A stretch of DNA of 43,795 nt from an uncultured Agathobacter sp. (GTDB taxonomy: Bacteria; Bacillota; Clostridia; Lachnospirales; Lachnospiraceae): contig CAKRKX010000009.1 of assembly GCA_934358675.1 (NCBI GenBank), forward strand, positions 1 through 43,795. The letters are read 5' to 3'. The first letter of the stretch is position 1. Each line of letters begins with the position of its first letter. The notes beneath the pieces are model-generated. The model did not search any database, was not told the DNA's origin, and saw only the letters and a program-made list of their open reading frames with translations. The translations under genes and the position numbers were made by a program. Positions 1 through 43,795 of this stretch are shown one piece after another.

Positions 1-623
1 TTTAACTGCTCTACAGGATCTGAAGGGAAATCTGTTCCTAACTGATTCTTGTACTCAGCCTTGAACTGCTCTGCTAATTCCTTTAAGTCTGCTGCTGTAA
101 GATCAACGTCAAACTTAACGCCTCTGTCCTCTTTCATCTTATCGATGAGCTGCTCGAAGTACTTCTTACCAACTTCCATAACAACGTCTGAGAACATCTG
201 GATGAAACGTCTGTATGAATCGTATACGAAACGCTCGAATGCTGGATCTGGGTTACCAGCGATCATAGCTGCTACTACATCGTCGTTAAGACCAAGGTTA
301 AGGATTGTATCCATCATACCAGGCATGGAAGCTCTGGCACCAGAACGTACAGATACAAGAAGAGGATTCTTAAGGTCTCCGAACTTCTTTCCGTTAACCT
401 CTTCCATCCACTTAACACCTTCCATAGTCTGAGCCATAATCTCATCGTTGATCTTACGTCCATCCTCATAGTACTGTGTACAAGCCTCTGTAGTGATCGT
501 AAATCCCTGTGGTACCGGAAGACCGATTTCAGTCATCTCAGCAAGGTTTGCACCCTTACCACCGAGAAGGTTACGCATGGTCATGTTACCTTCTTTGAAG
601 GTATATACCCACTTGTTTGCCAT
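1..623 (-). CDS. ppdK: Pyruvate, phosphate dikinase, N-terminal part (runs off the window)
   Basis: Only the first 207 codons are present; the gene continues beyond the left edge. The protein starts MANKWVYTF and carries the nucleotide-binding features of the PPDK/PEP-synthase ATP-grasp domain: a GGKGANLAEM glycine-rich segment near residue 25, an LPVPQGFTIT segment, and VSVRSGARASMPGMMDT near residue 90. PPDK interconverts pyruvate, ATP and phosphate with PEP, AMP and pyrophosphate in the cytosol and is usual in anaerobic Clostridia with PPi-dependent glycolysis. The start is fixed by AGGAGG about 8 bases upstream. The gene is monocistronic at its 5' end, with its own promoter and a leader of about 110 nt. 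Family assignment is firm; the C-terminal phosphohistidine and PEP domains cannot be seen. Confidence 0.95.
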   Translation of the reverse strand, partial: MANKWVYTFKEGNMTMRNLLGGKGANLAEMTEIGLPVPQGFTITTEACTQYYEDGRKINDEIMAQTMEGVKWMEEVNGKKFGDLKNPLLVSVRSGARASMPGMMDTILNLGLNDDVVAAMIAGNPDPAFERFVYDSYRRFIQMFSDVVMEVGKKYFEQLIDKMKEDRGVKFDVDLTAADLKELAEQFKAEYKNQLGTDFPSDPVEQL

Positions 624-739
624 TTGACAATTCCTCCTAATTATCTTTTTTGTTTATAACGAAAAGGCATTGCTGCCTCTCGCATGCTATATATGTCTGT
701 GGATGACAGAATGTCCCTATCTATATCACAGACATAATT

Positions 740-767
740 ATTGTAACACAGAATTCGCATTACGCAA
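740..767 (-). promoter_or_regulatory. Probable ppdK promoter
   Basis: On the minus strand TTGCGT and TACAAT are separated by 16 bases, about 115 bases upstream of the ppdK start. The -10 is good and the -35 is moderate. The predicted transcript would begin almost exactly at a 9-bp inverted repeat (693-701 with 727-735). Confidence 0.45.
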
Positions 768-828
768 GCCTTTTTTGCCTCGGATTATACATTTCATAGA
801 ACCATATCCACTCACGTCCCACGCAAAA

Positions 829-873
829 CAACCCCGGCAACATTTTTGTGTAAACAAAAAATTGTCGGGGTTG
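829..873 (-). terminator. Rho-independent terminator after glyQS
   Basis: Arms 829-840 and 862-873 form a 12-bp stem on the minus strand (CAACCCCGACAA with TTGCCGGGGTTG, one G-U type wobble), followed by a TTTTG tract. It lies 20 bases downstream of the glyQS stop and closes the long operon that begins with the M16 peptidase gene. Confidence 0.85.
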
Positions 874-893
874 CATAATAGATAAATGGTTAA

Positions 894-2282
894 TTAAAAT
901 TCAAATTTCTTTGCAAAGTAAGCGTCGAGGTCTTCGATCTTGATACGCTCCTGCTGCATGGTGTCACGGTCACGAACCGTTACAGCACCATCTTCCTCGG
1001 AATCGAAATCGTATGTTACGCAGAACGGAGTACCGATCTCGTCCTGACGACGATAACGCTTACCGATCGTTCCTCTGTCATCGAACTCACAGTTGTACTT
1101 CTTGGCAAGCTGTGCGTATACCTTCTCAGCTCCCTCGTTGAGCTTCTTTGACAGTGGAAGCACACCGATCTTGACAGGAGCAAGTGCCGGATGGAAATGG
1201 AATACGGTACGTACATCGCCACCCTCTAATTCTTCCTCATCGTATGCGGCACAAAGGAATGCGAGAACCACACGGTCAGCACCGAGTGAAGGCTCGATAA
1301 CGTATGGAATGTACTTCTCACCCTTCGTATCATCAAAGTATGTCATATCCTGTCCGGATGTATTCTGATGCTGTGTCAGATCATAATCGGTACGGTCTGC
1401 GATACCCCAGAGCTCGCCCCATCCGAATGGGAATAAGAACTCGATATCGGTTGTTCCCTTAGAGTAGAAGCAAAGTTCCTCCGGAGAATGGTCACGAAGA
1501 CGCATCTCGTCCTCCTTGATTCCGAGAGAAAGCAGCCAGTCACGGCAGAATGCTCTCCAGTACTGGAACCACTCCATATCGGTGCCCGGCTCGCAGAAGA
1601 ACTCAAGCTCCATCTGCTCGAACTCACGGGTACGGAATGTAAAGTTACCAGGTGTGATCTCGTTACGGAAGGACTTTCCGATCTGTCCGATACCAAATGG
1701 GATCTTCTTTCTGGAAGTTCTCTGTACATTCTTGAAGTTTACGAAGATACCCTGTGCTGTCTCAGGTCTTAAATATACGGTATTCTTTGCATCCTCGGTA
1801 ACACCCTGGAATGTCTTGAACATCAGGTTGAACTGACGGATGTCCGTAAAGTTATGCTTTCCGCAGGAAGGACATGGAACATTGTGTGAGTCGATAAACT
1901 CAACCATCTGCTCATTGCTCCATCCGTCAACGGAACCATCCAGTTCGATATTATTATCCTGTGCAAAGTCCTCGATCAGCTTATCGGCACGGAAACGCTC
2001 GTGACACTCCTTACAATCCATCAGAGGATCGGAGAATCCGCCGAGATGTCCGGAAGCAACCCATGTCTGCGGGTTCATCAGGATTGCACAATCCACACCG
2101 ACATTGTATGGGTTCTCCTGAATAAATTTCTGCCACCATGCACGCTTTACGTTGTTCTTCAGCTCAACGCCGAGGTTACCGTAATCCCATGTATTTGCCA
2201 GTCCTCCGTAAATCTCAGAGCCCGGATAAACAAATCCTCTTGCTTTTGCTACCTGTACGATTTTGTCCATTGTCTTTTCCAT
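894..2282 (-). CDS. glyQS: Glycyl-tRNA synthetase, single-chain (alpha2) type
   Basis: The 462-residue protein charges tRNA-Gly with glycine. It matches the class II single-chain GlyRS, not the split GlyQ/GlyS alpha-beta enzyme. Motif 2 is visible around residues 205-230 (FRNEI, then [14 protein letters not shown]), and motif 3 near residue 335 ([12 protein letters not shown]). A C-terminal anticodon-binding domain follows ([12 protein letters not shown] onward). Cysteine pairs CKEC and CPSCGKH in the N-terminal half look like a zinc-binding insertion known in some bacterial members. It is the last gene of the era-recO operon, with 30 bases to the lipoprotein gene, and is followed by a strong terminator. 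The start MEKTMD is supported by GAGGG about 11 bases upstream; the next ATG four codons in is a less likely alternative. Confidence 0.96.
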
Positions 2283-2312
2283 TTTGTGTAACCCTCACAT
2301 TCTCTTTTTATT

Positions 2313-3107
2313 TTACTTGTAAATAATATACGTATATACGGAAGAAAACTCGCTTCCATTATCCTTTGTCTCATCACGGTCAAAGTTGAACACCGGCTCG
2401 GTGTCTTCTTCCGTCATATTCAGCAGATCGTCATCGGTCACCGCTCCGCTGACTTGTGTGCTCTCCGTATCCGGTGATATCACTTCCGTACCGGCCTCTG
2501 TACTCTGTGTATTCGTCACGGCACTGTTCAGAAGCGACGCACCCTCTCGGATGGAAATCGTCTTGCTGTCAACATAAATTGTATTCTGGATTGATGCAAA
2601 TGCGATCGTTCCCTTGACCTGTACATTCGTGTTTCCCTTGATGATCACAACTTTATAATCCGGATCATTTAAAAAGGCACTCGAATCGCAGGATTCGATC
2701 TTGACGTCCGACACCGATGCGAAATCCGCATCAAACGAATAGCCCGCTGCCAGCGCCTCCGCAACGCTTCCCGAAAAAAGCTCAATATTATTGAACTTCT
2801 GATAATCCGAAGCAGATGCATATTCGAGCGTCAGCACCGCTTTGTTATCCTTCACCGACAAGTCCTTCCTCTTGACAAGTCCCTTGCCATTCTCCTCATT
2901 ATATGTATCAATCGTCTGATCGACATAATCTTTCAGCCCGTCTGTATCATACGTCCCTTCATCAAAATCTTCCACATCCGTAGAAACGATCTTGCCGTCT
3001 TTCAGTACGAAAACCGTGCTCTCATCCGCCGCGTAGGAAGTGCCGCACCCGGCAAGCATTCCGAGGCACATTACCGCCACAAGAGCCCATACCATGAATT
3101 TCTTCAT
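2313..3107 (-). CDS. Predicted lipoprotein of unknown function
   Basis: This 264-residue protein begins with a basic N-terminus, a hydrophobic stretch and a lipobox LAGC around residues 19-22, so it should be lipid-anchored on the outer face of the cytoplasmic membrane. The rest is soluble, acidic and rich in D, S and T, with a low-complexity T/S/E-rich segment near residues 205-245. I recognise no catalytic motif. The longer open frame up to 3200 is rejected because GGAGGAAA sits about 10 bases before the ATG at 3107, giving a canonical signal peptide. It lies between recO and glyQS and is probably co-transcribed. Lipoprotein status is clear; the function is not. Confidence 0.8.
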   Translation of the reverse strand: MKKFMVWALVAVMCLGMLAGCGTSYAADESTVFVLKDGKIVSTDVEDFDEGTYDTDGLKDYVDQTIDTYNEENGKGLVKRKDLSVKDNKAVLTLEYASASDYQKFNNIELFSGSVAEALAAGYSFDADFASVSDVKIESCDSSAFLNDPDYKVVIIKGNTNVQVKGTIAFASIQNTIYVDSKTISIREGASLLNSAVTNTQSTEAGTEVISPDTESTQVSGAVTDDDLLNMTEEDTEPVFNFDRDETKDNGSEFSSVYTYIIYK

Positions 3108-3168
3108 TCTGTTACTTTCCTCCTCAAATTTACAGTCCATGATATTATACACTTTTGTAAATTTGTTT

Positions 3169-3900
3169 TCAACCGAAAATCTGCAACGATTTAAAGTCAT
3201 GATGTACGTAAAAAGCCATATATTCCTTCATAATCATTTTCAGCTGTGCAAGCACCTCATCCGAAACCGTAAACGAATACAGCTTTTCCACCGGTGTGGA
3301 GATCACATACTGCATCGTATAGCGCGTCGAATCAAGGATTGGCATCGCCTGCACCTGTTTCGCACACTCCGGACAGAACACCCCGCCTCTTCTCACAGAG
3401 AAAAAGCCCAGTTCATCCTTCCTGTGGCAATGCATACATGCAAAAACCGAAGGTCCCTCACCGTTTATGGTAATGCCTTTTAGTTCAAACACCACCCGCA
3501 CAAGTTCCTTCGGTATATGAGGACTCTCCAAAGCACGAAGTGACTGATAGAGAAGCTTTAACATCTCTTTCTCATCGTTGTTCTCCTGACAGAAATACTC
3601 CGCAAACTCCATAAAATAGAATCCGAGCGAAGCCGCATCCAGATCCGTCACCAGCTCACGGAAATAATTCTGAATGGACACCTTCGTCAGATTGTAGGAA
3701 CTGCGTCCCTCAAACAACTCGAACTCGCCGAACGCAAACGGGTTTGTCGCCGCGAGAAGCTGGCTTCCCGGGCGGCGTGCTCCCCTTGCAAACGCAGTGA
3801 TCTTGCCACGCTCTTTTGTGAGAATCGTTATTCTTTTGTCATAGTCACTAATGGGCATGGCCGTCAAAACCATCCCCATCACGATAATCGACTGTCCCAT
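3169..3900 (-). CDS. recO: DNA repair protein RecO
   Basis: RecO (243 aa) anneals single strands and loads RecA with RecR in gap repair. The N-terminal OB-fold is recognisable (GMVLTAMPISDYDKR, then LTKERGKITAFARGARR), and the C-terminal half carries the four-cysteine zinc site CMHC ... CPEC. The length fits the family (about 240-250 aa). The open frame extends to 3945, but AAGGA ahead of the ATG at 3900 and the usual N-terminal pattern favour this start. It overlaps the 3' end of yqzL by 53 bases, and the era-yqzL-recO order is a conserved Firmicutes arrangement. Confidence 0.93.
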   Translation of the reverse strand: MGQSIIVMGMVLTAMPISDYDKRITILTKERGKITAFARGARRPGSQLLAATNPFAFGEFELFEGRSSYNLTKVSIQNYFRELVTDLDAASLGFYFMEFAEYFCQENNDEKEMLKLLYQSLRALESPHIPKELVRVVFELKGITINGEGPSVFACMHCHRKDELGFFSVRRGGVFCPECAKQVQAMPILDSTRYTMQYVISTPVEKLYSFTVSDEVLAQLKMIMKEYMAFYVHHDFKSLQIFG

Positions 3901-4009
3901 GTTCTGTCGGTTCCTTCTGTTCCCTGTATCCGTCATCCGCCACATTGCGGTAAGCCAGATAATCTGTAACTTTTCCTGTTGTCCAAAAATCAGTCCAGGT
4001 TTTCTCCAT
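3848..4009 (-). CDS. yqzL: YqzL-like small protein between era and recO
   Basis: This 53-residue ORF starts MEKTWTDFWTTGKVTDYLAY, which resembles the short YqzL family encoded between era and recO in Firmicutes (about 45-50 aa, function unknown). AAGGAGGT lies about 7 bases before the ATG at 4009, which is stronger than any signal for the longer frame starting at 4066. The C-terminal third is charged and histidine-rich (DYRDGDGFDGHAH) and is read in a different frame from the first codons of recO over 53 bases. The overlap suggests translational coupling with recO. Identity rests on position and the N-terminal pattern. Confidence 0.7.
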   Translation of the reverse strand: MEKTWTDFWTTGKVTDYLAYRNVADDGYREQKEPTEHGTVDYRDGDGFDGHAH

Positions 4010-4106
4010 TGCAGCGACCTCCTTGCGGGGCAGCTTGTATCCGCCTCTTAAAGATAGAATCTGCAATGTACCTGTGATCTATGCCAGAAAAAAATTGGAA
4101 AACGCC

Positions 4107-5015
4107 TTACTTATCGTCATCGTGATAGCCGAAATTCTTGATCAGAAAATCGCTGTCACGCCAATCTTTCTTTACCTTCACCCAAAGCTTTAAGTTTACC
4201 TTCGCATCCAAAAGGCGCTCCATCTCGTAACGTGCATTCGTTCCGATCTTCTTGAGCATCGATCCCTGCTTGCCGATGATGATACCCTTGTGGGAATCCC
4301 TCTCGCACACGATCGTCGCATCGATATCGATCATATTTCCGCCCTTGCGCTCCTTCATCTGGTCGATCGCCACCGCGATTCCGTGCGGCACTTCATCGTT
4401 CAATGCGTGTAACGCTTTTTCACGGATGATCTCGGCGCAGATCGCGCGCTCCGGCTGATCCGTTATCGTATCCTCATCATAGAACTGCGGTCCGTATGGC
4501 AGGTATTTAAAGATGGAGTCGATCACATCGTCCACATTCTGACCGCGCAGCGCGGAAGTCGGAATGATCTCTGCGAAATCGTAGATCTTGCGGTACGCAT
4601 CGATAAATTCAAATACTTTATCCTTTTCAACCGTATCCATCTTATTGATGATCAGAATGACCGGTGTATTGACTTTGCGAAGCTGCTCCGCGATATGCTG
4701 CTCACCCGCACCGATAAAGGTGCTCGGCTCCACAAGCCAGAGAACGACATCCACTTCGTTTAACGTCTTCTCTGCTACATTGACCATATATTCACCAAGC
4801 TTGTTTTTCGCCTTGTGGATACCCGGCGTGTCAAGAAAGATGATCTGTCCGCGCTCCATATCCGTGTACACGGTCTGGATGCGGTTTCTGGTCGTCTGCG
4901 GCTTATTTGATGTGATCGCGATCTTCTGTCCGATCAGACGGTTCATAAGCGTAGACTTTCCGACATTGGGTCTTCCGATAATGGTTACGAATCCTGATTT
5001 AAAATTAGGTATCAT
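4107..5015 (-). CDS. era: GTPase Era
   Basis: Era (302 aa) is an essential GTPase that binds the 3' end of 16S rRNA and the 30S subunit during ribosome maturation. Visible motifs in order are G1 GRPNVGKST near residue 15, G3 DTPG near 62, G4 NKMD near 125, SALRG (G5), and a C-terminal KH RNA-binding domain (IIIGKQGSMLKKIGT near 235). The start at 5015 (MIPNFKSGF) is chosen because AAAGGAG precedes it at the right distance and the length then equals the family norm; the upstream 24 codons of open frame are not supported. It lies 13 bases downstream of the M16 peptidase gene. Confidence 0.97.
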   Translation of the reverse strand: MIPNFKSGFVTIIGRPNVGKSTLMNRLIGQKIAITSNKPQTTRNRIQTVYTDMERGQIIFLDTPGIHKAKNKLGEYMVNVAEKTLNEVDVVLWLVEPSTFIGAGEQHIAEQLRKVNTPVILIINKMDTVEKDKVFEFIDAYRKIYDFAEIIPTSALRGQNVDDVIDSIFKYLPYGPQFYDEDTITDQPERAICAEIIREKALHALNDEVPHGIAVAIDQMKERKGGNMIDIDATIVCERDSHKGIIIGKQGSMLKKIGTNARYEMERLLDAKVNLKLWVKVKKDWRDSDFLIKNFGYHDDDK

Positions 5016-5028
5016 TTGTACTCCTTTT

Positions 5029-7947
5029 CTACTGTAATGTCTGTACCGATGCAAACAATCCACTCTCCGCGCGGATCGCATTCTCATTTCCGATCACACA
5101 TAAACACTCATCGGAAAGCACCGAAGCGATCAGATCCGCAAGATCGCGGATGTCCTGCGGTGTTGCATGCAAGATCTCGTCGCGCTCCTTCTGTATCTGC
5201 TCAAACGGCAGTTCCTGCAGATATGCAGACATCGAACGGCTTCCCTTCGCCTCCGGGTTCATCGGTGTATCGAGGCTTCCGAATGTTCCGATCACATACT
5301 TGGTCATATCACGCTCGTCCGCATCAAATGTGCGCAGATAATCCGGCACATGCTCATAGATCTCATTGGTCTTGCCGAGGTTTGGATCACGGTATGATAC
5401 AAAGTAACTCTCTCCCGTGCGCAGGAACGAACTCATACAGCCGTATGCACCGCCTTTGACACGGATATTGATCCACAGGTACTCATAACTTAAGATCAGT
5501 TTTAAGATCTTAAGACTTCCTCGATAAGTGAATCCGTGATCGCAGAAATTGCCGACACGGGCAACATACTGGATCTGTGATGCATCGGTAAATCCCTCGT
5601 TTTTCTTCGATAAAACGATCTCTGCCGGTGCTCCTGCGACATGCCCCTCCGCGAGCTGATCAAAGTATCTTCCCATGACCGGTTTTGCCGCCTCATACGC
5701 TTTTTCGTCCGCAGTGAAACTTACCAGCATTCTCGAGCGTACAAGCACCTTGTCGATCATCGCCTGTAATTTTTCCACAACCTTCTGCGGCTCGGACTTG
5801 ATCTGTTCATCCAGCTTCTGCACCAGATGATAATACTCGATTCCGAGAGTCGCATCCTGATAAAAAGCGTAACGTGACTGGTAAGACAGCGCGCGCATAG
5901 CAGAAACCGTGTGTCCGCTGCTGCTCAAGCTGACCTGCAGGCGGGACTTCACCTGTGCGATCAGTTCGCCGAGACGTTTCACATCGGTCACATCCGAGGT
6001 ACGGATAATCTCGTCCGCAAGCTTCATCGCCTCCTCGAGATTATTCTCCAATACACGGATGCGCACCTCGAATTTTACCGAAACATGTTCTCTGTCATTC
6101 ACCTTCGGATACACGCTGACACCGCAGGAAATTCCGCCGGTATAAATATTGATCGCATTAAAAAGCTGTGCGTAGCTGTAATGTTCGGTATTCACATACC
6201 CGAGTACCGCACGCAGGAATCCAAGATATGCGATCTCCTCCTGCGGAACATCACACGCCTCAAACATAAGTGTCACATAATCGATACCGTTCGCAGCAAT
6301 GTCATGATGCACAACGGCAACATCTCCGATCCTGTCCTCTTTATTGTCAAAAGGCATTGCTTCCTTTCGCATATCCTCGCGCTTTAACATCGGAATCTTC
6401 TTCAGTTCTTCCTCCGGTGATGGCTCCTCCTGATATGCATGCAGATGCTTTGTCTGTGCAACCAGTGCATCGATCTCCTCTGCCGACATGGATGCCTTTT
6501 TTGCGGCGAGCGTCTTCTCCAAAGCCTCTTCCTTTGCTTTATTTAAGCCTCTCTCAGGCGCAACCACAACGATCGCTCCGTGTGTATTATCAAGCAGATA
6601 TTTTTTGATCAGTTCCTCAAAATATCCGGTTTTGATCTGGTCACGCAGATACTGGAACGTCTCCAGACACTCGAGGTGGATAAACGGCTTCTTCTCGTCG
6701 AAGAACCAACTCTCCACGCATTGCAGCCCATACAGAAGTCCCTTCGGAAACTGTCCGAAATCAGCCTCACGGAAACGGAACTCCTCACTGTTGATGCCTG
6801 CAAGAAGTGCATCCTGATCCAGTCCGTTCTCCACAAGACTTCGCAATGTCTCCTCAATGATCGAAACAAAGCGCTCCTGATCCTCTTTGTTTGCATTCTT
6901 TGCCACGATGGAGAAGAACGGCTGCAACACATCATTTTCGTAGGAGCCGTACACATCCTCACCGATTCCCGCATCGATCAGAGCCTGACGGACCGGTGCT
7001 CCCGGCGCGCTCACGAGCACATAATCAAGTACGGTAAATGCCTGATACAGCTTGCGGTCCAACACATCACCGATCACCATATTGTAAGACAGATAAGTGT
7101 TGTTGGTAAGCGGATCCTCATCCGTGATCGGGTAAGCGCGCTCCACCACTTTCATCGCATCAAACGGCTTCTGCATCGGGATTGCGGAATCCACCTGCAT
7201 CGCATCGTATGCGCTTAAGTATTCGCGGTCCATCCACTCCAGACGCTCTCTTACATCCATATCTCCGTAGAGATAGATGTAGGCGTTGCTCGGATGATAA
7301 TATTTATGATAAAAATCCAGATAATGCTCGTAGGTCAGTTCCGGAATGTGATCCGGATTGCCGCCGGAATTCTTGCTGTAGGTGTTATCCGGAAAAAGCG
7401 CCTGTATGATGGCGGTCTGTAACACTTCATCCGGCGAAGAGTATGCCCCCTTCATCTCATTATAAACGACACCATTGATGGTCAGCGGCGCATCCGCATC
7501 CTCCATCTCATAATGCCATCCTTCCTGCATAAAAATTTCCTTGTATTTTGTGATATTCGGATGAAATACCGCATCCAGATACACATCCATAAGGTTCTTG
7601 AAATCCTGCTCATTGTAACTTGCCACCGGATACAGCGTCTTGTCCGGATAAGTCATCGCATTCAAAAAAGTATTGAGAGATCCCTTGACCAGCTCCACAA
7701 ACGGATCCTTGACCGGAAACTTATCCGATCCGCAAAGCGTTGTATGCTCGATAATATGCGGCACACCGGTCTCATCCTCCGGTGGCGTGCGAAATCCGAT
7801 GGAAAACACTTTGTTGTCATCATCGTTTGCGATCACGCATACGCGCGCACCGCTCTTCTTATGGCGCAGAATATATCCCATGGAAGCGATATCCTCAATG
7901 CGTCTTTCTTCTAATACTTCGTAAGCTGCTACGTTCAAATCTGCCAT
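5029..7947 (-). CDS. Insulinase-like zinc peptidase, M16C (presequence protease/Cym1) family
   Basis: This 972-residue cytosolic-looking protein (no signal peptide) carries the inverted zinc motif HxxEH as H64, E67, H68 (PHIIEHTTLCGS), followed by the family hallmark around GSLNTFLNAMTYPDKTLYP. The size and four-domain single-chain layout fit the M16C group (PreP/Cym1), which closes around and degrades peptides of roughly 10-65 residues. It is the first gene of the era-recO operon. AAGGAG lies 7 bases before the start. I found no convincing sigma-A promoter in the short gap after the cold-shock terminator. Confidence 0.93.
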   Translation of the reverse strand: MADLNVAAYEVLEERRIEDIASMGYILRHKKSGARVCVIANDDDNKVFSIGFRTPPEDETGVPHIIEHTTLCGSDKFPVKDPFVELVKGSLNTFLNAMTYPDKTLYPVASYNEQDFKNLMDVYLDAVFHPNITKYKEIFMQEGWHYEMEDADAPLTINGVVYNEMKGAYSSPDEVLQTAIIQALFPDNTYSKNSGGNPDHIPELTYEHYLDFYHKYYHPSNAYIYLYGDMDVRERLEWMDREYLSAYDAMQVDSAIPMQKPFDAMKVVERAYPITDEDPLTNNTYLSYNMVIGDVLDRKLYQAFTVLDYVLVSAPGAPVRQALIDAGIGEDVYGSYENDVLQPFFSIVAKNANKEDQERFVSIIEETLRSLVENGLDQDALLAGINSEEFRFREADFGQFPKGLLYGLQCVESWFFDEKKPFIHLECLETFQYLRDQIKTGYFEELIKKYLLDNTHGAIVVVAPERGLNKAKEEALEKTLAAKKASMSAEEIDALVAQTKHLHAYQEEPSPEEELKKIPMLKREDMRKEAMPFDNKEDRIGDVAVVHHDIAANGIDYVTLMFEACDVPQEEIAYLGFLRAVLGYVNTEHYSYAQLFNAINIYTGGISCGVSVYPKVNDREHVSVKFEVRIRVLENNLEEAMKLADEIIRTSDVTDVKRLGELIAQVKSRLQVSLSSSGHTVSAMRALSYQSRYAFYQDATLGIEYYHLVQKLDEQIKSEPQKVVEKLQAMIDKVLVRSRMLVSFTADEKAYEAAKPVMGRYFDQLAEGHVAGAPAEIVLSKKNEGFTDASQIQYVARVGNFCDHGFTYRGSLKILKLILSYEYLWINIRVKGGAYGCMSSFLRTGESYFVSYRDPNLGKTNEIYEHVPDYLRTFDADERDMTKYVIGTFGSLDTPMNPEAKGSRSMSAYLQELPFEQIQKERDEILHATPQDIRDLADLIASVLSDECLCVIGNENAIRAESGLFASVQTLQ

Positions 7948-8001
7948 GTAGTTCTCCTTTAAAATTCTATCTCACTCGTCAACATCAGAATGAAGTAAAA
8001 A

Positions 8002-8024
8002 GACTATCACAAAAAGTGATAGTC
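8002..8024 (-). terminator. Terminator after the cold-shock gene
   Basis: A perfect 9-bp stem (GACTATCAC / GTGATAGTC) with a 5-base loop is followed on the minus strand by TTTTT. It lies 31 bases past the cold-shock gene stop. Confidence 0.85.
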
Positions 8025-8055
8025 TCCTGAGTTATTATATGGAATCTATATAATT

Positions 8056-8259
8056 CTAAGCAAGACGTGTAACATTTGCTGCCTGAGGTCCCTTTTCACC
8101 GTCAGTCACTTCAAATTCAACCTTCTCGCCATCCTTAAGTTCCTTGAATCCGTCCATATTCAGTGCTGAAAAATGAACAAATACATCATTGCCGGCCTCA
8201 TCTGAGATAAAGCCATAACCCTTCTTTGCATTAAACCATTTTACTGTTCCCTGCTGCAT
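8056..8259 (-). CDS. Cold-shock protein (CspA family)
   Basis: This 67-residue single OB-fold protein binds single-stranded RNA/DNA as an RNA chaperone. RNP1 is KKGYGFIS at residues 12-19 and RNP2 is VFVHF at 26-30; the N-terminal [11 protein letters not shown] and C-terminal GPQAANV are standard. AGGAGG lies about 8 bases before the start. The gene has its own promoter, a leader of about 75 nt and its own terminator, the usual layout for cold-inducible csp genes, though cold induction is inferred only. Confidence 0.97.
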
Positions 8260-8338
8260 AACTACTTCCTCCTGATTTTCTCCTAAAATAAATACAGCAA
8301 TTGATTGCTTCTTGCGGATATTTCATCCACCAAATACA

Positions 8339-8367
8339 AGACTAGCACATTCGCTCATCGGTGTCAA
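8339..8367 (-). promoter_or_regulatory. Cold-shock gene promoter
   Basis: On the minus strand a perfect TTGACA is followed after 17 bases by TAGTCT preceded by TGC (an extended -10). The predicted leader contains a small AGCAAT-ATTGCT hairpin before the ribosome binding site. The mscS stop is only about 20 bases upstream and no terminator separates them, so read-through is possible. Confidence 0.65.
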
Positions 8368-8389
8368 CAGATTAAAAATGCGTCCGTTA

Positions 8390-9277
8390 TCAACCTTCCT
8401 TTGACCGCATTGTAACGGAAACATCCATCTGCGGATACGGGATCGAAATGCCGTTTGCATCCAGCGCATTCTTGATATCCTCCGTCAGTTTCCACTTTGT
8501 CGGCCAGTAATCCTCAGTTTTGACCCAGACACGAACGCCCATCTGCACCGAGGAATCCGCAAGCTCTGCCACATAGACATCCACCGGTTCATCCGGAAGA
8601 CGGCTCGCTTCACGTTGTGCCACTTCCGAAAGTACCTGCTTCGTCTTCGCCAGATCCGCCTCATACGATACGCCGATCACAAGGTCGATCCTGCGTTTTT
8701 CCATATGTGTGACATTCGTAATGCTCGAATTGGATAAGCTTCCGTTCGGAATCATGATCATGCGATTGTCAACGGTAAGAAGTTTCGTATAAAAAATCGT
8801 GATGGAAGCAACCGTTCCCTCCTGCCCGGTCGCCCCGTCGATAATATAATCGCCCACAACAAACGGCTTTAACAGAAGGATCAGAACACCTCCCGCAAAA
8901 TTCGACAGGCTGCCCTGTAACGCAAGACCGAGTGTCAGTCCCGCCGATCCGAGTACCGCTACCACCGAGCTGGTCGTCACACCAAACTGTGCCAGAATGA
9001 TCATCGCAAGTACAAAGTACAGTGAATATTTCACAAGCGAGCATAAGAAGGTGACAACACCTGTCTCCACCCTGCTTCGATCAAGCGACTTTTTGATCAG
9101 TTTGAGTAAAAATTTAATAATCCGGCTTCCGATCAACAGTACAAGGATTGCAACGATCACCTGCACAAGAAAACTAAGAAGCGACGGCACCATTCCCTCC
9201 AGATACGTCCGGATCACGCCCGGATTGTTTGATATCTCCTGGATCATCTGTGCCTCTGTATCGAGTTGTGTCTGCAT
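8390..9277 (-). CDS. mscS: Small-conductance mechanosensitive channel, MscS family
   Basis: The 295-residue integral membrane protein has three transmembrane segments (about residues 28-55, 78-102 and 107-140). The last is the pore helix, with the Gly/Ala-packed pattern GSAGLTLGLALQGSLSNFAGG. A soluble beta-domain follows (VGDYIIDGATGQEGTVASI, NRMIMIPNGSLSNSSITN), typical of MscS. It would open on membrane tension during hypo-osmotic shock. It lies 10 bases downstream of the gene for an unrecognised acidic protein, so the two are likely co-transcribed. GGAGG precedes the start. Confidence 0.93.
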   Translation of the reverse strand: MQTQLDTEAQMIQEISNNPGVIRTYLEGMVPSLLSFLVQVIVAILVLLIGSRIIKFLLKLIKKSLDRSRVETGVVTFLCSLVKYSLYFVLAMIILAQFGVTTSSVVAVLGSAGLTLGLALQGSLSNFAGGVLILLLKPFVVGDYIIDGATGQEGTVASITIFYTKLLTVDNRMIMIPNGSLSNSSITNVTHMEKRRIDLVIGVSYEADLAKTKQVLSEVAQREASRLPDEPVDVYVAELADSSVQMGVRVWVKTEDYWPTKWKLTEDIKNALDANGISIPYPQMDVSVTMRSKEG

Positions 9278-9287
9278 AGTTCCTCCG

Positions 9288-10376
9288 TTATACTAAAAAT
9301 TTCTTGATAAAATCCGTTCCAATCCGGCTGAGATCCGGTCCGTCCGCCATAACCTCACGGATCGCCCCCTGCGACTGAAACTGAATCTTCGCCATCAGCC
9401 AGGTCTCAAGATCAAATTCCTTCTTAACCCGGTGTACCTCACGATTGTACGCATTGGCATGCGAATTCTGCTTATAATCATCGTACGCCTGTACTTTTTC
9501 TTCCGTCGTAACGTCCTCCTGATCCAGAAGTTCCATGATCTGTTCGTAATCCCGATCCAGATACTTCGCATACTGCAGCTCCTGTGCTCTCTCATTCACG
9601 CTTTGTGCCTTCATATCCGAAATCTGTTTGGAATTCTTGTCGATCAGCTCCGCAGCCCGCCGCTTATCACGCATCGCGCTGTCATCCACCGCATCGGCAT
9701 CCTTATTCTTCTCCTGATCATCCGTCGCAACATCAAACGAATCCTGTGCGGAATCATCGCTCACTTTCTGATCCGAATCCGCATCGGTATCTGTCTCATC
9801 GGAATCGTCGTCGACGGATTCCTTAAGGATTTCGATCAGCTTCTCCTTTTCATCCTGCTCCTGCTGTGTCGTCATCATTTTCACGTTGTCGGACAGATCC
9901 CGCCCCTCCGCCATCTCGCTCTCGACCTTCTCCTGCAGATCCGCAAAAAGCTGCTGACGCTGCAGATAATTGTCCTTGAGTTCCTCAAGAATATCGGCCG
10001 CGGAAAGTTTCATATCCTTCATATCTTTATAATGCTTTGACGCGATATCCTTTATGCCTTCATTAAAAATACGTTCCTGCTCCGCGGTCAGCTTTCCGCC
10101 GCTTTTGACCGTGTCAATAAGATCATTGATTGTGGACTCGGCCTTTTGCATCACATCGTCCGCACTGCTGCTCTGTTCACTTTCCTTTAGCATTCTCGCC
10201 TTGTAACGCCCCGATTTCGACAGATTCATCGATGCGGCATTCGAAACGGAATTTCCCGAAAGATTCTTCTTCGTATCGTTCGCCAGATCATTTTTCATGC
10301 CGCCAGACAGCATTCCGGAGACTTTTGCATTCGAACGATGCATCGACTGCATCCAGTTTGTCATCTTAATCTGCAT
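9288..10376 (-). CDS. Unrecognised acidic, coiled-coil-like cytosolic protein
   Basis: This 362-residue protein matches no family I know. The first 60 residues are basic and rich in S, N and M. Residues 70-180 are predicted helical with heptad-like spacing and many K/E. Residues 185-235 form a strikingly acidic D/S-rich linker (DDDSDETDTDADSD and similar). Residues 235-362 return to helical, charged sequence ending IGTDFIKKFLV. There is no signal peptide or membrane segment. AGGGAGA lies 7 bases before the start. It directly precedes mscS (10 bases), which suggests a joint transcript, but nothing in the sequence shows a functional link. Coding status is supported by length, ribosome binding site and operon spacing. 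Confidence 0.8.
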   Translation of the reverse strand: MQIKMTNWMQSMHRSNAKVSGMLSGGMKNDLANDTKKNLSGNSVSNAASMNLSKSGRYKARMLKESEQSSSADDVMQKAESTINDLIDTVKSGGKLTAEQERIFNEGIKDIASKHYKDMKDMKLSAADILEELKDNYLQRQQLFADLQEKVESEMAEGRDLSDNVKMMTTQQEQDEKEKLIEILKESVDDDSDETDTDADSDQKVSDDSAQDSFDVATDDQEKNKDADAVDDSAMRDKRRAAELIDKNSKQISDMKAQSVNERAQELQYAKYLDRDYEQIMELLDQEDVTTEEKVQAYDDYKQNSHANAYNREVHRVKKEFDLETWLMAKIQFQSQGAIREVMADGPDLSRIGTDFIKKFLV

Positions 10377-10448
10377 ACATTATTCTCCCTATCGTTCATT
10401 GCCATAACTACTCTATAGGATGTATATCGTCCGAATCGTTCAAATTAT

Positions 10449-11789
10449 TTAGCACACTGCATCCTCAAGCACGTCAAAGTAAGTCTCAAACGTCTTTCTG
10501 CAGCATCCCGGATCCCTGATCACGATTCCATCCGTCACAAGTCCCGGTATCGCAAAAGCCATCGCCACGCGATGATCCTCAAACGTCTCGATCTCACACG
10601 GTTTCGGCTGTCCCGGATATATGCGGATGGTTCCCTCTTCCGGCTCTTCACACCTGATTCCCATATTGGTCAGATTGGTCATGATCGCATGCAGACGGTC
10701 ACACTCCTGATAACGGATATGTCCGATTCCTTCGATCGTCACCGGACTTTTTGCAAAACAGCTGATTGCCGCCAGTGTCAGTGCCTGATCGGAAAAAGCA
10801 GACAGATCAAACGTTCCGCCACACAGCCCCTCTTCCGGCGGATAGATGGTGATGCCGTCCTCCAGATCGACGCTTCCGCACCCCATCGCTTCGAGCACAT
10901 GCAAAAAGGTGGTGTCGCCCTGCAGGCTCTTCCAATGCACATGACGGACACTGGCAGGCACCGAGAGTACCGGTGCCATCGCATAGAAATAAGCCGCCGC
11001 CGACACATCCGGCTCGATCCGGTAATCACGCGCCGTGTATGACGCATCGCCGGAAATACAAAACGTATCATCCGCCAGACGATTCACTTTTACGCCAAAC
11101 TGTTCCATCATCGCGATCGTCATCTTCACATACGACATACCGTGATGGCCCTTCACATGGATCACAAAATCCTCCGTAAACAATACCGAAGCGATCAGAA
11201 GTGCACTTAAGAACTGGCTGCTCCTGTCCACATCAATCGTAACCTCATATTTACTTACCTTATCATTCCCGATGACAAACGGAAAGTGATACGCTTCCTC
11301 CAAAAACTCGATCGATGCGCCAAGATCTTCCAGTGCTTTCAGAAGCTCCTCCATCGGGCGCTTCTTCATCTGCTCCGAAGAATCCACAAAATATCGTCCC
11401 TTTGACAATCCAAGATATGCCGTAAGAAAACGCGCCGCAGTGCCCGCACTTCCGACATTGATGGAAGCATCTGCATGTGCCTCATCCTGACTGCCCCCAC
11501 GCTTCTTCTCTGCCACCGCTCTCTCATACGCTGGAATCCTACCGCCACATCCTGTGATTGAAACCACGGCATCTGCCTCATCGATCTCCACCTCAAAGCC
11601 AAGATCAATGAGTGCCTGCAGAAAATGCCGGCTGTCATCCGAGAAAAGTACGCCGCGCAGCACACTTTTTCCTTCTGCAAGTGCCGCGATCAACAGTGCG
11701 CGATTCGTAATACTTTTCGAGCCCGGCACCTCCACCTCAATCCTTCTTCCTGCAGCTTTCTTCACTTTATATTTCTCTACGGTTTGCAT
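10449..11789 (-). CDS. aroA: 3-phosphoshikimate 1-carboxyvinyltransferase (EPSP synthase)
   Basis: The 446-residue enzyme joins shikimate-3-phosphate and PEP in the shikimate pathway. The N-terminal PGSKSITNRALL (residues 22-33) and the PEP-site motif NVGSAGTAARFLTA are clear, as are DRSSQFLSALL and DHRVAMAF near the C-terminus. Before the PEP motif there is an extra charged stretch (AVAEKKRGGSQDEAHADAS) longer than in many homologues. The glycine preceding TA is retained, as in glyphosate-sensitive class I enzymes. AAAGGAG lies 8 bases before the start. Upstream lies the foldback element, whose edge seems to sit within the promoter region. aroC is in the same window but 31 kb away and not linked. 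Confidence 0.96.
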   Translation of the reverse strand: MQTVEKYKVKKAAGRRIEVEVPGSKSITNRALLIAALAEGKSVLRGVLFSDDSRHFLQALIDLGFEVEIDEADAVVSITGCGGRIPAYERAVAEKKRGGSQDEAHADASINVGSAGTAARFLTAYLGLSKGRYFVDSSEQMKKRPMEELLKALEDLGASIEFLEEAYHFPFVIGNDKVSKYEVTIDVDRSSQFLSALLIASVLFTEDFVIHVKGHHGMSYVKMTIAMMEQFGVKVNRLADDTFCISGDASYTARDYRIEPDVSAAAYFYAMAPVLSVPASVRHVHWKSLQGDTTFLHVLEAMGCGSVDLEDGITIYPPEEGLCGGTFDLSAFSDQALTLAAISCFAKSPVTIEGIGHIRYQECDRLHAIMTNLTNMGIRCEEPEEGTIRIYPGQPKPCEIETFEDHRVAMAFAIPGLVTDGIVIRDPGCCRKTFETYFDVLEDAVC

Positions 11790-11818
11790 ATTGCAGCTCC
11801 TTTTATTTAAACTTTATA

Positions 11819-12336
11819 GGCGATTGCAAAATCACATGTACAATGAATCTCCCGCTGAACAACTTTCTGACCAAACACTAGGTATCCAGAATTACGAATT
11901 TGCAGAAAATACCACTCGGACTCATTTGATGATTTCTGTCCGCTCAAGCTTAGACAGCGGCCTCGCGGTGTTCGTCTGAGCGCAGAATGCGTCCGAGTGA
12001 TTTTGTGTCTGTCTTAATGGACGTTCGAAGGAAACGTGCCGCCGCATGGACAACTGTTTGAAGCACACTGTATAAACTCCCTTAAAGACATTACAAAGCG
12101 AGTTTTGTCCGCGGCGGCTCATCTCGACTTCATGAGGACGTCCATTTAGGCAGACTAAAAATTGCGAGCGCATTCTGTGTCAGACGGACACCGTGCAGCC
12201 GCAGTCGAAGCGATGCTCGGACACAAAATTTGAGTCCGTGTGGCATTTTCGCAAATTCAGCAATTCTGTCTAAAATCGTGTTTGTTTAGAAAGTTGTCCC
12301 AGCGGGAATCGTTTTCTATATAGTTTTGCAATCGCC
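11819..12336. repeat. 518-bp imperfect foldback element (arms about 230 bp), MITE-like or structured RNA
   Basis: This fills the 597-base gap between aroA and the PilZ gene. The two halves are inverted copies of each other, centred near 12078. Exact matching blocks pair symmetrically: 11819-11831 with 12324-12336 (GGCGATTGCAAAA), 11859-11868 with 12288-12297, 11896-11903 with 12251-12258, 11917-11924 with 12231-12238, 11973-11979 with 12180-12186, 11983-11991 with 12169-12177, 12016-12024 with 12138-12146, and 12038-12045 with 12111-12118. A 50-base loop remains. Between blocks the arms have diverged, many differences keeping wobble pairs. TATA lies just outside both ends (11815-11818 and 12338-12341), compatible with a short target duplication. 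Short open frames inside are not credible genes. Confidence 0.85.
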
Positions 12337-12351
12337 CTATATATTGCGATA

Positions 12352-12378
12352 AAAAAGGGGGCTGCAATATGCAACCCC
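12352..12378 (-). terminator. Terminator after the PilZ gene
   Basis: A 9-bp stem (12358-12366 with 12370-12378) with an ATA loop is followed on the minus strand by CCTTTTTTA. It lies 9 bases past the PilZ gene stop and directly next to the foldback element, so the element is normally separated from PilZ transcription. Confidence 0.88.
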
Positions 12379-12386
12379 TCCGACTT

Positions 12387-12725
12387 TTATAAATCGTTGA
12401 AAATCTGATAGATATCAATCTTGAGTGCATCCGTATCCGTCATTCCGATAAATACCGCACCGTAATGGTATCCGTCTGCAGTCTCCTCGCATCGAACGAT
12501 CTCGATCACGGTGTCGACTACTTCCTTTGTCCAGATCTGAATCTTTGTATTATAATACGTTCCGATGTTCAACTGTGTCTTTGCGTTAAATCCCATACCG
12601 CTTCGTGAAATATCGGTAACATCAACCTGCACATACTTTAAAGTGGTAACGCCGTCTTCATCAAGACGTTCCAGCTGCACATCAACATAAAGTTCCAGTC
12701 TCTTGTGTTTTCTCTTTTCTTCCAT
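12387..12725 (-). CDS. PilZ-domain protein (probable cyclic-di-GMP receptor)
   Basis: This 112-residue single-domain protein has the two PilZ ligand signatures: RxxxR as R5-K-H-K-R9, and D/NxSxxG as D38-x-S40-x-x-G43, followed by a beta-barrel pattern. Both motifs are intact, so binding of cyclic di-GMP is expected. There is no attached output domain, so it would act by binding a partner. It has its own promoter immediately downstream of queA and its own terminator, so it is an independent unit. Two further genes in the window (20366-21646) could belong to related signalling. Confidence 0.88.
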   Translation of the reverse strand: MEEKRKHKRLELYVDVQLERLDEDGVTTLKYVQVDVTDISRSGMGFNAKTQLNIGTYYNTKIQIWTKEVVDTVIEIVRCEETADGYHYGAVFIGMTDTDALKIDIYQIFNDL

Positions 12726-12773
12726 TGCTACGCTCCCTATACCCTTCGTTCCTTGTTAAAAAATACTGTAAAT

Positions 12774-12802
12774 ATTGTATTACAGATCATTGTGTTTGAC
12801 AA
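12774..12802 (-). promoter_or_regulatory. PilZ gene promoter
   Basis: On the minus strand TTGTCA and TACAAT are spaced by 17 bases, about 50 bases upstream of the PilZ gene start. It begins just after the queA stop; I see no terminator between queA and this promoter. Confidence 0.65.
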
Positions 12803-12813
12803 GTAAATTTACA

Positions 12814-13851
12814 CTATTTTATCAGCATAGCATCGCCGAAACTGAAGAAGCGGTACTTCTCCTGCACGGCAATCTCGTAGGCATGAAGCACATGTTCTCT
12901 TCCTGCCAGAGCCGATACCAGCATAACGAGTGTAGACTGTGGCAAATGGAAGTTAGTGATCAGTCCGTCAATCACTTTAAACTGATAGCCCGGATAGATA
13001 AAAATCTCCGTCCAGCCGCTCGTCTCATGCAGTCTTCCGTTCTCGTCCGCAGCCGATTCGAGTGTTCTGGTACTGGTCGTGCCGACCGAGATGACTCTGC
13101 CTCCGTTGTCCTTTGTGCGATTGATCTTCTCCGCTGCTTCTGCGGAAACCATGTAGAATTCCGAGTGCATATGATGATCAAGCACATTGTCGACTTTCAC
13201 CGGGCGGAAGGTTCCAAGTCCAACGTGAAGTGTCACCTCTGCGATGTCAACGCCCATCGCTTTGACCTGCTCCAACAATTCCTTGGTAAAATGCAGACCT
13301 GCGGTAGGAGCCGCAGCAGAACCATCGTACTTTGCATACACAGTCTGGTAGCGGTTCTTATCCTTAAGCTGATGCGTGATGTAAGGTGGCAGTGGCATCT
13401 GTCCGAGCTGATCTAAGATTTCCTCGAAGATTCCCTCATAATGGAACTGGATCAGACGATTGCCCTCTTCCACAACGTCAATGACTTCACCGGTTAAAAT
13501 CCCGTCTCCAAAGACGATCTTCGTTCCCGGTTTGGCTTTCTTTCCCGGCTTAACAAGCGTCTCCCATACATCGTTTTCCTTTCTCTTTAAGAGAAGGACT
13601 TCGATCTTCGCCTGTGTATCTTCCTTTACACCGAACAAACGCGCCGGAATGACCTTCGTGTTGTTGATGACAAGACAGTCACCCGGGCGCAGATATTCAA
13701 GGATATCGGTAAAATGCCGATGTTCTACCTCTCCCGTCTTGCGGTCAAGCACCATCAGACGGGAGCTGGAACGATCCTCCAGAGGATCCTGAGCGATCAG
13801 TTCCTCCGGCAGGTCGTAATCATAATCTTTTACGTTCATTCCTTCTGTCAT
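12814..13851 (-). CDS. queA: S-adenosylmethionine:tRNA ribosyltransferase-isomerase
   Basis: QueA (345 aa) transfers the ribosyl part of SAM to preQ1 at position 34 of GUN tRNAs to give epoxyqueuosine. Family signatures include [11 protein letters not shown], the SSRLM block, PPYI, YQTVYAK followed by [13 protein letters not shown], and [12 protein letters not shown]. It lies 4 bases after the pheT stop, so it shares the Phe T-box-controlled transcript. An AGAGG site overlapping the pheT end supports the ATG at 13851 over an internal ATG four codons later. The preceding enzyme of the pathway, Tgt, is in this window at 40021-41157 in another operon. Confidence 0.96.
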
Positions 13852-13855
13852 TGTA

Positions 13856-16276
13856 TTAGCCTCTTAACTGAATTCCCATGCTTTCAAGTCCGTTCAGGAT
13901 CTTCTTCATAGCGCTGGTAATATCATTCTCCTCAAGGTTCTTCTCCTTGCCTCGGAACTTAAGTGAGTAAGCAACGGACTTAAAGCCTTTCTCGATCTGC
14001 TCGCCTTCGTATACGTCAAACAGCTCGTAGCTCTCTAAGTACTTGCCGCCTCTCTGATCGAAGATCTTCTCAATATCTCCGACAAGAACATCCTTTGGAA
14101 CAACCATGGATAAATCTCTTGAGGAAACAGGGAAATTGGTAATTCCCTCATATTTATAATCAAATGATGCACGGGATACGATCTCCGGCATATCGATCAC
14201 TGCTACATAAACGCGCTCCTTGATCGCATAGTTTGCGGCAACGGTCGGATGGATTTCACCGAGATATCCGACAACCACACCGTCATAGATCACGTTTGCC
14301 TTGCGTCCCGGATGCAGGAAGCTGAGTTCTGCGTTCGGATCGTACTGTGGCTTCTCACGGAGTCCGAGCTGTGATAATACTTCCTCTACCACACCCTTCA
14401 TCGTGAAGAAATCGCCGCTTCCGTACATACCGAATGTCAGCTGCATGCGCTCCTCCGGAAGCTCGGTAAGCGGAATCTGCTTTGGCAGATAAATGTTACC
14501 CATCTCATACAGACGCACATCCTTATTTCTGCGGCCGAAGTTCGTAGAAAGTGATGTCAGCATTCCATTGAGTGGCAGCGTACGCATGATGGAGTAATCC
14601 TCTCCAAGCGGATTGGAAATAACAACCGTCTCGCGCAGCTTGGAATCTGCCGGAATCAATAATTTATCAAATACCTTCGGGCTCTCGAAGGAGTATGTCA
14701 TTGCCTGAGAGAATCCACAGAATTCTGCGACTTCACGCGCTTTTTCCTCCATACGCAGCTTAAAACTCTTGCCGCCGGCGGTGGACTCGCCGCTCGGAAG
14801 CGTGACTGCGATATTGTCATATCCGTAGAATCTTGCAACCTCTTCCGCGATATCCGCATCGCACAAAAGATCCTGTCTCCATGAAGGTACCAGGATTTCG
14901 TTTGCAGCCTCATCGTAACCGAGATCGATTTTCTTGAAGTAACCGAGCATCGTCTCTGCATTGATGTCGGTTCCGAGAAGCTTGTTGTATTTATCCGGCT
15001 CGAACGGAATGCGAACGCCCTCTCTCTTTACCGGATAGACATCGATCGCGCCGCCGACAACCTCACCTGCACCAAGTTCCTCAACAAGCTGGCATGCACG
15101 GTTCATCGCTTCCATTGCAAGGTTCGGATCCAGTCCCTTCTCAAACTTTGCGGAAGCATCGGTACGAAGTCCGATCTTCTTGGAAGATTTACGGATGTTG
15201 GTTCCGTCAAAGCATGCTGCCTCAAAAAGCATTGTGTGTACATTCTCGGTGATCATGGAGTTCTCTCCACCCATGATTCCGGCGATACCGATTGCCTTGT
15301 CCGCATCACAGATCATAAGAACGCTGTCATCCATCGTGCGCTCCTGGCCGTCAAGTGTTGTAAACTTCTCGTCCTTAGCGGCACGTCTTACAACGATCTC
15401 CTTTCCTGCGATCGTATCAAGATCATAGGCATGCATCGGCTGACCGTACTCTTCCATGACATAATTTGTGATATCAACCACATTGTTGATCGGACGGATG
15501 CCGTGGGAACGAAGCCTCTCCTGCATCCACTTCGGTGAAGGAGCAAACTTGATATTCTTTACGACTCTTGCTGTGTAACGGCTGCACAGATCCGCATCCT
15601 TTACAGTAACCTTAACGATAGAATTGACATCCTCATCGTTTCCTATCTCGGTTACGACCGGAGGAACAAATTCCTTATCGAACGTTGCAGCAGCCTCTCT
15701 TGCGATACCGAGTACCGAGAAACAGTCCACACGGTTGGAAGTGATCTCATACTCGATCACGCTGTCGTCAAGTCCAAGATACTCTACCGCGTTTGCTCCG
15801 ACCGGAGCATCCTCGTCAAAGATATATAAGCCGTACTCCGGAGCATCCGGGAACATATCACGGTTGGAACCGAGTTCCTCGATGGAGCACATCATACCGT
15901 AAGAATCCACACCACGAAGCTTACCGTTCTTGATTTCAATGCCGCCCGGTGTCCTGCTTCCGTCATGTCCGCCTGCTACGCGTCCGCCGTCCAATACAAC
16001 CGGAACCTTGGCTCCTTCCGTCACATTCGGAGCACCGGTTACGATCTGCAACGGCTCGTCTTTTCCGATATCCACCTGGCAGATGACCAGCTTGTCTGCG
16101 TCCGGATGACGCTCGATCTTCTTAACCTGTCCGATCACGATTTTGTCAAGGTCGGCATCCATCTGCTCATACCCCTCACACTTTGATCCGGACAGTGTCA
16201 TTGCATCCATATATTCCTGTGCGCTGCAATCCAGTCCCGGAACGAGCGCTTTGATCCATTTTAATGATGTATTCAT
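13856..16276 (-). CDS. pheT: Phenylalanyl-tRNA synthetase beta subunit
   Basis: The 806-residue subunit of the alpha2-beta2 enzyme has the expected order: an N-terminal tRNA-binding OB domain (about residues 40-155, [22 protein letters not shown]), the B3/B4 editing domain, a B5 domain (around 400-470), a catalytic-like core, and the C-terminal ferredoxin-like anticodon-binding domain ([13 protein letters not shown] onward). The length is normal. AGGAGG precedes the start, 14 bases after pheS. Expression should follow phenylalanyl-tRNA charging through the upstream T-box. Confidence 0.97.
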
Positions 16277-16290
16277 TCTACCTTAACCTC

Positions 16291-17310
16291 CTAGAACTGT
16301 TTTAAGAAACGGTCGTCATTCTCGTAAAGAAGACGCATGTCATCGATTTCATACTTCAAAAGAGTGATTCGCTCCTGTCCGATACCGAACGCGAATCCAG
16401 AGTACTCTTCCGGATCAATACCGCTCATGCGAAGTACGCGCGGATGAACCATTCCACAGCCAAGGATCTCGATCCAGCCCTCTCCCTTACAGAAACGGCA
16501 GCCCTTGCCGCCACACTTAAAGCATGACACATCCATCTCTGCGGACGGCTCTGTAAACGGGAAGTGATGCGGACGGAATTTAACCTTCGTATCCTTGCCG
16601 AACAGCTGCTGTACGAACTGTGTCAGAGTTCCCTTTAAGTCAGAGAACGTAATGTTCTTATCGATAACCATTCCCTCGATCTGGTGGAAGGACGGTGAAT
16701 GGGTTGCATCCACTTCATCGGCACGGAATACACGTCCCGGTGCGATCATACGGATCGGAGGCTTTTTCTGCTCCATCACGCGAACCTGAACCGGTGATGT
16801 CTGTGTACGAAGAAGGATCTTGTCATTGATATAGAATGTATCCTGCTCGTCCTTTGCCGGATGGTTTGCCGGAATATTTAACGCTTCAAAGTTGTAGTAA
16901 TCATACTCAACTTCCGGTCCCTCGACCACTTCATAACCCATTCCGGTAAAAATGCGCTCGACCTCTTCGAGTACAAGGGTGTTCGGATGGGAATGTCCGA
17001 CACGGTTCTTCTTTGCCGGAAGTGTTACGTCGATGACTTCCTTCTCAAGACGATGCTCAAGCTCTGCTGCTTCAAGCTTTGCCTTTGTCTCCTCAAGCTT
17101 TGCCTCGATCGCCTCGCGCGTCTCATTGACCCACTGGCCAACCTTCGGACGATCCTCCGGAGCGACATCCTTCATTCCCTTCAGCACTGCGGTAAGCTCA
17201 CCTTTCTTGCCCAGCACAGATACACGGACATCATTGAGTTTCGCAAGACCGTCGGAATTCTCGATCTCAGCCATTGCATGTTCTCTGATTTTCTGCAGCT
17301 TTTCTTTCAT
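16291..17310 (-). CDS. pheS: Phenylalanyl-tRNA synthetase alpha subunit
   Basis: PheS (339 aa) is the catalytic class II subunit. An N-terminal coiled-coil (about residues 1-90) precedes the aminoacylation domain, with [13 protein letters not shown], the motif 2 region [22 protein letters not shown], and motif 3 [16 protein letters not shown] near residue 315. AAAGGAG lies 8 bases before the start. It is the first gene of pheS-pheT-queA and lies directly downstream of the T-box leader. Confidence 0.97.
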
Positions 17311-17374
17311 GGTTCTCTCCTTTTATATTTGATTCAAATTTCATTTTGCGATGAAATAACGCTTTCCTACACAA

Positions 17375-17615
17375 GAAAAAAACCCTTACAGTCCGAAAAC
17401 TGTAAGGGACGAATAAATCCGCGTTACCACCCTGATTCCTGTATCTTCTACAGGCTCTCATTTCTGCTTAACGTGCAGCCTCCGTCGCAAACTACTCGAA
17501 TTCATATTTCATCTGCGCAGCTCCTGTGCGAAAATTCGTTGCTTAATCTTACGAAGGAAGCTTACAGCCGATGACTTCCTCTCTCTGTACGTGTTTTTAA
17601 GAACTACTGTACACA
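17375..17615 (-). promoter_or_regulatory. Phenylalanine T-box riboswitch leader of pheS-pheT-queA
   Basis: On the minus strand the canonical T-box core AGGGTGGTAACGCGG (17419-17433) is followed by a factor-independent terminator: stem 17383-17392 with 17399-17408 and a run of seven T. About 65 bases upstream of the core a Stem I specifier region reads GAATTCGAGTAG, placing TTC (17498-17500), a Phe codon, where the anticodon would pair. Uncharged tRNA-Phe should stabilise the antiterminator and allow transcription. The leader, with the promoter, fills most of the 373-base gap between pheS and the SpoIID-like gene. The 5' boundary of Stem I is approximate. Confidence 0.95.
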
Positions 17616-17639
17616 TTCCATGCTTTTAACACGTCTGCT

Positions 17640-17668
17640 ATTGTAGCACAGGAATATTGATTCTGCAA
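17640..17668 (-). promoter_or_regulatory. pheST operon promoter
   Basis: TTGCAG and TACAAT lie 17 bases apart on the minus strand with TGC before the -10 (extended -10). Transcription would start about 20 bases ahead of T-box Stem I. The SpoIID-like gene ends 16 bases upstream without a visible terminator. Confidence 0.75.
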
Positions 17669-17683
17669 GTGGTTTGTGCCTTT

Positions 17684-19396
17684 TTACTCTTGATTTACGT
17701 CAAAAATATTGCAAATTTCCGCGTCCTTATAATACGCAGCCAGAATCTCCTGCCAGTTTTTTCCGTCTCTTCCCATCGCATCCGCGCCGTACTGACTCAT
17801 TCCGATGTCATGCCCGAATCCTCCACCGGTCAGCACAATCTTTCCGTTCTTCTGACTTGTGATCTCAAAGCATGCCGAAGGCACCGAAGAAAATCCCGAC
17901 TTGACCGAACCGTCGGCAAGCGTCAGGTTCGTAAGATAATCCCCTAAGAAAAAGCGGATCTCATTCTCCTTATCGTAAGTACGCTCCCCGTCCTCAAACA
18001 CCGCCCGGAGTGCGAGCACATAGCCGCTCCTGCTGCGCTTTTTGACTTCCAGCTTCTTTAAGTGTCCGTATTTACCATCCATCGCCATCTTGTCGGAAAG
18101 CTCCGCCGTCCAGCGGTAATATGGGGAATCCATATCGTCTGACTCCACATTTTTCGTAATGAATCTGTGAAAATTACGTTTTTTTGACAGATCCTTCGTC
18201 CGCTCCTTCGTGTGATTCTCCGCGACAAGATACTTCGGTGAATCGGCGTTCCACACCTCAAGATCCTCGGAATATCCGGCCGAAGTCGAATAATAATAGC
18301 AGTTGATCAGACTCCCGTCATAGGCCAGCACCATGCCCGCCGTATCCGCCACAGCCTGATCCGTGACCTCGTAACTCTGTGACGCATGATAGACCTGATA
18401 GGACGTCGTGTTGTCGAGATTCGCCCCGTACGCAGCATATTCCGTTGATTTCATCTGTTCGTATGCAAAGGTTCTCGCGCATACCGCCTGCGCCTTAAGC
18501 GCCTCATAATCAAAATGAACCGGCATCTCGGACGGCAGCACGTAGCGCACATAATCCTCAACCGGAAGTTCATTGACGAGCACGAATCCGGAGTCGGCTT
18601 TCCGCAAAAGGAACGTTCCCTCATACCCTTCGCCTTTTGTCGCGCCACTCTGATCGCACAGATACAGCCGGTCATCTCCCGGCTCGATCAGAACCTCTTT
18701 TGTCTTCTTATCCCTGAGCAGGTCTTTCGCGTTCACAACGGTTCCTGCTTCCACCTGACTTCCATCCACTGTAAAAGGCTGCATGCTTTTAACGTACAGA
18801 TTGGAATAGGTTGTCTTCGTCCCGTTCTTGATCAGCACCCGAATCTTTGCATATGCATCCTCGCCCGACTGAATGATCGCACACGCCCTGTGGTCCGCCA
18901 CGATCAACTGCACCTTCGAGGTTCCGACGACAAGATCCTTAAGCGTTTTCTGTCGTACCCTCTGCTTCGTAATCTGTTTGTCCGCAGTCACATACACCGG
19001 AAGTGAGCCATCATATTCAAGCGCCTCATATCCGCTGATCTGTACGCTCTGTTTCGAATAGCTGTCAAGAGTGCCCTCAATAAAATCCGCCTTGGCATAG
19101 ATCTTCGTCACATTTCCGTCCGTGATCTCAACATCCGCGACACCGGTGTAATCGCTTTCGGCCCCCGCCTGTGCCACATAGTTTTTTCCTTCGTAGAAAA
19201 CGATCAGTTGTTTTTCCTCATTCTCATATAGATAAGCATTGAAAAGCGTTCCGGAAAACGACTCCGCAAATGAGCTGTCCTCCTCCTTGCCTGTGGAATG
19301 TGTCAGTCTCGCCACGATCAGAAACGTAAGTACCACCGTTGCGATCGTGATCACAAGCAACGTGATCGCCAGTAATTTCATGCCATGTTTTTTCAT
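17684..19396 (-). CDS. SpoIID/LytB-domain protein, membrane-anchored
   Basis: This 570-residue protein has an N-terminal membrane anchor (about residues 7-30) and an extracellular remainder. The C-terminal half is a SpoIID/LytB domain: LPVEDYVRYVLPSEMP near residue 285 contains the Glu equivalent to the catalytic acid of SpoIID, followed by LKAQAVCARTFA, YYYSTSAGYSEDLEVW and GGGFGHDIGMSQYGADAM. SpoIID is a peptidoglycan lytic transglycosylase in spore engulfment; homologues with long N-terminal extensions occur in many Clostridia, so a role in engulfment is likely but not proved. The ribosome binding site is weak: the only GGAG is about 15 bases upstream. It lies downstream of the 6S RNA region, and I see no clear promoter. 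Confidence 0.85.
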   Translation of the reverse strand: MKKHGMKLLAITLLVITIATVVLTFLIVARLTHSTGKEEDSSFAESFSGTLFNAYLYENEEKQLIVFYEGKNYVAQAGAESDYTGVADVEITDGNVTKIYAKADFIEGTLDSYSKQSVQISGYEALEYDGSLPVYVTADKQITKQRVRQKTLKDLVVGTSKVQLIVADHRACAIIQSGEDAYAKIRVLIKNGTKTTYSNLYVKSMQPFTVDGSQVEAGTVVNAKDLLRDKKTKEVLIEPGDDRLYLCDQSGATKGEGYEGTFLLRKADSGFVLVNELPVEDYVRYVLPSEMPVHFDYEALKAQAVCARTFAYEQMKSTEYAAYGANLDNTTSYQVYHASQSYEVTDQAVADTAGMVLAYDGSLINCYYYSTSAGYSEDLEVWNADSPKYLVAENHTKERTKDLSKKRNFHRFITKNVESDDMDSPYYRWTAELSDKMAMDGKYGHLKKLEVKKRSRSGYVLALRAVFEDGERTYDKENEIRFFLGDYLTNLTLADGSVKSGFSSVPSACFEITSQKNGKIVLTGGGFGHDIGMSQYGADAMGRDGKNWQEILAAYYKDAEICNIFDVNQE

Positions 19397-19473
19397 AATA
19401 CGCTCTGTGCTCCATTCCCTCTTGTTTTTACTTCCTTGACCCTCAGCCCCAAAACATCATATACAGTAACAAA

Positions 19474-19497
19474 GGAGCTACCGAAACCGGTAGCCCC
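19474..19497 (-). terminator. Hairpin terminator between the 6S RNA gene and the SpoIID-like gene
   Basis: A 10-bp stem (GGGGCTACCG / CGGTAGCTCC on the minus strand, one G-U pair) with a 4-base loop is followed by TTTGTT. It is more stable on the minus strand and could end transcripts reading through the 6S gene; the T-tract is short. Confidence 0.6.
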
Positions 19498-19589
19498 TCT
19501 TATCTTTTGTACATTATATTCTTACGTATTTTATCTCTTACACTTTTGTGTATTCACGATTCTTTGGTATCTTTTTGCTTTCTCATTTG

Positions 19590-19771
19590 CATAAACCCAA
19601 AATGCCGGTTCCTGCAATTTAGACTCCTAGCTAATGCTAGGTGGGTGACCGCAGTCTGCCTTCTGCCTTCCACTGATACGATGTGGCCTGACATCCAACA
19701 GTTCATATAGGAATCCCGTTTAAAGTAAATGTAGGTTCTAAATAGCAAGAGTTGTCGTACATCTCAGGCAT
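19590..19771 (-). ncRNA. ssrS: 6S RNA
   Basis: The 453-base gap between two minus-strand genes holds a 6S-like RNA. Its 5' end contains CCTGAGATGT (19759-19768), which pairs over ten positions, allowing G-U, with GCATTTTGGG (19596-19605) near the 3' end to form the closing stem. The same CTGAGATGT and CGGCAT elements stand at the two ends of E. coli 6S RNA. Inside are a large central region, a CCTAGC-ATTA-GCTAGG hairpin (about 19628-19643) and the segment AGTCTAAATTGC after it, which matches the usual 6S layout. The RNA mimics an open promoter and binds RNA polymerase housekeeping holoenzyme. A TTGAAA-17-TATAAT promoter starts transcription at about 19771. Ends are approximate; the 3' end may be processed. 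Confidence 0.88.
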
Positions 19772-19777
19772 AGCTTT

Positions 19778-19806
19778 ATTATACTTTATTGTGCATAGAA
19801 TTTCAA
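19778..19806 (-). promoter_or_regulatory. 6S RNA promoter
   Basis: TTGAAA and a perfect TATAAT are spaced by 17 bases on the minus strand; the predicted start is 7 bases downstream, at the 5' end of the 6S RNA. Confidence 0.85.
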
Positions 19807-19849
19807 CGTATAATTCGATGTACTTTTTTCCATCACAGGAAGCATTTTC

Positions 19850-20194
19850 TTAACCAAAATATTTGTCTTTCTGATTTCGAAGTCCATGTGTAAAAAGCAC
19901 AAGTGCACCTAAAAAAAGCGCCAGTTCAATAAAACTCCAGATTCTTCCGAACGATACGATCTCAAGATCTCCGAGTATACCGATCACACCGGCCACCAAT
20001 GCCACAAGACCGAAAAAATACATATACGGAACAACACCCGCGATATATGCTTTCGTATCTTTGCACTTCTTCTGCTCCTGCTCCGCGATCACAAGTCCGT
20101 TGATCTTACCGCTTTTTTTCATAGCAAATGCAGCGATTGCAAGATACAGCCCGAATCCCGCGATCACAATATCCATAAGTAAAATTGTTTTCAT
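19850..20194 (-). CDS. Small membrane protein of unknown function
   Basis: The 114-residue protein has three predicted transmembrane segments (about residues 5-25, 50-72 and 83-103), with a basic, glutamine-rich cytoplasmic stretch between the first two (AEQEQKKCKD). I do not recognise the family. GGAGGC six to seven bases before the ATG at 20194 decides this start over the in-frame ATG four codons upstream, which overlaps that site. It is monocistronic, divergent from the CheY-like gene, and lies just upstream of the 6S RNA promoter. Confidence 0.72.
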   Translation of the reverse strand: MKTILLMDIVIAGFGLYLAIAAFAMKKSGKINGLVIAEQEQKKCKDTKAYIAGVVPYMYFFGLVALVAGVIGILGDLEIVSFGRIWSFIELALFLGALVLFTHGLRNQKDKYFG

Positions 20195-20240
20195 ATTTGC
20201 CTCCATCGATTTGTTTCATACAGATTCACCGTGTATGCTC

Positions 20241-20249
20241 ATTATACCA
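20241..20249 (-). promoter_or_regulatory. Extended -10 promoter of the small membrane protein gene
   Basis: TGG followed by TATAAT on the minus strand forms an extended -10, about 50 bases ahead of the start codon. No good -35 is present at the proper distance. Confidence 0.5.
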
Positions 20250-20306
20250 TTTTCCCATACAAAGCTCCATATTGCTTAAATTTTCGGCAATTCTGTTCAA
20301 AAAACA

Positions 20307-20335
20307 TTGAATGAATTTCAATTATATAGTAAAAT
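20307..20335 (+). promoter_or_regulatory. Promoter of the CheY-like gene
   Basis: TTGAAT and TAAAAT are separated by 17 bases, about 30 bases upstream of the receiver gene start; the surroundings are A/T rich. Confidence 0.6.
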
Positions 20336-20365
20336 ATACTTAATTTTACAAAGGGAGGCGAACTT

Positions 20366-20743
20366 ATGCGTATAGAAGATGCTAAAATACTTATCGCAGA
20401 TGATTCCATTCTTGCAAGGAAGCAATTAAAAGACATGATATCCACAATCGGTACCCCTGTTTTCATTGAAGCCAAAGACGGGCAGGGTGCCATTGATCAA
20501 TACAAACAGAATAAACCGGATCTTGTTTTTCTTGATATTGTTATGCCAAACAAAGACGGTAACATCGCAATTGACGAAATTATGGGATATGATCCGCAGG
20601 CAACGATCATCATCGCTTCTTCCGCCGGAACACAATCCGAGCTCAAGAGAGCCATCGAAGCAGGAGCCAAAGAATTCATTCAGAAGCCTTTGGATCAGCA
20701 ACAGGTCATTAACACGGTCAACCGTTTTCTGGAAGGGAGATAA
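20366..20743 (+). CDS. Stand-alone response-regulator receiver (CheY-like)
   Basis: This 125-residue single receiver domain has all phosphorylation residues: acidic pair D12-D13, phospho-acceptor D57 (LVFLDIVMP), S85/S86 at the switch Ser/Thr position and K107 (QKPL). There is no output domain, so it would act like CheY through protein contacts. GGGAGG lies 7 bases before the start. It is followed after 3 bases by a protein with an apparent CheX-like phosphatase domain, so the pair probably forms a phospho-signal and its eraser. No histidine kinase gene is nearby. Confidence 0.9.
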   Translation: MRIEDAKILIADDSILARKQLKDMISTIGTPVFIEAKDGQGAIDQYKQNKPDLVFLDIVMPNKDGNIAIDEIMGYDPQATIIIASSAGTQSELKRAIEAGAKEFIQKPLDQQQVINTVNRFLEGR

Positions 20744-20746
20744 TCT

Positions 20747-21646
20747 ATGTACACACAATTCTTCGGAACCTATCTGTTAGCCGGCGGTTACGTCACCCCG
20801 GAACAGTTATTTTCCGCAATGCAGCGTCAGACCAGGGAGCATATTAAACTGGGAACACTGGCAATCCATGCCGGTTATATGTCCGCCGAACAGGTTGATC
20901 AGACCGTGATCCAGCAGACGCATCAGGATCGCAAATTCGGTGAACTGGCGATTGAACTCGGTTATCTCACGGAGGAACAGGTATCGGAACTTCTTTCTCA
21001 TCAGACACCGTCCTACCTGATGATCGGACAGGCGCTCTTAGATGAAGGGGTTCTTACAAACGCAAGCTTTGAACAGATCCTGAATGATTATCATACCAAA
21101 AACGGTATCGAGGATCCTCAGATTCCGATCGAGACGACCGGATCGGTCCGCAATCTGTTTGAACACTTTTACAGTGCACTCGAGACACCGGTCACACACA
21201 ACGGTGATATCTACATTGAACTTTTGATGAACAACCTGATCCGTTTTATCGGTGCGGACTTCTCTCCTCTTACGATCGAGGCTGTCTCCGATTATCCGGT
21301 CAAATGCAGTGTAAAACAAAGTATCCTCGGTGATTATTTCGCACATACTTATATCGCGATGGACGAGCAGACAGCGATTGCATTTGCATCCCGCTATGTG
21401 AAATATTCATTCAACGAATATGATGAATATGTGCAGGCTTCCTTAGAGGATTTCCTCAACTTGCAGAACGGCTTATTTACCGTTAATGTATCGAACGATT
21501 CCTCTACCGAGCTGACACTGACACCGCCGGAACAGCAGACAGAGGACAAGTTGAGTTTCCATGCCAACACCGGACATATTCCGATTCTCTATCCGTTCGG
21601 AACACTTCATTTCTTTATCGAACTGATAAAGTCTCCGGAAGCATAA
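20747..21646 (+). CDS. Protein with four MshEN-like 29-residue repeats and a CheX-like C-terminal domain
   Basis: The 299-residue protein has two parts. Residues 6-115 contain four copies of a pattern like (F/L/I)GxxLxxxGYxTxEQLxxxxxxQ, starting at residues 6, 35, 64 and 93, an exact 29-residue period. This resembles the tandem motifs of MshEN domains (N-terminal domains of PilB/GspE-type ATPases), some of which bind cyclic di-GMP. Residues 145-299 look like a CheC/CheX phosphatase-type fold; the family ExxN signature appears as D235-F-L-N238. It is translationally close to the CheY-like gene upstream (3 bases, GGGAGA site). A plausible role is dephosphorylating that receiver in response to a signal sensed by the repeats; this is inference. 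Confidence 0.7.
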   Translation: MYTQFFGTYLLAGGYVTPEQLFSAMQRQTREHIKLGTLAIHAGYMSAEQVDQTVIQQTHQDRKFGELAIELGYLTEEQVSELLSHQTPSYLMIGQALLDEGVLTNASFEQILNDYHTKNGIEDPQIPIETTGSVRNLFEHFYSALETPVTHNGDIYIELLMNNLIRFIGADFSPLTIEAVSDYPVKCSVKQSILGDYFAHTYIAMDEQTAIAFASRYVKYSFNEYDEYVQASLEDFLNLQNGLFTVNVSNDSSTELTLTPPEQQTEDKLSFHANTGHIPILYPFGTLHFFIELIKSPEA

Positions 21647-21660
21647 TTTCATCAAAATAG

Positions 21661-21778
21661 AGTGTGCGCTTGCCGCACACTTTCGCGCGCGAACGGTATG
21701 CTCAACATAAACTTCTTCTCCGCGAGCTGCGCATCCCGCGGAGCGTTTTGATTCATAGGAAGGAATTTTCTATGAATC
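21661..21778. other. Three consecutive hairpins downstream of the CheY/CheX-like pair
   Basis: Three perfect stems follow each other: 21661-21668 with 21674-21681 (AGTGTGCG / CGCACACT), 21718-21724 with 21737-21743 (CTCCGCG / CGCGGAG, followed by CGTTTTG), and 21750-21758 with 21770-21778 (GATTCATAG / CTATGAATC). The second could act as a terminator for the plus-strand pair. The others are unexplained. Confidence 0.65.
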
Positions 21779-21788
21779 AATAAAAAAT

Positions 21789-21813
21789 CCCCGCATTCAC
21801 AACGAATGCGGGG
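21789..21813. terminator. Bidirectional terminator between the CheX-like gene and thrC
   Basis: A perfect 10-bp stem (CCCCGCATTC / GAATGCGGGG) with a 5-base loop is flanked by a run of A on the left and T on the right, so it can terminate both the plus-strand pair and thrC on the minus strand. Confidence 0.92.
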
Positions 21814-21839
21814 ATTTTTGTTCTTATATTCAGTTGATC

Positions 21840-23330
21840 TTATACACCAAGGAACTTCTTCACAACCTGAGGCATCTCTTCCACCTCACATACGGTATCG
21901 TGAAGAACCTGTGCATTACGGATCTCTTCGATTGCCTGTGGTACTGCCACATTGCCGATCTTCGAGAGCTCATCAACCAGCTCGAAATCACTCATGGAAT
22001 CATACTTGCTGTCGATCGCATCCATAACGCTTCTTGTAAACTTGAACGGACTTGCGGTACTTGCGATCACAGTCTTTGTCTCTGTGTCGCCGGTCGCCTT
22101 CTTATACTTCTCATATACACCGGCAGCAACGGCAGTATGTGTATCGATCACATATCCGGTATCCTCATACAGCTTCTTAATGACAGCGGCGGTCTCTGCC
22201 TCGCTTGTATAATTTCCGTAGAAATCCGCAAGCTGTGCTTTCATCTCATCCGTGATCGCATACTTTCCTTCGGTGGAAAGGCTTGCCATCAGCGCAGAAT
22301 TCTTCTCTGCATCATTGCCTGCAATACGGTAGATCAGACGCTCAAGGTTCGATGAGATCAGAATATCCATCGATGGAGAGCTTGTGAGAATGAACTCACG
22401 ATTCTTATCGTATGTTCCGGTTGAGAAGAAATCAAACAGAACCTTATTCTCGTTCGATGCACAGATCAGTTTTGCGATCGGAAGTCCCATATTCTTTGCA
22501 TAGAATGCTGCAAGAATGTTACCGAAGTTACCGGTCGGAACCGTCACATTGATCTTCTCATCTTTGGCGATCACACCGTTTTTATATAATCTGGAATATG
22601 CATATACATAATAAACAACCTGCGGTACAAGACGTCCGATGTTGATGGAGTTCGCAGATGAGAACTGATATCCTGCCGCATCCATCTCAGCCTCAAGAGC
22701 GGCATCGTTGAACATCTTCTTGACACCGGTCTGTGCCTGGTCGAAATTACCGTTAATACCTACAACAAATGTATTCGCACCCTTCTGGGTTACCATCTGC
22801 TTCTCCTGGATCGGGCTGACACCGTTCTTCGGATAGAAAACGATGATCTTGGTTCCCTCAACATCGGCAAATCCTGCCAGAGCAGCCTTACCGGTATCTC
22901 CGGATGTCGCAGTCAGGATAACAATGTCATTCTTTACATTGTTCTTTCTTGCAGATGTAATGAGAAGATGTGGCAGAATCTGAAGTGCCATATCCTTGAA
23001 CGCAATCGTCGGTCCGTGGAACAGCTCCAGATAATAGGCACCGTCCGCATCCACAAGCGGAGCGATCTCCTCTGTATCAAATTTGCTGTCATACGCTTTA
23101 TCGATACAGTTCTTGAGTTCTTCCTCGGTAAAGTCCGTGAAGAACTTCTTCATTACCGCGTACGCAACCTCCTGATAACTCATATTGGCAAGTTCATCCA
23201 TATTGACGTCAAGTGCCGGAATCGTCTCCGGTACGAACAGACCGCCGTCATCTGCAAGGCCTTTTAAGATTGCCTGAGATGCTGTAAATTTAAGTTGTCC
23301 ATTTCTGGTACTTGAATACATTAATTCCAT
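21840..23330 (-). CDS. thrC: Threonine synthase
   Basis: The 496-residue PLP enzyme converts O-phosphohomoserine to threonine. The PLP lysine lies in HGPTIAFKDMALQ near residue 110; the phosphate-binding ATSGDTGKAALAGF follows near residue 142. The N-terminal YSSTRNGQ and the length of about 495 aa match the longer bacterial/fungal-type enzyme. GAGGATG precedes the ATG at 23330. It is a single-gene unit with a perfect consensus promoter and a bidirectional terminator; no hom or thrB is adjacent. Confidence 0.96.
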   Translation of the reverse strand: MELMYSSTRNGQLKFTASQAILKGLADDGGLFVPETIPALDVNMDELANMSYQEVAYAVMKKFFTDFTEEELKNCIDKAYDSKFDTEEIAPLVDADGAYYLELFHGPTIAFKDMALQILPHLLITSARKNNVKNDIVILTATSGDTGKAALAGFADVEGTKIIVFYPKNGVSPIQEKQMVTQKGANTFVVGINGNFDQAQTGVKKMFNDAALEAEMDAAGYQFSSANSINIGRLVPQVVYYVYAYSRLYKNGVIAKDEKINVTVPTGNFGNILAAFYAKNMGLPIAKLICASNENKVLFDFFSTGTYDKNREFILTSSPSMDILISSNLERLIYRIAGNDAEKNSALMASLSTEGKYAITDEMKAQLADFYGNYTSEAETAAVIKKLYEDTGYVIDTHTAVAAGVYEKYKKATGDTETKTVIASTASPFKFTRSVMDAIDSKYDSMSDFELVDELSKIGNVAVPQAIEEIRNAQVLHDTVCEVEEMPQVVKKFLGV

Positions 23331-23380
23331 TTTTCATCCTCATTTTCACAAAAATAAATTATCATGCGTGCTTCCTGTCC

Positions 23381-23409
23381 ATTATAGGAAAAAAAGCAGG
23401 TGGTGTCAA
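23381..23409 (-). promoter_or_regulatory. thrC promoter (perfect consensus)
   Basis: TTGACA, a 17-base spacer and TATAAT match the vegetative sigma factor consensus at every position, about 50 bases upstream of thrC. Confidence 0.9.
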
Positions 23410-23420
23410 CGAATTTCCTA

Positions 23421-23429
23421 TGCTATACT
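23421..23429 (+). promoter_or_regulatory. Extended -10 promoter of the AP2-domain gene
   Basis: TGC followed by TATACT lies about 42 bases before the start at 23471; no clear -35. It sits 12 bases from the divergent thrC -35. Confidence 0.45.
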
Positions 23430-23470
23430 AATACTGCACTACGATGTATTGTAACCGCAAAGGAGTTTTT

Positions 23471-24280
23471 ATGCTTGCAGGTGTCTATATTGCAAACAAA
23501 AAGGATCATACGATCTACTATCGGAGCAGCCTGACATACCGTAACAAACACATCAGTCTCGGCAGCTTTTCCACGGAACTTGAAGCACACAACGCCTACC
23601 GTGAAGCGCTGACACTGCTGGAGGGTTGTGTCTCTGTCGATGAAGCGATCCTGACGGAGAGTCTGCTCTCTTTTGAAAAGAAAGTCACGCTCATCAATTT
23701 CCGGGATAACCGCATGTACATTCCCACCCCGATCTATCTTCGCAAGAACTATTTCAGCTACTACCTTGCCGCCGACCGGGAACTCAAATTTGATATCGAT
23801 GATCTGTTCTATTACAGCAGCCACAAGATCTTAAAGCGTCAGGGGCATCTCTTTGTCAACGATTACGGAATGCAGATTACGATTCTGACCCGCTACGGTG
23901 TCAAAAGCCACGCCGTCTGCGGCCGCGACTATCTCTTTGTCAACGGAGATACCAACGATTACCGTTATTCCAATATCGAAGTGATCAACCCGTATTTCGG
24001 CGTGACCCGTTTCGTCAAAAACGGAATGTTCCGCTACCGTGTCCGCATCCACATCAACGGCAATCACACGATCGGCACTTACCGGGACTTAAACCGTGCC
24101 GCGATCGCCTACAATAAGGCTGTGGATCTGGCACATCAGGCGGGGATCACCCAAAAATACCCGGAGAACTACATCGAGGATCTCTCTGCAAAAGATTACG
24201 CAGAGATCTACACCAGGGTTAAAATATCCGGGAAATATCTCAGTTACCTTGAGGCAATCTCCGGATCCGAAGATCCATAA
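23471..24280 (+). CDS. AP2-like DNA-binding protein with HNH-like core
   Basis: The 269-residue protein seems to have two AP2-like DNA-binding domains. The first spans residues 5-48 (NKHISLGSFSTELEAHNAYREAL) and the second residues 180-222 (FRYRVRIHINGNHTIGTY, then AAIAYNKAVDLA). Between them, residues 118-172 look like the core of AP2/HNH homing-type endonucleases (GRDYLFVNGDTNDYRYSNIEVI), where the usual pattern is a histidine followed by D, N and N. Because several expected catalytic histidines are not evident, it may be a DNA-binding protein and not a nuclease. AAAGGAG decides the start at 23471, nine codons inside the open frame. It stands alone between divergent thrC and a hairpin shared with leuD. 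Confidence 0.65.
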   Translation: MLAGVYIANKKDHTIYYRSSLTYRNKHISLGSFSTELEAHNAYREALTLLEGCVSVDEAILTESLLSFEKKVTLINFRDNRMYIPTPIYLRKNYFSYYLAADRELKFDIDDLFYYSSHKILKRQGHLFVNDYGMQITILTRYGVKSHAVCGRDYLFVNGDTNDYRYSNIEVINPYFGVTRFVKNGMFRYRVRIHINGNHTIGTYRDLNRAAIAYNKAVDLAHQAGITQKYPENYIEDLSAKDYAEIYTRVKISGKYLSYLEAISGSEDP

Positions 24281-24310
24281 ATCACTTCGCGCCATTACCG
24301 CGTAATATAC

Positions 24311-24352
24311 AATAAGCAAGGAACACCATACCTGTATGGATCCTTGCTTATT
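24311..24352. terminator. Long hairpin between the AP2 gene and leuD
   Basis: A perfect 12-bp stem (24311-24322 with 24341-24352, AATAAGCAAGGA) encloses a second 6-bp stem (CCATAC / GTATGG). The two converging genes end 30 bases to the left and 24 bases to the right. The U-tracts are weak on both strands, so it is a probable bidirectional terminator or an mRNA-end stabiliser. Confidence 0.7.
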
Positions 24353-24375
24353 ATAATTCATCTCATCGTGTATCA

Positions 24376-24864
24376 CTACTTCTGGTTGATGTAATTTACC
24401 AGACCTTCACAGTCGATGATCTTCTGCATGAACGGAGGAAACGCCTGTCCCTGGAACTTCTGTCCCGTTGTCACATTCGTGATCACACCGGAATCGAAAT
24501 CCACTTCCACTTCATCTCCCGCAGAGATTGCCTTAGCCGCCTCCGGGCACTCAATGATCGGAAGTCCGATGTTGATTGCATTGCGGTAGAAAATGCGTGC
24601 GAATGTCTCTGCGATCACGCAGCTGACTCCGGCTGCCTTGATGGAGATCGGCGCATGCTCTCTTGAAGAACCACATCCGAAATTCTTGTTGGCAACGATG
24701 ATATCGCCCGCCTTTACATTCTTAACAAAATCCTTATCGATATCTTCCATACAATGTGTTGCAAGCTCCTTCGGATCCGAAGAATTCAGATATCTTGCAG
24801 GAATAATAACGTCGGTGTCGACGTTGTCACCATATTTAAAAACAATACCATGTGCTGCTTTCAT
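24376..24864 (-). CDS. leuD: 3-isopropylmalate dehydratase small subunit
   Basis: LeuD (162 aa) is the swivelling domain of isopropylmalate isomerase in leucine synthesis. The signature [16 protein letters not shown] at the N-terminus and [10 protein letters not shown] near residue 65 (substrate serine) are clear; the length matches the short archaeal/clostridial-type LeuD that pairs with a LeuC of about 420 residues. AAGGAGG precedes the start, 32 bases after leuC, so the two are co-transcribed. Confidence 0.96.
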
Positions 24865-24896
24865 ATTAGCCTCCTTAATGTCAGGTTTACAAAAAC

Positions 24897-26159
24897 TTAC
24901 GCAATCTCATCCGGTCCTGAAATCTTACCTGTGATCGCACTTGCTGCAGCAACCGCCGGGCTTGCAAGGTAAACTTCAGACTCTACATGTCCCATACGTC
25001 CCACGAAGTTACGGTTGGTCGTCGATACGCAGCGCTCGCCCTCTGCGAGGACACCCATGTATCCGCCGAGACAAGGTCCGCATGTCGGTGTGCTGACGAT
25101 GGCGCCTGCCTCGATAAATGTACGGATCAGCCCCTCTTCCATCGCATCCAGATAGATCTGTTGTGTGGCAGGGATCACGATCACACGAAGTCCCTTTGCA
25201 ACTTTCTTTCCTTCTAAGATCTTCGCTGCGATACGAAGATCGTCCATACGACCGTTTGTGCAGGAACCGATGACAACCTGATCGATCTTCACGTCACCGA
25301 CCTCATCGATCGTTCTTGTATTCTCCGGAAGATGCGGGAATGCTACAGTTGGCTTTAAGGTACTTAAATCGATCGTGTACTCCTCATCATACTCTGCATC
25401 CGCATCTGCCTCGTACTCTACGAACGGACGCTTTGAATGCTCCTTCATATATTCTCTGGTCAGATCGTCAACCGGGAAGATACCGTTTTTGCCGCCGGCC
25501 TCGATCGCCATATTTGCGATCGTAAAACGATCATCCATGGTCAGATACTGAATGCCGTCTCCGACAAATTCCATAGATTTGTATAACGCACCGTCCACAC
25601 CGATCATTCCAATAATGTGAAGAATCACGTCCTTACCACTGATCCACTTTGCCGGCTTTCCTGTGATGTTAAACTTGATTGCAGACGGAACCTTAAACCA
25701 TGCCTTTCCGGTCGCCATGCCGGCAGCCATATCCGTACTTCCGACACCGGTAGAAAATGCGCCGAGTGCTCCGTATGTACAGGTATGTGAATCCGCTCCG
25801 ATGATCACATCTCCGGCTACGGTAAGACCTTTCTCCGGGAGAAGTGCATGCTCGATTCCCATCTCTCCTACGTCAAAATAATTGCTGATCTCATTCTTGC
25901 AGGCAAACTCTCTGACACACTTACAGTGCTGTGCGGACTTAATATCCTTGTTCGGTGCAAAATGATCCATAACAAGTGCGATTTTATCTTTATGGAATAC
26001 ACCGTCAACCTTCATCTTCTCAATCTCGTGAATGGCAACCGGCGATGTAATATCATTACCCAGAACCAGATCCAGATCTGCCTCAATGAGCTGTCCCGCG
26101 CTGACGGTCTCTAATCCTGCATGCGCAGCCAGAATTTTCTGCGTCATTGTCATACCCAT
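24897..26159 (-). CDS. leuC: 3-isopropylmalate dehydratase large subunit
   Basis: LeuC (420 aa) is the aconitase-type 4Fe-4S subunit. The cluster cysteines lie in VIGSCTNGR near residue 298 and in TCGPCLGG near residue 360; [13 protein letters not shown] near 122 is also typical. The length and sequence style are those of the shorter, archaeal-type LeuC used by many Clostridia. AGGAGG lies 9 bases before the start. It diverges from a LysR-type regulator gene across 160 bases. leuB is in a separate operon 13 kb away and no leuA is seen here. Confidence 0.97.
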
Positions 26160-26214
26160 GGCTTTTTCCTCCTAATTTCACAGCGATCCATGCTGATTTC
26201 TTAATGTTATCTGC

Positions 26215-26243
26215 ATTCTAACACACATCTTTCCATAATTGAA
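26215..26243 (-). promoter_or_regulatory. Possible leuCD promoter
   Basis: On the minus strand TAGAAT has a weak TTCAAT 17 bases upstream. The weak -35 would suit an activated promoter with a divergent LysR regulator, but no clear operator was identified. Confidence 0.45.
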
Positions 26244-26259
26244 ATACATAATAAATATG

Positions 26260-26288
26260 TTTACCATAACTCTTTTTCATGGTATACT
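26260..26288 (+). promoter_or_regulatory. Promoter of the divergent LysR gene
   Basis: TTTACC and TATACT are spaced by 17 bases, about 30 bases upstream of the LysR start. Confidence 0.55.
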
Positions 26289-26319
26289 ACTATTATCAAT
26301 AACGATCGGGAGGTATCCT

Positions 26320-27228
26320 ATGAATCAAAATCTGTCATCCTACTGGATCTTCTATACGGTTGCCAATGCCGGCAACATATCAAAGGCTGCCAAGGAACTT
26401 TACATCAGCCAGCCCGCGATCAGCAAATCGATACAGAAGCTGGAGGAGAATCTTGGCTGCAAGCTTTTTTCAAGGAGTTCGCGCGGTGTTCTTTTAACTG
26501 ATGAAGGCCAGATGCTCTACGGACACGTGAAGGAAGCATTCGAGACGCTGACGCTCGGCGAGGACAAATTGAAGCGTTCGATCGAGCTCGGTGTCGGTCA
26601 CTTACAGATTGGTGTGAGCTCCACCCTCTGCAAGCATCTGCTCCTGCCTTACCTGAAGGAATTTATCCGGCACAATCCGCACATCAGCATCTCGATCAGC
26701 TGCCAGTCCACCAACGAGACACTACGCCTTCTCGACGACAACAAGATCGATATCGGACTGATTGGCAAACCGGACAATCTGAAGAATATTAATTTTTATT
26801 TTCTGGAAAATATCGAAGATATCTTCGTTGCGAACCGCGATTACCTTGCCAATTTAAAAAAGCGTGGCATCGCGGAGGAGGACGTGCTGAGCAATTCGAC
26901 GCTCATGCTGCTCGATAAGAACAATATGACAAGGCAGTACATCGACGATTATCTGCAGGAAAACCATATCACGGTCGCTGATTCCATCGACATCTCCGAC
27001 ATGGATCTTCTGATCGACTTTGCCAAGATCGGTGTCGGTGTGGCATGTGTGATCCGAAGCTTCGTGGAACCGGAGCTTGCAGACGGCAGTCTCATCGAAG
27101 TCCCGCTCGGCTTTCCGATCCATGACCGCGAAGTCGGCTTTGCCTACAAGGAGAATGTAAAACCGTCTCCTTCTTTACAGAACTTTATTGATTTCTATCA
27201 GTCTTACAAACCGGAGGAGAACGCATGA
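26320..27228 (+). CDS. LysR-family transcriptional regulator
   Basis: The 302-residue protein has an N-terminal winged helix-turn-helix (about residues 1-65; NISKAAKELYISQPAISKSIQKLE is the recognition region) and a periplasmic-binding-like effector domain. GGGAGG decides the start at 26320, 27 codons inside the longest frame. It is divergent from leuC, the classical arrangement for a LysR regulator and its target, so leuCD is the first candidate; its own stop overlaps the start of the DUF6062 gene (ATGA), which is therefore in the same transcript. The effector is unknown. Confidence 0.92.
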   Translation: MNQNLSSYWIFYTVANAGNISKAAKELYISQPAISKSIQKLEENLGCKLFSRSSRGVLLTDEGQMLYGHVKEAFETLTLGEDKLKRSIELGVGHLQIGVSSTLCKHLLLPYLKEFIRHNPHISISISCQSTNETLRLLDDNKIDIGLIGKPDNLKNINFYFLENIEDIFVANRDYLANLKKRGIAEEDVLSNSTLMLLDKNNMTRQYIDDYLQENHITVADSIDISDMDLLIDFAKIGVGVACVIRSFVEPELADGSLIEVPLGFPIHDREVGFAYKENVKPSPSLQNFIDFYQSYKPEENA

Positions 27229-27992
27229 AAGAACAAATTCACACCATCCCGATCTCAGACGCGATCGCCAATGCAGGCGAATGTCCATTCTGTTATATGG
27301 AGCGCAAAACCGAAGAACATATGATGGATTTCGTGCTCGGACACGGCGCTTCCTACATGGAAGCCGACATCCGTGACATGACCGACCGTGAGGGATTCTG
27401 CCGCGCACACTTTAAGAAAATGTTTGATTACGGCAATTCACTCGGCAATGCCTGGATCTTAAAAACACTCTACATGCGCCATCTCGAGGAGATGGACAAA
27501 GAGTTTAAGAACTTCAAACCGGAGGCAGGCGGCAAATCCTCACGCCTTTTCGGCAAAGCGAAATCCACCGGAGGCAATTCGATCGTTGACTGGATCAACA
27601 AACGCGAATCGACCTGTTTCATCTGTACCAGTGTACAGAATACATTTCAGGCTTATATGAAGACTTTCTTTAAGATGTACAAATCCGATGCAGAGTTCCG
27701 TGAAAAGATTGCCTCTTCCAAGGGCTTTTGCATCGATCATTTCAAAGTTCTGTGTGAGGGCGCGGACGCAATGCTCTCCGACAAGGAACGCGCCGATTTC
27801 TATGAGACGATGCTTCCTCTGATGCGTGAGAATGTCAACCGCGTGTACGAAGACGTGGCGTGGTTTGTTGAGAAATACGATTACAAGAACCGCGATGCCG
27901 ACTGGAAGAATTCCAAAGATGCGATCCAGCGCGGTATGCAGAAACTGCGCGGAAGCGATCCTTCTCTCCCACCGTATGTATTAAAAAAATAG
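27225..27992 (+). CDS. DUF6062-family protein with duplicated Cys/His motif
   Basis: The 255-residue cytosolic protein resembles the Lachnospiraceae/Clostridia family now called DUF6062 (function unknown; some entries carry misleading transporter names). It has two pseudo-repeats: CPFC at C20/C23 with GFCRAHF at C59/H62, and CFIC at C131/C134 with GFCIDHF at C169/H172. The spacing between the pairs is nearly the same (36 and 35 residues). Four ligands per half suggest two metal sites, probably zinc. It overlaps the LysR stop by 4 bases and is followed by a terminator, so the two genes form a closed unit. Confidence 0.75.
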   Translation: MKEQIHTIPISDAIANAGECPFCYMERKTEEHMMDFVLGHGASYMEADIRDMTDREGFCRAHFKKMFDYGNSLGNAWILKTLYMRHLEEMDKEFKNFKPEAGGKSSRLFGKAKSTGGNSIVDWINKRESTCFICTSVQNTFQAYMKTFFKMYKSDAEFREKIASSKGFCIDHFKVLCEGADAMLSDKERADFYETMLPLMRENVNRVYEDVAWFVEKYDYKNRDADWKNSKDAIQRGMQKLRGSDPSLPPYVLKK

Positions 27993-28000
27993 AGAATACA

Positions 28001-28041
28001 AAACGGAAAGTATCTGCGTGATGCGTAGTTACTTTCCGTTT
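28001..28041 (+). terminator. Terminator after the DUF6062 gene
   Basis: A 12-bp stem (AAACGGAAAGTA / TACTTTCCGTTT) with an internal 5-bp extension is followed by TTCTCTTGCTT. Confidence 0.8.
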
Positions 28042-28119
28042 TCTCTTGCTTCATTTCGATTATAAATAAATTTGTTTTGCATACCCCGACTTCGCAGACA
28101 ACCGCTCCTTCAGCGGACA

Positions 28120-28866
28120 TCAGTGTCCTCGACGTACATGCACCATATATCCCAGATCCATCAACACCACACATAAAAGCATCAGTAGCGCATATCCCAC
28201 CAGATACCCCGGATCTCCCATCCGGTCTGCCAGCCAGACAAGCGGCGAGCCCGCGGACGGACGGTTTACAAACATATAATTGACATCGTAGCGTTTATCA
28301 AAGAAATAGATCGGCACAACGACCGCAAACATGAAAAGTACAACGTGTCCGGCTTTCTTTACATCCGGAACGATCTTGTGCGACCATAACATCAGAAACA
28401 CATACAGAAGGATTCCCATATGAAACAGAAACGCCTCGACCGACAGGAAGTGGATCGCAGGATAAAAGTTCCAGTTTGGGAAAAGGAGTGCCAGCACCGC
28501 TCCCGGAAGGCATAGACTGTACAACACCTGTCCCAGCCACTCCCACTGTGTGATGCAGTGAATGCCGCACAGGATTCCAGCCATGCTGCACAGATGAAGC
28601 GGCAGCTCATAGAGAAAGTTTTCATGAAGCACTGCGATATAGATGACGCGAATCACGATCCAGACACTCATCGACGCAGCTGTCACGATCTCAATTTTTC
28701 GTTGCGTCCGTTTGTCTGCCCTGCGATACCATCGCATAACGAGATATATTCCTGCGAAAATGACAGCCAGCCAGATAAAATGCCCCACCCGAAACATTCC
28801 GAATCCAATGCCACGCTGCAAAGTCGTCTCATAGGTAAAAAATTCATCCAGATGAAAACGCTCCAT
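28120..28866 (-). CDS. TIGR02206 (YwaF-like) integral membrane protein
   Basis: The 248-residue protein has about six transmembrane helices and the landmarks of the TIGR02206/YwaF family: LYELPLHLCSMAGI near residue 90 and DVNYMFVNRPSAGSP near residue 197. The function of the family is not known. GGGAGG lies 8 bases before the start, and a TATAAT at 28900-28905 on the minus strand may be its -10. The neighbours give no clue to its role. Confidence 0.85.
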   Translation of the reverse strand: MERFHLDEFFTYETTLQRGIGFGMFRVGHFIWLAVIFAGIYLVMRWYRRADKRTQRKIEIVTAASMSVWIVIRVIYIAVLHENFLYELPLHLCSMAGILCGIHCITQWEWLGQVLYSLCLPGAVLALLFPNWNFYPAIHFLSVEAFLFHMGILLYVFLMLWSHKIVPDVKKAGHVVLFMFAVVVPIYFFDKRYDVNYMFVNRPSAGSPLVWLADRMGDPGYLVGYALLMLLCVVLMDLGYMVHVRRGH

Positions 28867-28953
28867 TTATACTGCCTCCCGCAAAAAACTTACTCTTCTA
28901 TTATACTCTCCCTTTGCAATATAAATATTCTTGTTTTTCTTATTGATCTACTT

Positions 28954-30075
28954 TTAGTTTCCCCAGACTTCCTCTGCGATCTCTTTCACAAGCTTCAGTT
29001 TTGCCCACTGCTGTTCCTCGGTCAGCTTGTTTCCGATCTCACAGGAAGCAAATCCACACTGCGGACTTAAATATAAGCGGTCGAGCGGAACATATTTTTC
29101 AGCCTCATGGATACGCTCGATGATAGCCTTCTTGCTCTCCAACACGGATGACTTTGTCGTCACAAGACCAAGTACGATCTTTTTATTGCCGGATACCTTG
29201 GCAAGTGGTGCGAACCCGCCGGATCTCTCATCGTCAAACTCCAGATAATAACCTGCCGCATTCTCCTCGCCAAACAATACATCCGCTACCGCATCGTACG
29301 CACCGCTGCTCGCATATGTCGAATGAAAATTTCCGCGGCATACATGGGTTGTAACCGTAACACCTTCCGGTGCATGATCGATCACACGGTTGTTGATCTC
29401 CTTGTAGGTCTGCTGGATCTCCTGCAATCCCTCAACCGTTGTTCCATAAAAAAGCGGTGCCGTCTTATCCGCAAGCATGCCCCATGTACAATCGTCAAGC
29501 TACACATTGCGGCATCCCGCCTCATACAGATCATCAATTACTTTCTTGTAAGCAGCTACAAGATCATCGATCAGTTCTGTGTCATTGGCGTAATACTTTT
29601 CCGTTGTTTCTCTGTTAAAAGGCATTGTGAATTGGGCAAGAACCTGTGCCGGTGCAGGAATCGTCTGCTTTGCTACCGTATTTTCATCTTCGAACTGCTT
29701 TACAAAACGGAAATGCTCAACAAACGGATGCTCCTTGTTTAAACCGATTTTTCCGACAAGATAAGTGTCATCGATCATCGCAGCCTCTCCGTGGAACGGA
29801 AGTCCCGTCTTGGTCGGCACATGTCCGACACCGTCGAGTCCCCACATAAAGTCAAGATGCCAGGTTGCACGGCGGAACTCGCCGTCTGTAATCACATGGT
29901 ATCCAAGGGATTTTACCTTTTGGATCAGATCTGTGATTGCCTGGTCCTCCACTTCCTTCAACTGTGCGTATGTAATCGCACCCTCGTCAAACTTATGTCT
30001 CGCCCGCTTTAAATTTTCCGGGCGAAGAAAACTTCCTACATAATCATATCGGAACGGAATCTGTAAATTGCTCAT
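28954..30075 (-). pseudogene. yxjG: MetE-related methyltransferase (YxjG/YxjH family), interrupted by in-frame amber codon
   Basis: The frame from 30075 to 28954 encodes 373 positions resembling the C-terminal catalytic half of cobalamin-independent methionine synthase, as in YxjG/YxjH. The start DYVGSFLRPENLKRAR, the ITDGEFRR segment, the HVCRGN histidine/cysteine region and SPQCGFASC (zinc-ligand type cysteines) are present. At codon 192 (29500-29502) a TAG interrupts the frame; reading continues without shift as LDDCTWGM. In this family that position is Gln (CRNxQLDD), so a single CAG to TAG change explains it. Both halves are otherwise intact, so the mutation is recent, strain-specific, a sequencing error, or read through. 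AGGAGG fixes the start at 30075. Confidence 0.85.
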
Positions 30076-30179
30076 AAAAAATGTCCTCCTGTCTTTTTCG
30101 TGTATGTTTTGACCTGAGGACATTCTATCATCCTGTATTCAATTGATAAAATACTTATATTTTTGCGTTATTCATAGTT

Positions 30180-31085
30180 TCAAGCTATCGATACATGTTT
30201 GCGCAACGCTTCAAGATAATAAGATGCATAACGGCTCAAAAGCAGATTTTTCTTTTTTACCACACCGATCCGCATATGGCAGTCCATCGCAAGCGGTCTT
30301 GCGATAATGCTCGATCCATTTAATTTCTCATCGATCACACCGGAGCTTACCGTGAATCCGTTTAGCCCGATCACCAGATTAAAAAGCGTTGCACGGTCTC
30401 TTACCTGAATGTTCTTCGGAAAATCAAGCATGCTGATAAACTCTTCCGAAAAATAGAACGAATTGCGCTCGCCCTGCTCAAACACAAGATACGGATACGG
30501 CATTAAATCTTCAAGTGTGATCAGATCTTTCGCTGCAAGCGGATGATCCTTACATAAAAACACATGCGGATCTGCGACAAACAATTCCTCGAATTCAAGC
30601 TCATTCTTTTTGATCAGCTTGGTAAGAACTTCTTCATTGTGCTCCGAGAGATAGAGGATTCCGATCTCACTCTTCCCCTGCGCCACATCGTCAATGATTT
30701 CTCCGGTCTGCGTCTCCCTTAAAATAAAACTGTACTTGTCCGCATCAAATGCATTCACCACATCGACAAACGCGTTGACCGCAAACGAATAGTGCTGACA
30801 GGACACGCTGAACTTCGGATCACGCTTCTCGGCAACCCCGAAGTGTTCCTTCATAATGTCTGCCTGTTCGAGAAGCATCCTCGCAAACGACAAAAGTTCC
30901 TCTCCGTCCCTTGTCACTGTTACGCCCTTTTTCGTCCGGTTGAACGCGGTAACACCCATCTCTTTCTCAAGATTGCGGATCGCCGTACTCAGACTCGGCT
31001 GCGAGATATAGAGTTGTTCGGCTGCATCCGTGATATTACCGCACTCCGCAACCTTGACCAGATATGTCAGCTGTTGTAATGTCAT
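30180..31085 (-). CDS. LysR-family transcriptional regulator
   Basis: The 301-residue protein has a standard N-terminal helix-turn-helix (NITDAAEQLYISQPSLSTAIRNLEKEMG around residues 17-44) and a LysR substrate-binding domain. It lies upstream of, and in the same direction as, the interrupted YxjG gene (104 bases between them), so that gene is a plausible target. The ribosome binding site is poor (GGTAGAG). A 23-bp palindrome lies about 75-95 bases upstream and may be an operator. The effector is unknown. Confidence 0.92.
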   Translation of the reverse strand: MTLQQLTYLVKVAECGNITDAAEQLYISQPSLSTAIRNLEKEMGVTAFNRTKKGVTVTRDGEELLSFARMLLEQADIMKEHFGVAEKRDPKFSVSCQHYSFAVNAFVDVVNAFDADKYSFILRETQTGEIIDDVAQGKSEIGILYLSEHNEEVLTKLIKKNELEFEELFVADPHVFLCKDHPLAAKDLITLEDLMPYPYLVFEQGERNSFYFSEEFISMLDFPKNIQVRDRATLFNLVIGLNGFTVSSGVIDEKLNGSSIIARPLAMDCHMRIGVVKKKNLLLSRYASYYLEALRKHVSIA

Positions 31086-31158
31086 ATTTCTCTACCAACC
31101 TTACTTTCATTCCATATACCAGAAACAACAAGGAAATACCACAAGTATCCGCATGAAA

Positions 31159-31181
31159 TTGTCGACACACTGTGTCGACAA
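31159..31181. repeat. 23-bp interrupted palindrome (possible operator or second terminator hairpin)
   Basis: TTGTCGACACA and TGTGTCGACAA are perfect 11-bp inverted arms around a single C. It lies between the terminator of the serine operon and the LysR gene. It could be a LysR-type site, or a second hairpin after the terminator. Confidence 0.6.
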
Positions 31182-31205
31182 AGGCACAGGATCTCTCCTG
31201 TGCCT
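31182..31205 (-). terminator. Terminator of the leuB-ser operon
   Basis: A perfect 10-bp stem (AGGCACAGGA / TCCTGTGCCT) with a 4-base loop lies 9 bases past the DUF1015 gene stop; a short T-tract (TTTG) follows on the minus strand. Confidence 0.8.
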
Positions 31206-31214
31206 ATCATCTTA

Positions 31215-32480
31215 TTACTTTTCTATCTCATGAATAAACAATCCGCTTCGAAGCTTCGGCTCGAACCAGGTGGACTTCGGCGGCATCAGTCTGCCGGCAT
31301 CTGCCACTGCAAAAAGCTCCTGAATCGATGTCGGATACATTGCAAACGCAACCTTACAATCCGTGTGGCAGCGCTTCTCAAGCTCCGTCAGTCCACGGAT
31401 ACCGCCGACAAAATCGATGCGCTTGTCGGTCTTCGGATCGCCGATTCCAAGCACCGGTGAAAGAAGCAGATTCTGCAGTACCGATACATCCAGTCCCTCG
31501 ACCGGATCGTCTGGAATATCCTGTGGCTTCATGCTGCAACGGTACCATTTATCTCCGATAAACATTGCAAAATCGCCTTTTTTCGTTGGGCGGACTTCAT
31601 TCTCCGGAAGTGCGTCTCCGATCGTTCCGCCAATCTGTGCGACCGTAAACAGTTCATTCATCTTTGCAAGGAACTGCTCCCCGGTCATTCCGTTCAGGTC
31701 TTTGACAACACGGTTATAATCCATAATCATCAGTTCCTCGTCTGGGAACAATACGGAAAGGAAATAGTTAAACTCTTCGGTTCCGTCATAATCCGGATGC
31801 TCTTCTCTGCGCTTGAATCCGACTTTTACCGCGGAAGCCGCACGGTGATGACCGTCCGCAATATAGATGTCATCAATCCCAGCAAAAGCATTCTCGATTG
31901 CCACAATCTGTGCAGCATCGTCGATCTTAAAGACTCTGTGACGGATGCCGTCATCCGCAACAAAATCATACAGCGCCGGTGTCTGCTTTACAGAAGCTAC
32001 CACATCACCGATCACCTTATTGTAACGGTACGCAAGAAAGATCGGTCCGGTCTGCGCGCTGCAGGTATCCACATGATGGATACGGTCCGCTTCCTTATCG
32101 GCACGTGTATTCTCATGCTTTTTGATTACATTGTTGGCATAATCATCGATTGATGCGCAGGCAACGATTCCGGTCTGTACTCTGCCGTCCATCGTCAGTT
32201 CATACACATAATACGCTTTCTGTGTATCACGGACAAAGGAACCGTTATCGATCCATGCATCCAGCATCTCATGCGCCTTTGCATAGACACGCTCATCATA
32301 CGTATCGACATCATCGCCAAACTGTGTCTCCGCACGGTCGATTGCAAGAAACGACTGCGGATTTGCGGTAACGACCGCTTTGGCCTCCGCACGATTGTAT
32401 ACGTCGTACGGAAGCGCTGCGATCTTATCCACTTTATCTTCTGCCGGTCGAACGCAGATAAATGGTTTTATCTTAGCCAT
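31215..32480 (-). CDS. DUF1015-family protein in the serine operon
   Basis: The 421-residue cytosolic protein begins AKIKPFICVRPAEDK and ALPYDVYN, typical of DUF1015, and carries the family signature ADGHHRAASA near residue 209. The DGHHR motif resembles that of ParB/Srx-fold enzymes such as ADP-dependent serine kinase SerK, where the same residues act in phosphotransfer. It is the last gene of leuB-ilvD-ilvB-serC-serA, 31 bases after serA, and a terminator follows. The phosphoserine pathway needs a final phosphatase step and no serB is present here, so a role in phosphoserine/serine interconversion is a reasonable hypothesis, not shown. GGAG lies 11 bases before the start. Confidence 0.85.
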   Translation of the reverse strand: MAKIKPFICVRPAEDKVDKIAALPYDVYNRAEAKAVVTANPQSFLAIDRAETQFGDDVDTYDERVYAKAHEMLDAWIDNGSFVRDTQKAYYVYELTMDGRVQTGIVACASIDDYANNVIKKHENTRADKEADRIHHVDTCSAQTGPIFLAYRYNKVIGDVVASVKQTPALYDFVADDGIRHRVFKIDDAAQIVAIENAFAGIDDIYIADGHHRAASAVKVGFKRREEHPDYDGTEEFNYFLSVLFPDEELMIMDYNRVVKDLNGMTGEQFLAKMNELFTVAQIGGTIGDALPENEVRPTKKGDFAMFIGDKWYRCSMKPQDIPDDPVEGLDVSVLQNLLLSPVLGIGDPKTDKRIDFVGGIRGLTELEKRCHTDCKVAFAMYPTSIQELFAVADAGRLMPPKSTWFEPKLRSGLFIHEIEK

Positions 32481-32511
32481 AAATTCGTATTCTCCAAATT
32501 GTCTGCCACTG

Positions 32512-33675
32512 TTATTTTACAACTCTTACGCGAAGAACTCCGTCGATCGCACGAAGCTTTGCAACGACTTCATCGGTAACCGGTGAGTCAAGATCAAGGA
32601 GTGCGTATGCATAATCGCCTTTTGCCTTATTGGTCATATCAGATACGTTGATGTCAGCCTCGCCAAGAATGGTTGTGTACTGAGCGATCATACCCTTGAC
32701 ATTCTTGTGAAGGATACCGATACGTCCTGCTGTCAGGCATGCACCCATGTTGCAGTCCGGATAGTTTACGGAATGGGTAATGTTACCGTTCTCAAGATAA
32801 TCACGGATCTCACGGACAGCCATGATCGCACAGTTGTCTTCTGACTCGGCTGTGGAAGCTCCGAGATGAGGTGTTACGATACATCCCTTTGCACCAACGG
32901 TTGTTGTATTCGGGAAATCAGAAACGTACTTCTTAACCTTGCCTGCTGCAAGTGCGTCAACCATTGCCTCCTCATCAACAAGAAGATCTCTTGCGAAGTT
33001 GAGTACGATAGCGGTCGGTTTCATCATAGCGATTGCCTTTGCATCGATCATCTTCTTGGTAGAATCAAGAAGCGGTACATGGATTGTGATGAAATCACAC
33101 TCTTTGTAGATATCCTCTACATTGCTGATATGCTTAACGCTTCTGGATAAGTTCCAGGCTGCATTCACCGAGATATATGGATCGTATCCGTATACTTCCA
33201 TTCCCATATGGGTTGCAGCGTTGGCAACGAGTACACCGATGGCTCCGAGTCCGATGACACCAAGCTTCTTGCCTGAGATCTCGGTTCCCGCGAAGTTCTT
33301 CTTCTGCTTCTCTGCTGTCTTTGCGATGTTCTCATCATTCTGGTTGTCTAAGCACCAGTCGATACCACCGACGATATCTCTTGCTGCGTAAAGCATTCCT
33401 GCAAATACAAGCTCCTTTACACCATTTGCATTGGCACCAGGAGTATTAAATACAACAATACCCTGATCCGCACACTTGTCGAGCGGAATATTGTTGACTC
33501 CGGCTCCGGCACGCGCTACTGCAAGTAAATTCTCCGGCAGATCCAGATCATGCATTGCTGCACTTCTGACAAGCGCTGCGTCCGCGCCTGCAAGATCATC
33601 TACCTTCTTATAATCTTCTGAAAACAGATCCAAGCCGACTCCGGCGATTGGATTTAAACAAGTATAATTAAACAT
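32512..33675 (-). CDS. serA: D-3-phosphoglycerate dehydrogenase
   Basis: SerA (387 aa) oxidises 3-phosphoglycerate with NAD+ in the first step of serine synthesis. The Rossmann motif GLGAIGVLVANAA lies near residue 140, the active-site Arg region LNFARDLLVDE near 228, and the catalytic His in VTPHLGAST near 270. A C-terminal ACT domain (about residues 315-387) gives possible serine feedback control. Its ATG overlaps the serC stop (TAATG), implying translational coupling. Confidence 0.95.
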   Translation of the reverse strand: MFNYTCLNPIAGVGLDLFSEDYKKVDDLAGADAALVRSAAMHDLDLPENLLAVARAGAGVNNIPLDKCADQGIVVFNTPGANANGVKELVFAGMLYAARDIVGGIDWCLDNQNDENIAKTAEKQKKNFAGTEISGKKLGVIGLGAIGVLVANAATHMGMEVYGYDPYISVNAAWNLSRSVKHISNVEDIYKECDFITIHVPLLDSTKKMIDAKAIAMMKPTAIVLNFARDLLVDEEAMVDALAAGKVKKYVSDFPNTTTVGAKGCIVTPHLGASTAESEDNCAIMAVREIRDYLENGNITHSVNYPDCNMGACLTAGRIGILHKNVKGMIAQYTTILGEADINVSDMTNKAKGDYAYALLDLDSPVTDEVVAKLRAIDGVLRVRVVK

Positions 33676-34757
33676 TATGCATTCTCCTCTTCAAACTTCT
33701 TCATGAAAGCAACGAGCTTCTCAACGCCTTCCTTAGGCATAGCGTTGTAGATGGAAGCTCTCATACCGCCAACGGTACGATGTCCCTTTAAGTTTACAAA
33801 TCCTGCCTCAGTTGCCTCTTTGACAAACTTCGCATCAAGATCCTTATCACCGGTTACAAACGGAACATTCATCAGGGAACGATCCTCTTTTCTAACAGTT
33901 CCCTTGAACATCTTGCTCTGATCAAGATAATCGTAAAGGATCTGTGCCTTCTCGATGTTACGTTTCTGCATCTCCTCAAGTCCACCCATCTTCTTGAGCC
34001 ACTTGAATACTTTACCGCAGATATAGATGCCGTAGCAAGGCGGTGTGTTGTATAAGCTGTCATTGTCTGCCTGTGTCTTCCACTTGAGCATGGTAGGTGT
34101 TCCCGGAAGTACATCATCTGTGATCAGATCCTCACGTGCAATCACAATAACCACACCTGCAGGTCCGATGTTCTTCTGTACACCACCGTAGATCACACCG
34201 TACTTAGTCACATCAACAGGCTCAGATAAGAAGCAGGAGGAAACGTCTGCAACTAATGTCTTACCCTTTGTGTTTGGAAGTGTCTTATACTTTGTTCCGT
34301 AGATTGTGTTGTTCTCACAGATATAAACATAATCAAGATCATCCGGGATGTCTAAATCTGAGCAGTCCGGAATATAGGAAAATGTCTCATCAGCCGACGA
34401 TGCAAGCTCGATTGCCTCACCATACATCTTGGCTTCCTGGAACGCTTTCTTCGCCCACTGTCCGGTTACGATATATCCGGCTTTCTTATTCTTCATCAGG
34501 TTCATCGGAACTGCTGCAAACTGCTGCGATGCGCCGCCCTGCAAGAACAATACCTTATAGTTATCCGGAATGTTCATCAACTCTCTTAAGTCTTTCTCTG
34601 CTTCTTTGATGATATCGTCATATACTTTGGATCTGTGGCTCATCTCCATAACGGACATTCCACATCCTTTGTAATCCAGCATTTCATCTGCTGCTTCCTG
34701 CAGTACCTCCTCCGGCAATACGGCCGGTCCTGCTGAGAAATTGTACACTCTGCTCAT
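33675..34757 (-). CDS. serC: Phosphoserine aminotransferase
   Basis: SerC (360 aa) is a PLP enzyme making 3-phosphoserine from phosphohydroxypyruvate and glutamate. The N-terminal RVYNFSAGPAVLPEEVL, LQGGASQQFA and the PLP-lysine motif YGGVQKNIGPAG are all present. AGGAGG precedes the start. It lies 38 bases after ilvB; the gap holds an AT-rich inverted repeat (34783-34799) overlapping the ilvB stop. Confidence 0.97.
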   Translation of the reverse strand: MSRVYNFSAGPAVLPEEVLQEAADEMLDYKGCGMSVMEMSHRSKVYDDIIKEAEKDLRELMNIPDNYKVLFLQGGASQQFAAVPMNLMKNKKAGYIVTGQWAKKAFQEAKMYGEAIELASSADETFSYIPDCSDLDIPDDLDYVYICENNTIYGTKYKTLPNTKGKTLVADVSSCFLSEPVDVTKYGVIYGGVQKNIGPAGVVIVIAREDLITDDVLPGTPTMLKWKTQADNDSLYNTPPCYGIYICGKVFKWLKKMGGLEEMQKRNIEKAQILYDYLDQSKMFKGTVRKEDRSLMNVPFVTGDKDLDAKFVKEATEAGFVNLKGHRTVGGMRASIYNAMPKEGVEKLVAFMKKFEEENA

Positions 34758-34795
34758 TTCAAACTTCCTCCTAAATCTTTCTATAAAAATAATTT

Positions 34796-36469
34796 TTATA
34801 CCTGTTTTACATCGTCCCCGTCAAAGCACTCACTGATCGGAGCACCCGGAGCAACCATCGGCCATACCTTATCATCCGAATCGATGATCGCATCGATCAC
34901 AAACGGCTTCTTGCATACCAATGCTTCCTTAAATGCAGCTTCAAACTCTTCTCTTGTCGTAACTCGGCGGGCTTCTGCGCCCATCGCCTCGGCAAGCTTC
35001 ACATAATCCACACCGTCATCGAGTACGGTTGCCGAATAATGCTTTTCATAGAAAAGTGTCTGCCACTGACGAACCATTCCGAGAACGTGATTGTTTACGA
35101 TCACTTCGATCAATGGAAGGTTCTGTCTTGCTGCTGTCGCAAGTTCATTCATATTCATACGGAAACATCCATCTCCGGCGATATTGACTACCTGTTTATC
35201 CGGGTTGGCAGTCTGCGCACCGATTGCGGCACCCAGTCCGTATCCCATCGTACCGAGCCCTCCCGAAGTAAGAAGTGTTCTCGGTTTCCGATACTTAAAA
35301 TACTGTGCAGCCCACATCTGATGCTGTCCGACTTCTGTGACAACGATTGCATCGCTTGCCATCTCGTAGATTTTCTCGATCATATACGGTCCGCTCAATC
35401 CAACCGGCGGATAAGTCATCGGATACTGTTTCTGATAATCCGTAATATGGGAAAGCCACTCTTTGTGACTCTGCTGCTCTAACTTTTCATCGATCTTGTC
35501 GAGAACCATCTTCACATCGCCGATCACACTGTGACTTACGATGATGTTCTTGTTGATCTCTGCCGGATCGATATCGATCTGTAAGATCTTCGCCTGCTTT
35601 GCAAACTTCTTCGGATTGCCAAGTACACGATCCGAGAAACGCACACCGACCGCGATCAGAAGATCACACTCGCTGACACCGAGATTCGATGTCTTCGTAC
35701 CGTGCATTCCGAGCATTCCGGTGTAATTGTCCGACGTTCCGTCATAAGCGCCTTTACCCATCAGTGTATCGCACACCGGTGCATCCACGCGCTCGACAAA
35801 CGCCTTAAGCTGCTCGCTCGCTCCGGAGAGAACAGCTCCACCGCCGACAAAGATATAAGGTTTCTTTGCCTTTGCGATCATATGTATTGCCTTCTCGATA
35901 TCCGCATCGCCGAAAGTTCCTTCCTTCGGCTGCGGCATCACCGGCTCCTGTCTCTTATATTCCACTTTATTTGCAGTCACATCTTTTGTGATATCCACAA
36001 GCACCGGACCCGGTCTGTCTTTTCTTGCGATGGAAAAGGCACGACGGATCGTATCCGCCAGCTTTGTCACATCCTTGACGATGAAACTGTATTTTGTGAT
36101 CGGAGTTGTAATACCTGCGATATCAATCTCCTGAAAACTGTCCTTGCCGAGAAGTGAAACTCCTACGTTACAGGTGATGGCAACCATCGGAATGGAATCC
36201 ATGTAGGCTGTTGCGATTCCTGTGACGAGATTCGTTGCTCCCGGTCCGGAAGTTGCCATACAGACACCAACCTTTCCGGTACTTCTCGCATATCCGTCTG
36301 CCGCATGGGAGGCTCCCTGCTCATGGGAAGTCAGCACATGCCTGATCTCCGGATGCTTATACAATTCATCGTAGACATTTAAGATAGCACCGCCCGGATA
36401 ACCGAACACGGTATCTACGCCCTGTTCTTTCAGGCATTCGATAATAACTTGTGATCCTGTCAACTGCAT
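34796..36469 (-). CDS. ilvB: Acetolactate synthase large (catalytic) subunit
   Basis: The 557-residue ThDP enzyme starts branched-chain amino-acid synthesis. The N-terminal GYPGGAILNVYDEL and TSHEQGASHAADGYAR (with the catalytic Glu) and the C-terminal ThDP motif AGDGCFRMNMNELATAARQ ... VNN are clear. No small regulatory subunit (ilvN/ilvH) or ilvC is adjacent, so these must be elsewhere. AGAGGAT lies before the start; 25 bases separate it from ilvD. Confidence 0.96.
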   Translation of the reverse strand: MQLTGSQVIIECLKEQGVDTVFGYPGGAILNVYDELYKHPEIRHVLTSHEQGASHAADGYARSTGKVGVCMATSGPGATNLVTGIATAYMDSIPMVAITCNVGVSLLGKDSFQEIDIAGITTPITKYSFIVKDVTKLADTIRRAFSIARKDRPGPVLVDITKDVTANKVEYKRQEPVMPQPKEGTFGDADIEKAIHMIAKAKKPYIFVGGGAVLSGASEQLKAFVERVDAPVCDTLMGKGAYDGTSDNYTGMLGMHGTKTSNLGVSECDLLIAVGVRFSDRVLGNPKKFAKQAKILQIDIDPAEINKNIIVSHSVIGDVKMVLDKIDEKLEQQSHKEWLSHITDYQKQYPMTYPPVGLSGPYMIEKIYEMASDAIVVTEVGQHQMWAAQYFKYRKPRTLLTSGGLGTMGYGLGAAIGAQTANPDKQVVNIAGDGCFRMNMNELATAARQNLPLIEVIVNNHVLGMVRQWQTLFYEKHYSATVLDDGVDYVKLAEAMGAEARRVTTREEFEAAFKEALVCKKPFVIDAIIDSDDKVWPMVAPGAPISECFDGDDVKQV

Positions 36470-36494
36470 TTTCTAATCCTCTAATCTATTGTTC

Positions 36495-38162
36495 TTATTC
36501 CTTAATCTCTAATACGGCACCTCTGTTACCGGATGTAACAAGAGAAGCATATCTCTTCAGATAGCCGCTTGTAACCTTCGGCTCTCTCGGCTGCCACTTT
36601 GCACGGCGCGCCTCCATCTCCTCGTCAGACACATCGATGTTCAGTGTCATCTCAGGGATGTTGATCTTGATGATGTCGCCCTCTTCGACTAAAGCGATCG
36701 GTCCGCCGACGGCTGCCTCAGGCGATACGTGTCCGATGGAAGCACCTCTGGATGCTCCGGAGAAACGTCCGTCTGTAATTAAGGCTACGGAACTTCCGAG
36801 TCCCATACCTGCGATTGCGGAAGTCGGATTTAACATTTCGCGCATTCCAGGTCCGCCCTTCGGTCCTTCGTAACGGATGACAACAACGTCACCTTCCACG
36901 ATCTTGCCGCCCTTGATGGCTGCGATCGCATCTTCCTCACAATCAAAGACTCTTGCAGGTCCCTCATGAACCATCATCTCGTCAACGACTGCGGAACGCT
37001 TTACAACCGATCCGTCCGGAGCAAGGTTACCCTTAAGGACTGCCAGACCGCCGGTCTTGCTGTATGGATTCTCAACCGGACGGATGACTTCCGGATTGCG
37101 GTTGACGGCTGTTGCAATATTCTCGCCGATCGTCTTTCCGGTTACGGTCATACAGTCGGTATTCAGAAGTCCGATGTCAGCCAGTTCTTTCATAACTGCA
37201 TATACACCGCCTGCCTCGTTGAGATCCTCCATATAAGTAGGACCTGCCGGAGCAAGGTGACATAAGTTCGGTGTCTTCTCACTGATCGGATTTGCAAAGC
37301 TGATATCAAAATCAAAACCAATCTCATGTGCGATTGCCGGAAGATGGAGCATGGAGTTCGTGGAACATCCAAGTGCCATATCAACGGTCAACGCATTTAA
37401 GATAGAATCCTTTGTAATAATGTCTCTTGCACAGATATTCTTTCTGTACATATCCATAACTGCCATACCTGCATGCTTAGCAAGCTTGATTCTCTCGGAA
37501 TATACAGCCGGGATCGTTCCGTTTCCACGAAGTCCCATACCAAGTGCCTCAGTCAGGCAGTTCATGGAGTTGGCGGTATACATACCGGAGCATGATCCAC
37601 AGGTCGGACATACCTTGTTCTCGAACTCGGTAACATCTTCCTCGGTCATTGTTCCTGCTGCGTAAGAACCGACAGCCTCGAACATGGAAGAAAGGCTTCT
37701 CTTCTGTCCTTTAACGTGTCCTGCAAGCATCGGGCCGCCGGATACAAATACGGTCGGAAGATTCAGCCTTGCTGCCGCCATCAGAAGTCCCGGTACGTTC
37801 TTGTCACAGTTCGGAACCATAACCAGTGCATCGAACTGATGCGCGATCGCCATACACTCGGTCGAATCGGCGATCAGATCTCTTGTAACAAGAGAATACT
37901 TCATTCCAACGTGTCCCATCGCAATACCGTCACATACGGCAATAGCAGGGAATACCACCGGCACACCGCCGGCTTCCGCAACACCGAGTTTTACGGCGTC
38001 AACGATCTTATCAATATTCATATGACCCGGAACGATCTCATTATAAGAACTTACGATTCCGACCATAGGCTTTTTTAATTCTTCTGCGGTAAATCCCAAT
38101 GCATTAAAAAGGCTTCGTGCAGGTGCCTGCTGCATACCGCTTCTTGCGTTATCACTAATCAT
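36495..38162 (-). CDS. ilvD: Dihydroxyacid dehydratase
   Basis: IlvD (555 aa) converts dihydroxyacids to 2-keto acids in Ile/Val synthesis. Cluster cysteines appear in [10 protein letters not shown] near residue 118 and [19 protein letters not shown] near residue 190; the C-terminal [20 protein letters not shown] signature is present. AAGGAG precedes the start. It lies between leuB and ilvB in the operon. Confidence 0.97.
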
Positions 38163-38187
38163 TTTCTTATCTCCTTTTCTTGAACAT

Positions 38188-38256
38188 CAGCCCATTCAAA
38201 ATTTGCCTTCGGCAAAGGGCTGACGCTGCATGATTCGTTTTCTTTGAAAACGAATC
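38188..38256 (-). other. Two hairpins in the leuB-ilvD intercistronic gap
   Basis: The 99-base gap holds a compound stem (CAGCCC 38188-38193 with GGGCTG 38217-38222, enclosing TTTGCC-TTC-GGCAAA) and a perfect 11-bp hairpin (GATTCGTTTTC 38232-38242 with 38246-38256). Neither has a T-tract on the minus strand, so they look like mRNA processing or stabilising elements. Confidence 0.6.
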
Positions 38257-38261
38257 ACATT

Positions 38262-39362
38262 TTACACACGTTCCGCGATCAGATCACCCATCTGTGCGGT
38301 GCCGACCTGTGTAATTCCTTCTGTGCTCTCTCCTGCCTGTGGCATAATATCGATCGTGCGGTATCCCTCTTCGAGTACCTTCTTGACAGCAGCTTCGATT
38401 GCATCAGCCTCCTTGTCAAGATCAAAACTGTAACGAAGCATCATTGCTGCGCTTAAAATCGTTGCGATCGGGTTTGCAATGCCTTTGCCTGCAATATCCG
38501 GTGCGGATCCGCCACTCGGTTCATAAAGACCGAACTTCGTATCATTTAAGCTTGCGGATGATAACATTCCGATGGATCCGGTTACCATAGATGCCTCATC
38601 CGATAAGATATCTCCGAACATGTTCTCTGTTAAGATGACATCAAACTGCTTCGGATCCTTTACCAGCTGCATCGCACAGTTATCGACCAGCATATGCTCA
38701 TAAGCCACTTCCGGATAATCCTCTGCCACTTCCTCGACAACCTTTCTCCAAAGTCTGGAAGAATCAAGTACATTTGCCTTGTCAACCGATGTCACTTTTT
38801 TGCGGCGTTTCATTGCAATATCAAATCCGCGCTTTGCAATTCTGCGGATCTCATTCTCATTATATGTCAGTGTATCGGTTGCGGTCATCACACCATCCAC
38901 TTCTTCTGTCTTGCGTGCTCCGAAATACAGACCACCGGTCAGTTCTCGCATGATCATCATATCAAATCCGTCACCAATGATGTCATCACGGAGCGGACAT
39001 GCCGCTTTCAGTTCCTTGTATAAATATGCAGGACGAAGATTTGCAAATAAGTTCAACGACTTACGAAGTTTTAACAGTCCTGCCTCCGGGCGAAGCTCCG
39101 GTGCGAGCTTATACCATGGGGAGGTTGATGTATTGCCGCCAATGGATCCCATCAGCACGGCATCACTTGCCAACGCGGTCTCAATTGCCTCATCGGTAAG
39201 TGGCACTCCCGTCGCATCAATCGAACATCCTCCCATTAAAATTTCTGTATAATGAAATTCATGATTGTATTTTTTCCCAATCTGATCTAAAACCTTTTTT
39301 GCCTCTGTAACGATCTCCGGTCCGATTCCGTCACCAGAAATCACGCCAATTTGACACTGCAT
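38262..39362 (-). CDS. leuB: 3-isopropylmalate dehydrogenase
   Basis: LeuB (366 aa) oxidatively decarboxylates 3-isopropylmalate with NAD+. The N-terminal [25 protein letters not shown], the AARGL-like region adapted here as [10 protein letters not shown], and [11 protein letters not shown] with [10 protein letters not shown] are all diagnostic. AGAGGAG decides the start at 39362 over the 23-codon longer frame. It is the first gene of the leuB-ilvD-ilvB-serC-serA-DUF1015 operon and has a strong promoter. Confidence 0.96.
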
Positions 39363-39402
39363 GCTTTCTCCTCTTTTCTTTCCAAAAAATCTATTACTTA
39401 TA

Positions 39403-39431
39403 AATATATAGCAATGCGGCTTTCTTTTCAA
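39403..39431 (-). promoter_or_regulatory. leuB operon promoter
   Basis: TTGAAA and TATATT are 17 bases apart on the minus strand, about 40 bases before leuB. Confidence 0.75.
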
Positions 39432-39447
39432 CTAAAATACTATTTTA

Positions 39448-39462
39448 CTTTTTCATAAAATT
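39448..39462 (-). promoter_or_regulatory. CodY-box-like site upstream of the leuB promoter
   Basis: AATTTTATGAAAAAG on the minus strand matches the CodY consensus AATTTTCWGAAAATT at 12 of 15 positions. It lies 17 bases upstream of the -35. CodY commonly controls branched-chain amino-acid genes in Firmicutes, but the A/T-rich context makes chance matches likely. Confidence 0.3.
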
Positions 39463-39548
39463 AATAACCTGATGTTATGAAACCTTTGTTTACTATTCCC
39501 AAAAGTTGTAAAAAGTTTACGCGTTACCACGTAAAAGCGTGCGATTGC

Positions 39549-39577
39549 AAAAAGGGAGCCGCCCTATGACGACTCCC
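39549..39577 (-). terminator. Terminator after yajC
   Basis: An 8-bp stem (GGGAGTCG / CGGCTCCC on the minus strand, one G-T pair) with an 8-base loop is followed by TTTTTG, 12 bases past the yajC stop. Confidence 0.85.
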
Positions 39578-39588
39578 CTTCGTTGTTA

Positions 39589-39918
39589 TTATTTGGATTC
39601 AGTAGCTTCTGTGGCCTTCTCAACCTCAGAGATTGCTGCCTTCTGCATCGGAATACGGCAGTTCTTGTTGTTACCAAATTCTACGATAACGGTATCGTCA
39701 ACAATGTCAATGATGGTTCCGTAGAATCCCGAGATGGTAAGAACAGTATCGCCTACAGCAACTTCAGAAAGCATTAACTCTTTCTTCTTCTGTTCCTTCT
39801 TCTGTGGACGGATCATGATAAAATACATAACTCCGAAAATGATAACCAGCCATAAGATCATTCCGATCATAGAACCTGCACCGGCTCCGCTTGTTGAATC
39901 AGCTAAAATTGAATACAT
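39589..39918 (-). CDS. yajC: Preprotein translocase accessory subunit YajC
   Basis: YajC (109 aa) is a small membrane protein of the SecDF-YajC complex. One transmembrane segment (about residues 17-36) is followed by the family hallmark IRPQKKEQKKKE and a cytoplasmic domain (VAVGDTVLTISGFYGTIIDI). AGGAGG lies 8 bases before the ATG at 39918; a TTG codon just upstream is not needed. It follows tgt by 102 bases, and the tgt-yajC order is widely conserved. Confidence 0.96.
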   Translation of the reverse strand: MYSILADSTSGAGAGSMIGMILWLVIIFGVMYFIMIRPQKKEQKKKELMLSEVAVGDTVLTISGFYGTIIDIVDDTVIVEFGNNKNCRIPMQKAAISEVEKATEATESK

Positions 39919-39952
39919 CAATTTATCCTCCTAAATTAAAATACTATAGAAT

Positions 39953-39981
39953 ATAGTACACAATTTTTGTGTATTGGGCAA
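39953..39981 (-). promoter_or_regulatory. Possible internal promoter for yajC
   Basis: TTGCCC and TACTAT are 17 bases apart on the minus strand in the tgt-yajC gap, which also contains small hairpins (ACACAA-TTT-TTGTGT at 39958-39972). Confidence 0.35.
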
Positions 39982-40020
39982 GCTTTTTATGCTTTTTTTA
40001 TAATGTTACCCCAATAGGAA

Positions 40021-41157
40021 CTATTCTCCCGCATTCATGCGATCAAGCTTGTCCTTCTTGTACGCCGCGAATCTTCCATCATCTAAGGCATCGCGGATCT
40101 CCTCCATCATTGTATTGTAGAAATACAGATTATGAAGCACGCAAAGACGCATTCCAAGCATTTCCTTCGCCTTCAGAAGGTGACGGATGTAGGCACGGCT
40201 GTAGGTACGACATGCCGGACACTGGCAGCCCTCCTCGATCGGGCGCATATCTTTTTCATACTTCTGGTTGAACAGGTTCAGCTTCCCATGGTTCGTATAT
40301 ACGTGTCCGTGACGACCATTGCGGCTCGGATATACACAGTCGAAGAAATCAATTCCCCGTTCAACACCCTCTAAAATATTCGCCGGAGTTCCGACACCCA
40401 TCAGATACGTCGGCTTATTGACCGGAAGATACGGAACCGTCTCATCAAGAATGTGATACATTTCCTCATGGCTCTCCCCCACCGCGAGTCCTCCGACTGC
40501 GTATCCGTCCAGCTCCATCTCCGCAATCCGCTTTGCATGATCAATGCGGATATCTTCATAGATTGCTCCCTGATTGATACCAAACAACAGCTGTTCTCTG
40601 TTGATCGTATCCTCAAGTGAATTCAGTCTTGCCATCTCCCGCTTGCATCGCTCCAGCCAGCGCGCCGTCCGGTTAACGGAATTTTCAACATATGTGCGGT
40701 CCGCAACACTTGACGGGCACTCGTCAAAAGCCATCGCAATCGTTGATCCGAGATTGGACTGGATCTGCATGCTTTCCTCCGGCCCCATAAAAATCTTAGC
40801 TCCGTCAATATGCGAGCGGAAGAAAACACCTTCTTCTTTGATCTTTCTTAAACCGGCAAGAGAAAACACCTGAAATCCGCCGGAATCCGTAAGGATCGGA
40901 CGATCCCATGCCATAAATTTATGAAGTCCTCCGACCTCTTTGATCAGTTTGTCTCCGGTACGCACATGCAGATGATAAGTGTTTGACAGTTCCACCTGAC
41001 AGTGAATCTCTCTTAAATCATCGGTTGATACAGCACCCTTGATCGCACCGACCGTTCCGACATTCATAAATACCGGTGTCTGGATATCTCCGTGCACCGT
41101 ATGGAACGTACCGCGCTTGGCGCGGCCTTCCTGTTTTAGCAATTCATATGTAGCCAT
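40021..41157 (-). CDS. tgt: tRNA-guanine transglycosylase (queuine/preQ1 inserting)
   Basis: Tgt (378 aa) exchanges guanine 34 of GUN tRNAs for preQ1. The catalytic Asp regions DSGGFQVFSL (near residue 90) and FFDCVYPSRNGRHG (near 263) are present, as are the zinc ligands in the CQCPACRTYSRAYIRHL region and the distal His of LCVLHNLYF. GAGGAAG precedes the start. It lies 25 bases downstream of the GH13 gene, so it probably shares that transcript. QueA, which acts next, is at 12814-13851. Confidence 0.97.
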   Translation of the reverse strand: MATYELLKQEGRAKRGTFHTVHGDIQTPVFMNVGTVGAIKGAVSTDDLREIHCQVELSNTYHLHVRTGDKLIKEVGGLHKFMAWDRPILTDSGGFQVFSLAGLRKIKEEGVFFRSHIDGAKIFMGPEESMQIQSNLGSTIAMAFDECPSSVADRTYVENSVNRTARWLERCKREMARLNSLEDTINREQLLFGINQGAIYEDIRIDHAKRIAEMELDGYAVGGLAVGESHEEMYHILDETVPYLPVNKPTYLMGVGTPANILEGVERGIDFFDCVYPSRNGRHGHVYTNHGKLNLFNQKYEKDMRPIEEGCQCPACRTYSRAYIRHLLKAKEMLGMRLCVLHNLYFYNTMMEEIRDALDDGRFAAYKKDKLDRMNAGE

Positions 41158-41182
41158 TTATGTTTCTTCCTCTTTCATTGTT

Positions 41183-42946
41183 TTACTTATGTATTCTGCG
41201 GATCAGAACGCCATTCGACAAAAGCGTCGAATCAATATAGTGGCGGGCAAGCAGGATTTCTCCCTGCTGTTCCGCCTCAATATCCTCCTCGCAGCAATTG
41301 ATCAGCACTTCCACGTAACAATCGGGGAAATCCACTTTCTGGAACTGAATCACACGCTTATGATCCGCATAATCATCCGGGAAATGGAAATTACGGCTTT
41401 TCAGAAGCGGCTCCTGTCTGCGCAGGCGGATAAGTGTTGCAATGATCTCGCTCCTCTCGGCATATTTGCCGGCCTCTATATCGCTCCAGGGCATGCAGCG
41501 GCGGCAATCCGGATCATAGCTTCCCTCCATTGCAAGCTCCGTTCCGTAATAGATACACGGGCTGCCCGGCATCGCAAAAAGTACCGCAAGCTGCGCAAAA
41601 TACTCGTCCAGATTCTTGACATCCGAGCGCAGACGCTTCGTATCGTGAGAATCCAACAGATTAAAAAGCACATCGTTCGTCTGCTGCATATAGCTTGTGT
41701 AGCAGCGATTGATCGTATACTCGAAATCCTCGTTCGTCAGGCTTTTATCGATCCAGAAATCCTTAATGCTTTGGCCAAGCGGATAATTCATGACCGCATC
41801 AAACTCATCGCCACGTAGCCATGGCAGCGCATTATGCCAGATTTCACCAAGAATGTAGATATCCGGATTGATTTCTTTCACTCTCGCATGCAGCTCCTTG
41901 CAGAATCGATGCGACACTTCATTTGCCACATCCAGGCGGATTCCATCAATTCCGTAATGCTCCACCCAGTTTGCACAGATATCCACAAAATATTTTCTCA
42001 CCGCAGGGTTGTTGGTATTCAACTTTGGCATACCATCATAAAAAGCAAACGTATAAATCTGCTTCTTCTTTGCAGCCTGTCCGTTCCTGTCAAACGGCCA
42101 CTCATTGATCATAAACCAGTCATAGTATTCCGACTCCGGTCCTTTTGCAAGCACATCCTGCCACGGTGCAAAATAATAACCGCAGTGATTGAATACACCG
42201 TCAAGCATCACCCGGATGCCTCGCTTATGCGCCTCTTTAACCAGCCGGATCAGCGTCTCCTCATCCCCGAAACGAGGATCGATCTTCGTGTAATCCGTCG
42301 TATCGTACTTGTGATTTGAAGGGGACTCATTGATCGGTGTCAGATACAATCCGTTGATTCCGAGATTCTGCAGATAGTCCAGCTTGCTCGTAATACCGGC
42401 CAGATCTCCGCCAAAGCATTCATCGTTTGTCACGCTTCCGTGATCACGCCACGGTACTACATTGTCCGGATCAATGGAATGATCCCCGTTACAGAAACGG
42501 TCCGGAAAGATCTGGTACCATACCGTATCGTTTACCCACGCCGGTGTACGCGGCACATCACACGGATTCATCCACGGAAATACAAAACACTGACGGCTTC
42601 TGCCTTCCAAGTGCATCTGTTCGTCGCTGACAAATCCATCCTCAAAGAAAAACCAGCTTTCCTCTGCTGTCTGCAGCTTAAAATAATACTTCAGACGTTT
42701 AAACTCCGGCCGAACCGTAGTGGTCCACCAGATCTGATTCTTCAGGCGTTTTTTATAAATAATGGCTTCTTCCGCTCCATCCCAGTGCTCTCCGCCGCCT
42801 AAGATTCCGGCAGCAAACGGATCCCCCAGTATGATCGATACCGATTCCACATCATATCCGGTTTTAATATTAATAATCAACTCATCTTCATTCAGCGGGT
42901 AGCAATAATTGTCACTCGCCTGATGATATACCGCATTAAAATCCAT
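41183..42946 (-). CDS. GH13 alpha-amylase-type glycoside hydrolase (neopullulanase/cyclomaltodextrinase-like)
   Basis: The 587-residue enzyme lacks a signal peptide, so it acts in the cytosol on imported malto-oligosaccharides or cyclodextrins. An N-terminal beta-sandwich (about residues 1-125, CBM34-like) precedes the TIM barrel. Conserved GH13 regions are MLDGVFNHCG (region I), GIRLDVANEV with the nucleophile Asp (II), ILGEIWH with the acid/base Glu (III) and LLDSHDTKR (IV). The CBM34-like domain and motif style suggest subfamily GH13_20, though subfamily is uncertain. AAGAGGT precedes the start. It is the first gene of a GH13-tgt-yajC run and diverges from aroC. Confidence 0.92.
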   Translation of the reverse strand: MDFNAVYHQASDNYCYPLNEDELIINIKTGYDVESVSIILGDPFAAGILGGGEHWDGAEEAIIYKKRLKNQIWWTTTVRPEFKRLKYYFKLQTAEESWFFFEDGFVSDEQMHLEGRSRQCFVFPWMNPCDVPRTPAWVNDTVWYQIFPDRFCNGDHSIDPDNVVPWRDHGSVTNDECFGGDLAGITSKLDYLQNLGINGLYLTPINESPSNHKYDTTDYTKIDPRFGDEETLIRLVKEAHKRGIRVMLDGVFNHCGYYFAPWQDVLAKGPESEYYDWFMINEWPFDRNGQAAKKKQIYTFAFYDGMPKLNTNNPAVRKYFVDICANWVEHYGIDGIRLDVANEVSHRFCKELHARVKEINPDIYILGEIWHNALPWLRGDEFDAVMNYPLGQSIKDFWIDKSLTNEDFEYTINRCYTSYMQQTNDVLFNLLDSHDTKRLRSDVKNLDEYFAQLAVLFAMPGSPCIYYGTELAMEGSYDPDCRRCMPWSDIEAGKYAERSEIIATLIRLRRQEPLLKSRNFHFPDDYADHKRVIQFQKVDFPDCYVEVLINCCEEDIEAEQQGEILLARHYIDSTLLSNGVLIRRIHK

Positions 42947-42985
42947 AAATTACCTCTTTTTCTCAATATATATACTCCTTTAGAA

Positions 42986-43014
42986 ATTTTAACATAAGTT
43001 TCTTGACTATTCAA
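42986..43014 (-). promoter_or_regulatory. GH13 gene promoter
   Basis: TTGAAT and TAAAAT are 17 bases apart on the minus strand with TGT before the -10. The -35 hexamer directly abuts the aroC -35 on the other strand. Confidence 0.65.
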
Positions 43015-43032
43015 CGTAAGGTTTTCTATAAT
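43003..43032 (+). promoter_or_regulatory. aroC promoter
   Basis: TTGACT, an 18-base spacer and a perfect TATAAT lie about 43 bases upstream of aroC. Confidence 0.8.
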
Positions 43033-43074
43033 GACATACAGTAGAAACTATCGAACATATTTTAGGAGGCAATT

Positions 43075-43795
43075 ATGGCAGGCTCATCATTTGGAAATCT
43101 ATTTCGTATCACAACCTGGGGGGAATCACACGGTAAAGGCATCGGTGTCGTCGTGGACGGCTGTCCCGCAGGACTTCCGCTGTGTGAGGAAGATATCCAG
43201 ATTTTTTTGGATCGGCGTAAACCTGGTCAGTCCAAGTTTACAACCCAGCGTAACGAAAGTGATACGGTTGAGATAGCATCCGGTGTATTCGAAGGAAAGA
43301 CAACCGGAACCCCAATCTCCATGATGGTCTGGAATAAGGATCAGCATTCTTCCGACTACAGCGAGATTGCCTCTTACTATCGTCCGGGACATGCCGACTA
43401 TTGTTTCGATGAGAAATACGGATTCCGCGATTACAGAGGCGGCGGACGCTCATCCGGCCGCGAGACGATCGGTCGTGTCGCAGGCGGAGCGATTGCAATC
43501 AAAATCTTAGAGCAGATGGGAATCTCGTTTCTGACCTACACGAAATCGATTGGACCGGTCAGCATCGATCCCGCTTTGTTTGACGCTTCGGAAATCACAA
43601 ACAATAAATTATATATGCCGGATGCAGATACCGCTGTCAAAGCTGCCGATTATCTTGAACAATGCTTAAAGGAACAGAATTCTTCCGGTGGAATCGTGGA
43701 GTGTGTTATAAACGGGCTCCCGGTCGGACTCGGCGATCCGGTTTTTGATAAGCTGGATGCCAATCTTGCCAAGGCAATCGTATCCATCGGTGCTG
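43075..43795 (+). CDS. aroC: Chorismate synthase, N-terminal part (runs off the window)
   Basis: The first 240 codons of chorismate synthase are present. The signature blocks are clear: [20 protein letters not shown] near residue 10, [17 protein letters not shown] near residue 48, [30 protein letters not shown] near 100-130. The enzyme makes chorismate from EPSP using reduced FMN. AGGAGG lies 6-7 bases before the ATG at 43075. It diverges from the GH13 gene across 128 bases that hold two overlapping promoters. The C-terminal third is outside the window. Confidence 0.97.

Follow-up and report, generated by a model that had tools for sequence, protein, structure and literature searches.

The 518-bp stretch at positions 11,819–12,336 of the window, the whole 43,795-nt stretch of DNA that was analysed, is most likely a MITE-like element moved in trans. 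It is one copy, called W here and given no strand, of a long-hairpin repeat that is real and mobile and constitutes a variant of the MITE kind, with arms that vary in concert in several copies. The identification of the window copy draws on its fold, arm alignment, homologues and empty sites. As an explanation of the whole family, we consider it probable that a non-autonomous, one-hairpin element has been moved by an insertion sequence (IS) transposase in trans, that its arms have been copied onto each other, and that a few of its bulges have been under selection.

A single long hairpin between aroA and the PilZ gene

The element occupies a 597-bp gap between two genes on the minus strand: the downstream gene aroA (10,449–11,789, 446 aa; ORF list and AroA search) and a PilZ gene (12,387–12,725, 112 aa; ORF list and tblastn), the latter named from the initial annotation, which was read from the sequence only. 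That annotation had described the gap as one long imperfect inverted repeat paired in register, and the coordinates it gave hold. The plus strand of the 518-base element folds into one imperfect hairpin of −255.8 kcal/mol (z = −18.35), which none of 100 dinucleotide shuffles equalled, and the minus strand taken with its flanks (11,775–12,390) reaches −288.8 (z = −19.15; 0/20 shuffles as good). When the arms are aligned, 185 identities over 259 columns give a score of 93.5, compared with a mean of −24.8 and a maximum of −2.5 for 500 mononucleotide-shuffled arm pairs; the arms are diverged and the register is nevertheless kept, as had been claimed. A perfect 13-bp terminal repeat, GGCGATTGCAAAA, lies at 11,819–11,831 and 12,324–12,336, and TATA is present on both sides of the element, both as first reported. 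The conserved core defined by the multi-copy alignment runs from ATCCAGAAT to ATTCTGTCT (11,884–12,271, plus strand); it is 388 bp long in the window and 383–391 bp in seven other copies when aligned without a nested insert.

The initial annotation had also expected the element to lack protein-coding potential. The longest ORF entirely within it has 83 aa, and in at least three of the eight aligned cores (L083, L088 and L089) the matching segment contains at least two stops in each of three frames, so that no conserved reading frame is seen. A coding reading was rejected on this ground, and the element is predicted to be non-coding. The idea that it supplies a promoter was rejected as well, promoter-like sites being at chance level (two found, 1.3 expected). 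Elsewhere in the window, on the minus strand, a T-box leader (17,402–17,629, 121.2 bits) and a 6S RNA (19,590–19,773, 72.8 bits) were detected.

Orthologous sites lack the element

An AroA query retrieved 80 loci, of which the best are 71–73% identical, so the window's species is absent from this set. A PilZ gene upstream of aroA was located by tblastn in 27 of the 80 loci, with a match merely 32–41% identical in three of them. All 27 comparable loci lack the element: their aroA–PilZ gap measures −23 to 228 bp (median 40), against 597 in the window. Measured against these 27 orthologous sites, the window element is an insertion, a non-coding one with empty sites in relatives, as MITEs are. Among the empty sites are L004 of R. 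faecis, with a gap of 18, and L006, with a gap of 89, and both genomes carry the hairpin elsewhere.

A dispersed family with several subfamilies

Homologues outside the window were expected by the initial annotation if the element was mobile, and multi-copy relatives were found in three other genomes of Lachnospiraceae. Among 20 related genomes, two are positive, namely G004 (R. faecis), with three full copies, and G006, with eight places; G203 has ten places of the B type. Each of the three genomes thus holds multiple dispersed copies, another property of MITEs. A genome-search pattern for the right arm, CGGACACRAAAN{25,50}ATTCTGTCT (12,218–12,271, plus strand), matches the window once with 0 expected, i.e. 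the window holds one copy. It is present in 2/397 genomes of a family sample, 1/392 of an order sample, and 1/5 and 2/62 genomes of two genera, and G004, G006 and G203 are the positives over all samples. When 194 relatives of G004 were searched at the DNA level, G004 and G006 alone came up; three candidates per genome were scored, so that weak relatives can be missed.

A query made from a weakly matching copy in G508 led to further subfamilies in G508, G533, G534 and G203 and to nothing in G535. Ten of the 25 loci checked from this query have a strong inverted repeat (score at least 214); the other loci, with scores of 31–63, represent single arms, weak matches or the ends of contigs. A second central motif occurs in three of the 397 genomes (G203, G508 and G245), and its match in G245 (L132) has no inverted repeat. 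The B and D branches are linked by 26-bp matches (E about 0.002) and by the same architecture, and the D and C branches by matches with E values of 5e-8 to 8e-6 at seven listed places. In three G006 copies on three contigs (L084, L092 and L093), the core is interrupted at one shared position by a nested insert of about 80 bp, as expected if one G006 copy gave rise to the others. The insert lies in the left arm and is made of two small hairpins.

Several further features of individual loci were noted. In R. faecis, L122 (1446–1718 of G004:C37) is a half-size member with 51-nt arms that are 96% complementary, the outer part of the core being missing from both arms. By eye, L083, L085, L084, L092, L093, L101 and L116 sit just past an intrinsic terminator, which may be found to either side of the hairpin. 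In two species, one and the same gene has a hairpin upstream, of the R type in L085 and of the A type in L092; the positions differ somewhat, and the site may be a preferred one.

Pattern matches in IMG/VR (L141–L148) were rejected because they have no long inverted repeat, and the match L105 was set aside on inspection of its sequence and fold. Searched with the W query (E 1e-5) and with the B query (E 0.01), plasmids gave no match, and a plasmid origin was rejected on that basis. Among phage sequences, the W and B queries found only MT839852 (L081) and MT837534 (L082), and the D and A queries found nothing. These two GenBank records carry family members and are labelled as phage, but they are unverified, unannotated faecal contigs. 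MT839852 is 97.8% identical to the R. faecis locus L085 over 817 columns; it looks like chromosome, presumably the R. faecis spoVG–pth locus, and a phage origin was rejected. At its end this record mirrors its own flank, which may reflect amplification or an assembly artefact.

Such mirrored ends bring up the reading of the window element as a chance palindromic spacer or an artefact of assembly. Palindromes do disturb assembly, and at 17 of 18 end loci read in G534 the contig stops while still in the element, within 350 bases. This reading is, however, refuted by the homologues, which occupy different sites in separate assemblies; the arms of the window copy are diverged rather than perfect, and the shuffled sequences never folded as well, so we give this reading virtually no weight. 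The long-hairpin repeat was not described in any of the literature matches listed, a set that leaves subscription journals mostly outside and does not establish absence from print.

Ends shared with an IS1182-like insertion sequence

The ends of the window element resemble TAGGCGTTTGCGAAAC, a sequence with which an IS1182-like insertion sequence carried by Lachnospiraceae plasmids also terminates. An end-motif scan of the window allowing three mismatches gave five matches, with 2.38 expected, and both element ends are among them with two mismatches each: the left terminal repeat AGGCGATTGCAAAAT (11,818–11,832, plus strand), compared with AGGCGWTTGCGAAAC, and the right terminal repeat GGGCGATTGCAAAAC (12,323–12,337, minus strand). 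The window ends therefore differ from the consensus at 2 of 15 bases, and the element shares its terminal inverted repeats with an autonomous element, as a MITE does. With at most one mismatch, TAGGCGTTTGCGAAA was found in five of seven genomes, 23 times in G534, whereas its reversed control occurred 0–2 times per genome and strand. Three R. faecis ends and one G535 end are followed not by a hairpin arm but by another sequence, for which four plasmid records gave matches, from Butyrivibrio proteoclasticus, Roseburia sp. 831b and Lachnospira (Eubacterium) eligens. Complete IS copies are present on the B. proteoclasticus and Roseburia plasmids, and the eligens records contain one end only.

The transposase of this IS has 485–490 aa and passed the DUF772 model (E 3.4e-14 and 6.7e-12; 53.1 and 45.7 bits, cutoff 23.1). 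Against the IS1182 model NF033551 it scored 70.1 and 67.1 bits, below the cutoff of 270, and for this reason we call the IS IS1182-like and not a member of IS1182. On pCY360, the plasmid of B. proteoclasticus, positions 1222–4767 of L215 hold two tandem DUF772 IS copies with the same 490-aa transposase, neither of which is listed in the PLSDB gene table.

Two of five IS copies lie between flush direct repeats, 11 bp long in one case and 10 bp in the other; of the remaining three, one (the tandem neighbour on pCY360) has a non-flush repeat and two have 4 bp only. At the hairpins, no flush target-site duplication of at least 8 bp was found in the 10 copies testable (11 tried), the longest direct repeat being 7 bp and not flush. 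One account of MITEs states that their flanking direct repeats wane with age (PMC10969869). The initial proposal of a non-autonomous foldback or MITE element is supported by the empty sites, by homologues that are dispersed and patchily distributed, and by ends in common with an IS; target-site duplications were not seen at the hairpins.

We infer that the hairpins have a partner acting in trans, and the IS1182-like element may supply the transposase. C-type ends read TTAGGGACGG and not TAGGCG, so that no single partner can serve all hairpins; ends also drift between copies. Fragments of the transposase occur in 2/6 genomes with hairpins and 3/19 without, a lack of correlation on which we rejected the idea that transposase presence tracks the hairpins. 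Since repeats collapse in draft genomes, this comparison is a weak one, yet it leaves the pairing of transposase and hairpins unsupported.

Arms that change together

In the core, the same arm is more alike between copies than the two arms of one copy are to each other: identities are 0.91 (G203) and 0.95 (R. faecis) for the former comparison and 0.71 and 0.78 for the latter. In the segment of about 45 bases directly outside the core, the relation is reversed. Here the two arms are 0.87 identical within a copy in five G203 copies (range 0.74–0.94) and 0.97 in two R. faecis copies, whereas the same outer arm compared between copies is 0.62 and 0.73 identical, respectively, with shuffled sequence at 0.48. 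No such reversal was seen in the scored segment of four G006 copies, at 0.71 within and 0.69 between (core 0.70 and 0.90); their far ends do look similar within each copy and dissimilar from one copy to the next. The window copy itself, with arm identities of 0.69 (outer) and 0.73 (core), has no concerted outer arms in the scored segment.

These figures bear on a simpler account, an ordinary decaying MITE family in which arms and mismatches are inherited and the outer arms evolve fast, with neither arm copying nor selection. A patchy multi-copy distribution and the G006 segment are what such decay would produce, but outer arms far more alike within than between copies, as in G203 and R. faecis, are not the outcome of simply inheriting two diverged arms, and we regard decay by itself as unlikely.

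Covariation points in the same direction as concerted arms. In an eight-copy alignment, RNAalifold pairs show both-sided change at 52 of 111 pairs, amounting to 132 cells against 50.6 in shuffles and 9–23 with the partner slid; pairing cells make up 92.4% versus 79.1%, figures favoured by the derivation of the structure from the same alignment. Real RNAs favour G-U over A-C mismatches. In the arm alignments of 16 copies, mismatches comprise 95 G.T and 106 A.C; this absence of strand bias suggests that the arms were copied at the DNA level. Among RNAalifold pairs, G-U is in excess on either strand (57:32 and 58:9; 75:29 and 88:23), an excess that we attribute to the energy model. In stems, template switching is reported to yield multi-base compensatory changes (PMC8794818), and it would be the simplest cause of the mirrored arm changes. 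In our model, the arms are occasionally copied onto each other, either by polymerase template switching or by repair or conversion in an extruded hairpin, and such copying would make them change together and stay paired.

At the window locus, copying may have reached beyond the element. The inverted repeat continues outward, with 11,781–11,807 (plus strand), which spans the ribosome-binding site and the start codon of aroA, pairing with 12,351–12,377 (minus strand), the intrinsic terminator after the PilZ gene. This mirror has a local score of 36; 3000 dinucleotide shuffles gave 28 at most, and 5800 comparable window pairs gave no more than 25. Forms similar to the right-flank pilZ terminator are present in L010 and L007, and at the left flank, the aroA start, the sequence of relatives differs. 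At this one locus, the direction of copying was likely from the pilZ terminator to the aroA start region. The copying event in the window would have spread outward and mirrored the terminator onto the start region of aroA; the copy sits between the two, and the mirror image seems to have spread into the start of a gene.

Some differences between the arms have been kept. In all 16 copies, the two bases before CAGAAT differ between arms (both in 13 copies, one in 3), and TGYCT[T/A]A carries T in the left arm and A in the right one; an ATGAT-like bulge is confined to the left arm in 15/16 copies. The base four places before CAGAAT is identical in both arms in 12/16 copies (C in 4, T in 8), so neighbours change together while the mismatch stays. 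The three motifs were picked after the alignments had been seen, and the 16 copies come from four genomes. Shared ancestry within subfamilies could explain the kept mismatches in a decaying family, and unpaired columns overall are not specially conserved, as decay would have it; a general excess of conservation at unpaired positions was rejected, the opposite being found (0.69 for unpaired and 0.79 for paired core columns). The same mismatches in 15–16 of 16 copies from four genomes nevertheless argue against decay alone. Returning to the combined model of transposition and arm copying, we judge with moderate strength that a few arm-specific bulges have been kept by selection on the folded element, which would act, likeliest on DNA, in transposition or maintenance.

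Relation to the TwoAYGGAY RNA

The initial annotation had offered a gene for a very long hairpin RNA as its second possibility. For the window copy this is not supported: no Rfam match reached its curated threshold, the two weak matches (up to E 5) lying far below cutoffs, and the strand-specific G-U tolerance of a structured non-coding RNA was not seen. An RNA function of this copy stays conceivable, since a distant subfamily contains a known RNA motif. A match to PrrB_RsmZ, of the same clan as TwoAYGGAY, covers 12,351–12,482, outside the element, at 15.5 bits (cutoff 44).

Relatives of the C type present a different picture. TwoAYGGAY (RF01731), catalogued as a structure in its own right, is found in full in four G203 elements (L163, L169, L172 and L174) at 80.9–97.6 bits (cutoff 43), in each case at the middle of an inverted repeat of 579–676 bp. 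The C-type L167 has a partial match at a contig end (32.1 bits, below the cutoff), and 13 of the 18 loci searched, including C-type L173, have none. TwoAYGGAY was listed as a probable RNA of the human gut, gamma-Proteobacteria and Clostridiales (PMC2864571), and a later paper proposes that it binds CsrA and calls its external stem not well conserved (PMC4333381). Through this link, a mobile element would harbour an RNA family for which CsrA binding has been proposed.

The alternative of a gene family whose products are very long structured hairpin RNAs, with a host function and with pairing held by RNA selection, would account for the strong covariation, the conserved length of the core and the TwoAYGGAY matches. 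We nonetheless find it improbable given the patchy presence and empty sites, the promoter-like sites at chance, the window copy's lack of an Rfam match above threshold and the mismatches without strand bias, although frequent arm copying could hide the strand bias of an RNA. Covariation is the usual proof of RNA structure, and the hairpin family combines strong covariation with no strand preference and one branch in Rfam. It is a natural multi-copy system for telling arm copying from RNA selection. More tentatively, the mobile-element reading could be extended to a superfamily of 500–680 bp Lachnospiraceae mobile hairpins that spread in folded form, with an outer stem rewritten in each copy by arm-to-arm copying and arm-specific bulges kept through recognition of the folded form. 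TwoAYGGAY might then be the tip of one branch, and some catalogued structured RNAs might be pieces of mobile hairpins whose covariation comes in part from arm copying in DNA.

Comparison with known systems

Like prokaryotic MITEs, the hairpin elements are non-coding, have terminal inverted repeats, are dispersed between genes and have ends in common with an IS. MITEs are described as typically shorter than 500 bp with terminal inverted repeats of about 4–30 bp (PMC10969869), whereas the hairpin family places its whole 500–680 bp in one hairpin with arms of at least 200 bp, its outer arms vary in concert, and flush direct repeats were not found. The IS1182-like DUF772 IS of pCY360 and the Roseburia sp. 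831b plasmid has the same terminal sequence, TAGGCG(T/C)TTGCRAAAC. It differs in being autonomous, 1.75–1.77 kb long and without a hairpin, in its second end, TAGGTAATTGCGAAAC, and in the 10–11 bp flush direct repeats at two of its five copies. The 168-nt TwoAYGGAY model fits the apex of the four C-type relatives in full; unlike the RNA as modelled, the motif in these relatives lies within a 579–676 bp inverted repeat, and the window copy has no match. REP/BIME and REPIN repeats, although much shorter, far more numerous and dependent on another type of transposase, are like the hairpin family in being dispersed intergenic palindromes moved in trans.
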